Source of the DNA: Alphaproteobacteria bacterium | Lineage (GTDB): Bacteria > Pseudomonadota > Alphaproteobacteria > UBA8366 | Assembly (NCBI GenBank): GCA_028281325.1 | Contig: JANQKC010000027.1 | Location: 186,001-250,000, forward strand | Direction: 5' to 3' | DNA length: 64,000 nt | Part shown: one piece after another, positions 1-64,000 of the stretch | Layout of the letters: every line of letters begins with the position of its first letter | Numbering within the stretch: position 1 is the stretch's first letter | Translations under genes and position numbers: made by a program | The notes under the pieces: generated by a model | What the model was told of the DNA's origin: nothing | What the model saw: the letters and a program-made list of their open reading frames with translations, nothing else | Databases searched by the model: none

Positions 1-1152
1 CAATACGCGAACGGGGACTCGAACCCTCCAACCATCCGCAGGAAATTTTATTTGACCAAATTTTGAAAGACTGAGCTCCTTAGCATCATCATAACGAAGC
101 TGAGGATTCAGAAGTTTAACTTGGGCTATTTTTTGGGAATTTTTGGATAATGGCAAGTGCTGCTGCACAAGTGAATTATAGGCTCGAAACAAATGCCTAT
201 CCCTTACATAAGCCGCGAGCGTACGTGACCCATTGAGTGTTATTGCTTCAGTAAAGACAAATTTGTCGGGTTCCAGCTTCGGAATACGAATGGAAGTATT
301 CGGCCTATATTTAAGTATGCTGGAGGCAGTTGATAATTTGAATCTTGGATTTCCACTGTTTAATTCGACGAGAAATTCACTGAAACCCGCGTCTTTCGGA
401 TAATATTTGTAAAGGGAATTTTCCCTCAGTAAGATGTCATTTAGCGAGATTTTTCCGCCAGGTAAAACTACTTCCACCGTTGGTAGTTCGTTGAAACTAT
501 GAAGTAGCCTGTAAAGCGTCAGTAAGTTTCCATCAATATCGCCCCCTCGAAAACTAATCGTCGCAATTCCACTTAAATCGGAGAATTTTGCGATAGCGCG
601 TGCACTTGATTGCTTATCATGCACGGCAAGCTGGTCAATTCGTCTAAAAAAGTCCATCGACGCCCTTAAAGGTTTGCCGATTTCAACGCGAATCCTATCA
701 ACTTCCGCCTTTGTTTTCTCAACTTTGCCCTTGTGGATATCCGAACATGAATCGACATCTTTTATTATCTTTTTTATTTCGCCGAACTTGGGGATTTGCA
801 CGAAACCCAAATCTTCTTGCAACCTATCGTAATGAGAGGTTTTCACGGGGCTTACCGATCTTGTAATCTTCGGCCTAATTTCCCAAGAACATGATCCTTC
901 GGATTCTGTGCTCCGCACAAATCGCAGAACGAGACTGTACCTCCATGTTACTCGAAACTCTTTAATACCCGACGGATCACCGTATGATTCACTATTGCTT
1001 GGTATGACTCGTAGGATTTTCGTTCGCTCAGCAATTTTTACTTGTCGATCCGGCAAGGTACCGTCCGCGTGAGCAACAACAGCAATTTGAGCCAAACTTG
1101 CCCAAAAAATTAGATATCCCGTCAGTAATATGCCCCTTCGATCTATCCGCAT
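1..1152 (-). CDS. Hypothetical secreted protein, C-terminus truncated by the window edge (at least 384 codons)
   Basis: Manual reverse-strand translation from ATG at 1152 is open to base 1: MRIDRRGILLTGYLIFWASLAQIAVVAHADGTLPDRQVKIAERTKILRVIPSNSESYGDPSGIKEF... Signal-peptide-like N-terminus. Absent from the ORF track, probably because there is no stop in the window. Codon composition is AT-rich relative to neighbours. Confidence 0.7.
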   Translation of the reverse strand, partial: MRIDRRGILLTGYLIFWASLAQIAVVAHADGTLPDRQVKIAERTKILRVIPSNSESYGDPSGIKEFRVTWRYSLVLRFVRSTESEGSCSWEIRPKITRSVSPVKTSHYDRLQEDLGFVQIPKFGEIKKIIKDVDSCSDIHKGKVEKTKAEVDRIRVEIGKPLRASMDFFRRIDQLAVHDKQSSARAIAKFSDLSGIATISFRGGDIDGNLLTLYRLLHSFNELPTVEVVLPGGKISLNDILLRENSLYKYYPKDAGFSEFLVELNSGNPRFKLSTASSILKYRPNTSIRIPKLEPDKFVFTEAITLNGSRTLAAYVRDRHLFRAYNSLVQQHLPLSKNSQKIAQVKLLNPQLRYDDAKELSLSKFGQIKFPADGWRVRVPVRVL

Positions 1153-1386
1153 CACGCTTCTACAGCAATCAAAACAATTAAATATATGTCGGAAAATAAA
1201 CTATACGTTGATATTTTTCTGGTCGTCAACCCAGTTCAAGGAAAAGCTGAAACAGCGATATCTTGAAATCGGACGACGTGATTTGTCAGAAGATTTCTAC
1301 TGAAACGGGCATTGCAATAGCCCCCGTTCAGTGAGACGCTACTCAAGATTCGAATTTCACGGCAAGGTTCGAAATGGGAGCAACAA

Positions 1387-1521
1387 ATGAATGCCAAATT
1401 AAGGATTGTCGTGGCGGCTGCAACGGTGGCAATTTGCGTTGCGTTAGCCACTGAGTCATATGCATGCCCACAGGGTTATGTTCCATGTGGACCGGGATAT
1501 TGTTGCGTTGAAAGACGTTAG
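1387..1521 (+). CDS. 44-aa putative secreted Cys-rich small protein
   Basis: ATG at 1387, TAG at 1519-1521, GGGAG about 6 nt upstream. Translation MNAKLRIVVAAATVAICVALATESYACPQGYVPCGPGYCCVERR: signal-like N-terminus then CPxGYxPCGPGYCC. Below the ORF-track length cutoff. Confidence 0.55.
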   Translation: MNAKLRIVVAAATVAICVALATESYACPQGYVPCGPGYCCVERR

Positions 1522-1609
1522 CGCCAAAGCCTTGGAAGTGAGAAAATAAAATTGCGACAGCATATGGTCGCTGAACCATCAACAACTTATCCGGACTACC
1601 GGAATAAGT

Positions 1610-3124
1610 TTACCGCGCCTGGCCCAGCATCTTCACATGGTCCGCCGCCTCGCGGCCGGCGATCCGGCCGAAGGTGGCGCCCGCCATCAGGCCGGTGCCG
1701 CTGGCATAGTTGTGGAAATACAGGCCGCCGACCATCTCCCCCGCCGCGTAGAGGCCGGGGATGGCGCGCTTGCCGGTGCGCTCGACCTCGGCCTTGGTGC
1801 TGACCTTGATGCCGCCGAAGGTGAAGGTGACGCCCGCGGTCACGGCGTAGGCTTCGAAGGGCGGCGTGTCCAAGGGGTTGGCCCAGTTGGATTTATTGAT
1901 CGCCAGTCCCTCGGTGCAGCGGCCGTCATGCACGTTCGGGTCGAACGGGATGTCGGTGCGAATCGAGGCGTTGAAGTCCTTCACCGTCTGGATGAACCGG
2001 TCGGCGTTCACGCCCTCCAGCTTGGGCGCGAGCTCCTCGATGGTGTTGGCGGTGACCTTGGTGATTCGCCGGATGTGATACTCGCTGCGCAGCAGATGCG
2101 TGACCTTCTGGTCGAAGATTTGCCAGGCGAACATGCCCGGCTGCTGCAGGATTTCGCCGCCGTAGCGGGCGTAGCAATAGCTGTGGAAATCCTCGCCCTC
2201 GTCGCGGAACCGCTCGCCGTTGGCGTTCACGACGATGCTGAACGGCACGTTATGCTTCTGGAACTGATCGCCGATATCCAGGTCGCCGTAGGCCGGCGCG
2301 TTCAGGTCCCAGGCCACCGCATGGCAGCCGGACCAGTGCCCATAGGGCATGGCGCCGATATCGAGCGCCATGGTGAGCCCTTCCCCGTTGTTGTATTCGG
2401 TGCCGCGCACCTTGGCGAGGTCCCAGCCGGGGCCGAGGTAGCGGGCGCGCATCTCCTGGTTCGATTCGAACCCGCCGCAGGCCAGCACCACCGCCTTCGA
2501 GTCGAGATTCAATACCTTGCCCTTGTGGCGGCAGCGCACGCCGTGCACGCCGCGATCCTCGTCATACAGCAGGTCGGTCGCCGTCGCCTCGTACAGCACG
2601 TCGATGCCCGCCTTCTCCGCCTTGTCGTGCAGCGTCTGGACCAACTGCTCGCCGCCGCCGTTGATGCGCAGCGCCAGCCCGCCCCAGAACTTGAACTTGC
2701 CGTCCACCTTGAACGCCTGCCGCCCGGTCGCCGGGATCAGGTCGATGCCGTGCGTGGTCATCCATTTCGCGGTGTCGAAACTGTTGGTGACCAGCACCTC
2801 GATCAGGTCCGCGTCGGAGCGGTACTGGGTCATGCGGAAGATGTCGTCGTAATACTGGTCGTGCGTGTAGGTGCCGAAGTCGATATTGTCGAGATCCTCG
2901 TCGGCGAGGCTCGGGCACAATTCCATCAAATCGTCGACACCGTTGTAGGAGAATCGGAAGGCGCCGCCGGTGAAGGCCGAGTTGCCGCCGCGCGAGTCCT
3001 TGAGCGCGGTCTCCAGCATCAGCACCGACGCGCCGTTCTCCACCGCCGACAGGGCCGCGCAGGTCGCCGCGTTTCCCGCGCCGACGACGATGATGTCCAC
3101 TTCCTTTCCGACGACGTCCGTCAT
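1610..3124 (-). CDS. tcuA: FAD-dependent tricarballylate dehydrogenase-like flavoprotein (TcuA family)
   Basis: MTDVVGKEVDIIVVGAGNAATCAALSAVENGASVLMLE: Rossmann GxGxxG FAD-binding start; C-terminal GLYAAGEMVGGLYFHNYASGTGLMAGATFGRIAGREAA typical of fumarate reductase/succinate dehydrogenase-type flavoproteins. Start placed at 3124 rather than the ORF-track 3307. Confidence 0.75.
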   Translation of the reverse strand: MTDVVGKEVDIIVVGAGNAATCAALSAVENGASVLMLETALKDSRGGNSAFTGGAFRFSYNGVDDLMELCPSLADEDLDNIDFGTYTHDQYYDDIFRMTQYRSDADLIEVLVTNSFDTAKWMTTHGIDLIPATGRQAFKVDGKFKFWGGLALRINGGGEQLVQTLHDKAEKAGIDVLYEATATDLLYDEDRGVHGVRCRHKGKVLNLDSKAVVLACGGFESNQEMRARYLGPGWDLAKVRGTEYNNGEGLTMALDIGAMPYGHWSGCHAVAWDLNAPAYGDLDIGDQFQKHNVPFSIVVNANGERFRDEGEDFHSYCYARYGGEILQQPGMFAWQIFDQKVTHLLRSEYHIRRITKVTANTIEELAPKLEGVNADRFIQTVKDFNASIRTDIPFDPNVHDGRCTEGLAINKSNWANPLDTPPFEAYAVTAGVTFTFGGIKVSTKAEVERTGKRAIPGLYAAGEMVGGLYFHNYASGTGLMAGATFGRIAGREAADHVKMLGQAR

Positions 3125-3528
3125 GGAAGATACCTCGCTTTTGGTCGCGGAACCTGGACGGTCCGCACGTATCAAGCTATTGAGCCCTCTTATACAAACG
3201 ATCCATGATTTCCGCCAAATCGGCGTTGTCGTGCGAATTGCGGCAGAATTCCCGACGCGCCATCGTAGGCGGATGGCGGAACGCGATGGCGCGGGGTCTG
3301 ACCGCACCGTAACGACTTCTTCACGGTTTCAAAACCACACCCCCTCGACCGTAGGGTTTGCAACGCGCTACACTTCCCTCACCCGGACGGTGACGATCCG
3401 ACAGGGCCGCCTGCCTTATCGCGGCGGGCGCCTCTCTCGCACCCCTCATCCGCCTGTCCGGTCCCGACGCCATCCCGCGAAGGCATGGCGCTTTCGCAGA
3501 CCCGCCTTCCCATCACCAGGGGTTCGAC

Positions 3529-5064
3529 ATGAATACAGAGACACCGAAACGCATCGCCATTCTCGGCTTCAGCCTGGAAACCAACCGCTTCGCGCCGCCC
3601 GCCCGCGAGACCGAGTTCCGCGACCGCGGTCTGTTCCATGGCGAGGAGATTACCTTGGACGCCCGCCGTCCGGCGCCGGTGATCAACGGCGGCATTTGCG
3701 GATTCTTCCAGGTGATGGACGCGCACGGCCCGTGGGAGCCGGTGCCGATCGCCTTCGCCAGCGCGCACCCGAACGGCCCGGCCGAGAAAACCTTCTTCGA
3801 CGGGCTTCTGCAGTCCATGCGCGACGGCCTTGAGAAGGCAGGCGACCTGGACGGCGTCTATATCTGCGAACACGGCGCAGGCCTGGCCGAGGGCAACGAC
3901 GACCCGGACGGCGAGGTGTTCGCCCTGGTGCGCGGGATCGTCGGCCCGGACGTGCCGGTGATCGCAACGCTCGACCTGCACGCCAACGTCTCCGAGCGCA
4001 TGGTCAGCGAACCCGACGTCCTGATTTCCTATATCACCAACCCGCATGTCGACGCGTTCGAACGCGGCGAGGAGGCGGCCCGCTGCATGCTGGAGATGTT
4101 CGGCGGGGTGAAACCGAAGATGGCCTCGATCCGCATTCCCCTGGTCGCGCCGTCGGTGACGCTGTTGACGGCGGAGGGGCACCCCTATGGCGACCTGATC
4201 CGCCTCGGCCAATCCAAGCTCGACGACGATATCATGAACGTGTCGATCACCGCAGGCTTCGCCTACAGCGACACCGACCGCAACGGCATGACGATCACGG
4301 TGACGGCGCGCGAGGATCAGGCGAAGGCCGACGCGCTGGCGCGGGAGCTGGCCATCGCCGGCTGGGCGGACCGCGAACGGTACCAGACGCGGATGACCGA
4401 CCTGGAGGAATGCACCCGGCTTGCGTTGGAGGTCGGCCAGGACGCCAGCAAGCCCAACCTGCTGTTCTGCGACCCGGCGGACAACCCCGGCGGCGGCGGG
4501 CGCGGCAACACGACCTATATCCTGAAGGCCTTCGCCGAGGCCGGCGTGGAGAATTGCGTCTTCGCCGTGTTCAACGATCCGGCGCTGGTCAAACGCGCGG
4601 ACGCAGCCGGCGTCGGCGCGACGTTCACCGCGACCTTCAACAGCGAAGAGACGAACGAGTTCTCCCAACCGTTCGAGGCCGAGGTCACGGTCGAGAAGTT
4701 GAGCGACGGCGAATTCGCGGGAACCGTCGGCATGCCGAAAGGCCGCACGGTTCAACTCGGCCGCTCCTGCCTGCTGCGGCTCGGCGGCATCCGGATCATC
4801 GTCATCTCGATCCGCCAGCAATGCCTGAGCAACGACTACCTGCAGCATTTCGGCGTGGACGCCGCCGAGGCCCGCAGCACGGTGGTGAAATCGCGCGGCC
4901 ATTTCCGCGCCGGCTTCCAGCACATCTTCCCGCCCGAACGCATCATCGAGGCGGACGTGCCGGGCCTGACCTCGTGCAACCTGCTCACCTTCCCCTGGAA
5001 GAACATCCCCCGCCCGGTCTACCCGATGGACCCGGAGACGACGTGGGAACCGCCGGCGGGGTAA
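3529..5064 (+). CDS. M81 family metallopeptidase (MlrC-like)
   Basis: KRIAILGFSLETNRFAP..., YICEHGAGLAEGNDDPDGEV, ATLDLHANVS, NPGGGGRGNTTYIL: recognisable MlrC/M81 motifs. Confidence 0.8.
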   Translation: MNTETPKRIAILGFSLETNRFAPPARETEFRDRGLFHGEEITLDARRPAPVINGGICGFFQVMDAHGPWEPVPIAFASAHPNGPAEKTFFDGLLQSMRDGLEKAGDLDGVYICEHGAGLAEGNDDPDGEVFALVRGIVGPDVPVIATLDLHANVSERMVSEPDVLISYITNPHVDAFERGEEAARCMLEMFGGVKPKMASIRIPLVAPSVTLLTAEGHPYGDLIRLGQSKLDDDIMNVSITAGFAYSDTDRNGMTITVTAREDQAKADALARELAIAGWADRERYQTRMTDLEECTRLALEVGQDASKPNLLFCDPADNPGGGGRGNTTYILKAFAEAGVENCVFAVFNDPALVKRADAAGVGATFTATFNSEETNEFSQPFEAEVTVEKLSDGEFAGTVGMPKGRTVQLGRSCLLRLGGIRIIVISIRQQCLSNDYLQHFGVDAAEARSTVVKSRGHFRAGFQHIFPPERIIEADVPGLTSCNLLTFPWKNIPRPVYPMDPETTWEPPAG

Positions 5065-5088
5065 CAGGCGACGATCGTGCGAATGAAA

Positions 5089-5119
5089 AGGCCCCGCAAC
5101 GGCGGAGCCTTTCTTTCGG
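5089..5119. terminator. Intrinsic terminator between convergent genes
   Basis: AGGCCCCGC-AACG-GCGGAGCCT hairpin with T-rich flanks on both strands; on the minus strand AGGCTCCGC-CGTT-GCGGGGCCT-TTTT. Confidence 0.65.
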
Positions 5120-5147
5120 CGGCGATGTCTTGGGGAGACATGTATCG

Positions 5148-5297
5148 TCAGCATTCCCTCGGCATGGAGTCGCGCATGTAAGAGAGGCGACGCTGGAACG
5201 CGGCAACCTCGGCCGCGTTGTGAGTGCGGTAACGATGGTCGCGCGGCTTCATCGCGTCGAACCAAACGGATTTCCAATAGAGCATCAACGTCGGCAT
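5148..5297 (-). CDS. 49-aa small conserved-looking hypothetical protein
   Basis: Manual translation MPTLMLYWKSVWFDAMKPRDHRYRTHNAAEVAAFQRRLSYMRDSMPREC; GAGG about 8 nt upstream of ATG; terminator immediately downstream. Below ORF-track cutoff. Confidence 0.5.
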   Translation of the reverse strand: MPTLMLYWKSVWFDAMKPRDHRYRTHNAAEVAAFQRRLSYMRDSMPREC

Positions 5298-5572
5298 GGC
5301 ATGTTCCTCGAACTTGGCTGTTGGGGCTTACGGCGTGGCCTCATGAACCGCACCGTCGATGAATGCACGGTAAGGCCTGCGCGTTTCCGCGGAATTTCCG
5401 AATGGCCGGAAAACTGTTTCAATTGTTTCCATCACGGCTGCCGAACTCCCGGACCACGGCGGATGGACGGGTTCGCGCCTCGACAGCCATGCTTCGCAAC
5501 GAACGGAAACGGTGCTACCGTCCCTTCCGACAGGCGTCATTTTGCCGGTCAACGCAATTTGGAGGGGGTCCC

Positions 5573-6061
5573 ATGACTGATTTCGATACGGGCAACGGCG
5601 GCTCGGCCGGCGGCCGGCAGCCGCACAAGCTTCTGCTCGCCGCTTGCTATCTGGCCGCCATCTTCATCGCCTACACCTTCGTGAAGTATCTTTATTTCAA
5701 GTTCATCCCCGATCCGGATGCGAATTCGATCTTCCGCGACCTGGAAACATGGAGCGGCATCGCCTGGGTGAATCCGTATTTCCGATTCTTCACCGGCGGT
5801 GTCGAGTTGATCGCCTCGATCCTTTTGTTCATCCCCGGCCTGCAGATTCTCGGCGCGCTGCTGACGGCCGGCACGCTCACCAGCGCGATCCTGCTTCACC
5901 TCGTCGGGCCGATCGGGATCGAGGGCGCGCGCGGCGACCTGTTCCTGGAAGCGCTCGTCTGCGCAGCGCTGGCATACGGGATCATCTTCGTGCGGCGGCA
6001 TGAAATTCGCCGGCTCCTTCAGTTTCTTTTGCTCGACCCGTCGCTCTACCGCTTGCGGTAG
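5573..6061 (+). CDS. DoxX-like multi-pass membrane protein
   Basis: GGAGGGGG RBS before ATG 5573; four hydrophobic segments, KYLYFKFIPDPDANSIF..., FRFFTGGVELIASILLFIPGLQILGALLTAGTLTSAILLHL. Confidence 0.6.
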   Translation: MTDFDTGNGGSAGGRQPHKLLLAACYLAAIFIAYTFVKYLYFKFIPDPDANSIFRDLETWSGIAWVNPYFRFFTGGVELIASILLFIPGLQILGALLTAGTLTSAILLHLVGPIGIEGARGDLFLEALVCAALAYGIIFVRRHEIRRLLQFLLLDPSLYRLR

Positions 6062-6134
6062 GATCGGGCCGGACGAGCCGGTCACCCACGCGGCGGTCCC
6101 GGCAATCCTGCAAACCACGACAGCGAGATAACAC

Positions 6135-6923
6135 ATGGCGGAATCCAACCGCGAAGACCTCCGGCGGCATGGGTCCGCATGGCGCCGCAAACTTGGACAG
6201 TCCGACGACGATGCGGGTCTATCCGCCCCCGGCTATCGCGACTTGATCGACGAGATGGCGTATCACGGCGTTTGGGCGCGCGACGGCCTCGCCCCCACGG
6301 ACCGCATCCTGGTAACGCTCGCCACCCTGTGTCTGACGCCGACCGACGCCGCGTTGCGCCGCGCCGTGGAGGGCGCGCTCGACCTCGGTCTCGACGCCCG
6401 GAGCATCCTCGAAGTGTTCGTCCAAGCGGGCCTGTATGGTGGCTTCCCCCTGACCGAAGCTGCGACCGTCGTTGCCGACGGCGTCTTCACCGACCGCGGC
6501 GTGCCGATCCCCGACGGCCCACCGCGCGACGATCCGCTGGAAGAATTGGATGACCGCGGTCAGCGCATCATGGCGGCGCTGCACGGCGCGCGCAGCGCAT
6601 CCGGTTACGCAGCGCCCGATAACCCCGCCACGGCCGGATTGTATGGCGCCGCAATCCGCTACGGCTATGGCGAAATCTGGGCGCGGCCGGGCCTCGACCT
6701 GCGGCAACGCATGCTCGTCGCGATTGCCTGCTTCGTCGTTCTCGGCCTCGACAGCCAACTGGAAAAGTTTGCCCAATCCGCAACGAATGTCGGGTTGGAC
6801 CGGAGCGCGGTGATCGAGGCGATCATGCAGACCGCGCCCTACGGCGGATATCCGAAAGCGTTGAATGCCTTAAGCATTTTAGGCGACCTACCCGATGGTC
6901 CCGTCACGGACGCCACTGCATGA
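6135..6923 (+). CDS. Carboxymuconolactone decarboxylase family protein (two CMD-like repeats)
   Basis: Two repeats: DGLAPTDRILVTLATLCLT...ILEVFVQAGLYGGFPLT and LDLRQRMLVAIACFVVLG...VIEAIMQTAPYGGYPKALNAL. Confidence 0.7.
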   Translation: MAESNREDLRRHGSAWRRKLGQSDDDAGLSAPGYRDLIDEMAYHGVWARDGLAPTDRILVTLATLCLTPTDAALRRAVEGALDLGLDARSILEVFVQAGLYGGFPLTEAATVVADGVFTDRGVPIPDGPPRDDPLEELDDRGQRIMAALHGARSASGYAAPDNPATAGLYGAAIRYGYGEIWARPGLDLRQRMLVAIACFVVLGLDSQLEKFAQSATNVGLDRSAVIEAIMQTAPYGGYPKALNALSILGDLPDGPVTDATA

Positions 6924-7386
6924 CGGTGTGGGTTTCGGTTTCGTCGGCACCCGAAAATCCCAGTCTTTCATAGAATACCCGGGCGCGCGGGTTGACCTTC
7001 ATCACACGCAGTTGGATCGACACGCCAAGACGCCGGGCTTCATCAAAAAGCATGGACATGCATCGCCCGCCGATGCCTTGGCCTTGGTGTTCCGGCGCGA
7101 GGAAGATCTGATTGAGCTTAAGACGGTCGTTCGTCAGGTCGAGCGTCATAACGCCCCGGTCGACCGCACGTAGGCCGATGATACGATAATCGTAGCGTGC
7201 GAAGTTGCGTGCATGCCGTTGACGTTCCCGCCGCTCGTCCCAGCCTTCATTTTTGTCCACATAAACCCGAAAGGCCGCCTTTCGCATCGCAAAAGCGAAT
7301 GCGCTGTCGTCCTCCACGGCGCGGCGCAGCACAAGGTCCCCGCTCGTGTCGCGCAGTACCGGGTCAAGTTGAAATCTGGCCGTCAT
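6904..7386 (-). CDS. GNAT family N-acetyltransferase
   Basis: IFLAPEHQGQGIGGRCMSMLFDEARRLGVSIQLRVMKVNPRARVFYERLGF: acetyl-CoA-binding GNAT motif. Start chosen at MTARFQL. Confidence 0.8.
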   Translation of the reverse strand: MTARFQLDPVLRDTSGDLVLRRAVEDDSAFAFAMRKAAFRVYVDKNEGWDERRERQRHARNFARYDYRIIGLRAVDRGVMTLDLTNDRLKLNQIFLAPEHQGQGIGGRCMSMLFDEARRLGVSIQLRVMKVNPRARVFYERLGFSGADETETHTVMQWRP

Positions 7387-7498
7387 TGCGAAATCCCACG
7401 GCGGTCGCACGCCGTTGATCGGTCCGACATGCTTAGCACGAGTTTCCCGACAAGCCTGCACCGACAAAAGCGAGCGGCCTGTGACGTGCGATCGCGCG

Positions 7499-9721
7499 CT
7501 ACCCGGACGGCGGCGGTTCGACCAGTACGTCTTTTACCTTGCCGGCGAGTTGACGCAGGCTGAAGGGCTTGGCGAGAAAGTTCACGTTGTCCATGCTTTC
7601 GACTTCGCGGATCACCGATTCCTCCGCATAGCCGGAAATGCAGATCACCGGCAGGTCGGGATATTTCCGCCGCGCGGCGGCGACCACCGTGGCGCCGTCG
7701 ACCTTGGGCATCACCATGTCGGTGATCAGCAGGTCGATATCCTCCCCGCCCAACAACTCGATCGCGTTCTCGCCGTTGACCGCCTCGATCACGCGATACC
7801 CCTTGCTGCGCAGCGCCCGCGCGCCGAACAGCCTGACCGGATCTTCGTCCTCGACCAGCAGGATCGTGCCGCCGCCGGTCAGGTCCTTCGCGGCGGGCGG
7901 CCGCTCCGCCGGCGCCCGGGCGCTGGCCTTTTCCTCGGGCCCGTCATAGCGCTGCAGATAGATCGTGAAGGTCGATCCCTTCGTTTCGCCCTCGCTGTCC
8001 GCGAAGATGAAGCCTTCGGTCTGCTTGATGATGCCGTAGACCGTAGCGAGTCCAAGCCCCGTGCCCGAGCCGACTTCCTTGGTCGTGAAGAAGGGGTCGA
8101 AGATACGGTCCAGCACTTGCTGCGGCATGCCGATGCCGTCATCGGTGACCGTGATCATCACATAGTCGCCGGCGGGCATGATCTCGGCATGCGCCCGGTC
8201 GATTTCCGACAGCAGGCTGCAGTTGCGGGTGCTGATCGTCAGGTGCCCGCCGCGCGGCATCGCGTCGCGCGAATTGACCGCAAGGTTGATGATGACCTGT
8301 TCGAGCTGTCCCTGGTCGACCTTGACCTTGCCCAGTTCGCGTCCGTGGACGAATTTCAGATCGATCGATTCGCCGAGCAGCCGGTGCAACAGGCTCGACA
8401 GTTCCGACAACACGTCAGTCACGTCCAGCACGCGCGGCTGCAGCGTCTGTTGGCGCGAGAAGGCCAGCAACTGGCGCACCAGACGCGCGCCGCGGTTCGC
8501 GTTCTGCTTGATCTGCATGACGTCGGCGAAGCTCTGCTCGCCCGGCTGATAGCGCTGCAGCAACAGGTCGCAGAAGCCGATCATCGCGGTCAGCAGATTA
8601 TTGAAGTCATGCGCGATGCCGCCGGCAAGCTGACCGACCGCCTGCATCTTGAGCGACTGCGAGAACTGGACCTCCAGCTTCTTCTTCTCGGTGGTGTCGA
8701 TCATGTGCAGGGCCAATCCGCCGGGGCCTTCCTCGGCGGTCTCGGTCTCCGCCGGGCGGCGCGAGAAATACATCGAGGCGACCCGGTGCCCCATGCCTTC
8801 GATCTCGACGTCGATCGGCACCGCCAATTGGGCGTCGTCCAGGCGGCCGGACAGGCGTTGCGACAGTCCGGGGCGGTCGATCCCCCGGACGAACTCGACG
8901 ATCGGCTGGCCGACCGGATCGTCGCAGCCCAGCAGGTCACGGCACGCCGGATTGCATTCCACGACCTTGCCGTCGGCATCCAGCACCGCCATGCCGACCG
9001 GAACCGTCTCCAACTGATTGCGAAGCCCGGCCAGTTCGGCGGATAAGGTATCCTGATCGCGCACCGCGCTGACGCTATGGCTGCTCCAGATGACCTCTCC
9101 GGGCGCGCCGGGCGCCGCCCCCAAGGTCAGCCGCAGCGGATCGCGGCCGACCCTCGGCAAGGTGACTTCCGCCTGCTCGGCGGTTCCGCCGAGCGCACGG
9201 TCACGCAGCCGCTTGAAGGCGCGCGCGGCATCGTTCTCCGACCGGAACACATACATGGTCCAAAGGCCGGACTCTTCCTTCGTCTCCGCACCACAAATGC
9301 TCAGGAATTCCAAGAAGGGGCCGTTTACATATGTCAGGCGACCGTCGCCTTCCTCAAGGGCGACGCCCGCCCCCGACACGACGCCGATGCGGTTGAGCAT
9401 GTCGCGCGATGCATTGCGCCGACCCCGCAGCGCCCCCCAAACCAATATCAGCGCGACGAACCCGAGACCGGCGACCGTCGCGTAGATCGGGATGCGGGCT
9501 TCGGCCGGGAATCCGCCCGTCTGCTCGAGATAGTAGAGCACGCCCATCGCCACCCCGACGAACAGGACAAGCAGGAACATCCGCCCGCCCCCGGCCCCCG
9601 CGGTGGGTGGCAGGTCGATACGATCGCCTTTCGCGCGCGTCTTCAACCCCGGTTTGGCTGCAACCGGTTCGAGACCGTGCTTCGACGCGGGGTCGACGAT
9701 TTCGCGCTGATCATCCGGCAC
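7499..9721 (-). CDS. cckA: Hybrid histidine kinase CckA-like (2 TM, PAS, HisKA, HATPase, receiver)
   Basis: GGIAHDFNNLLTAMIGFCDLLL (H-box), NLAVNSRDAMPRGG, DDGIGMP, FFTTKEVGSGTGLGLATVYGIIKQ, C-terminal receiver TILLVEDEDPVRLFGARAL...LLITDMVMPKVDG. Overlaps the end of flhB by 11 nt. Confidence 0.85.
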   Translation of the reverse strand: MPDDQREIVDPASKHGLEPVAAKPGLKTRAKGDRIDLPPTAGAGGGRMFLLVLFVGVAMGVLYYLEQTGGFPAEARIPIYATVAGLGFVALILVWGALRGRRNASRDMLNRIGVVSGAGVALEEGDGRLTYVNGPFLEFLSICGAETKEESGLWTMYVFRSENDAARAFKRLRDRALGGTAEQAEVTLPRVGRDPLRLTLGAAPGAPGEVIWSSHSVSAVRDQDTLSAELAGLRNQLETVPVGMAVLDADGKVVECNPACRDLLGCDDPVGQPIVEFVRGIDRPGLSQRLSGRLDDAQLAVPIDVEIEGMGHRVASMYFSRRPAETETAEEGPGGLALHMIDTTEKKKLEVQFSQSLKMQAVGQLAGGIAHDFNNLLTAMIGFCDLLLQRYQPGEQSFADVMQIKQNANRGARLVRQLLAFSRQQTLQPRVLDVTDVLSELSSLLHRLLGESIDLKFVHGRELGKVKVDQGQLEQVIINLAVNSRDAMPRGGHLTISTRNCSLLSEIDRAHAEIMPAGDYVMITVTDDGIGMPQQVLDRIFDPFFTTKEVGSGTGLGLATVYGIIKQTEGFIFADSEGETKGSTFTIYLQRYDGPEEKASARAPAERPPAAKDLTGGGTILLVEDEDPVRLFGARALRSKGYRVIEAVNGENAIELLGGEDIDLLITDMVMPKVDGATVVAAARRKYPDLPVICISGYAEESVIREVESMDNVNFLAKPFSLRQLAGKVKDVLVEPPPSG

Positions 9722-10805
9722 TGGCCGTCTCCTTGGGCATGCTGCGACCTTTGAGATTCCAGACGTAACTGATTATCTCGGCCACCGCCTGATAGTGCTC
9801 CTGCGGAACCTCTTCATCAAGCTCTACGCTCGAAAAGAGGGCCCGCGCCAATGGCGGATTTTCAACGATCGTGATGTCATTTTCTTCCGCGACCTCGCGG
9901 ATTTTCTGTGCAATCAGGTCCGCGCCCTTGGCGACGAGGACCGGCGCCGTCATTTCATCGGGCTTGTATTTCAAGGCAACGGCGAAGTGGGTCGGGTTGG
10001 TCACCACCACGTCGGCGTCCGGCACCGCCTGCATCATGCGGGCGCGGGAGCGATCCTGCCGTATCTGGCGCAGCCGCTGGCGCGCCATCGGATCGCCTTC
10101 CGATTGCTTGAATTCATCCTTTACTTCCTGCTTGGTCATCCGCATCTGCTTGTGATGTTGCTGCCGTTGAAAGACGATGTCGGCGACGGCGATGACGATG
10201 AGCACCGCAAGGATCGCCACCAGCATCTTCATGACCAGTTCGTGCAACACGGTCAGGAAATCGGGGATCGAGAGCGTCGGAATGATATCGATCGCGCCGA
10301 GCGCGGGCATCACGGCCAAAATGCCGATCGTCGTCACGATGGCCAGCTTCACGATGCCCTTGACGAACTCCATCGTCTGTTTGACCGACATCAACCGTTT
10401 CGCGCCGCGTATGGGGTCGAACTTGTCGTATTTCGGTTCGAGCGCTTTCGGCGAGTAGATGAAGCCGTTCTGCAGGATCGGCCCAATCATCGCGATCAGG
10501 AAGAAGAAGAGCAGCGGGAAAACGATGGCGGCGAGCACCGCCTGGGCGGATTCGAGCATTTTTTGGCCGGCGCTGGCCGGGTCGACCGCAATCAGGTCCG
10601 GCGACGCCAGATACGGAAGCAAGGCCAAGCGGATATCGTTCATGAATGAGGGCGCCATCATGCCCAGCACGATTGTCCCGACCGTCAGCATAAGCCAGGT
10701 GTTGAGTTCACGACTAACCGCGACCTGACCCCGCCGACGCCCATCGTCGAGTTTCTTTTGCGTCGGGTCTTCGGTTTTTTGGGCGTCGTCCGTATCTTCC
10801 GCCAT
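9711..10805 (-). CDS. flhB: Flagellar biosynthesis protein FlhB
   Basis: EDPTQKKLDDGRRRGQVAVSRELNTW; NPTH autocleavage motif (VVTNPTHFAVALKY). Confidence 0.95.
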   Translation of the reverse strand: MAEDTDDAQKTEDPTQKKLDDGRRRGQVAVSRELNTWLMLTVGTIVLGMMAPSFMNDIRLALLPYLASPDLIAVDPASAGQKMLESAQAVLAAIVFPLLFFFLIAMIGPILQNGFIYSPKALEPKYDKFDPIRGAKRLMSVKQTMEFVKGIVKLAIVTTIGILAVMPALGAIDIIPTLSIPDFLTVLHELVMKMLVAILAVLIVIAVADIVFQRQQHHKQMRMTKQEVKDEFKQSEGDPMARQRLRQIRQDRSRARMMQAVPDADVVVTNPTHFAVALKYKPDEMTAPVLVAKGADLIAQKIREVAEENDITIVENPPLARALFSSVELDEEVPQEHYQAVAEIISYVWNLKGRSMPKETASAG

Positions 10806-10841
10806 GGCGTTATCTCGCGCAGCGCGTGCGCGACCTTATTG

Positions 10842-11606
10842 TCATCCCGGCAGGAACAACCGGGTAAATGTTGTTTGATAGTAGTTAAGAAACCACAAAA
10901 GCGCGGCCGGAAAGGTCGTCATCATCAGAAACAGGCCGAGCAGGATTTGCGCCGGCAACGCGACCAGGAAAACCGGCATTTGCGGCATCAGCCGCGCCAG
11001 CAAGCCCATACCGGTATAGAAGGTGATGCCGAACATGACGAACGGCATCGCGACCTGCAAACCGACGCGAAAGCTGTCCGCCAGCAGGACGGCTAACGTA
11101 TTGGCAAAGTCGTCAAAGGCCGGAACCACGCCGGGCTGAAACAGCATGTAGCTGTCCAGCAACGCCATCAACATGAGGTGATGCGTGTCGGTCGCGAAGA
11201 TCAACAGCAATCCCAGGATCGACAGGAATACAGACGGCAGCGCGCTTTGATCCGAGAGCAACGGATTGAACAACATCGCGTTGGCAAGCCCGCTGAGGAA
11301 GGCCAGCATCGCCCCACCGGTCGCCAACGCCGACATCAACAACCGCGCGACCGATCCGATGAAAACGCCGATAAGAATTTCGCCGATAATGAGCAATATC
11401 AAGCTGGCCGGCGCGGCCGGCAATGCCGGCAGCTTGTCGGCGATGATCGGCGTCAGCAGGACGGTAATCGCCAATGCGATCAGCAACCGAATGCGCGGCG
11501 AGACATAGGTCTCGCCGAATCCCGGCATCGTGATCAGTGTCGCGCCCATACGCGAAAACACCAGCGCGTAGGTGAATATCTCGGCGGGCAGAAGATTCGG
11601 CAGCAT
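10842..11606 (-). CDS. fliR: Flagellar biosynthesis protein FliR
   Basis: TYALVFSRMGATLITMPGFGETYVSPRIRLLIALAITVLLTPI; position between flhB and fliQ. Confidence 0.93.
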   Translation of the reverse strand: MLPNLLPAEIFTYALVFSRMGATLITMPGFGETYVSPRIRLLIALAITVLLTPIIADKLPALPAAPASLILLIIGEILIGVFIGSVARLLMSALATGGAMLAFLSGLANAMLFNPLLSDQSALPSVFLSILGLLLIFATDTHHLMLMALLDSYMLFQPGVVPAFDDFANTLAVLLADSFRVGLQVAMPFVMFGITFYTGMGLLARLMPQMPVFLVALPAQILLGLFLMMTTFPAALLWFLNYYQTTFTRLFLPG

Positions 11607-11612
11607 GGCGCG

Positions 11613-11879
11613 TCAGCTGATGCCGATAATCCGATCGGTTACCGATTCCATGAACTGCTGCATCACACTGAACATGAACGGCAGCAAAACCAGCAACGAG
11701 GTGAAGACGATGAGAATCTTGGGAACGAAGGTAAGGGTGATTTCCTGCACCGAGGTCAAAGCCTGAAAGAGCGAAACCGTCAGGCCGACAATCAAACCGA
11801 CAAGCATGATCGGCGTGGCGACCATCAACATCGTCATCACGGCCTCGCGCGCGAATTCAAGCACCTGTGCTTCGTTCAT
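11613..11879 (-). CDS. fliQ: Flagellar biosynthesis protein FliQ
   Basis: 88 aa, two TM: PIMLVGLIVGLTVSLFQALTSVQEITLTFVPKI. Confidence 0.95.
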   Translation of the reverse strand: MNEAQVLEFAREAVMTMLMVATPIMLVGLIVGLTVSLFQALTSVQEITLTFVPKILIVFTSLLVLLPFMFSVMQQFMESVTDRIIGIS

Positions 11880-11939
11880 GCGACCAATGCCCCCCTACCG
11901 GTGACCGCGCGCGGCCCAAAACTTCAATCGATGCAGACG

Positions 11940-12248
11940 CTAGATCGGCATCCGAAGGATTTCTTGATATGCGCTGATGACGCGGTCGCGAACGGTAACA
12001 ACGGTCTGCAGCGCAATCTCGGCGTTGTTGACCGCGGTGACGACTTCCATCAAATCCGCCTCACCGACAGCCGCCTTCGCCGTCATCGCTTCCGCGGTCT
12101 TGCCGGATTGCATGGCGTCATCGGCCACCTTTTCGACAAGCTGCGCAAAAGACGACTCTTGTGGCGACGCCGGCGCATCCAAGCCGGCGCCGCCCAACCG
12201 CGCCGCCTGCGTGAACGCCTTGATCGCGTCGTTCGGGTTAATCGCCAT
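11940..12248 (-). CDS. fliE: Flagellar hook-basal body complex protein FliE
   Basis: C-terminal LMEVVTAVNNAEIALQTVVTVRDRVISAYQEILRMPI. Confidence 0.93.
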   Translation of the reverse strand: MAINPNDAIKAFTQAARLGGAGLDAPASPQESSFAQLVEKVADDAMQSGKTAEAMTAKAAVGEADLMEVVTAVNNAEIALQTVVTVRDRVISAYQEILRMPI

Positions 12249-12289
12249 ATCCCACCCCCCTCTTCGCTACGCGCACCGAATCCGCAGTC

Positions 12290-12697
12290 CTAGCGCAACA
12301 GTTCCAACGTGCTCCGCAGCATCGCGCGGCTGACCTCGATCATATTGAGGTTCGCCTCGTAACTGCGTTGCGCTTCCCGGAAATCCATCGTCTCGATGGT
12401 GGTCTTCACATTCGGCGTCTTGATGTATCCGTCCTCGTCCGCCGCCGGATGCGTCGGGTCGAAACGCAGACCGAAATCGGACTTGTCCTCGCGCACGCGG
12501 CTGACCTCGACCGTCCGCACGCCAAGTTCCCGGTCGAGCAAATTCGAGAAAGTCACCGTCTTCCGACGATAAGGGTCGCCGCCCGGCGTCTCGGCCATAG
12601 ATCCTGCATTCGCGATATTCTCGGCGATGATCCGCAGCCGGGTTCCCTGCGCCCGCATCCCGGACGCCGCGATCATCATCGATTTTTCAAGCGCCAT
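12290..12697 (-). CDS. flgC: Flagellar basal-body rod protein FlgC
   Basis: ASGMRAQGTRLRIIAENIANAGS...RRKTVTF...YIKTPNV...EAQRSYEANLNMIEVSRAML. Confidence 0.95.
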   Translation of the reverse strand: MALEKSMMIAASGMRAQGTRLRIIAENIANAGSMAETPGGDPYRRKTVTFSNLLDRELGVRTVEVSRVREDKSDFGLRFDPTHPAADEDGYIKTPNVKTTIETMDFREAQRSYEANLNMIEVSRAMLRSTLELLR

Positions 12698-12711
12698 TTG
12701 TCACATCGCTC

Positions 12712-13119
12712 CTATTGTTGCTGTCGGCCAAGCGCCATGCTGAACATCTGCTTGTGCTTGCTGTAAAGCCGGGTCATCAGGGTATAGTCGTGCCGTGTCT
12801 GGCCGACCTTGATCAACTGCTCTTCCAAGACGACCCCATTGCCGTTCGGATTGGTTTCGTAGGTATCGCTCTGACGTTCCGACTTAACGGTCATGCTGTC
12901 CGGCGCGCCGGCGACATGCGCTTCATGCGTTTGCGCCAGGGCCACTTTGAACGACCGGGCGGCGCCCGCGTCTTTGAAACTAAATTCCTTAAGATCCTTT
13001 GGGCGGTAGTTCGGGGTGTCCGCGTTCGCCACGTTCTGCGTCAACACGGTTTGGCGCTCGGCAAGCCAATTCATCTTGCCGGCCATCATCCGGAATACCG
13101 GAAACTGGTTCAGATCCAT
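12712..13119 (-). CDS. flgB: Flagellar basal-body rod protein FlgB
   Basis: MNWLAERQTVLTQNVANADTPNYRPKDLKEF; upstream of flgC. Confidence 0.95.
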   Translation of the reverse strand: MDLNQFPVFRMMAGKMNWLAERQTVLTQNVANADTPNYRPKDLKEFSFKDAGAARSFKVALAQTHEAHVAGAPDSMTVKSERQSDTYETNPNGNGVVLEEQLIKVGQTRHDYTLMTRLYSKHKQMFSMALGRQQQ

Positions 13120-13174
13120 GTAACCTTTCCCCGTCTACGGCGAATCGTTGCGATGCCTCTCCAGCCGATTCGCC

Positions 13175-13190
13175 TGCACATCATATGCCA
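13175..13190 (-). promoter_or_regulatory. Candidate sigma-54 promoter for flgB-flgC-fliE-fliQ-fliR-flhB-cckA
   Basis: Minus-strand TGGCATATGATGTGCA: GG-N10-GC spacing, TGGCA -24 box, TGCA at -12 (weaker than TTGC). Confidence 0.45.
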
Positions 13191-13279
13191 GCGCCATTTC
13201 CCACGTGTCGCGACATATGCCAATCGAGTCTCTGTTCCTCTCTCCAGCACTCGATTTCTTAATAAATTTCGACGCTACG

Positions 13280-13287
13280 TTAACCAT
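13280..13287 (+). promoter_or_regulatory. Candidate CtrA half-site upstream of the flgB operon
   Basis: TTAACCAT, the 8-mer associated with CtrA regulation in alphaproteobacteria. Confidence 0.4.
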
Positions 13288-13536
13288 AAATAACTAATAT
13301 GTAAACCGTTATTCGAAATATTCCTAAATCTTCGAAAAGGATTCCTACAACAGAATACTATTCGTTTATTTCATCTGTTGTCTTTTCGCTGGAATTTTGA
13401 ATAAAAGCTACGCATACTCAAATGCAATTGAAGCTTGGCGCCGGTCCAGCGGCGTGTTGAATGAGGTAGCGAAGTTTTGCGCGAAACGCGGCAACGATCG
13501 CGCCAGCGGGGTAAGCCGACGGTCGGCGGACACGCG

Positions 13537-13857
13537 ATGCGAAATGGCGGTGCCAACCAAGATACGGCGGACGCGCCGCCGCATCAGACCGCCGTCGCCG
13601 TCCAGTACAGTCCGACCGACGCCTTTTCGGCGCCGACGGTCGTTGCCTCCGGGCGTGGCTGGGTCGCGGAGAAGATTCTCGAGATCGCATTCGCTCATGG
13701 CGTGAAGGTCCGGGAAGACGCAGACCTTGCGGAAGTCCTGGCCGCGGTCGACCTCGACAACGACATCCCGGTCGAGGCCTTCGTCGCCGTCGCAGAGATC
13801 CTGCGATATGTCTATGCCGCCAACGGCACAACCCCACCGGAGTTTTCAGACTCATGA
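13537..13857 (+). CDS. FlhB C-terminal domain homolog (FlhX/EscU-YscU-type, no TM domain)
   Basis: HQTAVAVQYSPTDAFSAPTVVASGRGWVAEKILEIAFAHGVKVREDADLAEVLAAVDLDNDIPVEAFVAVAEILRYVYAANG aligns with the post-NPTH region of the FlhB in this window. Confidence 0.8.
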   Translation: MRNGGANQDTADAPPHQTAVAVQYSPTDAFSAPTVVASGRGWVAEKILEIAFAHGVKVREDADLAEVLAAVDLDNDIPVEAFVAVAEILRYVYAANGTTPPEFSDS

Positions 13858-14153
13858 TGAACAAAGATGAGATCGTCGCGGACGTCAATTCGATGTCCGA
13901 ACTTATCGCCATTGCGCGGTCGGGCCTGACACGGAACCAACTCGTCGAAATCGACAATATTCAGGGCCGCATCCAGAGCGTCGTCGAATCGATTACGGAC
14001 CTCCCGCCCGAAGATGCGGTGGAGATGAGGCCGATGCTTCTGGAACTCCTGTCCGAGTTTCAGGATTATTCGAAAGAAGTCGAGGCCAAGATCGGTGAGC
14101 TGCAGGCGGCCGCAACGGCAACCGAAGACACGAAGCAGGCCGCCGAGACCTAA
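13854..14153 (+). CDS. Hypothetical helical protein in the flagellar operon
   Basis: Overlaps the end of the flhX-like gene (4 nt), coiled-coil-like composition; no recognised motif. Confidence 0.7.
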   Translation: MMNKDEIVADVNSMSELIAIARSGLTRNQLVEIDNIQGRIQSVVESITDLPPEDAVEMRPMLLELLSEFQDYSKEVEAKIGELQAAATATEDTKQAAET

Positions 14154-14228
14154 AAGTCCAAGGTTCTGCGCCTGGCGCGGGCGCGGGCCGACGGTAGGCA
14201 TTCGGCGTATTGGGGAGAGTATTCGGCT

Positions 14229-14576
14229 GTGGATCTGAGCTACGTCAGGTTTCTTCTGGCGTTTCTTTTTGTTATCGGCCTGATCGGCCTTTTCGCACTC
14301 TTGTTGCGGCGCGTTGGGTTCGGCGGCGTGCGGTTATCACCCGGATTCAAAGGGAGAGGCCGGCCGCAACGGCGCCTTGCCATCACCGAGGTTGCGAACG
14401 TGGACGGACGGCACCGTCTGGTCCTGGTCCGGCGCGACGATACCGAACATCTGATTTTGCTGGGTCACAACAGCGATCTCTTGGTCGAGGGCAACATCAA
14501 ACCACCCGAGTCCGCGGCGGAAGCGACCGACAGCTTCAAGACGGTTCTGAAATCCGCCGGAGAAACGCGCAAATGA
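14229..14576 (+). CDS. fliO: FliO-like flagellar biosynthetic protein
   Basis: Single N-terminal TM followed by ...RPQRRLAITEVANVDGRHRLVLVRRDDTEHLILLGHNSDLLVE; overlaps fliP start (ATGA). Confidence 0.75.
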   Translation: MDLSYVRFLLAFLFVIGLIGLFALLLRRVGFGGVRLSPGFKGRGRPQRRLAITEVANVDGRHRLVLVRRDDTEHLILLGHNSDLLVEGNIKPPESAAEATDSFKTVLKSAGETRK

Positions 14577-15337
14577 TCCTGGGGCTTGGGGATCGGCGGC
14601 ATGCCCGGTCACTGACGGTCCTTTGGGGCCTCGCGCTGGCCTTCTTCCTGCCCGATGCCGCGTCCGCGCAGAATGTCGAACTGGACTTCGGCACCGGCGG
14701 CGAAGCCACCGGACGCATCGTTCAGCTCGTCGCGCTGATCACCATCCTGACGCTGGCGCCGTCCATTCTCGTGATGGTCACGTCATTCGTCCGGATCGTG
14801 ATCGTCATGTCGCTTTTGCGAACCGCCCTCGGCACGCAAGGCACGCCGCCCAATACCGTGGTCATCAGCCTCGCGCTTTTCATGACCTTCTTCATCATGC
14901 AGCCGACCCTGCAGGCCGCCTATGATCAAGGCATCGCCCCGTTGATCGCCGAGGAAATCTCCGAGGAGCAGGCATTCGAACGCAGCGTCGCGCCGATGCA
15001 CGCCTTCATGATGCGGCACGTTCGGGAGAAAGACCTCGACCTGTTCATGGGCATGGCGCAGATCGAAGATGTGGCGACACCCGAGGAAACGCCGCTGCGG
15101 GCGCTGATCCCCGCTTTCATGATTTCGGAGTTGAAGCGCGCATTCGAGATCGGCTTCCTGCTCTTTGTTCCATTCCTGATCATCGACATGGTGGTCGCAT
15201 CCGTCCTCATGTCGATGGGCATGATGATGCTGCCGCCGATCATGATTTCGCTGCCGTTCAAATTGATCTTTTTCGTGCTCGTCGACGGATGGTATCTGGT
15301 CGCGGGCAGCCTGGTGCGGAGCTTCGTCCCCGCTTGA
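14573..15337 (+). CDS. fliP: Flagellar biosynthesis protein FliP
   Basis: ATG at 14573; LAPSILVMVTSFVRIVIVMSLLRTALGTQGTPPN...LIPAFMISELKRAFEIGFLLFVPFLIIDMVVASVLMSMGMMMLPP. Confidence 0.96.
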   Translation: MILGLGDRRHARSLTVLWGLALAFFLPDAASAQNVELDFGTGGEATGRIVQLVALITILTLAPSILVMVTSFVRIVIVMSLLRTALGTQGTPPNTVVISLALFMTFFIMQPTLQAAYDQGIAPLIAEEISEEQAFERSVAPMHAFMMRHVREKDLDLFMGMAQIEDVATPEETPLRALIPAFMISELKRAFEIGFLLFVPFLIIDMVVASVLMSMGMMMLPPIMISLPFKLIFFVLVDGWYLVAGSLVRSFVPA

Positions 15338-15343
15338 GCATGC

Positions 15344-18300
15344 CTAGCCGCTGGGCGGCGACGGCGGTTGCGGAATCGCAGCCGGCGCGTCGGTGTCCGC
15401 CCGTTGCGCATCGGTCTGCGTATTCGGGACGGCGCCGCCGGCGGCCGCGGCATCCGGTGCGGGACTCTTCGATTGGGTCACTTTGCTCGGCTCGATCAGG
15501 CGCTCGCGATAGTTCTTCAGAAAGGCGTCGAAGCTGTCGCTTTCTGCCATCTTGCGGGTGATGTCGTCGATATTCCTGGTCGCCCGCCCGGTTGGGCTCG
15601 AGATGAACGCGAAGGCGTCGGCGAGCTTGCTCTGGGCCATGCCGGGCCCATACAGATCGCGCAGCATGATGATCCCCGCCTCGTCGCGCTTCAGGCGAAG
15701 CGCTACCGCCCAGCTCAGGATGAAATTCGCCTGGTCTTCGGGATAACCGCCTTCGGCAAGCGGATCGCCCGCAAGACGCTGCAACACCTTCGCCGCTTCG
15801 GAATAATTCCGGGTGCTCCAATAAATATTCGCCCGCAACAGGTCCGCTTCCCGGCTCACGTCCCCGGCCAGCAGCGCGATGGCTTCCTCGTATCGTCCGA
15901 GCTCCAACGTCGCTTTCGCGCGTATCCGGCGACGGTCGTCATCCAAGTCGGTCGAGAGGTTGGGCTGGAAACTACTGCGCAGCGCCGACAACGCCCCCTT
16001 CGGATTACGATCGAGCAGCCGGATCACCGCAAGCTTGGCGCCGACGCGCGCCCGATCCTCACCCTTAAGGCGGAACCGTACCTGATGCGCCAGAAGATCC
16101 GCCGCGCGACCGAGCAGGTCGACGGAAACCAGCCGCTCGGCGAGTTTCTGGATCATGAGGTCGCCTTCGCTTCCCGCCGGCGTCAATTCGCGGAAGTCGT
16201 CATACAGCGCCAATGCCTGCAAGGGCGGCAGCGCGTCCGCGCCGCCCTCCAAATGCAACTCGCGGAAGGCGGCCGTCATGAGCTGAGCGATGTCCTGCAC
16301 TTTCTTGTTGTTCGGATAGTAGGTGATCGCCGTGCGCAGCGTGTTCAATCCCTTCCGAAACTCGCCTTTGTTCAGATGGAGGGAGCCCAGGCGCTTGAGC
16401 ACCGCGAGCTCAAGATCGTCCCCGCGCCACTGAAACCGCAGCCTTTCGAGGCGCTCGATGGCTTCTTCGACCGTCACGGTTTCCTGCTGCAGTCCCAGTT
16501 CGACAAGCGCGAACTCCGACCGCGCGACATGCCAACGGTCGGCGGTTTTCTTCGAACTCATCCAATGCTCGACCGCACGGTCCAAATCCCGGCTGCCTCG
16601 CGCCAAGACGCCTTGGTTATAGTGCAGCCGCGCGAGCTGGCTGCGTGTCATTCTGTCTGCGTTCTTGCCCAGAAAATTGAGCCAGATCGACGCGTTGCCC
16701 ACATCCAGGTCCGCCAAACTCGCCTCGACCCGTTCCAGCGCCAGCTTCGTGCGGATCGGCTCGGGATAGCTTTGCAAGACCGGGTCGCCGGTCCGGAACT
16801 GCGCCGCGGCTTTCTTCATCTCGCCCGTCTGAAGAAACATCGAGCCGCGCCACAACGATATCTCCTGATAATCATCCAATCTGGGATCGAGCAAATCCTT
16901 ACGCGCCTCATGCGGACGTCCCATGTAGACCCGCGTCGCCGCGATCAGGGCGCGGAACTCCGGTTGCGAGGCCAGCGTTTCGTTCGAAAATTCGATCGTC
17001 CGCAAAACGCCGAGCGCTTCGGGCGCAAACCCTTGGGTAAAGAAGTATCGGGCAAGGTCGAGCCGGGCATCGTCGCGCCGTTCTTTCGGAACCTCGACAA
17101 TCGCGCGCATCGCCGATTGCCTAGCCTTAAAAAAATCCGGGTCGCGGTTCTTCGTCCAGTTTCCGAAATTGAAGATGCGCGGCCCAAGATACGCGCCGTC
17201 GCCGACGCCGCCTTGCGAAACCGACGAAACATGAAGACCGCCCGGCGCGCCGACGACGATCCCCCGATCGCCGGCCGCCTTCAGGCTCACGTCGTCACTC
17301 AACGGATCAATCGCCACGCCCTGCGCCGACGCGAGGACTTGAAATTCGGAATACGCGCGGGGGTCGGCGACGCCATGACCGGGTGCCTGAAGTGTCGCGA
17401 CAAACAAACTGTCGCCCACTTCCGGATCGTCCAGTTTCAGGATACGCCCGACTTCGGATACCGGCAGTTCCAACTCCGCGCCATCGATCGCTTCCGGCCG
17501 AATCCGGAGCGCAATTTCAACTTGCGGCGCGATGGGCCGGCGGCCGAACCGCACAATCCAGTTCGCCTCTTCCCGTTCCACCTGCGGATGGATGCCGGGC
17601 CGCGCCAGCAGACGCACGACCGTTCCTTCGCTTAGCGGCAGTTGTTCGATCTGCTCGATCATGTTCTTGCCGGCCGTCCGCAAAGCGGCCAGATTGAGCT
17701 GCGCGCGCCGGTCGAACACGATCCAAACGTAAGGATCCCGCACGAAGACCGCGGCGCCAACGGGTTCCGGCCATTCGAACACAAGACTGACTTCTCCGGC
17801 GTCCGGCTTGAGACTGACTTGATCGGCGGGCGAGTCCGCTGGCGTCGCCGTCGATGCCGCCGCCGGAGCATCCTCATCGGCCGCAACTTCTGACGTCGGA
17901 ACCGACGCCGTCGCCGGTTGATCGTCGGACGGTACGGTCGGCTCCGCCGGCGCGGTTGCCGCGACCGCATCCGGAGAAGGCGTGACGCCCGGCGCATCGG
18001 CCGGATCGGTCGAGGCCTCGGGCACGGCCGACGCTTCCGCCCCCTCCGCCGCCGTATCCGCTGACGATGTATCGCGCGGAACCGTCTCCGCCGCAGCCGT
18101 GGCCGAGGAGGTTTCGCGCGGCGCATCCGGTTGCGCCGCCGCTATGGTCTCGGTTTTGGGAGCCGGATCGGCGGCCCTGGCCGCTGCCGACGCCAGCGCC
18201 GGATCGGCCGACGGCGCTTGATCCGGCCCGGCGGCAGGGGGCGCTGTCGCAACCGGCTTGTCGACCGGCGCCTGCCCTTTGACGAAATCGACGACGACCT

Positions 18301-18979
18301 TCGGTCCAAGCTTGAAATGCTTGATCCGGCGGTCGTTGGATTTCGTGAATGTAATCGTGGTCGCCGAATCGCTCGTCTTGACCGCCGGGTTCGCGACGCC
18401 ATCCCCCAACCGGCGGCGCAGCGCCGCAATGTCGAAGCGGGCCGGCCGGTCGAATGTTATCACGACCGATTTTTCCGTTTCATCAACGCTGTACGCAACG
18501 GGCTTCACCCAATCGAACACCAAGCGAACGTATTTCGGGTGCTTCCCGACACGCACGCCGACCGCCTTGGTTTCCGCCGAGCGCGCACGGTCCGGCATCG
18601 CGGCCGGACGGCGAATATCAAGGACGACAGACCGCTTGTTCGCAAAACTCGAAACATCGAACTCGCCCGCGAGCAGGAACTCGGCCCGGCGGCCGTCCGC
18701 CGACACGCGCGCATCCGCAACATAGGGGCGCAGCCGCTGCACCACCGTTTTGAGATCGGCGGAAAACGGACGATCAAAACGGGCGGTCAACCGCCGGCCA
18801 TCGGTGGTTGCCGTGAACGATACAGGGCGCTTCCAGTCAAGGACGATCCGGGCATAGGTCGAATGGTCCCAGGTCCGAACGCCGACCGTTTCCCGCGCCG
18901 CGGCGTCACCGATGGAGGCGAGCCCGACAAATGCCGTCAACCCAACGATCGCCAGTGTCCGAATGCAACCTCGCATCAA
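15344..18979 (-). CDS. Large periplasmic protein with AMIN-like repeats, Ala/Pro/Glu-rich linker and TPR-like C-terminal region (1211 aa)
   Basis: Signal peptide MMRGCIRTLAIVGLTAFVGLASIGDAAA; repeated beta units such as VRTWDHSTYARIVLDWKRPVSFTATTDGRRLTARFDRPF, VRVGKHPKYVRLVFDWVKPVAYSVDETEKSVVITFDRPA, VSLVFEWPEPVGAAVFVRDPYVWIVFDRRA; TPR-like helices in the C-terminal half. Start overlaps the stop of the upstream motB-like gene (4 nt). Confidence 0.85.
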   Translation of the reverse strand: MMRGCIRTLAIVGLTAFVGLASIGDAAARETVGVRTWDHSTYARIVLDWKRPVSFTATTDGRRLTARFDRPFSADLKTVVQRLRPYVADARVSADGRRAEFLLAGEFDVSSFANKRSVVLDIRRPAAMPDRARSAETKAVGVRVGKHPKYVRLVFDWVKPVAYSVDETEKSVVITFDRPARFDIAALRRRLGDGVANPAVKTSDSATTITFTKSNDRRIKHFKLGPKVVVDFVKGQAPVDKPVATAPPAAGPDQAPSADPALASAAARAADPAPKTETIAAAQPDAPRETSSATAAAETVPRDTSSADTAAEGAEASAVPEASTDPADAPGVTPSPDAVAATAPAEPTVPSDDQPATASVPTSEVAADEDAPAAASTATPADSPADQVSLKPDAGEVSLVFEWPEPVGAAVFVRDPYVWIVFDRRAQLNLAALRTAGKNMIEQIEQLPLSEGTVVRLLARPGIHPQVEREEANWIVRFGRRPIAPQVEIALRIRPEAIDGAELELPVSEVGRILKLDDPEVGDSLFVATLQAPGHGVADPRAYSEFQVLASAQGVAIDPLSDDVSLKAAGDRGIVVGAPGGLHVSSVSQGGVGDGAYLGPRIFNFGNWTKNRDPDFFKARQSAMRAIVEVPKERRDDARLDLARYFFTQGFAPEALGVLRTIEFSNETLASQPEFRALIAATRVYMGRPHEARKDLLDPRLDDYQEISLWRGSMFLQTGEMKKAAAQFRTGDPVLQSYPEPIRTKLALERVEASLADLDVGNASIWLNFLGKNADRMTRSQLARLHYNQGVLARGSRDLDRAVEHWMSSKKTADRWHVARSEFALVELGLQQETVTVEEAIERLERLRFQWRGDDLELAVLKRLGSLHLNKGEFRKGLNTLRTAITYYPNNKKVQDIAQLMTAAFRELHLEGGADALPPLQALALYDDFRELTPAGSEGDLMIQKLAERLVSVDLLGRAADLLAHQVRFRLKGEDRARVGAKLAVIRLLDRNPKGALSALRSSFQPNLSTDLDDDRRRIRAKATLELGRYEEAIALLAGDVSREADLLRANIYWSTRNYSEAAKVLQRLAGDPLAEGGYPEDQANFILSWAVALRLKRDEAGIIMLRDLYGPGMAQSKLADAFAFISSPTGRATRNIDDITRKMAESDSFDAFLKNYRERLIEPSKVTQSKSPAPDAAAAGGAVPNTQTDAQRADTDAPAAIPQPPSPPSG

Positions 18980-19680
18980 GGCTCTCCTGCTGTCGGGTGA
19001 ATGACGATATCGACCCGGCGCGCCAACTGCCGGCGACGGTCGTCAGAGATGTCACGGTCAAGATGGTCGTATCGCGAGTCGCCCAAGCCAAGCATCGTCA
19101 CATTGCGTTGATAACCGATCCGCTTGAGCTCGTTCGCCACGGCGATCGCCCGCGCCAACGAAAGACGCCAATTCTGCATGACCGACGCGCTGTCTGATCC
19201 GCCCGGCGCGGTATGGCCGTATACGTCGATCTGATTGCCCATTTGCGCGAGAGCACTGGTCAAGCGGAAGAGCGCTTCCTTCGCGGATTCCGTGAGCGTC
19301 GCCCCGGTCGACAAAAACAGCCGCTCGGTCGGCAACGACACGATGACCAGTTTGTCCAGGCGATGTATCTGCGCGCGTCCAAGCACCTCGTCCTGGCTGA
19401 TCTTCTCCTCCAGCACCTGGCTCAGGTAGCCAAGCGGTAGAGCCGGCGGCACGTCGACGGTTGTGACGTTGAACGCGGAGTTCGGCGGCGGCCTGAGATT
19501 TTCCTTCGACGGGTCGGCGTTCGGCAACTTCGATACGACCGCCTGCCACTTTTCCGCCTCCAAGCTGGACATGGAAAACAGCATGACGAAAAAAGCGAGC
19601 AGCAGAGCGGAGATATCGGCAAATGTTACGAGCCAGCGGGCTTGGCCCGGCTGTTCTACGATATCTTTCTTGTCGACCAT
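18976..19680 (-). CDS. motB: MotB-like flagellar stator protein (OmpA/MotB family, PomB/MotS-like TM segment)
   Basis: WLVTFADISALLLAFFVMLFSMSSLEAEKW with conserved Asp; OmpA-like IDVYGHTAPGGSD...NWRLSLARAIAVANELKRIG...RRVDIVI. Confidence 0.88.
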   Translation of the reverse strand: MVDKKDIVEQPGQARWLVTFADISALLLAFFVMLFSMSSLEAEKWQAVVSKLPNADPSKENLRPPPNSAFNVTTVDVPPALPLGYLSQVLEEKISQDEVLGRAQIHRLDKLVIVSLPTERLFLSTGATLTESAKEALFRLTSALAQMGNQIDVYGHTAPGGSDSASVMQNWRLSLARAIAVANELKRIGYQRNVTMLGLGDSRYDHLDRDISDDRRRQLARRVDIVIHPTAGEP

Positions 19681-19682
19681 GG

Positions 19683-20357
19683 TTAGGGTTCCGCCCGCGG
19701 CTGGAACGTCACGCGCGCCCGCGCCGCCGCGCGGATGGCGAAGCGCAGACGCAAGACCTTGGGATCGCCGACTCGGACACCGGCGCTGACCTTGTCTTTG
19801 GCCGCGCCGACATCGAGCAAAGCGCCGGCCAAAACAACGGCCCGCCGGATCGGAAGCGGCGGGTCTTCGTCAAGTTTCGCAGGGTCAATCGGCTCCGTCC
19901 CGAGAACCAATTCCAGCTCGGCAACCATCGATTTCGCCTGGACCGACAAAACGCGTGCCGCCCTCTCCAGGAGGTCCCGCCGGTCGGTCCGCAGCTCCGC
20001 CTTCCCGCCAAGAAACAATTCGTTGGCCGGCATCGTGATCTGCATCAATTGCCCGGCGGTCAGCCTCTCGACCTTGATCACGGACACGGACGTCACCCAA
20101 AGCTGTTCCATCGCTTCCAGAACTTCGTCGGGATCCGAGGTCGGGCCGAGTTCGGCCAATAGAACCTGCGCCGACGTATCCGCGTCGACAACCGATCGGA
20201 AGGTCGCGGCAACGGACGTCAGAACCTGACGTGACTTTTCTTCTTCGATGGTGGCCAAAGCGTTCAAGAGAATAAAGAACGCGAGCAATAAAAGAAAGAG
20301 GCTCAGAAATACTAATGAGCCAGTATTAGATTCTGTTGCAAGTCTATTTTCGTGCAT
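19683..20357 (-). CDS. Degenerate MotB-like paralog lacking the ion-binding Asp
   Basis: SNTGSLVFLSLFLLLLAFFILLNALATIEEEKSRQVLTSVAATF aligns with the MotB TM region, but the Asp position is Ser; degenerate OmpA-like C-terminus (PIRRAVVLAGALLDVGAAKDKVSAGVRVGDPKVLRLRFAIR). Confidence 0.75.
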   Translation of the reverse strand: MHENRLATESNTGSLVFLSLFLLLLAFFILLNALATIEEEKSRQVLTSVAATFRSVVDADTSAQVLLAELGPTSDPDEVLEAMEQLWVTSVSVIKVERLTAGQLMQITMPANELFLGGKAELRTDRRDLLERAARVLSVQAKSMVAELELVLGTEPIDPAKLDEDPPLPIRRAVVLAGALLDVGAAKDKVSAGVRVGDPKVLRLRFAIRAAARARVTFQPRAEP

Positions 20358-20369
20358 TGCATGCGCCGA

Positions 20370-21014
20370 CTAGTCAAAACTTGCCAGGATCTTATCGATC
20401 TCCTCTTGACTATTCGCTGTCCCGGCGTCCTGCGGGCCATGCAATATTTGTTCCTCTTTACGCGCGTCTTCCTGGTCAAGCTCTTCCGACAGGGCCGCGT
20501 TCCGCTCGATCGCGTCAGCATCCCCCAAGACGGCCTTTGCGCGCGTGATGTTCAGCTCGACATGCCGCAGCATATCCTCGACCCGCGTCAGGCGCTGCCC
20601 GGTGATATCTTGAAAGCTGCAGGCTTCGTAAATGGCGGTGGTCACGTCGAAGACCGCCGCCTGCATCGCGCCGTCCTCTTCATCTGCGAAGTTTTCGATA
20701 TCTTCCGTGACGGCGAGGATCGCGCTGGCGGCGTCCTGCGTGGCGGCGCGCACCTTTTCGATCTCCTCGGCGATATCCGAAAACGCCAACCCGTTCTTCT
20801 CGAAATCGCTTAGCGCGGTAAGCGCATCGGCGGCCGCGACCTGTGCGGACATCGACTGTTCGTCTGGTGCCGCCGGCTGGACGAAATCGCCGTGCAACGT
20901 TTTGACGACGTTCTCAATTATTTCGGCAAGCTCCGCGGCGGACAACGGACGGTCGCCGTCCGCCTTGAGATTATCAAGGCACTCCTGGAGCTCGGGTGTG
21001 GCCGAGCGCATCAT
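20370..21014 (-). CDS. cheZ: Protein phosphatase CheZ
   Basis: ACSFQDITGQRLTRVEDMLRHVE and C-terminal EEIDKILASFD tail. Confidence 0.85.
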   Translation of the reverse strand: MMRSATPELQECLDNLKADGDRPLSAAELAEIIENVVKTLHGDFVQPAAPDEQSMSAQVAAADALTALSDFEKNGLAFSDIAEEIEKVRAATQDAASAILAVTEDIENFADEEDGAMQAAVFDVTTAIYEACSFQDITGQRLTRVEDMLRHVELNITRAKAVLGDADAIERNAALSEELDQEDARKEEQILHGPQDAGTANSQEEIDKILASFD

Positions 21015-21027
21015 GAGATTGCCCTAC

Positions 21028-21414
21028 TTAGAAATCGCCGAGGACGCTGGTGAGCTTGCTCTTCAAGGTGGCCGCGTTGAACGGCTTCACAATGTAGTTG
21101 TTCACGCCGGCTTCCTTGGCGGCGACAACGTTCTCGGTCTTGCTTTCCGCGGTGATCATAATGAACGGAGTCTCGCGAAGAGATTCATCCACCCGAACCT
21201 GCTTCAACAACTCCAGCCCCGTCATCGGCTCCATGTTCCAATCGGAAATCACCAGGCCGTATTTGCGCTGCTGCATGCGTTCCAGCGCCGCTTTTCCATC
21301 CGTCGCTTCATCGACATTGTTGAAGCCGATCTGCTTGAGCAGATTACGGATGATCCGCAGCATCGTCTTGTAGTCGTCCACAATCAATACCGGCATCTCA
21401 AGATCAACAGCCAT
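21028..21414 (-). CDS. cheY: Chemotaxis response regulator CheY
   Basis: PVLIVDDYKTMLRIIRNLLKQIGFNNVDEATDGKAALE...LVISDWNMEPMTGLELLKQVR...MITAES...NYIVKPFNAATLKSKL. Confidence 0.95.
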   Translation of the reverse strand: MAVDLEMPVLIVDDYKTMLRIIRNLLKQIGFNNVDEATDGKAALERMQQRKYGLVISDWNMEPMTGLELLKQVRVDESLRETPFIMITAESKTENVVAAKEAGVNNYIVKPFNAATLKSKLTSVLGDF

Positions 21415-21494
21415 GATCCAATTCTCCTCACACTCCGCTGCGGCGGACAGCCTTCTGCCGCCCTCATTAGACGGCTGAATTCAAACCGGTTTCC

Positions 21495-21510
21495 GTTAAA
21501 TCTTAGTAAA
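21495..21510 (-). promoter_or_regulatory. Candidate CtrA full site upstream of cheY
   Basis: Minus strand TTTA-CTAAGAT-TTAAC (near TTAA-N7-TTAAC), in the 107-bp gap before cheY. Confidence 0.4.
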
Positions 21511-21521
21511 TTTGCGGAAAT

Positions 21522-22250
21522 TTAGCGGCTATCGGCCGTGGCGCCGGGGGCCGGCGTCTTCTGCCGCTTCGCCATGCTTCGCGTGATCTTCCGGGCTTTG
21601 TCGGGGTTCATCGCCGCGACAACGGGCGCGAGCTTGCGCACTTTCATGCGCTCCACCACACTCATCAGAACGGGCATCTCAAGTTCGTCGAAAATCTTGG
21701 CGGCATCCTTCGGCTTCATGTTCTCGTATACCTTAACGAGATTGCCGATCCGCCGCTGCTCTTTCGCATCAAGTTGATCCAACAACCCCCTGACTTCGCT
21801 GCGCATTGCAAGTAACTCGGCTTGCCGGTCGACAAGTTTCTGCTCGGCGGCCTGCAACAGCGCCTCGCGTTGGTTCAAGCTCTCTTCGCGGCTATCGAGG
21901 GTCGAACGGCGTTGCGCGAGCGCCTGCAACAGCTGGATTTCCGATTTGCTCAGTTGGCGCGGATCGATCGGCCGACCGGGCGGCGTCACTTCGTTTCCGG
22001 CATTCCCGTCGGGTTTCGGATCGGAGGTGAGCGCCGGCGGCGCATTCGCCGGGTTGATAGCGGGCGCGGGCTGATCGCCGGCGGCGTCCCCGCCCACGGC
22101 CGGATTCGCCGGTTCCTGCGCCACGGCCACGGCCGACTGCCAGTCGCCGCCGTCCCGCAAGGATGAAACACCCTGCCAAATCGACCCGAGTTTGAGCGTC
22201 AGCATGGTCGCCGCGACGAAAATCAGGGCGGGGAGAAGTCGAAACCGCAT
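21522..22250 (-). CDS. MotE-like flagellar protein (MgtE N-domain-like)
   Basis: N-terminal TM; coiled coil; VKVYENMKPKDAAKIFDELEMPVLMSVVERMKVRKLAPVVAAMNPDKARKIT. Confidence 0.75.
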   Translation of the reverse strand: MRFRLLPALIFVAATMLTLKLGSIWQGVSSLRDGGDWQSAVAVAQEPANPAVGGDAAGDQPAPAINPANAPPALTSDPKPDGNAGNEVTPPGRPIDPRQLSKSEIQLLQALAQRRSTLDSREESLNQREALLQAAEQKLVDRQAELLAMRSEVRGLLDQLDAKEQRRIGNLVKVYENMKPKDAAKIFDELEMPVLMSVVERMKVRKLAPVVAAMNPDKARKITRSMAKRQKTPAPGATADSR

Positions 22251-22260
22251 CGTCGGCCGC

Positions 22261-22755
22261 CTAACGGATCCCGTCCAGCGCGCGCAGCAACGCCGCCTTC
22301 TTACGTCCGCTATCGGACATGTCGCGGCCGCGATTGCCGGGCCGCAAACCGGTTACGCCCGACACACCGGCGCCTTGATCATTCGCGCCGGGACCGAACG
22401 TCCGGACGTTACGATCGCCGCCACGCCCGGCGCCGATCGAATGATCCAGACGATCCGCGACACCGCCGGCGCGGTCGATCATAAAAGCGAGATCGTCACA
22501 AAGTTGTTTGGCTTGTTTGATGCTGGCATGCAGCGATTCATTCGCTTCCAGCGAGCCGGATCGAAGTTTCTGCACGCTCGCTTCCGCCCTGGCCGTCGAT
22601 TGATTGAAGCTGGCGATCAGTTTCTGCAAATGCGCCTTATCCGCCTTCAACAGCGTGAGCCGCCGATTCAGTTGCACCGCATATAGGATCATCACCAACA
22701 GCAAGCATGCGCCAATCACTTCCACCACAAATGACAGGTGCGGAAACAGCATCAT
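22261..22755 (-). CDS. DUF6468-like membrane-anchored flagellar-cluster protein
   Basis: N-terminal TM then VQLNRRLTLLKADKAHLQKLIASFNQSTARAEASVQKLR; sits between fliM and motE-like gene. Family name from memory. Confidence 0.55.
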   Translation of the reverse strand: MMLFPHLSFVVEVIGACLLLVMILYAVQLNRRLTLLKADKAHLQKLIASFNQSTARAEASVQKLRSGSLEANESLHASIKQAKQLCDDLAFMIDRAGGVADRLDHSIGAGRGGDRNVRTFGPGANDQGAGVSGVTGLRPGNRGRDMSDSGRKKAALLRALDGIR

Positions 22756-23906
22756 TCGGTCTCCATTTTTTCTTCAATTCGCACCGCGATCTTCTCCCCC
22801 TTGCGTCCCATCAATCCCTTGAACAACTTGACTTCGCCGCATTTCAAGTCGACGAGCGATGCAGGCTTCGCAAGCAGGTCCAACCGCGATCCGACTTCCC
22901 ATCGCAGGACGTCGTTCAGCGACACGGTCGTATTGTCCAACACGGCTTCGAGCTCGACGTCGGTGAACCAGAGTTCGGTCGCCAGATGGTTTTCCCAGAT
23001 CGAGTCACGGCCGAACTTCTCGCCCATGAACATCTGCAGCAGCAGTTCGCGAACCGGCTCCAGCGTGGCATACGGCAGCAAGAGCTCCAGACGACCGCCG
23101 CGATCCTCCATATCGACGCGAAGCCGCGCGACGACGGCGGCGTTGGCCGGACGCGCGATCGTCGCGAAGCGCGGGTTGGTCTCCAGCCGATCGAAACGGA
23201 AGGTGACGGAACTCAACGGGTCGAACGCCGCGGACAGGTCGGCCAAGACGACCGCGATCATCCGTTCGACGAGGTTCCGTTCGATCGTCGTATAGGGCCG
23301 CCCTTCGATCCGCATCGCGGCCGTCCCGCGCCGCCCGCCGAGAAGCACGTCGACGATGGAATAGATAAGCGAACTATCGACCGTGATGAGGCCGAAGTTG
23401 TCCCACTCCTCCGCCTTGAAGACCGCAAGCATCGCCGGCAACGGAATTGAATTCAGATAGTCGCCGAACCGGATCGAACTGATATTGTCTAGGCTGACCT
23501 CGACGTTATCCGACGTGAAGTTGCGCAGCGAGGTCGACAACATGCGCACCAGGCGGTCGAAAACGACTTCCAGCATCGGCAGGCGTTCATAAGACACCAT
23601 GCCGCTGTCGATGATGGCTTCGATGCCCGACTTGTCGGACGTTTCCTCGCCGCCCTCGCGGAAGCCGAGAAGGCTGTCGATTTCATCCTGGTTGAGAACA
23701 CGGGCGTTGCCGCCGCCGCCGTCGTCCAAATCATCGCCGCCGTCGTCGTCGGCCATCGCGGCCCATTCCGCGGCGACGTCTTCATCGCTGCCGCCGCCCT
23801 CACCGCCGTCGGCGCCCTCGCCGTCTTCTTCGGCCATTGCAGCCCATTCCGCGGCAACGTCGTCGTCGTTTACTTCGCCTTCTTTTTCGTCGGCCATATC
23901 CACCAA
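22752..23906 (-). CDS. fliM: Flagellar motor switch protein FliM (with N-terminal extension)
   Basis: RVLNQDEIDSLLGF CheY-binding motif, SYERLPMLEVVFDRLVRMLSTSLRNFTSDNVEVSLDNI, C-terminal SPOA region. Confidence 0.95.
   Translation of the reverse strand: MVDMADEKEGEVNDDDVAAEWAAMAEEDGEGADGGEGGGSDEDVAAEWAAMADDDGGDDLDDGGGGNARVLNQDEIDSLLGFREGGEETSDKSGIEAIIDSGMVSYERLPMLEVVFDRLVRMLSTSLRNFTSDNVEVSLDNISSIRFGDYLNSIPLPAMLAVFKAEEWDNFGLITVDSSLIYSIVDVLLGGRRGTAAMRIEGRPYTTIERNLVERMIAVVLADLSAAFDPLSSVTFRFDRLETNPRFATIARPANAAVVARLRVDMEDRGGRLELLLPYATLEPVRELLLQMFMGEKFGRDSIWENHLATELWFTDVELEAVLDNTTVSLNDVLRWEVGSRLDLLAKPASLVDLKCGEVKLFKGLMGRKGEKIAVRIEEKMETE
23753..23872. repeat. 81-bp-period in-frame duplication in the fliM 5' end
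   Basis: GGCCATCGCGGCCCATTCCGCGGCGACGTC (23753) and GGCCATTGCAGCCCATTCCGCGGCAACGTC (23834), encoding DEDVAAEWAAMADDD / DDDVAAEWAAMAEED. Confidence 0.8.
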
Positions 23907-23954
23907 TCCAGCTCGTTACCGCCGTCGGAAAACGATCGGCTTACGAAGCCCGCG

Positions 23955-24512
23955 CTATTGCACAAGCATCTCGCGGAACAAAACGTCTCTTACTTTCGCC
24001 GGATGGGCCGCCGCGTTGACGCGCGCGAGCAGCTCCTCCTTCACTCGATACAGACCATGGGACCCCTGCAGTTCCTCGATGCGCAACTCGCGGAGAAACA
24101 CCTGGAAATTATCGATAATCCGCGGCATCACCGATTTGATGCGCGCTTCGTCGACCGCGCTCTCAAGCTCCAGGCTAAGCTGCATCTTGAGAAAGCTCGA
24201 CTTCCGGCCGGTCCCGCCGAGGGTCACGACCATCTCGTCCAGATCCAGGTAATGCGCCGCAACCGGCGGCGCGGCCGCGGCGTCACCCCCTTCCGCGGTC
24301 TGCGCGGCGTCGTCGCCGCCCAACAACCCCGAGAAGTAAACGCCAGCCCCCGCGCCCGCGAGCACGACGATGCCGATCACCGCGAATAGGATCAGCTTTT
24401 TCTTGCCGGATTTCTTCCCGGCACCGTCGCCATCGCCGTTTTCGACGTCTTCGCCATCGCCATCTGCGGCGTCGGCAACGGCTTCTTCTGCCTCATCCGG
24501 CTCGTCAGTCAT
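23955..24512 (-). CDS. fliL: Flagellar basal body-associated protein FliL
   Basis: KKKLILFAVIGIVVLAGAGAGVYFSGL; YLDLDEMVVTLGGTGRKSSFLKMQLSLELES; C-terminal VRDVLFREMLVQ. Confidence 0.9.
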   Translation of the reverse strand: MTDEPDEAEEAVADAADGDGEDVENGDGDGAGKKSGKKKLILFAVIGIVVLAGAGAGVYFSGLLGGDDAAQTAEGGDAAAAPPVAAHYLDLDEMVVTLGGTGRKSSFLKMQLSLELESAVDEARIKSVMPRIIDNFQVFLRELRIEELQGSHGLYRVKEELLARVNAAAHPAKVRDVLFREMLVQ

Positions 24513-24751
24513 GATCTACCCGCGCATAATGCTGCAATCAAAATAATCATGAATAAGCAGCTATCCCCCAAACAGTCGGGAACATAACAAAAAAGAAAAA
24601 GAAGAAGCAATAAATAAAAAACGTCCCAACTAAGAGTAGGAAAAAGAGTTTTGCACGATTCAACTATCGTAAAGATCGGATTCTACTGCAAATGCAAATG
24701 CAGATATCGGCCCCCGCTGCAGAGCCGACGGAATCGCCGCCAAGCGGCGAC

Positions 24752-24766
24752 GGCAAGAAATGCCCA
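24752..24766. promoter_or_regulatory. ftr-like palindrome (candidate FlbD site)
   Basis: CGGCA-AGAAA-TGCCC, about 90 bp upstream of the sigma-54-like element at 24851. Confidence 0.45.
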
Positions 24767-24850
24767 TCGGAGCCTGCACATTTCGACACCATGGGACAGC
24801 CTGGCCATCACGGGCTCTCACAAACATTTGATTTTATTTAACTTCCTGCG

Positions 24851-24866
24851 TGGCACGCCTTCTGCA
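24851..24866 (+). promoter_or_regulatory. Sigma-54 promoter upstream of flgF
   Basis: TGGCACGCCTTCTGCA: TGGCACG -24, GC -12, GG-N10-GC spacing, 36 nt before flgF ATG. Confidence 0.75.
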
Positions 24867-24901
24867 GCAGGTTACGCAAAAGCTAACGATTGCGCAGAGC
24901 C

Positions 24902-25627
24902 ATGGAATCACCGGCCCTTATCACACTCTCCCGCCAGCTCACGCTACGTCGTGAAATGGATGTCGTCGCAAACAACATCGCGAACATGAACACGCCGTCC
25001 TTCAAGGGCGAACAGATGATGTTCGTGGAGTATCTCGTCAAACCGGAGAGAAACCAGCCGCTGTCGTTCGTCCAGGATTTCGGCATGGTCCGCGACATGA
25101 CCGAGGGGCCGCTGGCACCGACCAACAATCCGCTCGACATCGCGATTTCCGGCGACGGCTTCTTTACCGTCGATACGGAGAACGGCGCGCGTTACACGCG
25201 CTCCGGACGCTTCCAACTGGATCAGGATGGACAAGTCACAAATCAACTGGGTCAACCTCTCCTGACGCAAGACGGCCAGCCCATCGTCGTTCCGCCCGGG
25301 TCCGGGCCGATCACGATCGCCTCCGACGGCACATTTTCCGCCGGCACCGACACCTTCGGCACGATTGGCATCGTGACGTTCGATAACCCACGGGACATGA
25401 AACGCGAAGCCAACAATCTGTTCAACACGGACGAACCGCCGCAGCCCGCGATCGACAGCCAGATCATGCAAGGCATGCTGGAAGAATCGAACGTCAGCGG
25501 CATCGCCGAAATGACGCGGATGATCGAAATCCATCGGCGGTATACGAGCAATCAGCGTTTGATGCAGCAAGAACACGACCGCATCCGCCGCAGCATCACC
25601 AAGCTGACCGGGACGCAAAACAACTAA
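24902..25627 (+). CDS. flgF: Flagellar basal-body rod protein FlgF
   Basis: LSRQLTLRREMDVVANNIANMNTPSFKGEQMMFVEYL...; C-terminal MIEIHRRYTSNQRLM. Confidence 0.92.
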   Translation: MESPALITLSRQLTLRREMDVVANNIANMNTPSFKGEQMMFVEYLVKPERNQPLSFVQDFGMVRDMTEGPLAPTNNPLDIAISGDGFFTVDTENGARYTRSGRFQLDQDGQVTNQLGQPLLTQDGQPIVVPPGSGPITIASDGTFSAGTDTFGTIGIVTFDNPRDMKREANNLFNTDEPPQPAIDSQIMQGMLEESNVSGIAEMTRMIEIHRRYTSNQRLMQQEHDRIRRSITKLTGTQNN

Positions 25628-25665
25628 TGCAAAAGATCAAGCAGGACAGGATTTAGGGAAAGCAC

Positions 25666-26451
25666 ATGCGATCACTCAGCATCGGCGCAACGGGCATGCT
25701 GGCCCAACAGCTCAATGTGGAAGTCATTTCGCACAACATCGCGAACATGAACACCACCGCCTACACCAGGCGGCGCGTCGAGTTCCAGGATCTTCTGTAT
25801 CAGAACATGCGGCGCACGGGCTCTCAATCCGCCGACGACGGGTCGATCGTTCCCGCCGGCGTCCAGGTCGGGCTCGGCGTAAAGACCGCAGCGGTCTACC
25901 GCATCACCGAACAAGGCAACCTGACCCTGACGGAAAACAATCTGGACATGGCGATCAACGGCGAAGGGTATTATCAGATAACCCTGCCGAACGGCGACAC
26001 CGCCTACACGCGGTCCGGCGCCTTTCAGCTTGGCGAGGACGGCAGCATCGTCACGGTCGACGGTTTCGCCGTGCAGCCGGGCATCACGATCCCGGCCAAC
26101 GCGATCGACATCACCGTCAACGCCAGCGGCGAAGTGCTGGTCACGCTGGACGGTCAGGTCGCGCCTCAGAATGTGGGGCAGATACAACTGGCGACATTCT
26201 CCAATGAAGCGGGCTTGCTTGCGATCGGCGATAACCTGTTCGTCGAAACGCCCGCGTCCGGCGCGGCGTCGACCGGAACGCCGGCGTCCGACGGGTTCGG
26301 CAGCTTGCAGCAAGGATTTCTCGAAACATCGAACGTCAACGTGGTGGAGGAGATCACCAACCTGATCACCGCCCAGCGCGCCTATGAAATGAATTCGAAG
26401 GTCATCGAAACGTCCGACCAGATGATGGCGACCGTTTCGAACATCCGCTAG
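25666..26451 (+). CDS. flgG: Flagellar basal-body rod protein FlgG
   Basis: MRSLSIGATGMLAQQLNVEVISHNIANMNTTAYTRRRVEFQDLLYQ...NVNVVEEITNLITAQRAYEMNSKVIETSDQMM. Confidence 0.96.
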   Translation: MRSLSIGATGMLAQQLNVEVISHNIANMNTTAYTRRRVEFQDLLYQNMRRTGSQSADDGSIVPAGVQVGLGVKTAAVYRITEQGNLTLTENNLDMAINGEGYYQITLPNGDTAYTRSGAFQLGEDGSIVTVDGFAVQPGITIPANAIDITVNASGEVLVTLDGQVAPQNVGQIQLATFSNEAGLLAIGDNLFVETPASGAASTGTPASDGFGSLQQGFLETSNVNVVEEITNLITAQRAYEMNSKVIETSDQMMATVSNIR

Positions 26452-26474
26452 GCCCGATAGGAAACCCAGCCGAC

Positions 26475-27482
26475 ATGGCGCAGACCGAACCCACCCGACC
26501 ATCGATAAGACTGCCGGCAAGATTGCTGGCCGTGTCGGCGGGTGGCCTTTTGCTCGCGGCGATGCAGACCAACGCGGACGCGGCGTCGCTCCGGTCGCAT
26601 ACCATCGTGCACGGCGACATGGTGCGCCTCGGCGACTTGTTCGACGACGCCGGCGCCAAGAGCGAGGCGCTCGTCCTGCGCGCGCCGGCCCCCGGCCGCA
26701 AGATGACCGTCGAGGGCCGCTGGCTTCGCAGTTTGGCGCGCGCCTACCGCCTGAACTGGCAGCCCGCGCCGGGAATCGACCAAACCATCGTGGAACGCAG
26801 CAGCAATCCGGTCGAACACACACAGATACTGGCCGCCGTGCGGCACGCGCTGGAACACCGCGCCGGGCAAACCGGGCCGTTCGACGTGACGCTGGAAACG
26901 CCGTCGCTGACGATCCATCTGCCGATCGATACACCGGCATCGGTATCGGTGCGGCAATTGCGCCTCGACAAACGGAGCTTGCGCTTCACCGCAACCTTGC
27001 TGGCCCCCGCCGACCAACCCGGCGCCCGCACCGTCCCGATCGCCGGACGCGTCCACCCCTTGGTGAGCGTCCCGGTGCTGGCGCGCCGCCTACGGAGCGG
27101 CGACATCATCCGCAAGGACGATATCAAGCAGCAGATGATGCGCCGCAGCAGAATTGGAAACACGACGGTGCTGGACCCGGAGAAGATCGTCGGTATGGGC
27201 GCCCGCCGCACGCTGCGCATCGACATGCCGGTGCGGCGCGGCGATATCCGCGAACCGGTTCTCGTGGCGCGGCACAGCCTCGTGATCATGAAATACCAAA
27301 CCGCCAACATGGTGATTACGGCGCAAGGCAAAGCGCGCGAAAACGGAACGCGCGGCGAGACCATCCGTATCCAGAACACCGGCAGCGGAAAGACCATAGA
27401 GGGCGTGGTGATCGGCCCCGGCATGGTTGCCGTCGGTACATTCGGAAACATCGGCGCCATCGCAACGAGGCAATCCCGCTAA
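26475..27482 (+). CDS. flgA: Flagellar basal body P-ring formation protein FlgA
   Basis: SAF-like region VPVLARRLRSGDIIRKDDI...GMGARRTLRIDMPVRRGDIREPVLVARHSLVIMKYQTANMVITAQGKARENGTRGETIRIQN. Confidence 0.88.
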   Translation: MAQTEPTRPSIRLPARLLAVSAGGLLLAAMQTNADAASLRSHTIVHGDMVRLGDLFDDAGAKSEALVLRAPAPGRKMTVEGRWLRSLARAYRLNWQPAPGIDQTIVERSSNPVEHTQILAAVRHALEHRAGQTGPFDVTLETPSLTIHLPIDTPASVSVRQLRLDKRSLRFTATLLAPADQPGARTVPIAGRVHPLVSVPVLARRLRSGDIIRKDDIKQQMMRRSRIGNTTVLDPEKIVGMGARRTLRIDMPVRRGDIREPVLVARHSLVIMKYQTANMVITAQGKARENGTRGETIRIQNTGSGKTIEGVVIGPGMVAVGTFGNIGAIATRQSR

Positions 27483-28243
27483 TGTCGTATCGACCCCGAC
27501 GCGCCATCCGCTATCTGTCCTGCATTCTGTTCGCCGGAACCGTCTTGAGCGGCTGCAACACGCTGCAGCGCCTTGCCGAGGTGGGCGCGGAACCGGAGAT
27601 GTCGAGCATCGAGAACCCGGTCCACAAACCGGGCTATCGACCCGTCAGCATGCCCATGCCCGCCCCCGTGACGGCGCATCGCGAGCCGAACTCCTTGTGG
27701 CGGCCCGGATCGCGCGCCTTTTTCAAGGATTTGCGGGCGACCCGCGTCGGCGACCTGCTGACCGTGGTGATCGAAATCAACGACAAGGGCGAATTGGACA
27801 ACAGCAGCGTCCGCAGCCGGGACAACACGGAAGGCGCCGACGCGCCGGCGATCCTCGGCTACGAAACTTCGTTGAGCAAGGTCCTGCCCGACGCGATCAA
27901 CCCCGGCAATCTGCTGGAACTGTCGTCCAACTCGAACTCCAACGGCGACTCGACGATCGAGCGCGAAGAGGAAATCGATCTCGAACTCGCCGCCGTGGTG
28001 ACCCAGGTTTTGCCAAACGGCAATCTGGTCATCCTCGGCAGGCAGGAAACACGGGTGAATTTCGAAGTCCGCGAACTGCAGATTACCGGCGTCATCCGTC
28101 CGGAAGACATCACCAGTCAAAATACCATCAGCTACGAGAAGATTGCCGAAGCGCGTCTCGCCTACGGCGGACGGGGTTTCATGAGCGACGTCCAACAACC
28201 GCGCTACGGCCAGCAGATCATCGACATCCTGTTCCCATTCTAA
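27482..28243 (+). CDS. flgH: Flagellar L-ring protein FlgH
   Basis: Lipobox LSGCNTLQ; SLWRPGSRAFFKDLRATRVGDLLTVVIEINDKGELDNSS; RETRVNFEVRELQITGVIRPEDI. Confidence 0.95.
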   Translation: MSYRPRRAIRYLSCILFAGTVLSGCNTLQRLAEVGAEPEMSSIENPVHKPGYRPVSMPMPAPVTAHREPNSLWRPGSRAFFKDLRATRVGDLLTVVIEINDKGELDNSSVRSRDNTEGADAPAILGYETSLSKVLPDAINPGNLLELSSNSNSNGDSTIEREEEIDLELAAVVTQVLPNGNLVILGRQETRVNFEVRELQITGVIRPEDITSQNTISYEKIAEARLAYGGRGFMSDVQQPRYGQQIIDILFPF

Positions 28244-28343
28244 TGATACCGGCGCCGGCATGACCTAGGACCAACGAATTCAGGAATTTGCGTCCGTCCT
28301 TATCCTCTCCTCCTCCCCAACGCGCTAGGGCGGCGCAAACAAA

Positions 28344-28381
28344 GAGGCCGGTGTTCCATTGGATCACCGGCCTCGCTTTTT
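28344..28381. terminator. Strong terminator between convergent flgH and dksA-like
   Basis: GAGGCCGGTG-TTCCATTGGAT-CACCGGCCTC followed by GCTTTTT. Confidence 0.9.
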
Positions 28382-28416
28382 CTGCGGTTTGGGATCGAGC
28401 AGCGTCCCGTCGGGGT

Positions 28417-28836
28417 TCAGTCGTCCCGCCGCGTTCTCTCCAGCCGTTCGTGCCGTTCCTGAGCTTCGAGGCTTAGTGTCGCGATGGGCCGCGCCTCTAG
28501 CCGGCGAAGGGAAATCGGCTCATCGGTTTCTTCGCAATATCCGTAAGTACCCTCGTCGATACGCCGGAGCGCGTCGTCGATCTTGGCAATCAGCTTGCGT
28601 TGCCGATCCCGAGTTCGCAACTCGAGGGATCTGTCGGTTTCCTTCGTCGCCCGATCCGCCATATCGGGTACCGCTAAGCTCTCGCTCTGCAAGTTGCGAA
28701 GAGTCTCGTTCGACTCCTGCAACAATTCGGTGCGCCAAGCGAGGAGCTTAATGCGAAAATACTCACGCTGCCGAGCGTTCATAAATTCTTCCTCTTCGCT
28801 CGGCCTATAATCCGGCGGCAGCAGGGGATTCGACAT
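28417..28836 (-). CDS. dksA: DksA/TraR family protein (single Cys in the zinc-finger region)
   Basis: DDALRRIDEGTYGYCEETDEPISLRRLEARPIATLSLEAQERHERLER. Confidence 0.88.
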   Translation of the reverse strand: MSNPLLPPDYRPSEEEEFMNARQREYFRIKLLAWRTELLQESNETLRNLQSESLAVPDMADRATKETDRSLELRTRDRQRKLIAKIDDALRRIDEGTYGYCEETDEPISLRRLEARPIATLSLEAQERHERLERTRRDD

Positions 28837-28983
28837 GCGTCACTCCTAGCACGGTACCGACTTACGAGCGGCGCGGAATATAAAGGCCAGGACGGACCTG
28901 AGCAAGCCCCCGGCGACTGAACAATTCTTGAGCAACTTTTGAGCGTGAAATCTACGGCGTGGAACGGGAAAAACCGTCCAAAA

Positions 28984-29412
28984 TCAATTATCTCTTTCGA
29001 ATTTCGCGAGTTCCACTCGAGCGCGCAATTCTATCTCGTCCAAGATCATATTCAACTTAGGATCATCGCTTTGGACACGATGATGCTGAACCAGGGTCGT
29101 AATTCGCTCCAAATCCTGCTTCGCCACCCTGCCCGAAATGATGCCTATTCTCAGCTGATCCAGATTATCCAAGAGATCAACCGCCCATCGGCGCGCCTTT
29201 TTCCGGGCCTCGCCATCCGTCGGGTCATCCACCTCTTGAATGGACAATAACGCATCCACCGAATGCACGGGCGCAACAGTGCCGACCTGCTCCGTCGCAT
29301 CGCGATCGGAGTCCAGATGCCTCGAAAACTGCGTTGTCTGCGCCTTGCCGGTCTTCTCACTGCGCTTAACAGGCGACGCCGTCCGGCTCGGGGCGGTACG
29401 GTCGATTTTCAT
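28984..29412 (-). CDS. fliX: Flagellar assembly regulator FliX
   Basis: VDALLSIQEVDDPTDGEARKKARRWAVDLLDNLDQLRIGIISGRV; divergent from flgI as in Caulobacter. Confidence 0.88.
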   Translation of the reverse strand: MKIDRTAPSRTASPVKRSEKTGKAQTTQFSRHLDSDRDATEQVGTVAPVHSVDALLSIQEVDDPTDGEARKKARRWAVDLLDNLDQLRIGIISGRVAKQDLERITTLVQHHRVQSDDPKLNMILDEIELRARVELAKFERDN

Positions 29413-29477
29413 GGCCGAAACATACTGTATTTCACCCTAAATAGAAATGCGGTCGCGCGGCGCCGATCCGCCGCAAA

Positions 29478-29514
29478 GGGCAATCTTTGCCCACAGCGTG
29501 GGCAGGGCTTGCCG
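29478..29514. promoter_or_regulatory. Pair of ftr-like palindromes in the fliX-flgI intergenic region
   Basis: GGGCA-ATCTT-TGCCC (29478-29492) and GGCA-GGGCT-TGCC (29501-29513), both N5 spacing. Confidence 0.5.
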
Positions 29515-29605
29515 AAACCACTGAGCGGCCCCGTTGGGCCCGTCCCGCACAAATAAATTTCTATTTTATTCCAATTAGTTGAAGATATTTTCCGATCCCT
29601 GATCC

Positions 29606-29621
29606 TGGCACGGCCTTCGCT
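29606..29621 (+). promoter_or_regulatory. Sigma-54 promoter upstream of flgI
   Basis: TGGCACGGCCTTCGCT, GG-N10-GC spacing, about 42 nt before flgI ATG. Confidence 0.7.
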
Positions 29622-29662
29622 ATGTAAACGGCAATATTCCCTGGCGCCGGTCCGAAGGTTCA

Positions 29663-30826
29663 ATGACGCAGAATAAGTTCCTATCCCCGAAAAAGGCCTG
29701 GCATTGCACATGTCGAGTCGCCGTGCGGCTTGCCGTCTGCGTCCTGACGCTGGCGTTCCTGTGGACAACGGATGCAGCCGCCCAGGCACGGATCAAGGAT
29801 ATCGTCGATTTCGAAGGCGTCCGCGAGAACCTGCTGGTCGGCTACGGACTGGTCGTCGGACTGAACGGGACGGGCGACAGTCTCAACAGCGCGGTGTTCA
29901 CCCGGGAAAGCCTGATCGGCATGCTCGAACGGCTCGGCGTCAACGCGCGCGACAACAACCTACAGACCAACAACGTCGCGGCCGTCATGGTGACGGCCAC
30001 GCTGCCGCCTTTCGCGCGGCAAGGCAGCCGAATCGACGTCAGCGTTTCCGCGCTGGGCGACGCGCAAAATCTGTTGGGCGGGACATTGCTGGTGACCCCC
30101 CTGCTCGGCGCCGACGGCGAAGTCTATTCGGTGGCGCAGGGCAGCCTGCAGGTCGGTGGATTTACCGCACAAGGCGCGGCGGAAACCATCACGAAAGGCG
30201 TCCCGACAAGCGCCCGAATCCCCAACGGCGCGATCGTCGAGCGGGAAATTCCCTTCCGCCTCGCCGGCATGAAGCAAGTGCGTCTGTCGTTGCGCAACCC
30301 CGATTTCACCACCGCGCGCCGTATTGCCCGCGCGGTCAACGCCTTCGTCGGCGAGCGGTCAGCCCGCGTCACCGACCCGGCAACCGTCGAGTTGAACGTT
30401 CCCAACTCCTATAAGAACGCGGTCGTCGAATTGCTGACCGATGTCGAACAGCTTCGCGTCGAACCCGACACCATCGCCAAGGTCGTGATCGACGAACAGG
30501 CCGGCGTGATCGTGATGGGCGAGAATGTCCGCATCAGCACGGTGGCCATCGCGCAAGGCAGCTTGACGATCCGCATCACCGAGACGCCGCAAGTATCGCA
30601 ACCGCAACCGTTCTCCAACACCGGCGACACGGCCATCGTCGACCGGACCGAGGTTCAGATCGAAGAAGGCGAGGATCGGAAACTGGGCGTGCTGAACAAC
30701 GGCGTGACGTTGCAGGAACTGGTCAACGGCATCAACGCATTGGGGATCGGCCCGCGCGACATGATCACGATCCTGCAGGCCATCAAGGCAGCCGGCGCGC
30801 TGCAGGCGGAAATCGAGGTTCTATGA
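29663..30826 (+). CDS. flgI: Flagellar P-ring protein FlgI
   Basis: RIKDIVDFEGVRENLLVGYGLVVGLNGTGDSLNSAVFTRESLIGMLERLGVN...; C-terminal LGIGPRDMITILQAIKAAGALQAEIEVL. Confidence 0.97.
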   Translation: MTQNKFLSPKKAWHCTCRVAVRLAVCVLTLAFLWTTDAAAQARIKDIVDFEGVRENLLVGYGLVVGLNGTGDSLNSAVFTRESLIGMLERLGVNARDNNLQTNNVAAVMVTATLPPFARQGSRIDVSVSALGDAQNLLGGTLLVTPLLGADGEVYSVAQGSLQVGGFTAQGAAETITKGVPTSARIPNGAIVEREIPFRLAGMKQVRLSLRNPDFTTARRIARAVNAFVGERSARVTDPATVELNVPNSYKNAVVELLTDVEQLRVEPDTIAKVVIDEQAGVIVMGENVRISTVAIAQGSLTIRITETPQVSQPQPFSNTGDTAIVDRTEVQIEEGEDRKLGVLNNGVTLQELVNGINALGIGPRDMITILQAIKAAGALQAEIEVL

Positions 30827-31152
30827 TGAACAGCCCCGTTTCGATCGACCAGGTCACGCAATCGCTGACATCGTCCCGCGCGCCCCAGATGGACCGTCTC
30901 AAAGGCGCATCCGACGAGGAAATCCGCAAGGCTGCCGAGGAATTCGAAGGTTTCTTCGTTTCCATGATGCTGGAAAGCATGTTCGCCGGCATCAAGACCG
31001 ATTCGATGTTCGGCGGCGGCCAGGGCGAGGAGGTCTTCCGCTCGATGCTGCTGCAGGAATACGGCAAGTCGATATCCCAAAGCGATGGATTCGGGATCGC
31101 CGATTCCGTTCAACGCGAAATCCTGAAATTGCAGGAGGTGCAGGACTCATGA
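30823..31152 (+). CDS. flgJ: FlgJ-like rod-binding protein (no muramidase domain)
   Basis: AAEEFEGFFVSMMLESMFAGIKTDSMFGGGQGEEVFRSMLLQEYGKSIS. Confidence 0.88.
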   Translation: MMNSPVSIDQVTQSLTSSRAPQMDRLKGASDEEIRKAAEEFEGFFVSMMLESMFAGIKTDSMFGGGQGEEVFRSMLLQEYGKSISQSDGFGIADSVQREILKLQEVQDS

Positions 31153-31595
31153 CACCGAACGAAATGACCCGCCGCGCGGTCGATGCGACGCTGTCGTTGA
31201 CCGACGTTATCGATGAGGAAAACAAGGCGCTGGCACAGGCCCGCGTCGAACGCGTTACAGCGCTCCAGGACGCGAAGCAGACGGCCGCGGACGTGTTCGA
31301 AGCCCGCATCCGGGAACTGAAGGACAATCCGGCCTTCCTTACGCAAGCGGCGCCGGCCATGCGCACCCAGCTGGAAACCGCAAAGCGGCGCCTCGACGAA
31401 GTGGCGACGGTCAATATCAATGCCCTTCGATCCGCCATCGAATTGAACAAGCGGTTGGCGCAACGGATCGCACAGTCGGCCGACCATCAGCGCGTCAGCG
31501 CATCGGGCTACACCAAGACCGGCGCCGCCGCCGCGAGCCAGTCCACCCATCACCTCAACGACCCGATGCCGATATCGCTGAACGAAACCCTTTGA
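31149..31595 (+). CDS. FlgN-like export chaperone candidate
   Basis: Helical 148-aa protein between flgJ and flgK: LTDVIDEENKALAQARVERVTALQDAKQ...NINALRSAIELNKRL. Confidence 0.6.
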   Translation: MTPNEMTRRAVDATLSLTDVIDEENKALAQARVERVTALQDAKQTAADVFEARIRELKDNPAFLTQAAPAMRTQLETAKRRLDEVATVNINALRSAIELNKRLAQRIAQSADHQRVSASGYTKTGAAAASQSTHHLNDPMPISLNETL

Positions 31596-31623
31596 TCTCC
31601 GGCCGGACCAATCGAGATAGATC

Positions 31624-33735
31624 ATGTCACTCTCCCTGGCCCTTCGAAGCGCCCTTAGCGGACTAAGCGCCGCCCAGACCGCGATCCAGGTCACGTCGGA
31701 CAACGTGACCAATGCGAACACGCCCGGCCATACGCGCAAATTCATCGAGAACCAATCGCGGCTCATCGCCTCGCAGGGCGCTGGGGTCGATACCGGAATC
31801 ATTTCGCGCGAGGTCGACGCGTTTCTGCTGTCGCAGATCCGAGATCAGCAAAGCACCGTCGGTCAGTTAACGGTGCGCGACCGGTTCCTGGCGCAGATCC
31901 AGAATATGTTCGGGTCGCCGGAAACCAATCGCACAGTTTCCAGTTCACTGAACGACCTCAAGACATCCTTCGAAGCGCTTGCCGCGACACCGGAGTCGCA
32001 AGCCAACGCCTCCGATGTCGTCAATGTTGCCCGGCAAACGGTGAAGCTTTTCAACGACCTCAGCAACACCATTCAAGAGCTCCGGGCAGACGCCGACCAG
32101 GAAATCGAGCGGATCGTGACGCAACTCGACAGCCGCTTCGAGATCGTCGCGGAATTGAATGTCCAGATCGCCAATGCGGAAATCCTCAACCAGTCTTCCG
32201 CGGCGTTGCGCGACGAACGGGACCGCGCCCTTGCCGAAATCGCGACAAACATCGATATCAGGATCGTCGAACAGAATGACGGAACCGTCAGCCTTTTCTC
32301 CGCCGGCGGCCGACTCCTGGTCGACCGTGGATCGGCGCTCGACATAAGCCACGATTCAGCCTCGCAGGTAAGCGCGAGCATCGCCTATGTCGATCCGGAC
32401 GACCCCGCCTATCCGGGCGCCATCAACGGCATCTTCGTCAACGGCTCCACCGCGGCGGCGGACGATATCACGGACGAAATCCGGGGCGGCAGCCTCAAAG
32501 CGCTGATCGACATGCGCGATACGGAACTCCCGAACCTGCAACGGGAAATGGACGAACTCGCGCAAACCTTGATCTCCGAAATCAACAAAGCCCACAACGC
32601 CGGCACCGCCTATCCGCCGCCGTCGACGCTGACCGGCAGCCAATCCTTCGGATCGACCGACGTATTTTCGGCAACCGGCAGCGTCCGGGTCGCGGTCCTC
32701 GACCAAACGACGGGAGTCGTGGTCGAGACATTGGATATTGCGCTCGGCGCCATGACGACGGTCGACGACCTGCGAACCGCAATCAACGGCATGACCAACG
32801 TGACGGCCACGTTCAACGCCGCCGGAAAGCTTGTCGTGTCGGCGGGCTCGGCAGGACAGGGCATCGCCATCAATGAGTTGGACAGCGCGGTGACGACGGT
32901 CGGCGGGGAAACGCGCGGTGTTTCCCACTATTTCGGCCTCAACGATCTTTTTCAGGCAAGCGTCGACAGCACAGCCTACGACTCTTTCTCCAGTGCCCGG
33001 GTCAACGACAGCACCGCCGCGCTCGGTCTCACCGGCACGCTGTCCTTCGCCGCCGCCGGCCTGTCGACCACGGTCGGCTACACCGCCGGGCAGAGCCTCG
33101 ACACGATCGCCGCCAACATCACCGCAAATGGAACGCTCGCCGGCGCCAACATATCGGCCCGGGTTGTGGATGACGGATCCGGCCGCCGCCTTGTCGTCGA
33201 GGATACCGACGGCAACAACTTCGTCATGACCGATTCCGCCGCGCTGTTGTCGTCACTCGGCGTGACCAATGATTCGACAAGTGTTTCCAACGTCATGACC
33301 GTGCGCAGTGATATCGTCTCGAACCAAGCGCTGGTCGCGCGCGGCACGTTGAGCAGCGCGGGCGGCCTTGCGGCGGGCGACGACGGGTTGACCGTCGGCG
33401 ACGGGACCGCGGCGGCCCAGCTCGCGGCCGTCTTCGATGCGACCATTGACTTCGGAAGCGCCGGCGGACTCACCGGGACGTCGAACACCCTATCGGAATA
33501 TGCGGCGACGATCATATCGGTTCAGGCGGCAATGGCGTCGAACACATCCAGCGAGCTGAACTTCAACTCGTCCTTCCTGGAAACGCTGGAGTTCCGGAAC
33601 GGCTCGATCTCGGGGGTCAATATCGACGAAGAACTCGCCAACCTGATCGTCTTCGAGCAGGCCTTCAATGCGTCGGCCCGGGTCATTACCGTCGCGTCCG
33701 AGCTGCTCGACGAACTGGTCAACATCGTGCGATAA
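31624..33735 (+). CDS. flgK: Flagellar hook-associated protein FlgK
   Basis: LSLALRSALSGLSAAQTAIQVTSDNVTNANTPGHTRK...; C-terminal NIDEELANLIVFEQAFNASARVITVASELLDELVNIVR. Confidence 0.95.
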   Translation: MSLSLALRSALSGLSAAQTAIQVTSDNVTNANTPGHTRKFIENQSRLIASQGAGVDTGIISREVDAFLLSQIRDQQSTVGQLTVRDRFLAQIQNMFGSPETNRTVSSSLNDLKTSFEALAATPESQANASDVVNVARQTVKLFNDLSNTIQELRADADQEIERIVTQLDSRFEIVAELNVQIANAEILNQSSAALRDERDRALAEIATNIDIRIVEQNDGTVSLFSAGGRLLVDRGSALDISHDSASQVSASIAYVDPDDPAYPGAINGIFVNGSTAAADDITDEIRGGSLKALIDMRDTELPNLQREMDELAQTLISEINKAHNAGTAYPPPSTLTGSQSFGSTDVFSATGSVRVAVLDQTTGVVVETLDIALGAMTTVDDLRTAINGMTNVTATFNAAGKLVVSAGSAGQGIAINELDSAVTTVGGETRGVSHYFGLNDLFQASVDSTAYDSFSSARVNDSTAALGLTGTLSFAAAGLSTTVGYTAGQSLDTIAANITANGTLAGANISARVVDDGSGRRLVVEDTDGNNFVMTDSAALLSSLGVTNDSTSVSNVMTVRSDIVSNQALVARGTLSSAGGLAAGDDGLTVGDGTAAAQLAAVFDATIDFGSAGGLTGTSNTLSEYAATIISVQAAMASNTSSELNFNSSFLETLEFRNGSISGVNIDEELANLIVFEQAFNASARVITVASELLDELVNIVR

Positions 33736-33747
33736 CGGAGCGAATAG

Positions 33748-34704
33748 ATGGTTGCCCGCATAGGATCCTTCGCGAACCAACAACTCATCCTCGATGCCAC
33801 GCTGCGGACTCAATCGCAGCTGGCCGAGACGCGGCTGCAGGCAGCCACCGGCAAGAAAAGCCAGATTTTCAGCGGTATTGCGTCCGACTCCTCCCGTGTC
33901 GTGAATCTGAAGAACGAAGTCGCGAAAGCAGAGCAATATATCGAGAACATCGCGACCACGGAGAAACGCCTCACGCTGATGAACCTCAGCTTGGAAACAC
34001 TGGACGAAATCGGCCGGGAAATGCGCTCGATCGCGGTCAGCTCGCTGAACGGCGAGGCCGCCAACGTCAACAATCTTACCGAAGTCGCCACACAATTCCT
34101 GGACCAAGCGATCGAGTTGCTGAACCAGCGCGACGACTCCCGCTATCTCTTTGCCGGCGGCAAGACCGACACCAAACCCGTGGATTTGAACAACGGCGTT
34201 TACACCGCGCCGACGCCGCCCCCCTTCGATGCGGTCGTCGACACCGGATACTACGAAGGCGACACAACCATCCAACAGGTTCGGATCGATGACGGCGTCA
34301 CCGTTCAATATGGGATCACGGCGGATCAGTCGGCTTTCGAGAAAGTCATCCGCGCCCTCGACAACATTGCCCAGACCACCTTCACCGACCCGATAACCCC
34401 CGCGGAGAAGCAGGTTCTGAATGACGCCATCACGCTGTTGACGGAAGCAACCGAGGATAACGGCACGCAGAAAACCATCGGCGAACTCGCGGCCGATGTC
34501 GCCCTCGACCTACGGACGATCGACATACAAAAGGATCGCCACAACGAGTTCATCAATTTCGCCACGGACTCGATCGCCGATATCGAAAACGTCGATCCGG
34601 CGGAGACACTGACACTGCTGAATTTCCAACAAGTGCAGCTCGAAGCCTCGTTTCAGATCGTTGCCCGGCTCGGTCAGCTCACGTTGAGCAACTTCATCCG
34701 TTAG
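33748..34704 (+). CDS. flgL: Flagellar hook-associated protein FlgL
   Basis: Flagellin-like N-terminus; SRYLFAGGKTDTKPVD; C-terminal LTLLNFQQVQLEASFQIVARLGQLTLSNFIR. Confidence 0.9.
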   Translation: MVARIGSFANQQLILDATLRTQSQLAETRLQAATGKKSQIFSGIASDSSRVVNLKNEVAKAEQYIENIATTEKRLTLMNLSLETLDEIGREMRSIAVSSLNGEAANVNNLTEVATQFLDQAIELLNQRDDSRYLFAGGKTDTKPVDLNNGVYTAPTPPPFDAVVDTGYYEGDTTIQQVRIDDGVTVQYGITADQSAFEKVIRALDNIAQTTFTDPITPAEKQVLNDAITLLTEATEDNGTQKTIGELAADVALDLRTIDIQKDRHNEFINFATDSIADIENVDPAETLTLLNFQQVQLEASFQIVARLGQLTLSNFIR

Positions 34705-34775
34705 CACGGGCTGGGCGCGGTCGCAGGACGAGATTCGGAAACGCGCGAAGGCATCAGACAACAGCGGTTCTCGAC

Positions 34776-36932
34776 TTGCCAATGACTCAGACCGCCGGGC
34801 ACGAAGACCAAAAAGACATACATGTCGCGTCGGCCAGTCAATTCCTGGCGCGCGCCGTCGAGGCATTTCGCGAAGAGAACTTTCCGCAAGCAGAAGTCAT
34901 CCTCCGCCAACTGCTGGCCGCACGGCCCGACGTCGCCGCCGGCTGGCACCTTCGCGGACTGACGGCCCGCGCCACGGGCGACCGTCGGCACGCCCTGGAA
35001 TTTTTCCTGAAAGCCGTCTCGATCGATCCGACCAAAGCCGACTACTGCGCCGCCCTCGGCGACGTTCTGGAAAACCTAGGCCGCGATGCCGATGCCGTCG
35101 TTCCATGGCAACAGGCGGTCGCATCGGATCCGGGTTCCACGCTCGACCGAGTTCGCCTCGCAGATCTCCTGACCAGGCTCGGCAACCATGACGCGGCCAT
35201 GGAACACTACGACTTCGCGGCCGGTTCCGACCCAACCTCGTTTACTGCCCAATACGCCTACGGGTTGGCCTTGGCCCGTCGCGAAAATTTCGAGCAGGCC
35301 GTCGTGGTATTCCGGCTTTGCCTCGCCCTTGACCCCGAAAACAGCGATGCTCATTTTCAATGCGGCCGATGCTTGCAGACACTGGATCGATACGACGAGG
35401 CCATCGTCCGATACAACGCATGTTTGGCGTACGGGTCGGACCGGCCCGAAGCGCATATCAATCTCGCCGAGATTTACCGGAACTCAGGTAGGCCGGCAGA
35501 AGCCATCGAACAATGCGAAGCCGCACTCGACCGGTACCCCGACTCCGTTAGCGCTTTGAACAACCTTGGTCTCGCCTTATGCGATCTGGGCCAACATGCA
35601 ACAGCGGCAACATTCTTGAAGACCGCGCACCGAGCCGAGCCCGACAACCCGGTGACCCTCCACAATCTCGGCGTTACCCTACACGCTTGCGGCGCCCTGG
35701 CGGAAAGCGAACAGTTCCTGCGCCAAGCCCTCGACCTGCGCCCCGACTGGCCGGACGCTGCCCGCAGTCTCGGAAATCTGTACAGGGAAACCGGACGCCT
35801 GGCCAAGGCTGCCGCCCTTTATCGCAACGCCATCGACCGACATCCGGACGATTTCCGAACCTTCGGCAACCTCGGGCTCGTGCTGCTGAACCTAAACCAG
35901 CCGCACGATGCGATCACAGCCTATGAGAAAGCACTGGCGCTAAATCCCTCGCATGCGGGCTTGCGGACGAGCCTGGGCATCGCCCAGCTCTTGGTCGGCG
36001 ATTTCGAAAACGGCTGGCGGAATTACGAGGCGCGTTGGGAGTCGACCGACTTCGCACCGGCCAAACGGCAGTTTCCGATACCGCGCTGGCGCGGCCGCCC
36101 CACAACCGACACGGGCCGCGAGCCTCGCCCGCTCTTGGTCCACGCCGAGCAGGGATACGGCGATACGCTTCATTTCTGCCGCTATATTCCCCTGCTTGCC
36201 GCGGAAAACATCCCCGTGGTTTTCGAATGCCAAGCGCCCCTCGTGGATCTCATGCAGTCCCTGGCAGACGTAGACGACCGGCTCGACCTTACCGTCGTTG
36301 CCCGCGGCGACGCCCTCCCCGAGGCCGCCGACCATGTTCCATTGCTGAGCCTTCCCGCGCATTTCAGCACCAAGCTCGAAACGGTCCCGGCGGATGTTCC
36401 GTATCTAAAAGCGCCTCGGCATGCCGTCGAAACCTGGACGCACCGTATGGCGGGAGACGGGCCGGCGGTCGGTTTGGTTTGGGCCGGAAATGCCGAACGC
36501 CAGGACGATTGGATGCGGTCGTGCCCGCCGGACGCCATGGTTCCACTCGTGGAGACGGACGCCATCCGGTTTTACAGCCTGCAGAAAAACGGGCCGCAAT
36601 TGGAGAACTCGACGGTCGTACCGCTGGGGCCACAGCTTGCCAGTTTCAGCGACACCGCTGCGGTGATCGAAACGCTCGATCTCGTCATCTCGGTCGATAC
36701 GGCGACGGCGCATTTGGCCGGAGCCCTCGGGAAACCCGTTTGGGTCCTGCTCGGGCCCGCCGCCGACTGGCGCTATCTTCTCGATCGGCAGGATAGCCCT
36801 TGGTACCCGACAATGCGGTTGTTCCGCTCCCCCGACCTGGGCGATTGGTCAGCCGTTATGGATCAGGTGGCCGACACGCTGCGGTCCTGCCTCTCACACC
36901 GCGACGATGGCGGCGTCATGCTGAAATGTTGA
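34776..36932 (+). CDS. TPR-repeat glycosyltransferase (GT9/FlmG-like C-terminal domain)
   Basis: Multiple TPRs (AEAIEQCEAALDRYPDSVSALNNLGLALCDLGQ); C-terminal LLVHAEQGYGDTLHFCRYIPLLA...DLVISVDTATAHLAGALGKPVWVLLGPAADWRYLLDRQDSPWYPTMRLFR. Confidence 0.8.
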   Translation: MPMTQTAGHEDQKDIHVASASQFLARAVEAFREENFPQAEVILRQLLAARPDVAAGWHLRGLTARATGDRRHALEFFLKAVSIDPTKADYCAALGDVLENLGRDADAVVPWQQAVASDPGSTLDRVRLADLLTRLGNHDAAMEHYDFAAGSDPTSFTAQYAYGLALARRENFEQAVVVFRLCLALDPENSDAHFQCGRCLQTLDRYDEAIVRYNACLAYGSDRPEAHINLAEIYRNSGRPAEAIEQCEAALDRYPDSVSALNNLGLALCDLGQHATAATFLKTAHRAEPDNPVTLHNLGVTLHACGALAESEQFLRQALDLRPDWPDAARSLGNLYRETGRLAKAAALYRNAIDRHPDDFRTFGNLGLVLLNLNQPHDAITAYEKALALNPSHAGLRTSLGIAQLLVGDFENGWRNYEARWESTDFAPAKRQFPIPRWRGRPTTDTGREPRPLLVHAEQGYGDTLHFCRYIPLLAAENIPVVFECQAPLVDLMQSLADVDDRLDLTVVARGDALPEAADHVPLLSLPAHFSTKLETVPADVPYLKAPRHAVETWTHRMAGDGPAVGLVWAGNAERQDDWMRSCPPDAMVPLVETDAIRFYSLQKNGPQLENSTVVPLGPQLASFSDTAAVIETLDLVISVDTATAHLAGALGKPVWVLLGPAADWRYLLDRQDSPWYPTMRLFRSPDLGDWSAVMDQVADTLRSCLSHRDDGGVMLKC

Positions 36933-36968
36933 CTGAAGATATGCGGTAACGACGAACTCGCGTCGCGC

Positions 36969-37415
36969 TCAGGCGACGATATCGCCACTCACGGCAGGCG
37001 TTGCCGGCTGCGGCTGTGAGTCGGCCATCGCCGCTTCGTCACCCGCATTCGTCATCAACCCGGCCGCAATATTGCGGTTGATGTCGATAAGCACGCGCAG
37101 CTTTCGCCCGCTCGGTTCGGCCAACGCATTGACCGTATGCTTATCGATAAAGACGCTCAGACTGAGGATATTCTGACGGATATCATCCGGCAGCGGGTTT
37201 TCTGTCGACGATACGTCCGCCTGGATAATGGTCCAGAGACGCCAATTCAGCCGTAGCGCCGCACGGTACGCGTCGTCGCCTTGTCCTTCATCAGCATCGA
37301 CGGCGGCGTCCATCATGCGCGCGGTCTCGAGAAGCGCCTGCGCTTCCGTTTGCCGGGCTGAAGAGCCTAATTTCTGCGATGACCGGTAGGCTTGGCTGCT
37401 ATTGTTGGGTTGCAT
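36969..37415 (-). CDS. flaF: Flagellar biosynthesis regulator FlaF
   Basis: QTEAQALLETARMMDAA...AALRLNWRLWTIIQADVSSTENPLPDDIRQNILSLSVFIDKHTV. Confidence 0.92.
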   Translation of the reverse strand: MQPNNSSQAYRSSQKLGSSARQTEAQALLETARMMDAAVDADEGQGDDAYRAALRLNWRLWTIIQADVSSTENPLPDDIRQNILSLSVFIDKHTVNALAEPSGRKLRVLIDINRNIAAGLMTNAGDEAAMADSQPQPATPAVSGDIVA

Positions 37416-37794
37416 GTTTCAGGACCTCGTTCTCGTATTTGACAAGCTTTCGACAAAGCTTCAGTGCTCCATACACGTCCCCCACGACGATTTGCTTGCC
37501 GATATCCAGGACGAGCGGTGTAGAACTGGGGACTGCGTTGACGAATTGTTTAACCAGCCGACTAAACTTGTCTTGATATTGCTGTTCTTTATCCGGGAAC
37601 ATGTAAATAAGCTGAACAACAAAGTAGATTTTCTTTGCGGGAGTATCAGCTTCTGCTTCCGTCATTATATCGCGTTCGCGAAGTATACTTGCCTTATTCT
37701 GAACGATTAGTTCAGCTTTCTCTCCGCCATTCTGAATGACCGCCTGATTGATGACGGTCTTCTCCCCCGGCTTCAACACGATCTTTAATGGCAT
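37399..37794 (-). CDS. flbT: Flagellin mRNA regulator FlbT
   Basis: MPLKIVLKPGEKTVINQAVIQNGGEKAELIVQNKASILRERDIM; overlaps flaF. Confidence 0.95.
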   Translation of the reverse strand: MPLKIVLKPGEKTVINQAVIQNGGEKAELIVQNKASILRERDIMTEAEADTPAKKIYFVVQLIYMFPDKEQQYQDKFSRLVKQFVNAVPSSTPLVLDIGKQIVVGDVYGALKLCRKLVKYENEVLKHATQQ

Positions 37795-37940
37795 CTCTTG
37801 TTCTTCATAAAGAAACCAAAAGTAAATGACCTACTTCGACCTATATTCTAGCAATATTTATACCATAAATGGATTTGAGATGGGAGTTTTTTGTTACTTG
37901 AGAATTTGATTCATTTCGACCGATCGTAAAGGCCAAAATA

Positions 37941-37970
37941 AAAGTGGGGGCCGAGGCCCCCACTTTCTTT
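37941..37970 (-). terminator. Terminator downstream of flagellin 1
   Basis: GTGGGGGC-CTCG-GCCCCCAC followed by TTTTATTTT on the minus strand. Confidence 0.85.
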
Positions 37971-37992
37971 GGATTCACTATCGTCCTTGACT

Positions 37993-38820
37993 TTAACCGA
38001 ACAAGCCGAGGATCGACCGCTCGCTCTGAGCAGCCAGCGACAGCGCGTTAATACCGAGCTGTTCACGGGTCTGCAACGCAAGCAGGTTGGCGCTTTCCTC
38101 GTTGAGGTCGGCCAAGGTCAGCTTGGCAGCACCGGATTCAAGCGTATTCACCAAATCCTCGGTGAAACTCAGACGCGTCTGAAGTACGGTGTTGTTCGAA
38201 CCCAGCGTCGCCGCGTTGGTCCGCAGCTCCGACAAGGCGTTGTTCAAATCCGTAATCGCCGCATCGATATCGCCGTCACCGGCAAAGTCGTTGCTTGCTT
38301 CCGTAATATCGAGACCGGTCGACGCCGTCGTCGAATCGAGACCGGTGATCGTGAGATCGCTGGTACCGTCTTCGTTAAACTCGACCGTCAGGTTGTCCGG
38401 CGTCGCCTGAACCAGGTTCGTGCCGTTGAAGCTCGAGTCATTGGCGATATCGTCAATCTGACCAAGCAGCGCATTGAACTGCACCGCCAGGGTGGATTTT
38501 TCGTTGGTATCACCGGTCGCCTTCGCCTGGTTCGCAAGACCCTTGGCCTGCTGCACCAGATCGGTGATGCCGTCGATACCGTTAATCGCCGATTCGATCG
38601 TGCTGATCGACAGGTCGATGTCCGACTTCAACGTATTCAAGTCGGAGGCCCGGTTGTTCAGCGCGGTCGATGTGAAGAACGCGGTCGCGTCATCGAGGGC
38701 CGAGTTGACCTTCAGACCACTGGACAAGCGCGACTGAGTTCTACCGATAAGATCAGAAGTACCCTGCAGGGTAAGCAAGTTGGCGCGTACGCCTGCTGTA
38801 AGAGCTACTGAGTCAGCCAT
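37993..38820 (-). CDS. Flagellin 1 (275 aa)
   Basis: VALTAGVRANLLTLQGTSDLIGRTQSRLSSGLKVNSALDDATAFFTS...; C-terminal ANLLALQTREQLGINALSLAAQSERSILGLFG. Start at MADSVAL (38820). Confidence 0.96.
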   Translation of the reverse strand: MADSVALTAGVRANLLTLQGTSDLIGRTQSRLSSGLKVNSALDDATAFFTSTALNNRASDLNTLKSDIDLSISTIESAINGIDGITDLVQQAKGLANQAKATGDTNEKSTLAVQFNALLGQIDDIANDSSFNGTNLVQATPDNLTVEFNEDGTSDLTITGLDSTTASTGLDITEASNDFAGDGDIDAAITDLNNALSELRTNAATLGSNNTVLQTRLSFTEDLVNTLESGAAKLTLADLNEESANLLALQTREQLGINALSLAAQSERSILGLFG

Positions 38821-38945
38821 GGTTTCTCCCTTTCTAGGATATGGCCCAACCGCATTCTGCGGCCGGCAAACCAAAACGGACCGAAGGGTCCGCAAAACGG
38901 CCATGCCGGAAATCCAGCATGGACGCAGGTTCGAGGTTGCACGAT

Positions 38946-38960
38946 GCAACCCTCGCGCCA
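38946..38960 (-). promoter_or_regulatory. Sigma-54 promoter for flagellin 1
   Basis: Minus strand TGGCGCGAGGGTTGC (GG-N10-GC, TTGC -12), about 126 nt upstream of the ATG. Confidence 0.65.
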
Positions 38961-39034
38961 GTTTCTCGGAGAAACCTTAATGAATTGATAACGCAATATT
39001 TTTTGGTTCAAAGGGCAGATTCGACGACAAATTC

Positions 39035-39049
39035 CGGCAAATATTGCCG
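39035..39049. promoter_or_regulatory. ftr-like palindrome upstream of flagellin 1 promoter
   Basis: CGGCA-AATAT-TGCCG, about 83 bp upstream of the -24 GG; imperfect second copy CGGCA-GAAAT-TTCC at 39058-39071. Confidence 0.55.
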
Positions 39050-39160
39050 CGCTGAACCGGCAGAAATTTCCCACAGCTCGGAATTTCCTTCCCGGTTCGC
39101 TCCCCAGGTAATCACCCCGCGAGCCGGCTCTCCAAACCCCCGACTCGCTCCGTGACCGCT

Positions 39161-39991
39161 CTATCCGAAGAGGCTCAAAATAGCCCGTTCGGCCTGCGAT
39201 GCCAGTGACAGCGAGTTGATGCCGAGCTGCTGGCGGGTCTGCAATGCAAGCAGGTTTGCACTTTCCTCGTTGATATCCGCTAGTGTCAGCTTGCCGGCGC
39301 CTTCCTCGAGCGTGTTCGTCAGCTCTTCTGTGAAATTCAACCGTGTCTGAAGAACGGTGTTGTTCGATCCCAAGGTCGCCGCATTGGTTCGCAACTCGGT
39401 CAACGCGCTGTTCAGCTCCGTGATGGTGGTGTTGATATCACCGAGGGTGCCGAAATCGTTACTCGCCGCCGCGATGTCGATACCGGTCGAAGCCGTCGTC
39501 GAATCCAGGCCGGTGATCGTCAGGTCACTGGTACCGTCTTCGTTGAAATCCACTTCCAGGTTGTCCGGCGTCGCTTGGATCAGGTTCGTGCCATTGAAAC
39601 TGGAATCATTCGCCAGATCATCGATTTGGCCCAGCAGTTCATTGAACTGCACCGCCAGCAACGATCGCTCGGCCGTATCGCCCGTGGCCTTGGCCGTATT
39701 GGCAAGACCCTTCGCCTGCTCCACCAATTCGGTAATCGCTTCGATACCGGTGATCGCCGCCTGCAGCGTGCTGATGGACAGATCGATGTTTTCCTTGAGG
39801 TTGGTTAGATCGTCCGCCCGGTTGGTCAACGCCCGCGCCGTGAAGAACGCGCTCGCATCATCGATTGCCGAATTGACCTTCAAGCCGGTCGACAGTCGCT
39901 TCTGCACGATATCGATTAGGTCGGTGGTGCGCTGCAAACTAAGAAGGTTTGTGCGTACGCCCGCCGTTAAGTTGATCTTGTCAGCAGCCAT
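39161..39991 (-). CDS. Flagellin 2 (276 aa)
   Basis: INLTAGVRTNLLSLQRTTDLIDIVQKRLSTGLKVNSAIDDASAFFTARALTNRA...; C-terminal LGINSLSLASQAERAILSLFG; close paralog of flagellin 1. Confidence 0.96.
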   Translation of the reverse strand: MAADKINLTAGVRTNLLSLQRTTDLIDIVQKRLSTGLKVNSAIDDASAFFTARALTNRADDLTNLKENIDLSISTLQAAITGIEAITELVEQAKGLANTAKATGDTAERSLLAVQFNELLGQIDDLANDSSFNGTNLIQATPDNLEVDFNEDGTSDLTITGLDSTTASTGIDIAAASNDFGTLGDINTTITELNSALTELRTNAATLGSNNTVLQTRLNFTEELTNTLEEGAGKLTLADINEESANLLALQTRQQLGINSLSLASQAERAILSLFG

Positions 39992-40078
39992 ATGTCATGT
40001 CCTTTCTGGCGTTGACATTTGGCATTCCTTGCAGCGGTTGGCTGAAACCGAAACCACATGCGAAACGCCGATTTCACT

Positions 40079-40086
40079 ATGGTTAA
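40079..40086 (-). promoter_or_regulatory. CtrA-like half-site next to flagellin 2 promoter
   Basis: ATGGTTAA on the plus strand = TTAACCAT on the minus strand, near the predicted start site. Confidence 0.3.
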
Positions 40087-40088
40087 TG

Positions 40089-40103
40089 GCAACCGTCATG
40101 CCA
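40089..40103 (-). promoter_or_regulatory. Sigma-54 promoter for flagellin 2
   Basis: Minus strand TGGCATGACGGTTGC, GG-N10-GC spacing. Confidence 0.75.
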
Positions 40104-40191
40104 TCGTGCCAAACGGAACAATGCATTGATATTTAATGGTTATAAGAAGTCGAAAAAGGTTAACGGAAGGGCTCGGGGCAGCTTTTTGCCG

Positions 40192-40204
40192 GGCAACTCT
40201 TGCC
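40192..40204. promoter_or_regulatory. ftr-like palindrome upstream of flagellin 2 promoter
   Basis: GGCA-ACTCT-TGCC, about 96 bp upstream of the -24 GG; imperfect copies at 40077-40090-type spacing nearby: GGCA-N6-TGCC at 40177-40190 and GGCA-TTTCT-TTCC at 40211-40223. Confidence 0.5.
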
Positions 40205-40310
40205 AGTTCTGGCATTTCTTTCCCGGTGGCGTGCCCTGATCGTCATCCCTCCGGAACGGCAACGCAGAGACCGCGCGACGACCTGTCGCGCGACGGGTTC
40301 ATCGAAACCG

Positions 40311-41417
40311 TCAGCCGGCGGAAACGGTGCGAAGCGCCGCACCGATACGACGGATATCAGCCGGCTCCAGATCCTCACCGAACGGCAGGCCGACCACCCG
40401 TTCGACCAAGTCTTCGGTCGTCGGCAAGGGGTCATGTGCGGCATCGAAAAACGCGGGCTCGCGATGGCACCCCTTGTTCCACCACAGCCGGGCTTCGATA
40501 CCGGCAGCCTCCAATGTCGCAATGACGATATCCGCGACGGGTGCGCCAAAGGACACGTTGCAGGTCGCGCTAACCCACCCATCGCCGAAACCGGGTGACA
40601 ACCGCAGCGCCGGAATGCCACTCAGTTCCGCCACATAGGCGGCGGTGACGCGCGCCAGTTCAGCGCGTTTTTCTGGCCATTGGTCGAGCGAGGCAAGCGC
40701 GACGGCGGCGGCATACTCACCGAGCTTGGCGTTCATGCCCGGACCGTCGGCGCGACGCCGACCGTGAAATCCGAAATTCGCCCGTGCCTTGACCTCGGCA
40801 ACGTGATCCCCATCTCGGCTGATCACCAGCCCACCCTCGCCCGCCGCCAATGGCTTCGTCGCATGCAAGCTGATGATGGTCGGCGATACGCCGGGCGCCA
40901 CGCTGTCGAATCCCGCGGCTGCATCCACGACCACGGGCACACCGGTTTGTTCCGTCAGGTGGTCCCATGGCCGAATTTCGAGCGGCGCGCCGAAGGGCGC
41001 AACCACGACGACCGCGCCCACGGCGGGTCCAAGCCGGTCGATCGCATCGCGCACCAAGCCCGTATCGAGCCGCCACGTGACAGGATCGATATCAAGGAAA
41101 TACGGCGTCAGGCCCGCGGCTTCGACCGCATGTGCCGTGGCAACGAACGTAAAGGACGGCAGGAGGCAATATTGCCCATTGCCGCCCGTAAGGGCCGAAA
41201 GGCTGACCGAAAGTGCGGTCGTCGCATTGGTAAGACACGCGACATTCCCGTCGGGAACGCCGAACCGCGCCGCCAGCCGGGCAGTCAAACGTTGTTCCAG
41301 CGGGCCGAAATTCGTATACCAGCGATTACCGTCGATTTCCCGGAGATACGGCATCAACTGCGCCGCGTCGGGAAGCTTCGGCCGCATCAATGGAATACGC
41401 TTGGACGTGACGGTCAT
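40311..41417 (-). CDS. DegT/DnrJ/EryC1/StrS family aminotransferase
   Basis: IPLMRPKLPDAAQLMPYLREIDGNRWYTNFGPLEQRL...; VVDAAAGFDSV, SLHATKPLAAGEGGLVIS with candidate PLP-Lys. Confidence 0.85.
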   Translation of the reverse strand: MTVTSKRIPLMRPKLPDAAQLMPYLREIDGNRWYTNFGPLEQRLTARLAARFGVPDGNVACLTNATTALSVSLSALTGGNGQYCLLPSFTFVATAHAVEAAGLTPYFLDIDPVTWRLDTGLVRDAIDRLGPAVGAVVVVAPFGAPLEIRPWDHLTEQTGVPVVVDAAAGFDSVAPGVSPTIISLHATKPLAAGEGGLVISRDGDHVAEVKARANFGFHGRRRADGPGMNAKLGEYAAAVALASLDQWPEKRAELARVTAAYVAELSGIPALRLSPGFGDGWVSATCNVSFGAPVADIVIATLEAAGIEARLWWNKGCHREPAFFDAAHDPLPTTEDLVERVVGLPFGEDLEPADIRRIGAALRTVSAG

Positions 41418-41455
41418 GCGAGAACTCTTTTTGCCTGAGCCAACAGTGCCCGGCC

Positions 41456-43216
41456 CTACGGCACAAGTCGAGGCTGCTTAAAGGCCAACAGCGCCGCCGA
41501 CACATCCTCCACGACCTGCGTCCAGTCGGAGACGCGCTGCTGACGGAATAGGCGCATCGTCGGATACCAAGGGCTGTCCTCCCGATCAAGAAACCAGCGC
41601 CAATCGGGCATCGCAGACAACAGCGTCCAGACCGGCTTACCAAGCGCACCGGCAAGATGCGCCATTGCCGTATCGACCGAAATGACGAGATCCATCGCCT
41701 GGACCGCGGCGGCGCTTTCGGCAAAATCGCGGAACCCACCGCCCAGATCAATAACATCCAGCGACGCCAAGCGATCGGCGTCTTCGGGCGCCAATTCGGT
41801 CTGCAAACTGAAGAGCCGGAGCCCTGGCATGACGGTCAACGGTTCGAAAGCCGACAAGGCGCAAGACCGAAACCGGCCACGGTGATTGGTCAAACTGCCG
41901 CGCCAGACGATACCGACCTTGATCACACCGCCGTCTGAACCGGCCGGCAAGGCCATCGGCTCGGCCGACAAATACGGACATTCGGCGAGAACCGACGCCA
42001 TGTCCGTCCGGAAAAGACCGGGCAAACTCATCAAGGGCGTCCAGATGTCGACGTCAGGCCGCGGGCCGCCGGATGCAATCACCCGGTCGGCGACTTTCGA
42101 TCTTTCCAAAAGAGTCTTTAGCGCCGCCGGGCATTCCAGCGTTACATCGGCGCCCAACGCCCGGAGCATCGGCGCATAGCGAACGAACTGGACCGTGTCG
42201 CCCAACCCCTGTTCCGCAATCACCAGCAACCGCCGGCCCTCCAGCGGCGCGCCGTCCCAACGGGGCTGTTTCAGAGTCGGCAGCGTCAACCCGGCGACGG
42301 CGCGCCACCGCCATTCGTATAGCGCCCAACCGTCGCGCAGCCGGCCGGACAACAGTAGAGCGATCGCCTTGTTCCATTGCGCTTGCGGCAGGTCGGGATG
42401 CAACGCCAAGGCTTGATCGAGCGCGGCAAGGGCAGTCTCGCACTCCCCGAGATTCTGCAACGCCACGCCGAGGTTGACCCAGGCATCGGTATAGCGCCGA
42501 TCGATCTGCAAAGCCCGGCGATAGCAGGCGGCAGCTTCGGCCATGATCGGCGACGCCGCAAACGCATTGCCGAGATTGTAATGCCCTTCGGCGTTGTCCG
42601 GATCGGCAAGAGTCGCTTGTCGTCCCGCGTCAATGGCCGCCGCTGTCTGACCCGCTTCGAGCAAAGCGCCGCACAGATTGCTCCATGCCGGCGCATAGCC
42701 GTTGTCCAACGCTGTCGCCTGCCGAAACTGCTCGATTGCCGCCTCCAGGTCACCGCGCTGTCGCAAAAGGTGGCCAAGATTGTTACGAGCCGCGACATGC
42801 TCCGGGGCCAGCGCCAGCGCTTTTTCAATGGACCGTAACGCCTCATCCGACCGTCCCAGGGAGAGCAGCGTATTCCCTAGATTGAAGTGAGCATCAGGCT
42901 CTGCGTCGTCCAGCGACAACGCCCGACGCAAAGCTGCGACCGCATCGCCGGGACGCCCCGCCGCCGTAAGCGCCGACGCAAAATTGATATGAAAAGCAGC
43001 GATGCCTGGCGCCTGCTCGACGGCGTTCATAAATGCGTCGATCGACGCGGCGATTTCATTTCGGTGCAACAGCGCCAATCCCAGCAGATGCCAAGCATCC
43101 GGTTGGGCGTCGTCAGCGGCAAGGATCGTGCGACATAAAGATTCGGTCCCGGCGAAATCCTGATCGCGGAAACACGAAAGCGCCTGTTGCAACTTGCTGT
43201 GCACGGCATTCGACAT
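41456..43216 (-). CDS. TPR-repeat glycosyltransferase (GT9/FlmG-like C-terminal domain)
   Basis: N-terminal TPRs; LLVIAEQGLGDTVQFVRYAPMLRALGADVTLECP...DLVISVDTAMAHLAGALGKPVWTLLSAMPDWRWFLDREDSPWYPTMRLFRQ. Confidence 0.8.
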   Translation of the reverse strand: MSNAVHSKLQQALSCFRDQDFAGTESLCRTILAADDAQPDAWHLLGLALLHRNEIAASIDAFMNAVEQAPGIAAFHINFASALTAAGRPGDAVAALRRALSLDDAEPDAHFNLGNTLLSLGRSDEALRSIEKALALAPEHVAARNNLGHLLRQRGDLEAAIEQFRQATALDNGYAPAWSNLCGALLEAGQTAAAIDAGRQATLADPDNAEGHYNLGNAFAASPIMAEAAACYRRALQIDRRYTDAWVNLGVALQNLGECETALAALDQALALHPDLPQAQWNKAIALLLSGRLRDGWALYEWRWRAVAGLTLPTLKQPRWDGAPLEGRRLLVIAEQGLGDTVQFVRYAPMLRALGADVTLECPAALKTLLERSKVADRVIASGGPRPDVDIWTPLMSLPGLFRTDMASVLAECPYLSAEPMALPAGSDGGVIKVGIVWRGSLTNHRGRFRSCALSAFEPLTVMPGLRLFSLQTELAPEDADRLASLDVIDLGGGFRDFAESAAAVQAMDLVISVDTAMAHLAGALGKPVWTLLSAMPDWRWFLDREDSPWYPTMRLFRQQRVSDWTQVVEDVSAALLAFKQPRLVP

Positions 43217-43315
43217 CCATCATCAGATACAGCGCGGCAGCGACGAATAGAAGATGAAATTTGCCGAACACTTTCACCATGGCGCAAGGCATCGCGACTT
43301 GGGTAAAGTCCGGCT

Positions 43316-43966
43316 ATGGTCGCCGTCGCCGTTATGCAACCCTATTTCCTACCCTACGCTGGTTACTTCCGGCTGTTCGCCGCGGCCGACCGGGTCGCGC
43401 TGTTCGACTGCGTGCAATTCCCACGGCGCGGTTGGGTGCATCGCAACCGGCTGCCCGCCGGTACCGGGACTCCGGCATGGTTGACGCTGCCGTTGCGGTC
43501 CGGGGCGATGGAAACCCGAATCGCCGACCTTAGGTTTGCAGACGGTGCAGCGGTCACGTTGCGACAGCGTTGCGATCGGTTTCCCCAACTACGGGAAACG
43601 GACCACCCGCTCCTATCGCGCGTCTTGGACCCGACGCCCGACGTCGTCGGATATCTGGAAGCGCTGTTGCGGCGGTGCTGCGAGCAGTTGAACTTGCCGT
43701 TCGAGACGATCCGGACCAGTAGCCTCGACATAAACCCGTCACTGCGCGGACAGGACCGTGTTCTCGCCATCGTCGACGCTCTCGATGGCGACAAATACGT
43801 CAATCTCGAAGGGGGCCGGGCGCTGTACGATCCGGCGGCGTTTGCCGGCCGCAGCATAAAACTGTCCTTCCTGCCGGCATGGCAGGGGTCAACCTGGAGC
43901 ATCCTGCAACGGTTGCTAACCGAACCGCCGACGTCCGTGTCGGATGAAATCCACGAACAGCTCTGA
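43316..43966 (+). CDS. WbqC family protein
   Basis: VAVMQPYFLPYAGYFRLFAAADRVALFDCVQFPRRGWVHRNRL: typical WbqC N-terminus. Confidence 0.88.
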   Translation: MVAVAVMQPYFLPYAGYFRLFAAADRVALFDCVQFPRRGWVHRNRLPAGTGTPAWLTLPLRSGAMETRIADLRFADGAAVTLRQRCDRFPQLRETDHPLLSRVLDPTPDVVGYLEALLRRCCEQLNLPFETIRTSSLDINPSLRGQDRVLAIVDALDGDKYVNLEGGRALYDPAAFAGRSIKLSFLPAWQGSTWSILQRLLTEPPTSVSDEIHEQL

Positions 43967-43967
43967 C

Positions 43968-46148
43968 CTACTCTTCGACCAATTGCTTCAGAACGTCATG
44001 AAGCGATTGGACATGCGTCATGTCCGCGAAGATGCGCGGCGCGGCGGCCTCGATCCGATGCTCCAATTCCATTCTATAGTCGTCATCGGTCGCCAGCCGC
44101 ACCGCGATGTCTACATAATCTTCGGCGGACTCCGCGACCGTATCGGTAACGCCCATCAAGCGATAGAGCGCGAGCGCGTATCGGCCCCGCAAGTACCGGC
44201 CCGGCCAGGTCACGATCGGCGTCCCCATGGCGATCGCCTGCCAGCATGTGTTGCCGCCGCCGAAAGGACGCGTGTCCAGCGACACGTCCGCCAGCTTCAC
44301 GACATTCAGGAAATCCAGATGGCTCATGGTCGGCAAAAACCGCACGCGGCCCGCCGCGGCGCCCAGCGTCCGCGCGAAACGGACCTTCACCTTTTCCATG
44401 AGATGCGGGTTGTAACCGGTTGGCAAAAGAAGCATTCCTTGTCGATCCCGGTCCAGGATGGCGGCGAACAGCTTATCCATATCGGGGTGCAGCTTGATCA
44501 GAGTTTGGGCGCAGAAATAGAGCGGCACATCCGGCGGCAGGTCGAATCCGGCCCGCGGTTTGAGCGGGTCCGGAACAACCGGCCTTTCATAATATGTCGG
44601 CGCGCCGCGCAGTCGGACGAGCGGCTCACTGTAATGATCGGCAGCGTCCGGCGGTTCCTGCAAATTGCAGCTGACGTAATGGTCCAGTGTCGGGACGCCG
44701 ATCGTATCCGGGTGCCCCCCCAGGACCGCTTGCACCGGCGCCAGCCGCGCGAAGGCCAGGAAATAGGTCATCGGCTCCATACCGATATCGGTATAGACGA
44801 GAACGTCGAGCTTTTCGTCCGCAATGCGTTGGCGCGCCGCGGAAAGATCCACCGGCAAGATCACGGCACTATCTGCGTCGCAGGCCATACGGCGCCAAAG
44901 CGGATCGTCCGACGGTCCGATGCGGAAGACCGTCACCGAAAATGTGTCCCGTGGCATGAACCGGACCACACCGTGAAAACACCACCCCACCGCATTCGTA
45001 CCGAACTGCCGGGACACGAACCCCAACTTGAGCCGACGACCCGGCTTCCGGCCAGAGCCGACACAATGGTCAGCGACATAAGTCAGAGACGGACAGGCCT
45101 TTGAATAAAGCCGCGCCAAATCGGCCTGTAGGTCGCGGTTGTTCGTATCGTGATAGGAGAGATTGAACGCGGTTACGCCGACATCGCGGTTCGCGTCGTG
45201 CAGCATCGGCGGATCGACTAGTAGCGCAGCGACCGCGTCGGCCATCCGGCGGCGGGCTGCCTCCATTTCATCGGCCGTATCCACGACCACCGGCAGCAGC
45301 GTAGCCCTTTTGACCCGGACGCCCGCGCTTGGCTGCAGTGCGAGGGCGGCGGCGTAGGCGTCATCGGCCGCATCGGTATCCCCCACCTTTCGAAGCGCAT
45401 TGCCGAGGTTCTCATGCGCCGCCGCGACCGCGGGATCCTGCGCCACCGCTTCGCGCAGGCAATGCACGGCCTCGTCGAACGCGCCGAGTTCCAGCAATGT
45501 CACGCCGAGATTGTTGCGTGGCTCGACGGCGTCGGGGGCAAGCGCGATGGCGGCGCGATACAACGCCGCCGCTTCTCGGGGAAGCCCGATATCCATACAC
45601 AGAACACCGAAGTTGCATTTGGCCATCGCATCTTCCGGAAATTCATCCACCAACCCGCGATAAAGGTCCGCCGCCGCCTTGAGATTGCCAGCCGCCTTCA
45701 ACGCCGCAGCCATGTTGTTGCGGATGCCCGGATTTCCTGGGTCGTCCTGCAAGGCCCGCTCATAATCAGCCAACGCTTCGTGATGCCTTCCCTGCGCCGC
45801 CAACGTGTTCGCAAGGTTGAACCGCGTCATAGCCGCACCCGGCCGCAACTCGAGCGCCGACCGGAAGCACGCCTCGGCCCGCGCCAACTGGCCGGACGAA
45901 CGATAGACTGTCCCTAAGTTGGACAGAATGGTCGCGTTTTCGACGTTCAATTCCGACGCCCGTCCGATCAGATCAATCGCGGCATCGACATCCCCGCGCT
46001 GCGAGGCGAGCACGCCGCGCATGTGCAAAGCCTCGGCATTCTCAGGATCGACGGTTAGAACCTGGAGGTAGAGCGCATCCGCCGCGTCGGTTCGTCCAGC
46101 CTGATGCTGTTGTTTTGCCTTGGCGAGGATCAGCGCCGCTTCGCTCAA
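43968..46148 (-). CDS. TPR-repeat O-GlcNAc transferase (OGT/SPINDLY-like)
   Basis: TPRs, then LKLGFVSRQFGTNAVGWCFHGVVRFM, LDVLVYTDIGMEPMTYFLAFARLAPVQAVLGGHPDTIGVPTLDHYVSC, FGGGNTCWQAIAMGTPIVTWPGRYLRGRYALALYRLMGV. TTG start overlaps the upstream stop. Confidence 0.83.
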   Translation of the reverse strand: MSEAALILAKAKQQHQAGRTDAADALYLQVLTVDPENAEALHMRGVLASQRGDVDAAIDLIGRASELNVENATILSNLGTVYRSSGQLARAEACFRSALELRPGAAMTRFNLANTLAAQGRHHEALADYERALQDDPGNPGIRNNMAAALKAAGNLKAAADLYRGLVDEFPEDAMAKCNFGVLCMDIGLPREAAALYRAAIALAPDAVEPRNNLGVTLLELGAFDEAVHCLREAVAQDPAVAAAHENLGNALRKVGDTDAADDAYAAALALQPSAGVRVKRATLLPVVVDTADEMEAARRRMADAVAALLVDPPMLHDANRDVGVTAFNLSYHDTNNRDLQADLARLYSKACPSLTYVADHCVGSGRKPGRRLKLGFVSRQFGTNAVGWCFHGVVRFMPRDTFSVTVFRIGPSDDPLWRRMACDADSAVILPVDLSAARQRIADEKLDVLVYTDIGMEPMTYFLAFARLAPVQAVLGGHPDTIGVPTLDHYVSCNLQEPPDAADHYSEPLVRLRGAPTYYERPVVPDPLKPRAGFDLPPDVPLYFCAQTLIKLHPDMDKLFAAILDRDRQGMLLLPTGYNPHLMEKVKVRFARTLGAAAGRVRFLPTMSHLDFLNVVKLADVSLDTRPFGGGNTCWQAIAMGTPIVTWPGRYLRGRYALALYRLMGVTDTVAESAEDYVDIAVRLATDDDYRMELEHRIEAAAPRIFADMTHVQSLHDVLKQLVEE

Positions 46149-48220
46149 GCCGAGACCTCCTGCAGGAAGGCTGCAAGCGCCTTCCCCGGCCGCGCGTCGT
46201 CGAATAGCACATCACAACGATCTCGGATTTCGGCGGAGATTCGCGCCCGTTCCACCGGATCAGTGCCGAGTTTGACCGCGATATCGACATAGTCTTGCGA
46301 CGACTCCGCGACACAATCCGATAGCTCCATATGCCGGTACAGCGCCAGTGTGCCGCGGCCCTGTAAGGAACTGGCAGGCAATGTCACAATGGGAAGGCCG
46401 GCCGCAAATCCTTGGTAGCTGGTATTGCCGCCACCAAATGGCCAAGTGTCGAGCAGTACGTCAGCGGACGCCATCATCGCATAGAACTGCTTTCGTTTAA
46501 CGCGCTGCAGTATCCGGACTCGGTCAAAAACATCGCCGAAAATCGGACGCCACCGGGCCTTCAGGCGCTCGGTCATCGTCGCCTCGATGCCCTCGAACAT
46601 CACAAGGCATCCGGCGGGGTCGCGTCGCAGAATCTCCACGAGCGGTGCATCCATGTCGGGATGGACCTTGAACAGACTTTGCGCGCACAGATAAACTGTC
46701 GCGTCGTCTGGCAGACCCAGCGGCGAACGCGGATTGGACGCTTTAGGCATATCGGGTCGTCGATAACAGGTTTGCACGCCATCCAACCGAACGAGGCGCT
46801 CGCTGTAATAGGATTGCCCGTCCGGCGGCTCGGCAAAATCGTTGGAGAGATAGTAATCGACGGTGGACACGCCGGTCGTTGCCGGATGCCCCCAGAAGAC
46901 GCATTGAACCGGTGCGAGTCGAGCATGAGCCAATAAATAGCTTAGGTTTTCCAAACCGATATCGGCATATATTAAGATATCGCATTGGTGCGATGCGATG
47001 GTTTGCCGCGCCAGACCATACACATTGGGGATTTTGACCACCGTGGCCACGTCCTGCAGTTCGGGTAAAACGTCTGCCTTGAGCGACGTGGCCGCAAAGA
47101 GGGTGACATCGAACCTCTCCTTCGGCAAATGGTCGAATAAACCGCGCATCGTCCACGCGACCGCGTGATCGAAAAAAAATGAGGAGCAGAAGCCCACGCG
47201 CAACGGCCGCTGACGGTCGCGCTCTATACCACGTTCACAATGCGGCGCCGTCCAACTAAGCGATGGGCACATTCGTCGGAACGCGTTGGAAAGGCGCATC
47301 GAGTTGTCGCGGTCATTTATACCATGATATGCGCGATAGAAATTCAGCACCGGTGCATTGAGCGGCGGCTCGCTCAAACGCAAATCCGTTGTTGAAAGAG
47401 CGTCCAGGCGCGCCGAAAACCGACGACGCCATGTCTCGATATCCTGGGCCGACTTCGGGATAACCGGCATCAACCACATGTCCGCCAGCAAAAATCTTGG
47501 ATCACGCCGCAAGTCGATTGCCGCCGCGAAGTCGGCTGCCGCAGCCTCCGCATCGCCCTGCGCCGCAAACACCAAAGCCCTGTTATAATGCGCGTCGGCA
47601 TATGCTGGGTTCAGGGCGATTGCGCGGTCAAGCGAAGCGATGGCCAGATCGTAGCGACGCATCATCTTCCAGGCGTTGCCCAAACTGTTATGCGCCTCGG
47701 CAAGGTTCGGATCGATTTCAACCGCCTTGCTAAAGGCGGAAACCGCCTCCTCGAACTTACCGGCTGATCGCAACACAAGCCCCAGATTGATGTGCGCGCT
47801 CGCACGGTTGGGTCGCAATCGAATTGCCTGACGCAACGCCACTTCCGCCTCGGCAAACCGCCCGAGCGTTCGCAACGCAATGCCGAGATTGTTGCAGGCG
47901 TCGGCATTCTCCGGATCGAGTTCGAGCGCGCGTTTGTAGTATCCGAGCGCGGCCATCGCATCCCCGCCGGCGACGGCCACCGCCCCCGCGCTGACATGAA
48001 ACATCGCCTCCGACGGCTTGGCCGCAATGGCGGCGGCGATCCGCTGTAGCGCCTCGCCGTGCCGCCCCAGCGCATGCAGCGACAGACCATCGAGATGAAG
48101 CGCATCCGCGTGCGCAGGGTTTTCGTCGAGGACCGACTGGAACAGCGTCCGCGCTTCGGCGTGGTCGCCCCGACGCTGCAAGTCGAGCGCGCTTTCCAGA
48201 ACTTCGATGTCATCCGGCAT
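46145..48220 (-). CDS. TPR-repeat O-GlcNAc transferase (OGT/SPINDLY-like)
   Basis: TPRs, then LRVGFCSSFFFDHAVAWTMRGLFDHL, ILIYADIGLENLSYLLAHARLAPVQCVFWGHPATTGVSTVDYYLS, FGGGNTSYQGFAAGLPIVTLP. Confidence 0.83.
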   Translation of the reverse strand: MPDDIEVLESALDLQRRGDHAEARTLFQSVLDENPAHADALHLDGLSLHALGRHGEALQRIAAAIAAKPSEAMFHVSAGAVAVAGGDAMAALGYYKRALELDPENADACNNLGIALRTLGRFAEAEVALRQAIRLRPNRASAHINLGLVLRSAGKFEEAVSAFSKAVEIDPNLAEAHNSLGNAWKMMRRYDLAIASLDRAIALNPAYADAHYNRALVFAAQGDAEAAAADFAAAIDLRRDPRFLLADMWLMPVIPKSAQDIETWRRRFSARLDALSTTDLRLSEPPLNAPVLNFYRAYHGINDRDNSMRLSNAFRRMCPSLSWTAPHCERGIERDRQRPLRVGFCSSFFFDHAVAWTMRGLFDHLPKERFDVTLFAATSLKADVLPELQDVATVVKIPNVYGLARQTIASHQCDILIYADIGLENLSYLLAHARLAPVQCVFWGHPATTGVSTVDYYLSNDFAEPPDGQSYYSERLVRLDGVQTCYRRPDMPKASNPRSPLGLPDDATVYLCAQSLFKVHPDMDAPLVEILRRDPAGCLVMFEGIEATMTERLKARWRPIFGDVFDRVRILQRVKRKQFYAMMASADVLLDTWPFGGGNTSYQGFAAGLPIVTLPASSLQGRGTLALYRHMELSDCVAESSQDYVDIAVKLGTDPVERARISAEIRDRCDVLFDDARPGKALAAFLQEVSA

Positions 48221-48279
48221 GGTGCGGTCGTCTAGGTTGACGTTTACCCGATGGGCCAGCGGCTGCTAGACTCGCCAGC

Positions 48280-48942
48280 ATGAAAAGTCTGGTGATCTTC
48301 GGCACGGGCCAGATCGGTCAGGTCGCACATTACTATTTTTCGAAAGATAGCGACTACACCGTTGCGGGTTTCACCGTCGATGCAGCCTATCTTACCAAGG
48401 ATTCCGTTCAGGGTCTCCCGGTATTTCCCTTTGCGACTTTGGAAGAACACTGTTCGCCGGACGACACCGATATCTTCATCGCCATGGGATACGGCGGCCT
48501 GAACCAGCACCGCCGTACGAAACTGGCGGAAGCACGGGCAAAAGGCTACAGCGCCGCCCACTACGTCTCGACCCAGGCATCGGTCTGGGACGGGTTCGAG
48601 GCCCGCGACAACCTGTTCCTGCTGGAGAACAACGTGATCCAGCCCGGCGTGGTGATCGGCGAAAACACCACACTGTGGAGCGGCAACCATATCGGCCATC
48701 ATTCGAAGATCGGCGCGAATGTCTTCGTCGCCAGCCATGCGGTCGTCTCCGGGGCGGTGACGATCGGCGACAATTGCTTCATCGGCGTCAACGCCACCAT
48801 CGCCGACAACGTGACGGTCGGCGACGACTGCGTGATCGGCGCGGGCGCTTTGATCCTCACCGATGCGCCGGACAAGAGCGTCTATTCGGGCCACGCGAGC
48901 GAGAAATCCAAGGTTCCAAGCAACCGGCTGCGGGGCCTCTAA
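48280..48942 (+). CDS. PglD/NeuD-like sugar O-/N-acyltransferase (left-handed beta-helix)
   Basis: Rossmann-like N-terminus KSLVIFGTGQIGQVAHYYF; hexapeptide repeats VIQPGVVIGENTTLWSGNHIGHHSKIGANVFVASHAVVSGAVTIGDNCFIGVNATIADNVTVGDDCVIGAGALI. Confidence 0.85.
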   Translation: MKSLVIFGTGQIGQVAHYYFSKDSDYTVAGFTVDAAYLTKDSVQGLPVFPFATLEEHCSPDDTDIFIAMGYGGLNQHRRTKLAEARAKGYSAAHYVSTQASVWDGFEARDNLFLLENNVIQPGVVIGENTTLWSGNHIGHHSKIGANVFVASHAVVSGAVTIGDNCFIGVNATIADNVTVGDDCVIGAGALILTDAPDKSVYSGHASEKSKVPSNRLRGL

Positions 48943-49853
48943 TGCGGTGGCGTAAACTCGGCAGGGTTTTTACCGCCGAGGGCCAGCGACCCTGGATGCA
49001 CAGCCACGCGTCGATGCCTTTTGCGGAACCATTGGATAACGGTCGTATCCGCGTTTGGTTCACGCCGCGCGACCGGCACAATCAATCGCATCTCGGCTGG
49101 CTCGAAATCGGTCTCGATGATCCATCGACCATCCTGGAGTTGGCGCGCAAGCCGACGCTTGCTCCGGGTCGAGACGGCGGTTTCGACGACACCGGTGCGA
49201 TGGGCTCCTGGCTGGTCGACCAAGACGGCGAACGGCGGCACTATTATATCGGATGGACCCAATCGGGCGCGGCGCCGTTCCATCTTTCAATCGGGATCGC
49301 GCGAAACCGGGACAGCGGAATGACGTTCACGCGAATCGAAAACAACCCGGTTCATGACCGGAACCCGCACGACCCCATCCTCGTTTCGACGCCCTGCGTC
49401 GTCGTCTCCGATAGCCATTGGGCGATGTACTATCTCTCGGCGACGCGATGGCGCCACGGAAACCCCTTCCCCGACTACAACATCCGCCGCGCGACCAGTC
49501 CCGATGGGGTCGACTGGAAACCGGATACCGTTCCCTGCATCGACTTCGCCGACCCGTCCGAATGCGCGATCGCCCGCCCTTGCGTCATCCAAGACGGCGG
49601 CTTGTGGCGGATGTGGTACTGCCACCGGGGGGATGACTATGAGTACCGCATCGGCTACGCGGAGTCCGGCGACGGCAAGGCCTGGACCCGGCGCGATGAT
49701 CGAGCCGGCCTTACCGTGTCGGACGGCGGTTGGGATAGCGAGATGACGGCCTACCCGTTCGTCTTCGATCATGCCGGGAACCGCTACATGCTATATGCCG
49801 GTAACGGCTACGGTCGCGCCGGCATAGGGCTCGCCGTGCTCGATCACGACTAA
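48942..49853 (+). CDS. Glycosidase-like five-bladed beta-propeller protein (GH43/GH32/GH130-type fold)
   Basis: Start codon overlaps upstream stop (TAATG); repeated propeller motifs YYIGWTQSG, MYYLSATRW, WRMWYCHRGDDYEYRIGYAESGDGKAW, YMLYAGNGYGRAGIGLAV. Confidence 0.65.
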   Translation: MRWRKLGRVFTAEGQRPWMHSHASMPFAEPLDNGRIRVWFTPRDRHNQSHLGWLEIGLDDPSTILELARKPTLAPGRDGGFDDTGAMGSWLVDQDGERRHYYIGWTQSGAAPFHLSIGIARNRDSGMTFTRIENNPVHDRNPHDPILVSTPCVVVSDSHWAMYYLSATRWRHGNPFPDYNIRRATSPDGVDWKPDTVPCIDFADPSECAIARPCVIQDGGLWRMWYCHRGDDYEYRIGYAESGDGKAWTRRDDRAGLTVSDGGWDSEMTAYPFVFDHAGNRYMLYAGNGYGRAGIGLAVLDHD

Positions 49854-49860
49854 CGCCGCG

Positions 49861-50697
49861 TCAACCGTCCCCCTTGTCGCCATCGAAAACACGGTCGAGA
49901 TCGGCGCGGGTTGGAAATCCATCGACAAGCAGATCGTCCCGGGGCTTGTAGAGGTACGGATTGGGGTAGTCGCGTGCGACGAAACTCGGCTCGTCGAGGT
50001 TGTTGTAGCGAAAACTTGCGGCCCATCGCACGCCCTCACCCTGCGCCGCACCGGTCCGATGCACCAGGAACATTGAAAAGATCACCAGATCGCCGGGTTC
50101 CGCCTCGATCGCCCGAAACGCGGCATGATCAATCACGGAGGACCGCACCCGGTTACCGAAAGCATGCGGTTCCGTCGGCAAGAGTCCGTTCCGATGACTG
50201 CCCGGAAGAAACTCCAGCGGCGCATTGTCCAACCCTGCCGAGACCAACGGCAGCCACGCCACCACGCCATCGAGACTGCCTTGCACGCTGCGCCAATCCT
50301 GGTGCGGCGGCGTGCGATGATAGCCGCCGGGAACCTTCAACGCTTCGGAAATGATGTGAACGACCGGCCGAGTCGAGATCACGGGCTGCCGTAGGCCCAG
50401 ACCCGTAACGGTGGTCAAAAGGTCCGCGCTGACGCCAAGCCGATGCAAGGCCGGGAGATACTGCGTCACCTTGGCGGCCGCAAGATAGCTTGGCATCGAT
50501 GTTCGGAACAGGTCGGCAAGCGATCGATCGAACGCAGCCCCGGACAGATCTCCGGCAAGGCCGTGCCGTTGCATCTGACGGCGAAAGACATGCCGGAAGG
50601 CGTCGACCAATTCGGCAAGGCTGGCAGGATCGAAGTACCCTCGGAACACAACCAGTCCTTCTTCGTGAAACTGCCGGCGTCGCGTTGCGTCGTTCAT
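49861..50697 (-). CDS. Phytanoyl-CoA dioxygenase (PhyH) family protein
   Basis: EEGLVVFRGYFDPASLAELVDAFR; HQDW...VVAWLPLVSAGLDNAPLEFLPGSHRNGL; GDLVIFSMFLVHRTG. Confidence 0.8.
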   Translation of the reverse strand: MNDATRRRQFHEEGLVVFRGYFDPASLAELVDAFRHVFRRQMQRHGLAGDLSGAAFDRSLADLFRTSMPSYLAAAKVTQYLPALHRLGVSADLLTTVTGLGLRQPVISTRPVVHIISEALKVPGGYHRTPPHQDWRSVQGSLDGVVAWLPLVSAGLDNAPLEFLPGSHRNGLLPTEPHAFGNRVRSSVIDHAAFRAIEAEPGDLVIFSMFLVHRTGAAQGEGVRWAASFRYNNLDEPSFVARDYPNPYLYKPRDDLLVDGFPTRADLDRVFDGDKGDG

Positions 50698-50761
50698 GTC
50701 GCGACTGTACGTCATGCTGACGAGCCTTCCAAATACCGAAACGCTGTGTCAGCCTGCATCG

Positions 50762-51415
50762 ATGACATCAAGCGAACCGAAAGACGATGCCGCGACGCCG
50801 GCGTATCGGCAACTCGCCGACCATTATGAAGCTTGCCTCGATCGGCACGGCGATACGCACCGAGGCGTCGATTGGCCGAATGCCGCGGATGCGGAAACGC
50901 GCTACCGCGTAATGCTCGACGTCATGCGCGAGCAACCGGACACACCGGCCTCCGTCCTCGATATCGGGTGCGGCGCCGGCCACCTGCTCACGCATATCCG
51001 GGCGTCGGGCCGGCCGATTGACTATCGCGGTCTGGATATCTCACACAAATTTGTCGACCTGTGCCGCAGCAAGTTCCCGGAAGCCACATTCCATCGCGCC
51101 GATCTTTTGCAGGACGCGCACGGGATCGAACCTGCCGATTATGCCGTCCTCAACGGCGTCTTCACGGAAAAGCTGACCCTTTCGCAAGAGGAAATGACCG
51201 ATTTCATGCGGCGACTGTTGGTCGCCGCTTGGCCGCTGACGGTAAAGGGCATGGCGTTCAACGTCATGTCGATCCAGGTCGATTGGCAGCGCGACGATCT
51301 GTTTCACATGCCTTTCGACACTCTTGCCGATTTCGTGACCAAGAATCTGACCCGGCGTTTTGTCTTCCGCCAAGACTACGGTTTGTACGAATACACCGCC
51401 TATCTCTATCGATGA
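50762..51415 (+). CDS. Class I SAM-dependent methyltransferase
   Basis: SVLDIGCGAGHLLTHIRASGRPIDYRGLDISHKFVDLCRSKFPEATFHRADLLQ. Confidence 0.85.
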   Translation: MTSSEPKDDAATPAYRQLADHYEACLDRHGDTHRGVDWPNAADAETRYRVMLDVMREQPDTPASVLDIGCGAGHLLTHIRASGRPIDYRGLDISHKFVDLCRSKFPEATFHRADLLQDAHGIEPADYAVLNGVFTEKLTLSQEEMTDFMRRLLVAAWPLTVKGMAFNVMSIQVDWQRDDLFHMPFDTLADFVTKNLTRRFVFRQDYGLYEYTAYLYR

Positions 51416-51429
51416 TCTCGATTGTAACC

Positions 51430-51481
51430 CGGCAAACATTGCCGGGCAGAATCCGCCCTGCCCAATCGGCAAAATTTGCCG
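51430..51481. promoter_or_regulatory. Cluster of ftr-like palindromes
   Basis: CGGCA-AACAT-TGCCG (51430-51444) and CGGCA-AAATT-TGCCG (51467-51481), with an imperfect GGCA-GAATC-CGCC between. Confidence 0.5.
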
Positions 51482-51704
51482 AGTGGGCATCCTGACCCCG
51501 CGAACAGCAAGAAATACGGCAGTACCTGTCATTGCCGAGGTTCGGACCGCACCGCGCCACCGCCGTCCGACTGATTCGTAGCGCCCCATTTTAATATTAT
51601 TTTCAATGAGTTGTGAGGCTGAGAGAATTCATGTCGAAAACTGCCGTCGGGGAAGGAGTGGTATCGCATCATTCTTGGCCCCCGGCCCGAAAAAGAGGCT
51701 TCTC

Positions 51705-51720
51705 TGGCACAACGATTGCA
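51705..51720 (+). promoter_or_regulatory. Near-consensus sigma-54 promoter upstream of flaG-like/fliK
   Basis: TGGCACAACGATTGCA, TGGCAC -24 and TTGCA -12 with GG-N10-GC spacing. Confidence 0.8.
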
Positions 51721-51934
51721 TGCTTCGTAGGGACATAATTACCCAGGCCTCGAACGCAGATTATTACGACTGTTCAAAAAAAACCGGGCCCTGGAACGAA
51801 TCGTCCGTCGCGGAAGAATCTAGGCGAACGGGCGGCGTGAAAAACGTGCGGCCATAGAAAATTCTGAATAACGCACCGAAAGGCCGCATGAAACACCGCC
51901 GTGAACCGGCAGAACGCAGGTTCAGGAGGACAAA

Positions 51935-52369
51935 ATGGACGTACAATTCGTCGCCAAACCGGCCCTTTCATCCGGGTCGGGAAACGCACAGCAGGCAAAT
52001 TCGACACCGAACGCCGGCGCCGAATCCAGTGCAAAGGCGCTCATCAACAACGCGGTGCCGGTTCCTCAAGAAAGCACAAGCCCGTCGGCCGAGCGTCGCC
52101 AGGACAAGCTTGGCAAGCAGCAGGAAGAATCCGTTACCGCACAACAGGCCATCGAAAGCCTGCGCCTTAGCAACCGGCGTACCCAGCTCGACTTCAACAC
52201 GGAACTGAACACGATCTTTCTTCAGATCGTGGACACACGCACCGAAGAGGTGGTCGATACGATTCCGCCAGAAGAGTTGGTGCGCCAGCTTCAAGGCCGA
52301 TTCGATCCGCCGGTTCAAGCCGCGTTTGAGGATTCGTCCGGTGGCGTTGTGATCGACAAGTCGATCTAG
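51935..52369 (+). CDS. FlaG-like protein
   Basis: AGGAGG RBS; C-terminal RRTQLDFNTELNTIFLQIVDTRTEEVVDTIPPEELVRQLQGRFD resembles FlaG family core. Confidence 0.6.
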   Translation: MDVQFVAKPALSSGSGNAQQANSTPNAGAESSAKALINNAVPVPQESTSPSAERRQDKLGKQQEESVTAQQAIESLRLSNRRTQLDFNTELNTIFLQIVDTRTEEVVDTIPPEELVRQLQGRFDPPVQAAFEDSSGGVVIDKSI

Positions 52370-52624
52370 TCAGGTTCGTTTGCCGACCCGGCCCGCCGCA
52401 GGCACTGCTTCGCGGCGCATTTTCGCATGCGCGGCGTGTCGTATCGGGGCCGACCATAAGACGGAAAAAAATACCCCGATCCGACAGCATAAATTTCCCA
52501 GCCGGCAATAAATGCCATTCCCATCAGGTTCCGCGCGATAGTTTCTTCATACTATTCAATAAGTTAAATATGGCCCGCCGATTGCTCAGTCCAGGACGCA
52601 TTGGTAATCCATGTCGTGAGCTGA

Positions 52625-54022
52625 ATGAGCGCAACCGCCATATTCCCGTCCACCGACCCTGTTGCCCCGTTACCGCCGGGCAAAAGCGGCACGACTGCGT
52701 CGACGGATGACGATCAGGCATTTGCGGACCTGCTGGGCGATGGCTCGATTTCCGATCTCGTTCTCGCGAGTTTAGCCCGCCAAGCCACGCCGGACGCCCG
52801 GCTCCAACAGAACGGCATCGCGGACCAGCCAGCCGATGCCGCGACACCGCAACTCGACGCTCCGCAGCCGCCTGACGCGCCGCGCGATCGCGCGCGCCCG
52901 CCGCAACAGGCAGAACCGGAACGGCAAGCTCCGGAAGAGCCCGCGCCCCCTTCTGATGCGGCGGCGGTATCGCCACTGATTGGGCATGCCGCACCGGGCG
53001 AGCAAAAGGCCGCCCGTCCCGCCCCTGCATCGCCGGCGCAACCGAACGGGCAAGCCGATCAGACAACCGCAGCGCAAACCCGTGCCGCAACGGCGCCCGC
53101 CCAAACCCAGCCCGCCGCCGCCCCGAACACGCCGCCGCGCGCGCAAGTCACGGAGACACCCGCCGACCTTGTATCGCAGCCGGGCAATACCTTGACCGCC
53201 AACGCCGCTGTCGTGGCGCAAAAAGCCACCGACAGCCGGGCACAGCTTGCCGCCACCGCTGAACCGGCCGCCGGCTTGGCCGCCCAGAATGCTCAGCAGC
53301 GCGCCCTCGGCAATGGACAGGGGGCACGAACGCCGGGTCAACTCGCCAGCGATGCCGCAGCGGCCAAAGCCGCGGCGCAGAACAGCCAGACCGCGCCGCA
53401 ACCCACAATGCCCGCGACGGATGCCTTCAATGCAATGTTGGCAACGCAAGCGGCCCCGGCATCGCAACCGGCGCCCACGGCGGGCTCTTTCGCCCGCGCC
53501 GAACAGGCAATGCTTGCGAGCAACGGCAGCGCGGGCCAGCCCGTAGCCCGGCAGGCATCCAACCCGGCGCCCGTGCAGCCACCCAAACCGCCCGTGCCGC
53601 CGAAACTGGTGACCAACCAGGTTGCCGTCCAGATTCAGAAAGCGGCGGCGCAAGGCTCGGACCGGATCAATATCCAGCTCAAGCCGGCTGAGCTGGGCCG
53701 CGTCGAGGTCCAGATGGACGTGGCCAAGGATGGTCGCGTCACCGCCGTCATTTCAGCGGACCGGTCCGAGACCTTGGACCTGTTGCAACGTGACGCGCGG
53801 GCCTTGCAGAACGCGTTGAACGACGCGGGATTGCGGACCGATTCCGATAGCCTGAGTTTCAACCTGAAAGGTCAGAACCACGCGCAACGCGACGGTGACG
53901 GCTCCGCCGGCCAGCCAGGGAGCGACGACGTGCTGGGCGACGGCGCGGACGGCGCCGACGACTCCGGCCTAGTCGCCCGGCAGGACATCATGACCGACGA
54001 CCGCATCGACATCGAAGTGTAA
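52625..54022 (+). CDS. fliK: Flagellar hook-length control protein FliK
   Basis: Ala/Gln/Pro-rich N-terminus; C-terminal INIQLKPAELGRVEVQMDVAKDGRVTAVISADRSETLDLLQRDARALQNALNDAGLRTDSDSLSFNL. Confidence 0.9.
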   Translation: MSATAIFPSTDPVAPLPPGKSGTTASTDDDQAFADLLGDGSISDLVLASLARQATPDARLQQNGIADQPADAATPQLDAPQPPDAPRDRARPPQQAEPERQAPEEPAPPSDAAAVSPLIGHAAPGEQKAARPAPASPAQPNGQADQTTAAQTRAATAPAQTQPAAAPNTPPRAQVTETPADLVSQPGNTLTANAAVVAQKATDSRAQLAATAEPAAGLAAQNAQQRALGNGQGARTPGQLASDAAAAKAAAQNSQTAPQPTMPATDAFNAMLATQAAPASQPAPTAGSFARAEQAMLASNGSAGQPVARQASNPAPVQPPKPPVPPKLVTNQVAVQIQKAAAQGSDRINIQLKPAELGRVEVQMDVAKDGRVTAVISADRSETLDLLQRDARALQNALNDAGLRTDSDSLSFNLKGQNHAQRDGDGSAGQPGSDDVLGDGADGADDSGLVARQDIMTDDRIDIEV

Positions 54023-54049
54023 ACGCAAGGACGCATCGGGGAATCGACC

Positions 54050-54775
54050 ATGGAAATCGATGTCAACGGCATCATCAATCCCAATAGAACGGAATCCAAC
54101 AGCAGTTCGTCGTTGTCGAAGCTATCCAGCGACCTGGACAGTTTCCTGACGATCCTGACGACCCAACTGCAGTTTCAGGACCCGCTGGAGCCCTTGGAAT
54201 CGAGCGAGTTCACCAATCAGCTCGTCCTGTTCGCACAAGTGGAACAGGACATTCAGCAGAACCAGAATCTTGAGCAGATGGTGTCGCTGCAGCAGGACAA
54301 CATCGCGGTCGGCGCCTTGTCCTTCATGAACAAGTCGGTCGATGTCGCCTGGCCGGTATCGGAACTGCGGAACGGCGAGGCTTCCTTCAGCTACATCCTG
54401 TCGAGAGAGGCAACCGCCGCCACCCTGACCATCCTGGACCAGAACGGCCAAAGCGTCCGCACGGAAACCGCCGAAGTCACCGAAGGCCGGCACGATTTCG
54501 ATTGGGACGGCAAGGACGATATCGGCAATACGCTGGAAGACGGCGTTTACATCATCCAGGTCAACGCGTTGGACGCGAACAATCAGCCGATCGAAGTCGG
54601 ATACAGCACCTTCGGCACCGTGACCGGCGTTGCCTTGGACGGCGGCACCGCGATTCTGGAAATCGGCGACGTGCAAGTGCCCTTGGGCAACGTTACACGC
54701 ATCCGCGAACCCGGCGAATTAGGCGACGGCAGCGGCGAAACAGACGACGAGACGACGGAGGATTTGGACGCCTGA
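54050..54775 (+). CDS. flgD: Flagellar hook assembly protein FlgD
   Basis: LDSFLTILTTQLQFQDPLEPLESSEFTNQLVLFAQVEQDIQQNQNLEQM. Confidence 0.95.
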   Translation: MEIDVNGIINPNRTESNSSSSLSKLSSDLDSFLTILTTQLQFQDPLEPLESSEFTNQLVLFAQVEQDIQQNQNLEQMVSLQQDNIAVGALSFMNKSVDVAWPVSELRNGEASFSYILSREATAATLTILDQNGQSVRTETAEVTEGRHDFDWDGKDDIGNTLEDGVYIIQVNALDANNQPIEVGYSTFGTVTGVALDGGTAILEIGDVQVPLGNVTRIREPGELGDGSGETDDETTEDLDA

Positions 54776-54839
54776 CGATCATCGGGACGTCCAATAGCGA
54801 GAGGACCACCAGAGTTCGACTGAATAAGGGAAGCATGCG

Positions 54840-56132
54840 ATGAGTATTTTTGGCGGACTACGCTCTGCCGTGACAGGTTTGGCCGCACAGAGCCAAGCGC
54901 TAGGCATGATTGCGGACAACATCGCCAACGTGAGCACGACGGGATACAAGAAAGTATCGCCGCAGTTCTCGACCCTGGTGACCGTGCAAGCCACGAAGAC
55001 GCTTCATTCGCCCGGCGGCGTTCAGCCGAACGTGCTGCGCGGTATCGACGAACAAGGGCTGCTTGAGGCGTCGTCCTCCGCAACCAACATCGGCATCGCC
55101 GGCAACGGCTTCTTCGTGGTCAACGAAAATGCCTCGGGAACCGGCAACACCGTGTTCACGCGGGCCGGCGCCTTCGCGCCCGACAAGGACGGCAACCTGG
55201 TCAATACCGCCGGTTTCCACCTCATGGGATGGCCGATCGTGAACGGCGTGGTCCAACAAACCAACGTGCTTGGGGCGTTGTCGGTCATTAACGTGGGTAA
55301 TCTGACCGCGACGCCGCAGGAAACCACGTCGGTATCGATCGGCGCCAATCTCGACAACGGGACAGCGACCGGCGGCACTTTCGACCTCGCGGCGGAACTC
55401 TTCGACCTGCAAGGCGGAACGCACAACCTAACGATCACATTCACCAAGACCGCGACGGCCAACGAGTGGACCATGAACGGCACCATCGCGAACGCCCTGT
55501 TCGACGACGGCGCGACCGGCGCGGCGACCGTCGCCCTCGGCACCGTGACCTTCAACCCCAACGGCACGCTCGGGTCGGTTGCCGCGAATGCGGGCACGAC
55601 GACGCTCAGCGGCGACGACCTGGTCTTCACCGTCGACTACGACAGCGCGTTGGGCACCACGGCGGATCAAGTTGCCGTCACCTTGGACCTCGGCACGCTG
55701 AACGCCGCGGATGGACTGACGCAGTTCGCCGGCGCAAGCACACCGAAATTCATCAACCGCGATGGCCGTGAATTCGGGTCGCCGACCGGTGTGACAATCG
55801 ACGAGGACGGCATCGTCACTGTCCAGTTCGACAACGGCGAAACGCGAAACGTGTTCCAGGTGCCGCTGGTGACCTTCAACAACCCAAACGGTCTCGCCGA
55901 GCAAACGGGCAACGTCTACATCGAAACGACCGCCTCCGGCACGGCCACGGCCCAAGCGCCCAACTCGGGCGGCGCCGGCACCATCGCCCCCTCGGCATTG
56001 GAGGCTTCCACGGTGGATATCGCCGACGAGTTTACCCGCATGATCATCACCCAACGGGCCTTTTCGGCCAATACCCGGGTCATAACCACCGGCGACGAAC
56101 TGCTCACCGAACTGGTGCAGATTATCCGGTAG
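54840..56132 (+). CDS. flgE: Flagellar hook protein FlgE
   Basis: MSIFGGLRSAVTGLAAQSQALGMIADNIANVSTTGYKKVSPQFSTLV...; C-terminal DIADEFTRMIITQRAFSANTRVITTGDELLTELVQIIR. Confidence 0.95.
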   Translation: MSIFGGLRSAVTGLAAQSQALGMIADNIANVSTTGYKKVSPQFSTLVTVQATKTLHSPGGVQPNVLRGIDEQGLLEASSSATNIGIAGNGFFVVNENASGTGNTVFTRAGAFAPDKDGNLVNTAGFHLMGWPIVNGVVQQTNVLGALSVINVGNLTATPQETTSVSIGANLDNGTATGGTFDLAAELFDLQGGTHNLTITFTKTATANEWTMNGTIANALFDDGATGAATVALGTVTFNPNGTLGSVAANAGTTTLSGDDLVFTVDYDSALGTTADQVAVTLDLGTLNAADGLTQFAGASTPKFINRDGREFGSPTGVTIDEDGIVTVQFDNGETRNVFQVPLVTFNNPNGLAEQTGNVYIETTASGTATAQAPNSGGAGTIAPSALEASTVDIADEFTRMIITQRAFSANTRVITTGDELLTELVQIIR

Positions 56133-56167
56133 CGCCTGACCAACGCCTACGCGAAATTCGCTTCCCA

Positions 56168-56198
56168 ATGGCCCGGCATTCGCCGGGCCATTTCTTTT
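56168..56198 (+). terminator. Terminator downstream of flgE
   Basis: ATGGCCCGGC-ATTC-GCCGGGCCAT followed by TTCTTTT. Confidence 0.85.
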
Positions 56199-56265
56199 GG
56201 ATTCCGCATATAGCTCTGAAAAATAAACAGTTTTTATTCCTAGCCTGGCAGGCCACCGGTGCGCT

Positions 56266-56280
56266 TTAGCCATTTGTTAA
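56266..56280 (+). promoter_or_regulatory. Candidate CtrA site upstream of sciP
   Basis: TTAG-CCATTTG-TTAA (one mismatch to TTAA-N7-TTAA), about 60 nt before the sciP ATG. Confidence 0.4.
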
Positions 56281-56340
56281 AGATTGCGGCGTATAGCTAG
56301 TGGCTGACGATTTTCCACACCAGACAGCAAGTCGGACTTA

Positions 56341-56634
56341 ATGAGGCCAGCTGCAGAAACAGGCACACAGACTGTCGTCGGACCTGACGGCAGAGCCATG
56401 ACGATCCACGATCTTCCCCCGCCGAACACGACCCGGTGGGTGGTCCGTCGTAAGGCGCAGGTCGTATTTGGCGTGCAAGCGGGTCTCCTTTCATTGGAGG
56501 AGGCTTGCAGCCGATACAACCTGACCTCCGAGGAGTTCGCCTCCTGGGAGCGCCTGATCGAACGTCATGGCATACGCGGCCTTCGCGTCACGCGCCTGAA
56601 AGAATATCGCAAGTCGGAAGGCCAGGCCGGGTAA
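56341..56634 (+). CDS. sciP: CtrA inhibitor SciP (DUF1153)
   Basis: TIHDLPPPNTTRWVVRRKAQVVFGVQAGLLSLEEACSRYNLTSEEFASWERLIERHGIRGLRVTRLKEYR. Confidence 0.92.
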   Translation: MRPAAETGTQTVVGPDGRAMTIHDLPPPNTTRWVVRRKAQVVFGVQAGLLSLEEACSRYNLTSEEFASWERLIERHGIRGLRVTRLKEYRKSEGQAG

Positions 56635-56841
56635 CGCGGCCAAGCCCGCAGGGGCAACCTTTTGCCCAACCCCTTGCATTGACTCTTAAGTATTCCAGCC
56701 CCGGCATACCGACATGCGCATATTCAGCAAAGAAAACTACGTTTGAATCGGCGATTCTAGTGATCGAAGTCTTTTGAATTCTTTTATTCGTTAACCTTTA
56801 AGCAGACTCGCAACGATTCAATTTCGCTTTTTTTGGTAGAT

Positions 56842-56856
56842 CGGCAAATTTTGCCG
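56842..56856. promoter_or_regulatory. ftr-like palindrome upstream of fliF
   Basis: CGGCA-AATTT-TGCCG in the sciP-fliF intergenic region; N6-spaced relative GGCA-ACCTTT-TGCC at 56653-56666. Confidence 0.5.
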
Positions 56857-57061
56857 AGTTTTATCTTCATTTTTACTCAGAACTCGTTTAGGTTCCTCTT
56901 CCACTGGAGGCCAATGCCCGACCGCAGCGTCCTCGACGTTCAGAATCCCAGCCTGTTCGGAAGGATGGGATACATCGAGTCGGTGGGTCGTTCGGCGGCG
57001 TCCAGGAGGGGAAGAAGCCTAGGTTTGATCGCATGGGCGTTCGTTTAGAGGTGGGGTAGAA

Positions 57062-58756
57062 GTGAACGCATTCGTCGAGACGTTTCGGAATCTTGGCGTC
57101 GGCCGCTTGGCGGCCGCCGCCGGCATGACGATTGGTTTGATCGTCTTTTTCGTGTTCTTGGCAACGCGTCTGTCGACGTCGCAACTGGCTCTCTTATTCG
57201 ATGACCTACAACAAGACGACACCGCAAGGATCGTTCAGCAGTTGGAATCTATGGCGATCCCGCACGAGGTCAGCGCCGACAACCGCCAGGTCCGCGTGCC
57301 GTCGGATCAAGTGGCCCGGCTACGCCTGGCGCTCGCCGAACAAGGCCTGCCGGAGGACGGGTCGATCGGGTACGAAATATTCGATCGCGACCAAACGCTG
57401 GGCACATCCAACTTTATCCAGAATATCAATCATGTCCGGGCCCTTGAGGGCGAACTGGCGCGAACCATCGCAACGGTCAGTTCGGTGCGAGCCGCCCGGG
57501 TCCATCTCGTCCTGCCGCGGCGGGAACTGTTCAGTCGCGAGCGGCTGGATCCCAGCGCATCGATCGTCCTGAAAATGCGGGGCACCGGGCGCCTGGACCG
57601 CGGACAAATTCAAGCGGTTCAGCATCTCGTGGCCACGGCGGTCGCGGGGCTGAAACCCGACCGGATTTCGATCATCGACGATCGCGGCACCTTGCTCTCG
57701 CGCGGCGGCGACGGCAGCGGCGAAGGCACCGCCGCCTTGAATGCCGAAGAGCGCCGCGTTGCCTTCGAGGGCCGGTTGAACCGCACGATCGAACAGTTGA
57801 TCGAACCCAGCGTCGGCATCGGCAACGTCCGCGCCGAAGTGCGCGCGCAGATGGACTTCGATCGCGTCGTCACGAACGAGGAAATCTACGACCCCGAGGG
57901 CCAAGTGGTTCGATCCACGCAGTCGATCTCCGAAGCCAACAACAACAGAGAGACCGATGCCGGCGCCGTCACCGTCGGCCAGAACCTGCCCGACGCGCAA
58001 GACAACCAAAACGCGGGCGGCGCCGAATCCGCCTCCAACCGGACCGAGGAATCGACGAATTTCGAGATTTCGAAAACCATCCGTCAGCATATTCGCGAAG
58101 GCGGCAGCATAAAGCGGCTCTCGGTCGCGGTCCTGGTGAACGACCGGGTGAGAGAGAATCCCGAGGGCGAGCCAAGCTTCGAGCCGCGCAGCGCCGAGGA
58201 GCTGGCCAATCTGGAAAAACTGGTCAAAACCGCCGTCGGCTATGACGCACAGCGCGGCGATACCGTTGAAATCGTCAACATGCGCTTCGCCGAGCCGCCG
58301 CAAATGTTGGGCGGTGTCGATGACGCCATTTTCCTCGGATTCTCAACCGCAGACCTTCGCCGCATCGTCGAGGTTTTGATCCTCGCCGTCGTCGGCATCC
58401 TGATCATATTGCTCGTCGTGCGGCCGCTGATCGCAAAAATCTTTGAAACGAGTCCGGGCGCCGCACCGGATGGGCCGATGGCTATCGGCGCGGACGGCCG
58501 ACCGCTTCTCACCAATCAATCGGTGGGGGCCGACGGCGCCCCTGTGATGGTCGCCGGCGCCGGCGAGGATGGCACGGCGGTCGGGCCGGACGGCGCGCTC
58601 GTCAGCGCCAACAATTTGGGCGACATGTTGGACGTGAACCAAGTAGAGGGCCGCGTCCAGGCATCGTCGCTGAATAAGATCGGCGAGATCATCGAAAAGC
58701 ATCCGGAGGAAGCGGCGACGATCCTCCGTAGCTGGATGTACCAAGACCAGACTTAG
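57062..58756 (+). CDS. fliF: Flagellar M-ring protein FliF (GTG start)
   Basis: [79 protein letters not shown]. Confidence 0.96.
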
Positions 58757-58764
58757 GGACCGGA

Positions 58765-59781
58765 ATGCGCGTAAGAGAAGATTATCGCGGCCTGAACGGC
58801 ACCGAGAAAGCAGCGATTCTGCTGCTCTCGCTCGGCGAGGAACATGTAACCCGCGTGTTCGGCCACATGGACGACGACGAAATTCGCGAGCTGTCGTCGA
58901 CCATGGCGAATCTGGGCACCATCGACGCCAATCTCGTCGAGCGGCTGTTCATCGAGTTCGCCGAGAAAATGTCGTCGACCGGATCGCTTGTCGGCACCTT
59001 CGAAAGCACGGAGCGGCTGCTCAACCGTGTCCTCGGCGAGGACCGCGTGCAGTTGATCATGGAAGAGATTCGCGGCCCCGCCGGCCGCACCATGTGGGAC
59101 AAGCTTGCGAACGTGAACGAGCTGGTGCTCGCCAACTACCTCAAGAACGAGTACCCACAGACCGTCGCGGTCGTGATGTCGAAGATCAATCCCGACCACG
59201 CATCGCGCGTCCTGGCCTGCCTACCGGAAAACTTCGCGATGGAAGTCATCATGCGCATGCTGCGGATGGAATCCGTGCAGAAGGAAGTGATCGACGACGT
59301 GGAGCGCACCTTGCGGAACGAATTCATGTCGAACCTCGCCCGTTCGCAAGGCCGCGACGCGCACGAGATGATGGCGGAAATCTTCAACAATCTGGACCGC
59401 AGCACCGAGGAACGATTCATCGGCATGCTCGAAGACCGCAACCGGGACGCGGCGGATCGCATCAAGCAACTGATGTTCACCTTCGACGATCTCGCGAAGA
59501 TCGACGCGGCGGGAATCCAGACGCTGTTGCGGTCGGTCGATAAGGAGAAATTGGGCATCGCCTTGAAAGGGGCCTCTGAAACGATCCGCGACTTGTTCTT
59601 CGGCAACATGTCCGAACGCGCCGCCAAGATCATGCGCGAGGATATGGAAGCCCTGGGACCGGTGCGTCTGCGCGATGTTGAGGAAGCGCAAATTGAAATG
59701 GTGATGACGGCCAAGGATCTGTCGGCCAAGGGCGAGATCACCATCGCCGAGGGCGACGCGGAAGATGAGTTGGTCTATTAG
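58765..59781 (+). CDS. fliG: Flagellar motor switch protein FliG
   Basis: [43 protein letters not shown]-terminal [24 protein letters not shown]. Confidence 0.96.
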
Positions 59782-59807
59782 GCCGAACCGAGTTTGGAGT
59801 CCACACG

Positions 59808-60767
59808 GTGGATGACACGACAACCGATACCGTAGCCGAGGAACCGTCGCCTTACCTGTTCGACGTTTCGTTCGATACGGATGCGGCGGCCCTTGCCGCA
59901 GCGGAAGCCGAAGCGGAAAAAGAAGAACCGCCCGAGCCGACATTCACGCTGCTGCAAGTCGACGAAGCGCGGAAACAGGGCTTCGACGAAGGCGTGTTGT
60001 CAGGACGGGAGGAAGCGTCGAACGGGATCGAGGCCCATATCAGCCAGACCCTGGAAAACATGGCCCAGCAGTTGCCCGCGATCGCCCAGGCGCAATACGC
60101 GGCAAACGAGTTGGTGACGGCGAATGCCGGGGAAATTGCCATAACGGTCATGCACAAATTGATGCCCACGCTGCTCGAACGGCATGGCATCGCGGAAATC
60201 GACACCCTGCTTGCCGAGTGCGTCGCGAACCTGATCGATCAGCCGAAAATACGCGTTCGCGTCGCGGCGGACGTCGCTGAGACCGTCGAGCAGCGCCTCG
60301 AAAGTCTCATCGCGTCCAGCGGCTTCGACGGACGGTTCCTGGTCGAACCAGACGCGGCAATGAAACCAGCGGACTGCTGTATCGACTGGCCCGGCGGTGG
60401 GATGGAAAAACGAACCGAGGCGATTTGGACCCAAATCGACGACGCGCTCGCACGGTTCCTGGATCGGTACGCCCAGAACAATCCCGCGCCGGTGGGCTCG
60501 GAAAACGAGAGCCAACCGGCGCCAACATCATCGGCGAATGTCGGAGCGGACGATGCCCATGCCGCCCAACCGACGGCGGACACGGTCGAACACGCACAAC
60601 CCACAACCGAAGAACTCTCCGCCGAACCGGCGGCCGATGCCGCAGCCGGCGATGCGGCGGAACCACGACCCGACGACGACGCATCCGGCGAACCGGGCGA
60701 GCCGCAAAGCGATGCGCCGCCGCCGGACGTCGAAACGAAAGCAATCGATCCGGAAGCCTCTGCATGA
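59808..60767 (+). CDS. fliH: FliH-like flagellar assembly protein with long acidic C-terminal tail (GTG start)
   Basis: Position between fliG and fliN; LLQVDEARKQGFDEGVLSGREEA; KIRVRVAADVAETVEQRLESLI; CCIDWPGGGMEKRTEAIWTQIDDALARFL. Confidence 0.78.
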   Translation: MDDTTTDTVAEEPSPYLFDVSFDTDAAALAAAEAEAEKEEPPEPTFTLLQVDEARKQGFDEGVLSGREEASNGIEAHISQTLENMAQQLPAIAQAQYAANELVTANAGEIAITVMHKLMPTLLERHGIAEIDTLLAECVANLIDQPKIRVRVAADVAETVEQRLESLIASSGFDGRFLVEPDAAMKPADCCIDWPGGGMEKRTEAIWTQIDDALARFLDRYAQNNPAPVGSENESQPAPTSSANVGADDAHAAQPTADTVEHAQPTTEELSAEPAADAAAGDAAEPRPDDDASGEPGEPQSDAPPPDVETKAIDPEASA

Positions 60768-60794
60768 GCTTCCTGACCAATGGAGGATCTGACG

Positions 60795-61190
60795 ATGTCG
60801 GATGAGGAAAACCTAGAACTGAACGAGCTCGAAGGCGAAAGCGGCGACGGCGATGCCGGTGGCGAGGCCAGCGACGCTGGGGACGAAAGCACGGATATGG
60901 CGCTCGCCATGGCGGCAGAGGATGCCGGCCGGCCGCAAGGCGCAGGCGATTTGGAAGCGGTCTATGACATTCCCGTCCAGGTTTCCGCCGTTCTCGGGCG
61001 AGCCTCGATGCAAGTGAACCAATTGCTCAAACTCGGACGCGGCGCGGTCGTCGAACTCGACCGCAAGGTCGGCGAGGCGATCGACATCTACGTCAATAAC
61101 CGCCTCGTCGCGCGCGGCGAAGTCGTCGTGGTCGAGGACAAGCTGGGCGTGACGATGACCGAAATCATCAAGTCGGACCGCAGCGCCTAA
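60795..61190 (+). CDS. fliN: Flagellar motor switch protein FliN
   Basis: YDIPVQVSAVLGRASMQVNQLLKLGRGAVVELDRKVGEAIDIYVNNRLVARGEVVVVEDKLGVTMTEII. Confidence 0.95.
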   Translation: MSDEENLELNELEGESGDGDAGGEASDAGDESTDMALAMAAEDAGRPQGAGDLEAVYDIPVQVSAVLGRASMQVNQLLKLGRGAVVELDRKVGEAIDIYVNNRLVARGEVVVVEDKLGVTMTEIIKSDRSA

Positions 61191-61224
61191 TCCGCCGCGC
61201 ATAAACAAGGTAACGACGGAAACC

Positions 61225-62067
61225 ATGGCTTACGGTACGGAAACGTCAACGCGCCTGCGAAGCCCCGGCAGGATGAAAGCGCCGCCGGCTCGAATGGCGC
61301 TGGACGTCGCGACGCTTGTCGGACTGTCGGCGGCTTTCCTGCTCATCGCGATTGCGATCTTCATTGGCGGGTCGCCCGGCGCATTCGTCGACGGACCGGC
61401 AATCTTCATCGTTATCGGCGGGACCTTCGGCGTCACCACCGCCTGTTTCTCGCTCCAGGATATTCTCGTCAGCTTTCGCGTCGTCACCGAGGCGGTCTTC
61501 CGCACGGCGTCGAACCCGGCCGCCGCGGCCAACCACGTCATGCAGCTTGCCGACATGTCGCGCCGCAAGGGTGTTCTGTCGCTCCAAGACATTCTGCCGG
61601 ACCTCGCCCGGACCGGACTGCTGTATCGCGGCATCACGATGGTCGTCGACGGCAGCACGCCGGAAGAAGTCGAACGGATCATGCAGCGCGAAATCGACGC
61701 ATCGGGCAGACGGCATGTCCAGACGGTGCGCATCCTGCGCAAGGCCGCCGAAATCTCGCCCGCCATGGGCTTGATCGGCACGCTTGTCGGGTTGGTGCAG
61801 ATGCTGGGGAATCTCGAAGACCCGAGCACGATCGGCCCCAGCATGGCGGTGGCGCTCCTCACGACCTTCTACGGCGCCGTGTTGGCGAATCTCGTCTTCA
61901 CGCCACTCGCGTCGAAACTGGAACAGAACGAGATGGAAGAAGCGACGGTCAACAATCTCTACATCATGGCCGCCGGGTCCATCGCAAGGCAGGAAAACCC
62001 GCGACGGCTCGAAATGCTGCTCAACACGGCGTTGCCGCAAGGCCATCGGATTTCTTTCTACAGCTAG
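61225..62067 (+). CDS. motA: MotA/PomA-like flagellar stator protein
   Basis: LDVATLVGLSAAFLLIAIAIFIGGSPGAFVDGPAIFIVIGGTFGVTT...AAEISPAMGLIGTLVGLVQMLGNLEDPSTIGPSMAVALLTTFYGAVLANLVFTPLASKL. Confidence 0.92.
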   Translation: MAYGTETSTRLRSPGRMKAPPARMALDVATLVGLSAAFLLIAIAIFIGGSPGAFVDGPAIFIVIGGTFGVTTACFSLQDILVSFRVVTEAVFRTASNPAAAANHVMQLADMSRRKGVLSLQDILPDLARTGLLYRGITMVVDGSTPEEVERIMQREIDASGRRHVQTVRILRKAAEISPAMGLIGTLVGLVQMLGNLEDPSTIGPSMAVALLTTFYGAVLANLVFTPLASKLEQNEMEEATVNNLYIMAAGSIARQENPRRLEMLLNTALPQGHRISFYS

Positions 62068-62124
62068 GCCCGACATCGGGCGACGGAATAACTCAGATAA
62101 ACGATCGGGAAACGGGACAGAATT

Positions 62125-63462
62125 ATGAGACTTTTGATCGTCGGTGACTTGGAAGGCCACATCTCCACGGCGGGCAAGATCGCCATATCGCGCGGCGCCA
62201 AGGTCAGCCATGTGGATAGCGTCGACGAGGCATTGAGCGCCTTACGGGCCGGCCGCGGCGCCGAGTTGCTTATGATCGACGTGAAGCTGGACATCGGCGA
62301 CCTGGTGGAACGGCTCGCGTCCGAGCGGATCAGCATCCCGGTTGTCGCTTGCGGGATCGGCACGAATGCCGACGCGGCGGTGGAGAGCATCAAGGCCGGC
62401 GCCAAGGAATACATCCCCTTGCCGCCGGACGCCGAACTGATCGCGGCCGTCCTGGAAGCGGTCGCCGAGGAAAGCAACACGATCATCCACCGCGACCCCG
62501 CGATGTCGACCGTCATCACGCTCGCCGAAAAGATCGCGCCGTCCGAAGCGTCGGTGTTGATCACCGGCGAGTCCGGCACCGGCAAGGAACTGATGGCCCG
62601 CCATCTTCACGCCAAGAGCAAACGGTCCGCGCAACAATTCGTCGCCGTGAATTGCGCCGCCATTCCCGAGAACCTGCTCGAGTCCGAATTGTTCGGTCAC
62701 GAGAAAGGGTCGTTCACCGGTGCGGTCGCCCGACGCATCGGCAAGTTCGAAGAAGCCAATGGCGGCACGTTGCTGCTTGACGAAATCAGCGAAATGCACC
62801 CGCGGCTTCAGGCCAAACTCCTGCGCGCGATCCAGGAACGGGAAATCGACCGGGTCGGCGGCAGCCAACCGATTGCCATCGACGTTCGCATTCTCGCCAC
62901 TTCGAACCGAAACCTGGAAGAGGCCGTTTCGGAAGGCGACTTCCGCGAGGATTTGTTTTTCCGGCTCAACGTGGTGAACGTCAACCTTCCGCCGCTGCGC
63001 GAACGCCCGGCGGACATCATGCTGCTGGCCGAGTTCTTCTCGAAGAAGTATTCGGAAGCCAACGGCGTCGACATGAAACCGTTCAGCACCGAAGCCGAAC
63101 AGCGCCTGCGCGCCCATCCCTGGCGCGGCAACGTTCGCGAACTCGAAAACGCCATCCACCGTGCGGTCCTTCTGGCGCAGGATGACGAAATCGATGCGGA
63201 CGCCATCATGCTGAACAAGTCGGAGCAATCCACATCGGCCGACGGCGCGGCGATGAACGGCGACGGACAGGCATCGACGCCGATGGTCGGCAAGACGGTC
63301 GCGGAGGTCGAGCGCGACCTCATCATCGAAACGCTGCATCATTGCCTGGGCAACCGGACGCATGCCGCCAACATCCTCGGCATTTCGATCCGCACGCTGC
63401 GCAACAAGCTGAAGCAATACACCCAGGAAGGCATCCCCGTTCCGATGCCCGGCGAATCCTGA
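62125..63462 (+). CDS. flbD: FlbD-like sigma-54-dependent transcriptional regulator
   Basis: N-terminal receiver-like domain; AAA+ ITGESGTGKELMARHLH, GHEKGSFTGA, GGTLLLDEISEMHPRLQAKLLRAIQEREIDRVGG; C-terminal Fis-type HTH. Confidence 0.9.
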   Translation: MRLLIVGDLEGHISTAGKIAISRGAKVSHVDSVDEALSALRAGRGAELLMIDVKLDIGDLVERLASERISIPVVACGIGTNADAAVESIKAGAKEYIPLPPDAELIAAVLEAVAEESNTIIHRDPAMSTVITLAEKIAPSEASVLITGESGTGKELMARHLHAKSKRSAQQFVAVNCAAIPENLLESELFGHEKGSFTGAVARRIGKFEEANGGTLLLDEISEMHPRLQAKLLRAIQEREIDRVGGSQPIAIDVRILATSNRNLEEAVSEGDFREDLFFRLNVVNVNLPPLRERPADIMLLAEFFSKKYSEANGVDMKPFSTEAEQRLRAHPWRGNVRELENAIHRAVLLAQDDEIDADAIMLNKSEQSTSADGAAMNGDGQASTPMVGKTVAEVERDLIIETLHHCLGNRTHAANILGISIRTLRNKLKQYTQEGIPVPMPGES

Positions 63463-63497
63463 CAGCGCAGAGGTAACCCGATCCACGCCAACCGCCC

Positions 63498-64000
63498 ATG
63501 ACCGACACCACCAACGAAGCGCCCGCTGAGACCAAGAGCGCCGCCGGCGGCGGGCTGTCCGGCTTTCAAAACGCGCTCAAGCTGATTCTGCCCGGGAAGG
63601 AACGGAACGACGCCGTATTGGCGGTGGGCGTTATCGGCATCCTGATCGTGTTGCTGTTGCCGATGCCGACATGGATGCTGGATTTCAGCCTGGCGTTGTC
63701 GATTACCTTCTCGGTGGTGATCCTGATGACGGTCTTGTTCATCCGGACGCCGCTGGAGCTCAATACGTTCCCGACGATCCTGCTTGTCGCCACGATGCTG
63801 CGGTTGGCGCTTAACCTGGCATCGACACGGCTCATTCTCGCGGACGGATATCAGGGAACGGCCGCCGCCGGGCGCGTCATCGAGGCATTCGGCAGTTTTG
63901 TCGTCGGCGGCAACTACGTCATCGGCATCGTCATCTTCGCCATCTTGGTCATTGTGAATTTCGTCGTCATTACCAAGGGCGCCGGGAGAATTGCCGAAGT
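63498..64000 (+). CDS. flhA: Flagellar biosynthesis protein FlhA, truncated by window end
   Basis: NDAVLAVGVIGILIVLLLPMPTWMLDFSLALSITFSVVILMTVLFIRTPLELNTFPTILLVATMLRLALNLASTRLIL. Confidence 0.95.
   Translation, partial: MTDTTNEAPAETKSAAGGGLSGFQNALKLILPGKERNDAVLAVGVIGILIVLLLPMPTWMLDFSLALSITFSVVILMTVLFIRTPLELNTFPTILLVATMLRLALNLASTRLILADGYQGTAAAGRVIEAFGSFVVGGNYVIGIVIFAILVIVNFVVITKGAGRIAE

Follow-up and report, generated by a model that had tools for sequence, protein, structure and literature searches.

A large three-AMIN, TPR-containing periplasmic protein encoded beside motB is probably a MotK/PflA-type stator scaffold of Alphaproteobacteria

The window analyzed here, a 64,000-nucleotide stretch of alphaproteobacterial DNA, contains an operon with the order fliL-fliM-DUF6468-motE-cheY-cheZ-MotBx-MotB-scaffold gene (Table 1), where MotBx is a MotB paralog lacking the channel Asp. 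The scaffold gene is the last of the operon and converges on fliP. An earlier note, made from the sequence alone, had described it as a long ORF with a signal peptide and omitted its strand; full-length relatives at 36-79% identity and 71 loci in the genome collection place the ORF far beyond chance, and it is a real, conserved gene on the (-) strand. Both candidate starts sit in ...GGAGAGCCTTGATGCGA. The ATG at 18976 is preceded by an AGGAG-like sequence and overlaps the motB stop codon by 1 nt (TGATG), so that the previously proposed length of 1211 aa and 4-nt overlap hold only if the alternative TTG at 18979 is the start. The overlap itself is real, although the gene that it couples to is the Asp-bearing MotB (FAD motif), with the Asp-less paralog one gene further upstream. 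Of the 55 related loci in which motB and the scaffold gene were both identified, 27 show an in-frame start that overlaps the motB stop codon by 1 or 4 nt; close coupling of the two genes is therefore common but not universal.

Table 1. Features of the scaffold gene, its operon and the stator A gene, in window coordinates
Feature	Coordinates	Strand	Remarks
Probable MotK/PflA-type periplasmic scaffold gene	15344..18976	(-)	1210 aa from ATG at 18976
Sec-type signal peptide, ~aa 1-27, AxA-type site, without lipobox	18896..18976	(-)	Sequence inspection; aligned with relatives
AMIN domain 1, aa 30-123	18608..18889	(-)	AlphaFold2 model and repeat profiles
AMIN domain 2, aa 139-233	18278..18562	(-)	Pfam AMIN match here, AlphaFold2 model, repeat profiles
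Ala/Pro-rich linker, aa 234-395, predicted disordered	17792..18277	(-)	pLDDT mostly <55; unconserved among aligned relatives
AMIN domain 3, aa 396-479, joined directly to beta domain and TPR region	17540..17791	(-)	Model, profiles
Further beta domain, aa 484-588	17213..17527	(-)	pLDDT ~90 or more
TPR superhelix, aa 604-1160, ~29 helices / ~14 hairpins	15497..17167	(-)	Pfam, model, Foldseek
MotB, channel Asp (FADISALL), OmpA-type C-terminal domain	18976..19680	(-)	Overlaps scaffold start
MotBx, MotB paralog without channel Asp, degenerate C-terminal domain	19683..20357	(-)	
cheZ	20370..21014	(-)	
cheY	21028..21414	(-)	
MotE/FlgY/FlbB-type E-ring protein, MgtE_N/ARM-like head	21522..22250	(-)	
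DUF6468 protein	22261..22755	(-)	Place of pflI in C. sphaeroides/Caulobacter
fliM	22752..23906	(-)	
fliL	23955..24512	(-)	First operon gene
PomA/MotA-type stator A subunit	61225..62067	(+)	Downstream of fliF, fliG and a fliH-like gene

The domain organization was examined by Pfam, repeat profiles and AlphaFold2 modeling. Pfam recognized an AMIN domain at aa 135-174 and TPRs from ~aa 777 to 1070. In the N-terminal model, which was built on 53 related sequences, the three AMIN folds, each with a helix and seven or eight strands, lie nearly entirely above pLDDT 90, as does the further beta domain, and a second model, covering aa 396-1165, has a mean pLDDT of 88 and accounts for the helices listed in Table 1 (~29). 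The AMIN repeat profiles detect one another within the protein, most strongly for repeats 1 and 2 (E 5e-21) and more weakly for repeat 3 (E 1.5e-5 to 2e-7), the AMIN3 profile reaching only E 0.15 on repeat 1. The three approaches support three of the AMIN-like repeats read from the sequence earlier (at least three in that reading), and the Ala/Pro-rich linker and long TPR-like region of that reading are recovered as a predicted disordered segment and a TPR superhelix starting at ~aa 604. The most conserved stretch of the protein, aa 916-965, lies around FRELTPAGSEGD and the helices that follow and is, on sequence conservation, a candidate partner-binding site.

Foldseek searches of the PDB with the N-terminal model gave the AMIN domains of PilQ and AmiC as the best genuine AMIN matches; hits to small heat-shock proteins and immunoglobulins were discounted, being of the general beta-sandwich type. 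With the aa 396-1165 model as query, the top match among 350,542 PDB chains was 9hmf_K (E 7.4e-11, all 773 residues aligned, TM-score only 0.21), from the flagellar periplasmic scaffold of Campylobacter jejuni, with 9hmf_L at rank 48. Entry 9HMF was deposited as the scaffold containing PflA (PMC12222027), and chain K would be PflA itself, as its 773 residues equal the length of PflA 16-788. Because the TM-scores are low and TPR superhelices cross-match widely (293 PDB hits at E<=0.001 for the same model), the fold match supports the kind of protein rather than its descent. A 53-sequence scaffold profile searched against all PDB sequences returned no 9hmf chain at E <= 1, and an NCBIfam match to SctY (E 0.0014, far below its cut-off) was taken as TPR cross-matching. 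Plasmid records with MotE-like genes yielded no motK locus with AMIN domains.

MotE of the window matches MgtE_N (E 2e-6), showing a helical region followed by an MgtE_N/ARM-like C-terminal head, and matches the model for the spirochaete collar protein FlbB at E 4e-8, below that model's cut-off. In 54 of the 58 loci that extend 5 kb or more upstream of the scaffold gene, motE lies within 6 kb on that side. The channel Asp of MotB is kept in every sequence inspected. MotBx and MotB are true paralogs (profile-profile probability 99.1, E 1.5e-18), and the MotBx residue aligned to the channel Asp is small and never acidic in readable homologs. MotBx adjoins an Asp-bearing MotB in ~50 loci, and in most loci MotBx, MotB and the scaffold gene are contiguous; in several others motE or cheZ is followed directly by the scaffold gene, without an intervening MotB pair. 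In the Dongia-type loci L067, L069, L072, L074 and L092 the scaffold gene follows cheZ, with no MotB pair labeled between them. Culturable relatives with the operon include Aestuariispira insulae and Dongia mobilis. The stator A subunit encoded elsewhere in the window is the likely partner of MotB, and the DUF6468 protein, judged from gene order only, would be equivalent to pflI. A literature search, with most subscription journals outside it, returned no article on this type of operon or on DUF6468. Two further arrangements were noted in the collection. A Hwanghaeella sp. MAG carries, besides L044, a second, divergent MotBx-MotB-scaffold set (L054), which may represent either another flagellar system or a contig from a contaminant. 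At G000:C36:352382-354007 (L155), a second MotA-like gene precedes two MotB genes that each carry the canonical AYADFVTAMM motif, and no other flagellar gene was recognized near this set.

To follow the family across the class, we searched 150 genomes with a profile of the TPR region and based the counts on 144 alphaproteobacterial genomes, all >=90% complete. The scaffold profile matched in 86 of these and FliM in 87; both were present in 82, the profile only in 4, FliM only in 5, and neither in 53. The family is thus found in 82 of 87 FliM-positive versus 4 of 57 FliM-negative genomes (Fisher p 1.5e-28, with genomes treated as independent and without phylogenetic correction). In 61 of the 82 genomes with both, a single contig carries the two genes at a distance of no more than 15 kb, and in 18 they lie on different contigs. 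A scaffold match is present in 36 of the 40 nearest genomes; the 4 without one lack FliM too, some of these being incomplete. FliM is likewise absent from same-order genomes that gave no scaffold hit. Another labeled flagellar or chemotaxis gene accompanies 69 of the 71 scaffold loci of the named collection. The outcome that the earlier note would have counted against its reading, homologs occurring mainly away from flagellar genes, is not what we observed: the relatives belong to flagellar operons and occur together with FliM. Two loci, L100 (from one organism, Aestuariispira) and G015:C3:91444-92259, hold a paralog of the TPR region without any labeled flagellar gene close by. The scaffold gene is split into two or three frames in L047, L048, L082 and L087; gene fission was considered but is not claimed, as the junctions inspected in L047, L048 and L082 resemble frameshifts or stops, each at a different place, and in L082 several neighboring genes are broken too. 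Assembly error and decay are the candidate causes.

The number of AMIN domains in the family ranges from 0 to 3 on a constant TPR core. Three is the number in most Rhodospirillales relatives, and three AMIN profiles are found in the frames of the Maricaulales-type relative L087; relatives of ~980-1040 residues, several of them labeled Micavibrio, give one clear and one weak AMIN match. The AMIN profiles found no such domain in the Sphingomonadales (L114) and Rhodobacterales (L113, L115) relatives or in L149 and L150. These AMIN-less homologs, annotated as hypothetical protein, keep the signal sequence and the TPR region and lie in flagellar clusters, so that peptidoglycan binding is not universal in the family. 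Seven FliM-less genomes of family f4 (G013, G016, G019, G022, G025, G028, G031) have only an AMIN-AMIN protein of ~340-480 aa, which has a cheY-like gene close by in both regions read (L156, L157; a third locus is L158) and is perhaps a remnant of the scaffold operon. Since AMIN-less members keep the TPR region and the FliM-less genomes keep only AMIN-AMIN, the TPR region is the flagellum-linked constant.

The first descriptions of such proteins, as MotK, CC_2058 and PflA, date from 2024-2025 and include the MotE/FlgY partnership (PMC10954123, PMC11870540, PMC12222027, PMC13023049); the earlier view of an undescribed scaffold is therefore not supported. MotK (Q3IY86), reported in 2024 from the Fla2 system of Cereibacter sphaeroides, is a periplasmic AMIN and TPR protein that interacts with MotE and MotB2 and is required for rotation; CC_2058 of Caulobacter (Q9A6M9) is its distant counterpart (PMC10954123), the two being dissimilar by BLAST according to the published work. 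A preprint (PMC11870540) and a review (PMC13023049) equate MotE with FlgY/FlbB, and PflA with MotK, MotC and CC_2058; in their proposal, TPR proteins of this type are widespread beside flagellar genes. As the sequences are hardly alike, the published work links MotK, CC_2058, MotC and PflA by structure and position.

By its published description, MotK resembles the window protein in Sec export, an N-terminal AMIN fold, for which PilQ and AmiC matches were also reported, a Pro-rich disordered region, TPR-type helices, a fliL-motE operon beside stator genes and occurrence in flagellated Alphaproteobacteria. It differs in size and content, with 652 residues and one reported AMIN domain against 1210 residues, three AMIN domains and a further beta domain, and its gene follows motA2 rather than an Asp-less and an Asp-bearing motB. 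CC_2058 of Caulobacter crescentus, also compared by description only, is reported to have an AMIN-type N terminus and a PflA-like fold, to adjoin the MotE homolog CC_2059 and to give a Mot- mutant, but has one reported AMIN (residues 36-132; PMC10954123, PMC11870540). PflA of Campylobacter jejuni combines an AMIN-like beta-sandwich, a flexible linker and a C-terminal TPR superhelix and works with the FlgY/MotE E-ring and the stators, its radial spokes touching the E-ring and being accompanied by a PflB rim; it differs in having one AMIN, 788 residues and PflB bound via the linker, and no sequence similarity to the window scaffold was detected (PMC12222027, PMC11870540). MotC of Sinorhizobium meliloti, again set beside the scaffold by description, is likewise periplasmic, TPR-rich, MotE-dependent and needed for rotation, but has no reported AMIN and another gene position (PMC10954123, PMC13023049). 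The traits of the MotK/CC_2058 group, namely a signal peptide, an N-terminal AMIN fold, TPR-type helices and a motE/fliL operon, are all found in the scaffold, as is the PflA trait of an AMIN-like beta domain with a C-terminal TPR superhelix. The window protein falls within the published proposal of PflA-like TPR scaffolds, as a larger, three-AMIN member.

Taken together, these data suggest that the gene very probably encodes an alphaproteobacterial stator spoke or scaffold of the MotK/PflA type with three AMIN domains. The earlier proposal of a periplasmic, stator-associated AMIN/TPR scaffold is well supported by the flagellar operons, the co-occurrence with FliM and the Campylobacter fold match, and its analogy with PflA and MotC was apt, as that scaffold is the best PDB fold match. 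The modeled order of signal peptide, AMIN, linker and TPR is that of MotK and PflA, and it is from these two proteins that we infer attachment to peptidoglycan, MotE and MotB as the proteins contacted, the orientation and the phenotype. We propose that the scaffold, synthesized together with MotB, would be exported by Sec, and that AMIN1-AMIN2, on a disordered tether of ~160 residues, would attach to the peptidoglycan that surrounds the motor. If the protein acts as MotK and PflA do, its TPR superhelix would extend to the MotE E-ring and keep the stators in a ring. Such a radial strut would recruit MotA/MotB stators and keep them engaged, so that loss of the scaffold should give paralysed flagella.

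We considered whether the protein might instead serve assembly rather than torque, as a wall-remodeling adaptor in which AMIN locates peptidoglycan and a lytic enzyme, recruited or activated by the TPR region, opens the cell wall so that rod or stator can be inserted. AMIN is known from amidases and PilQ, and the N-terminal fold matches AmiC, but the conserved operon has no amidase or transglycosylase gene, its neighbors being MotE, MotB and switch genes, and the TPR core persists where AMIN is absent; motK mutants of C. sphaeroides, moreover, are flagellated but paralysed (PMC10954123). This role is very unlikely. A role as a chaperone that assists assembly of MotB or MotE in the periplasm, without being part of the motor structure, has a precedent in the function once proposed for MotE towards MotC, and would be in line with the start/stop overlap with motB, the constant nearness to motE and the dependence of MotE stability on MotK in C. 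sphaeroides (PMC10954123). Nevertheless, the size, wall-binding-type domains and rigid superhelix fit a scaffold, MotK-sfGFP localizes to the flagellated pole in a stator-dependent manner (PMC10954123), and PflA is a visible spoke (PMC12222027), and we regard a chaperone as highly improbable.

The earlier note had assigned the scaffold to an unusual stator pair, the Asp-less MotBx with MotB. The contiguity of the three genes in most loci speaks for such a specialization, and all 40 of the 144 genomes with a strong MotBx match (E < 1e-14, a cut-off set after viewing the hit list, the weaker and uncounted hits being mostly OmpA domains) also carry the scaffold family. However, a strong MotBx match is missing from 46 of the 86 carriers, and several loci pass from motE or cheZ directly to the scaffold gene. 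With the Asp-less MotB in only 40 of the 86 carriers the family is broader than MotBx, and the scaffold is therefore not a dedicated holder of that pair; the specialized reading seems improbable to us. A scaffolded motor with a MotB/MotBx heterodimer, in which the three-AMIN spoke would supply wall anchoring that the degenerate OmpA-type domain of MotBx cannot, is rather doubtful; it would imply one proton path per stator instead of two.

Within the preferred reading of a MotK/PflA-type stator scaffold, what is new here is that a profile detects, at the sequence level, one family across the Alphaproteobacteria with members that have three, two or no AMIN domains. The profile separates the constant TPR core from the variable wall-binding part and makes the family, whose members are currently listed as hypothetical protein, easy to annotate. 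The conserved Asp-less MotB paralog that shares the scaffold operon points to an odd stator arrangement that is open to genetics.

Follow-up and report, generated by a model that had tools for sequence, protein, structure and literature searches.

A MotB paralog without the ion-binding aspartate is conserved upstream of MotB in many flagellate alphaproteobacteria

About a hundred alphaproteobacterial genomes carry, immediately upstream of the stator gene motB, a gene for a second MotB-like protein, here termed MotB′, which lacks the ion-binding aspartate and the peptidoglycan motif, both of them defining for B subunits of the stator. Many alphaproteobacteria may run their motor on two unlike B subunits, only one of them ion-binding. 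The current view holds the B-subunit aspartate to be universal and describes the stator as a symmetric 5:2 motor, with one ion taken per 36-degree step. A natural B subunit without this residue, kept with its partner across a class, provides a ready test of a stator working on a single ion site, and bears on what determines the number of ions per turn and on how peptidoglycan anchoring is shared.

MotB′ would tend to escape surveys that either require Asp32, as in a MotB ancestral-reconstruction study that excluded sequences without it and called the residue universally conserved (PMC7787011), or take the gene next to motA as the B subunit, as in a wide MotAB survey that assigned it by proximity (PMC12505986). 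The literature searched on two-MotB systems, B heterodimers and MotB without Asp, mostly outside subscription papers, contained no description of MotB′, and an earlier notice is possible.

Two MotB-like genes in tandem

The window, a 64,000-nucleotide stretch of an alphaproteobacterial genome, contains the following features:

15344–18979, minus strand: protein of 1211 aa, secreted-looking, with AMIN domain and TPRs, encoded just downstream of MotB; a conserved neighbour
18976–19680, minus strand: canonical MotB partner (P0001), 234 aa, with MotB_plug and OmpA
19615–19617, minus strand: codon of partner MotB Asp22, the ion-binding Asp
19683–20357, minus strand: MotB′ (P0002), 224 aa, with one transmembrane (TM) helix, a degenerate OmpA-like periplasmic domain and Ser19 at the Asp position
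20301–20303, minus strand: codon of MotB′ Ser19, the residue aligned, without gaps, to the ion-binding Asp of MotB
20370–21014, minus strand: CheZ, directly upstream of MotB′
21028–21414, minus strand: CheY-like response regulator
21522–22250, minus strand: MotE/FlbB-like protein with an MgtE_N domain; a conserved neighbour
22261–22755, minus strand: DUF6468 protein; a conserved neighbour
22752–23906, minus strand: FliM
23955–24512, minus strand: FliL
61225–62067, plus strand: MotA of the type that accompanies MotB′ class-wide, apart from the operon, after fliN

Both B genes lie exactly where the original prediction had placed them. They are read from the minus strand, which it had left unstated, and the plus strand encodes no such proteins at either position. 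Two bases separate them. The downstream gene is the canonical MotB it had been taken for, with Asp22 and Pfam matches to MotB_plug at 56.3 bits and OmpA at 38.5 bits (cut-offs 24 and 27.2 bits). MotB′ reaches 22.4 bits for MotB_plug, just below the cut-off, and this is the sole type matched: the Pfam scan of its 224 residues gave neither OmpA nor ExbD. MotB_plug is matched at E 0.01 or better by 40 of 47 MotB′ relatives, and in NCBIfam the top matches of MotB′ and of MotB alike include MotD (PRK09038), far under its cut-off. A profile–profile comparison of the two families (probability 97.4, E 1e-11, 200 columns) goes far beyond chance and confirms, at the level of sequence, their common descent over the full length; that MotB′ is related to MotB is a certainty.

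Anchored on AFF, an ungapped alignment sets DISALLLAFF of MotB (Asp22) against SLFLLLLAFF of MotB′ (Ser19), which bears out the predicted replacement of Asp by Ser; in the hhalign alignment the Asp column instead falls into a gap of three residues, leaving the Ser and the Asp unpaired. An acidic residue at the pore position, which would have spoken against the replacement, was looked for: whichever alignment is used, 111 of the 113 MotB′ family members have none in the core of the TM helix. Substitution by an acidic residue elsewhere in the MotB′ helix was considered and rejected, there being none.

The AlphaFold2 model of MotB′ (mean pLDDT 81.8) has one long helix at residues 13–54 followed by an OmpA/MotB-like domain, in agreement with the MotB topology proposed for it. 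In the PDB it comes closest to periplasmic domains of MotB proteins, which the partner MotB, modelled likewise, matches more closely. The G[HYE][TS]D (GHTD-type) peptidoglycan motif is found in 0 of 113 MotB′ sequences, the OmpA-family helix Arg is kept in 101 of 113, and the partner MotB family mostly keeps the motif positions. The degenerate C-terminus that had been predicted is therefore degenerate in sequence but not in fold, which the modelled domain retains despite the lost motif.

Conservation of the family and of the ion-site residue

MotB′ follows the flagellum through the window's own order, being present in 29 of 32 genomes with FliG and in 0 of 11 without; the three FliG-positive genomes that lack it are 70–87% complete. 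Absence of the paralog from motile relatives, named beforehand as grounds for rejecting its role, is thus not the pattern found. In an evenly drawn sample of 396 alphaproteobacterial genomes, the MotB′ profile matched 101 and FliG was present in 237. A tblastn search of plasmid records with four family members as queries found no MotB′.

The residue at the Asp column was tallied over 113 MotB′ and 111 partner sequences. MotB′ has Ser in 70, Gly in 24, Ala in 13, Cys in 3, Asn in 1 and Asp in 2, a small residue in 97% of cases, while the partner has Asp in all 110 readable sequences (one of the 111 is unreadable). Because the loci were found with the MotB′ profile, the tally describes the MotB′ family, not all tandem MotBs. 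The site is the first of several small residues in heptad spacing (0, +7 and +14), a pattern common to MotB, where 0 is the Asp, and it lies within a TM motif [SGAC]LxLLLLAFF in which the two Phe are kept. A Trp that precedes the Asp by six residues in 110 of 111 partner MotBs is lost in MotB′. Position by position, conservation along the TM helix shows no correlation between MotB and MotB′ (Spearman 0.005). This and the lost Trp indicate that the two helices are differently constrained, and a shared conservation pattern was accordingly rejected as support for equal pore positions of the two helices.

Compared between the window genome and the relative nearest to it, MotB′ has a dN/dS of 0.092 and MotB one of 0.086; by this measure MotB′ is under purifying selection equal to that on MotB. 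Loss of both the Asp and the peptidoglycan motif is what a decaying, functionless duplicate would show, yet a dN/dS of 0.09 like that of MotB, a motif conserved class-wide and retention in nearly all flagellate genomes of the order rule this explanation out for practical purposes.

Tandem MotBs elsewhere

In another class of the same phylum (groups f173 and f192), the gene order is motA-motB′-motB-fliL-fliM-fliN, and the upstream B gene has Glu, once Gln, at the ion site (FLELMMQMLAFFILL). A motA-motB′-motB cassette stands before fliL-fliM-fliN at loci L177, L178, L179 and L183, with Gln in L179 and Glu in the other three. Two further groups have motA-motB-motB with Asp kept in both B genes. 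The window's own genome contains a second stator locus on contig C36 (L043:3324-6761), where one MotA gene precedes a tandem of two MotB genes that each keep the canonical Asp (AYADFVTAMMAFF); it is a second case of one A and two B genes in a genome with a single FliG.

Within the alphaproteobacteria, two genomes have in-operon MotB′ orthologs with both the Asp and the upstream Trp (L196:8777-9556 and L197:3408-4142). Here the Asp was either retained or regained, perhaps through conversion by the motB next to it. A recent gene conversion in genome G241 is at most a tentative source of the Asp: 21 of 24 bases are alike over WIVSFSDL, with less likeness elsewhere. An upstream gene with Asp at L121 (genome G151) was set aside as probably a different thing, since it lies outside the operon and occurs without the MotA type. 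In a tree built without the Asp column, alphaproteobacterial MotB′ forms one side of a branch (96% SH-aLRT), and the Glu-type proteins are placed apart from it in the same quick tree, which has many long branches. As the Glu-type proteins stand apart in the tree, MotB′ may have arisen once or twice.

Operon, MotA co-occurrence and alternative roles

In 110 loci the two genes share a strand and MotB′ immediately precedes MotB; the distance between the MotB′ stop and the codon for the conserved Trp of MotB has a median of 61 nt. The conserved operon order is fliL-fliM-DUF6468-motE-like-(cheY)-(cheZ)-motB′-motB-TPR. In 90 loci, mostly short stretches, the pair has TPR downstream in 82, CheZ in 51, DUF6468 in 46 and the MotE-like gene, counted within those stretches, in 62. 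The original prediction had missed both this operon and the MotA elsewhere in the window (61225–62067, plus strand). Three of the neighbours deserve mention in themselves. The AMIN/TPR gene (15344–18979, minus strand) begins at the end of motB, and its product is a candidate periplasmic stator scaffold. The MotE-like protein (21522–22250, minus strand) matches FlbB, a collar protein of spirochetes, below threshold, and the DUF6468 membrane protein, encoded between fliM and the MotE-like gene, is conserved class-wide with no known function.

MotB′ might sit outside the MotA pore, as a scaffold or adaptor held in the membrane by a TM helix that serves solely as anchor, with an OmpA-like domain that ties canonical MotA5-MotB2 stators to scaffolding in the periplasm, for example the AMIN/TPR protein. 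We regard this as unlikely but serious, because the peptidoglycan motif is gone, with the fold kept, and the secreted-looking AMIN/TPR protein is a constant neighbour. The nearby MotE-like protein and a TM conservation unlike that of MotB would also suit it. Against it, [SGAC]LxLLLLAFF is conserved far beyond what an anchor needs, the small residue falling precisely on the ion site, and the other class combines Glu or Gln at that site with the motA-motB′-motB order. A scaffold and a heterodimeric role could both apply at once.

MotB′ is also loyal to one MotA. An ortholog of the window's MotA is present in 105 FliG-positive genomes of the class sample, and MotB′ accompanies it in 96 of these 105, as opposed to 3 of the 132 without that MotA (Fisher 2e-51, uncorrected for phylogeny). 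Ten genomes with this MotA type had no MotB′ at first pass: five have a diverged MotB′ with Ser, Gly, Ala, Ser and Ser at the site, one has a two-Asp pair, and four have neither MotB′ nor a partner-type MotB.

Pairing with a single MotA type, the missing residue needed for ion flow and the adjacency of cheY and cheZ in many loci would also fit a brake or assembly regulator of the canonical stators, in which MotB′ forms a non-conducting MotA5-MotB′2 or competes for MotA. We consider such a separate regulatory complex improbable, since the one-to-one gene coupling is fixed: coupling to motB in 110 loci, together with near-total co-retention, suggests a stoichiometric part, and Glu in the other class and Asp in some orthologs are unlike a dead decoy. 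The original prediction, a non-ion-binding B subunit that acts with the canonical MotB, fits the conservation, the operon and the co-occurrence with one MotA; of the two roles it offered, mixed stators are favoured over restraint of the partner.

A proposed heterodimeric stator

The reading to which we give somewhat better than even credence is a heterodimeric MotA5-MotB-MotB′ stator, in which MotB′ is a dedicated second B subunit and the unit has one ion-binding Asp. The adjacent motB′ and motB genes are probably translationally coupled, and within the MotA pentamer their products would together make up a heterodimeric axle. MotB alone would contribute the ion-binding Asp and the greater part of the peptidoglycan-binding motif, and MotB′, whose ion-site residue is small, would occupy the second axle position. 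The OmpA-like domain of MotB′ would not bind peptidoglycan; it might hold the partner's domain or dock on a periplasmic part, perhaps the TPR/AMIN protein. In the 5:2 model, one ion is taken per 36-degree step by each MotB's Asp in turn (PMC9389320). One Asp per unit would give about five ions per turn, or 72 degrees per ion.

We infer the heterodimer from the tight pairing with motB, the co-occurrence with one MotA type, the preference for small residues at the site and the acidic residue found at the same site in the motA-motB′-motB operon of the other class. Mutating the MotB Asp to Asn abolishes motility, D32N giving no rotation, and a change to Glu leaves motility reduced (PMC6663468). 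In the other class, Glu or Gln at the site suits a pore position for MotB′, because D-to-E stators keep some function (PMC6663468). Three observations count against the heterodimer: D32N stators drive no rotation (PMC6663468); TM conservation is uncorrelated between MotB and MotB′ and the Trp is lost; and a few genomes have the MotA type without MotB′ and without a partner-type MotB. MotB homodimers possibly exist besides the heterodimer.

A broader version, which we put forward tentatively and at a little under even confidence, is that the stator is obligately heterodimeric in many flagellate alphaproteobacteria and in one further class. In the alphaproteobacteria, only one B subunit would bind ions, with about half the ions per turn of the standard model, and evolution would have led from a two-Asp pair through Glu or Gln to Ser, Gly or Ala.

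Comparison with known stator systems

MotB′ resembles the B subunits of MotA5-MotB2 and PomA5-PomB2 in its MotB topology, FF-containing TM helix and OmpA-like C-terminal fold, and its gene forms a pair with motB and co-occurs with a MotA. In contrast, the described B subunits form a homodimer with a "universally conserved" Asp, whereas MotB′ has Ser, Gly, Ala or Cys and no GHTD. The AglR-AglQ-AglS system of Myxococcus gliding also has one MotA/TolQ-like gene with two B-type genes, a likeness that here concerns gene content and order. A B heterodimer has been discussed for AglRQS and is unsettled; the proton-binding site on AglQ is stressed, and no B subunit without Asp is described (PMC9389320, PMC9120999). 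The AglRQS B proteins are of the ExbD/TolR type and serve gliding, whereas MotB′ gives MotB_plug and is flagellar.

More than one MotB per genome is also reported from Aquifex, with MotA, MotB1 and MotB2, and from Paenibacillus, with MotAB1 and MotAB2. The extra MotBs of both are alternative ion-binding B subunits and are not known to include an Asp-less partner. In Pseudomonas, MotAB and MotCD each have their own single canonical B subunit; the likeness lies in the second stator locus, which the genome studied here also has, and in MotD being among the best NCBIfam matches.
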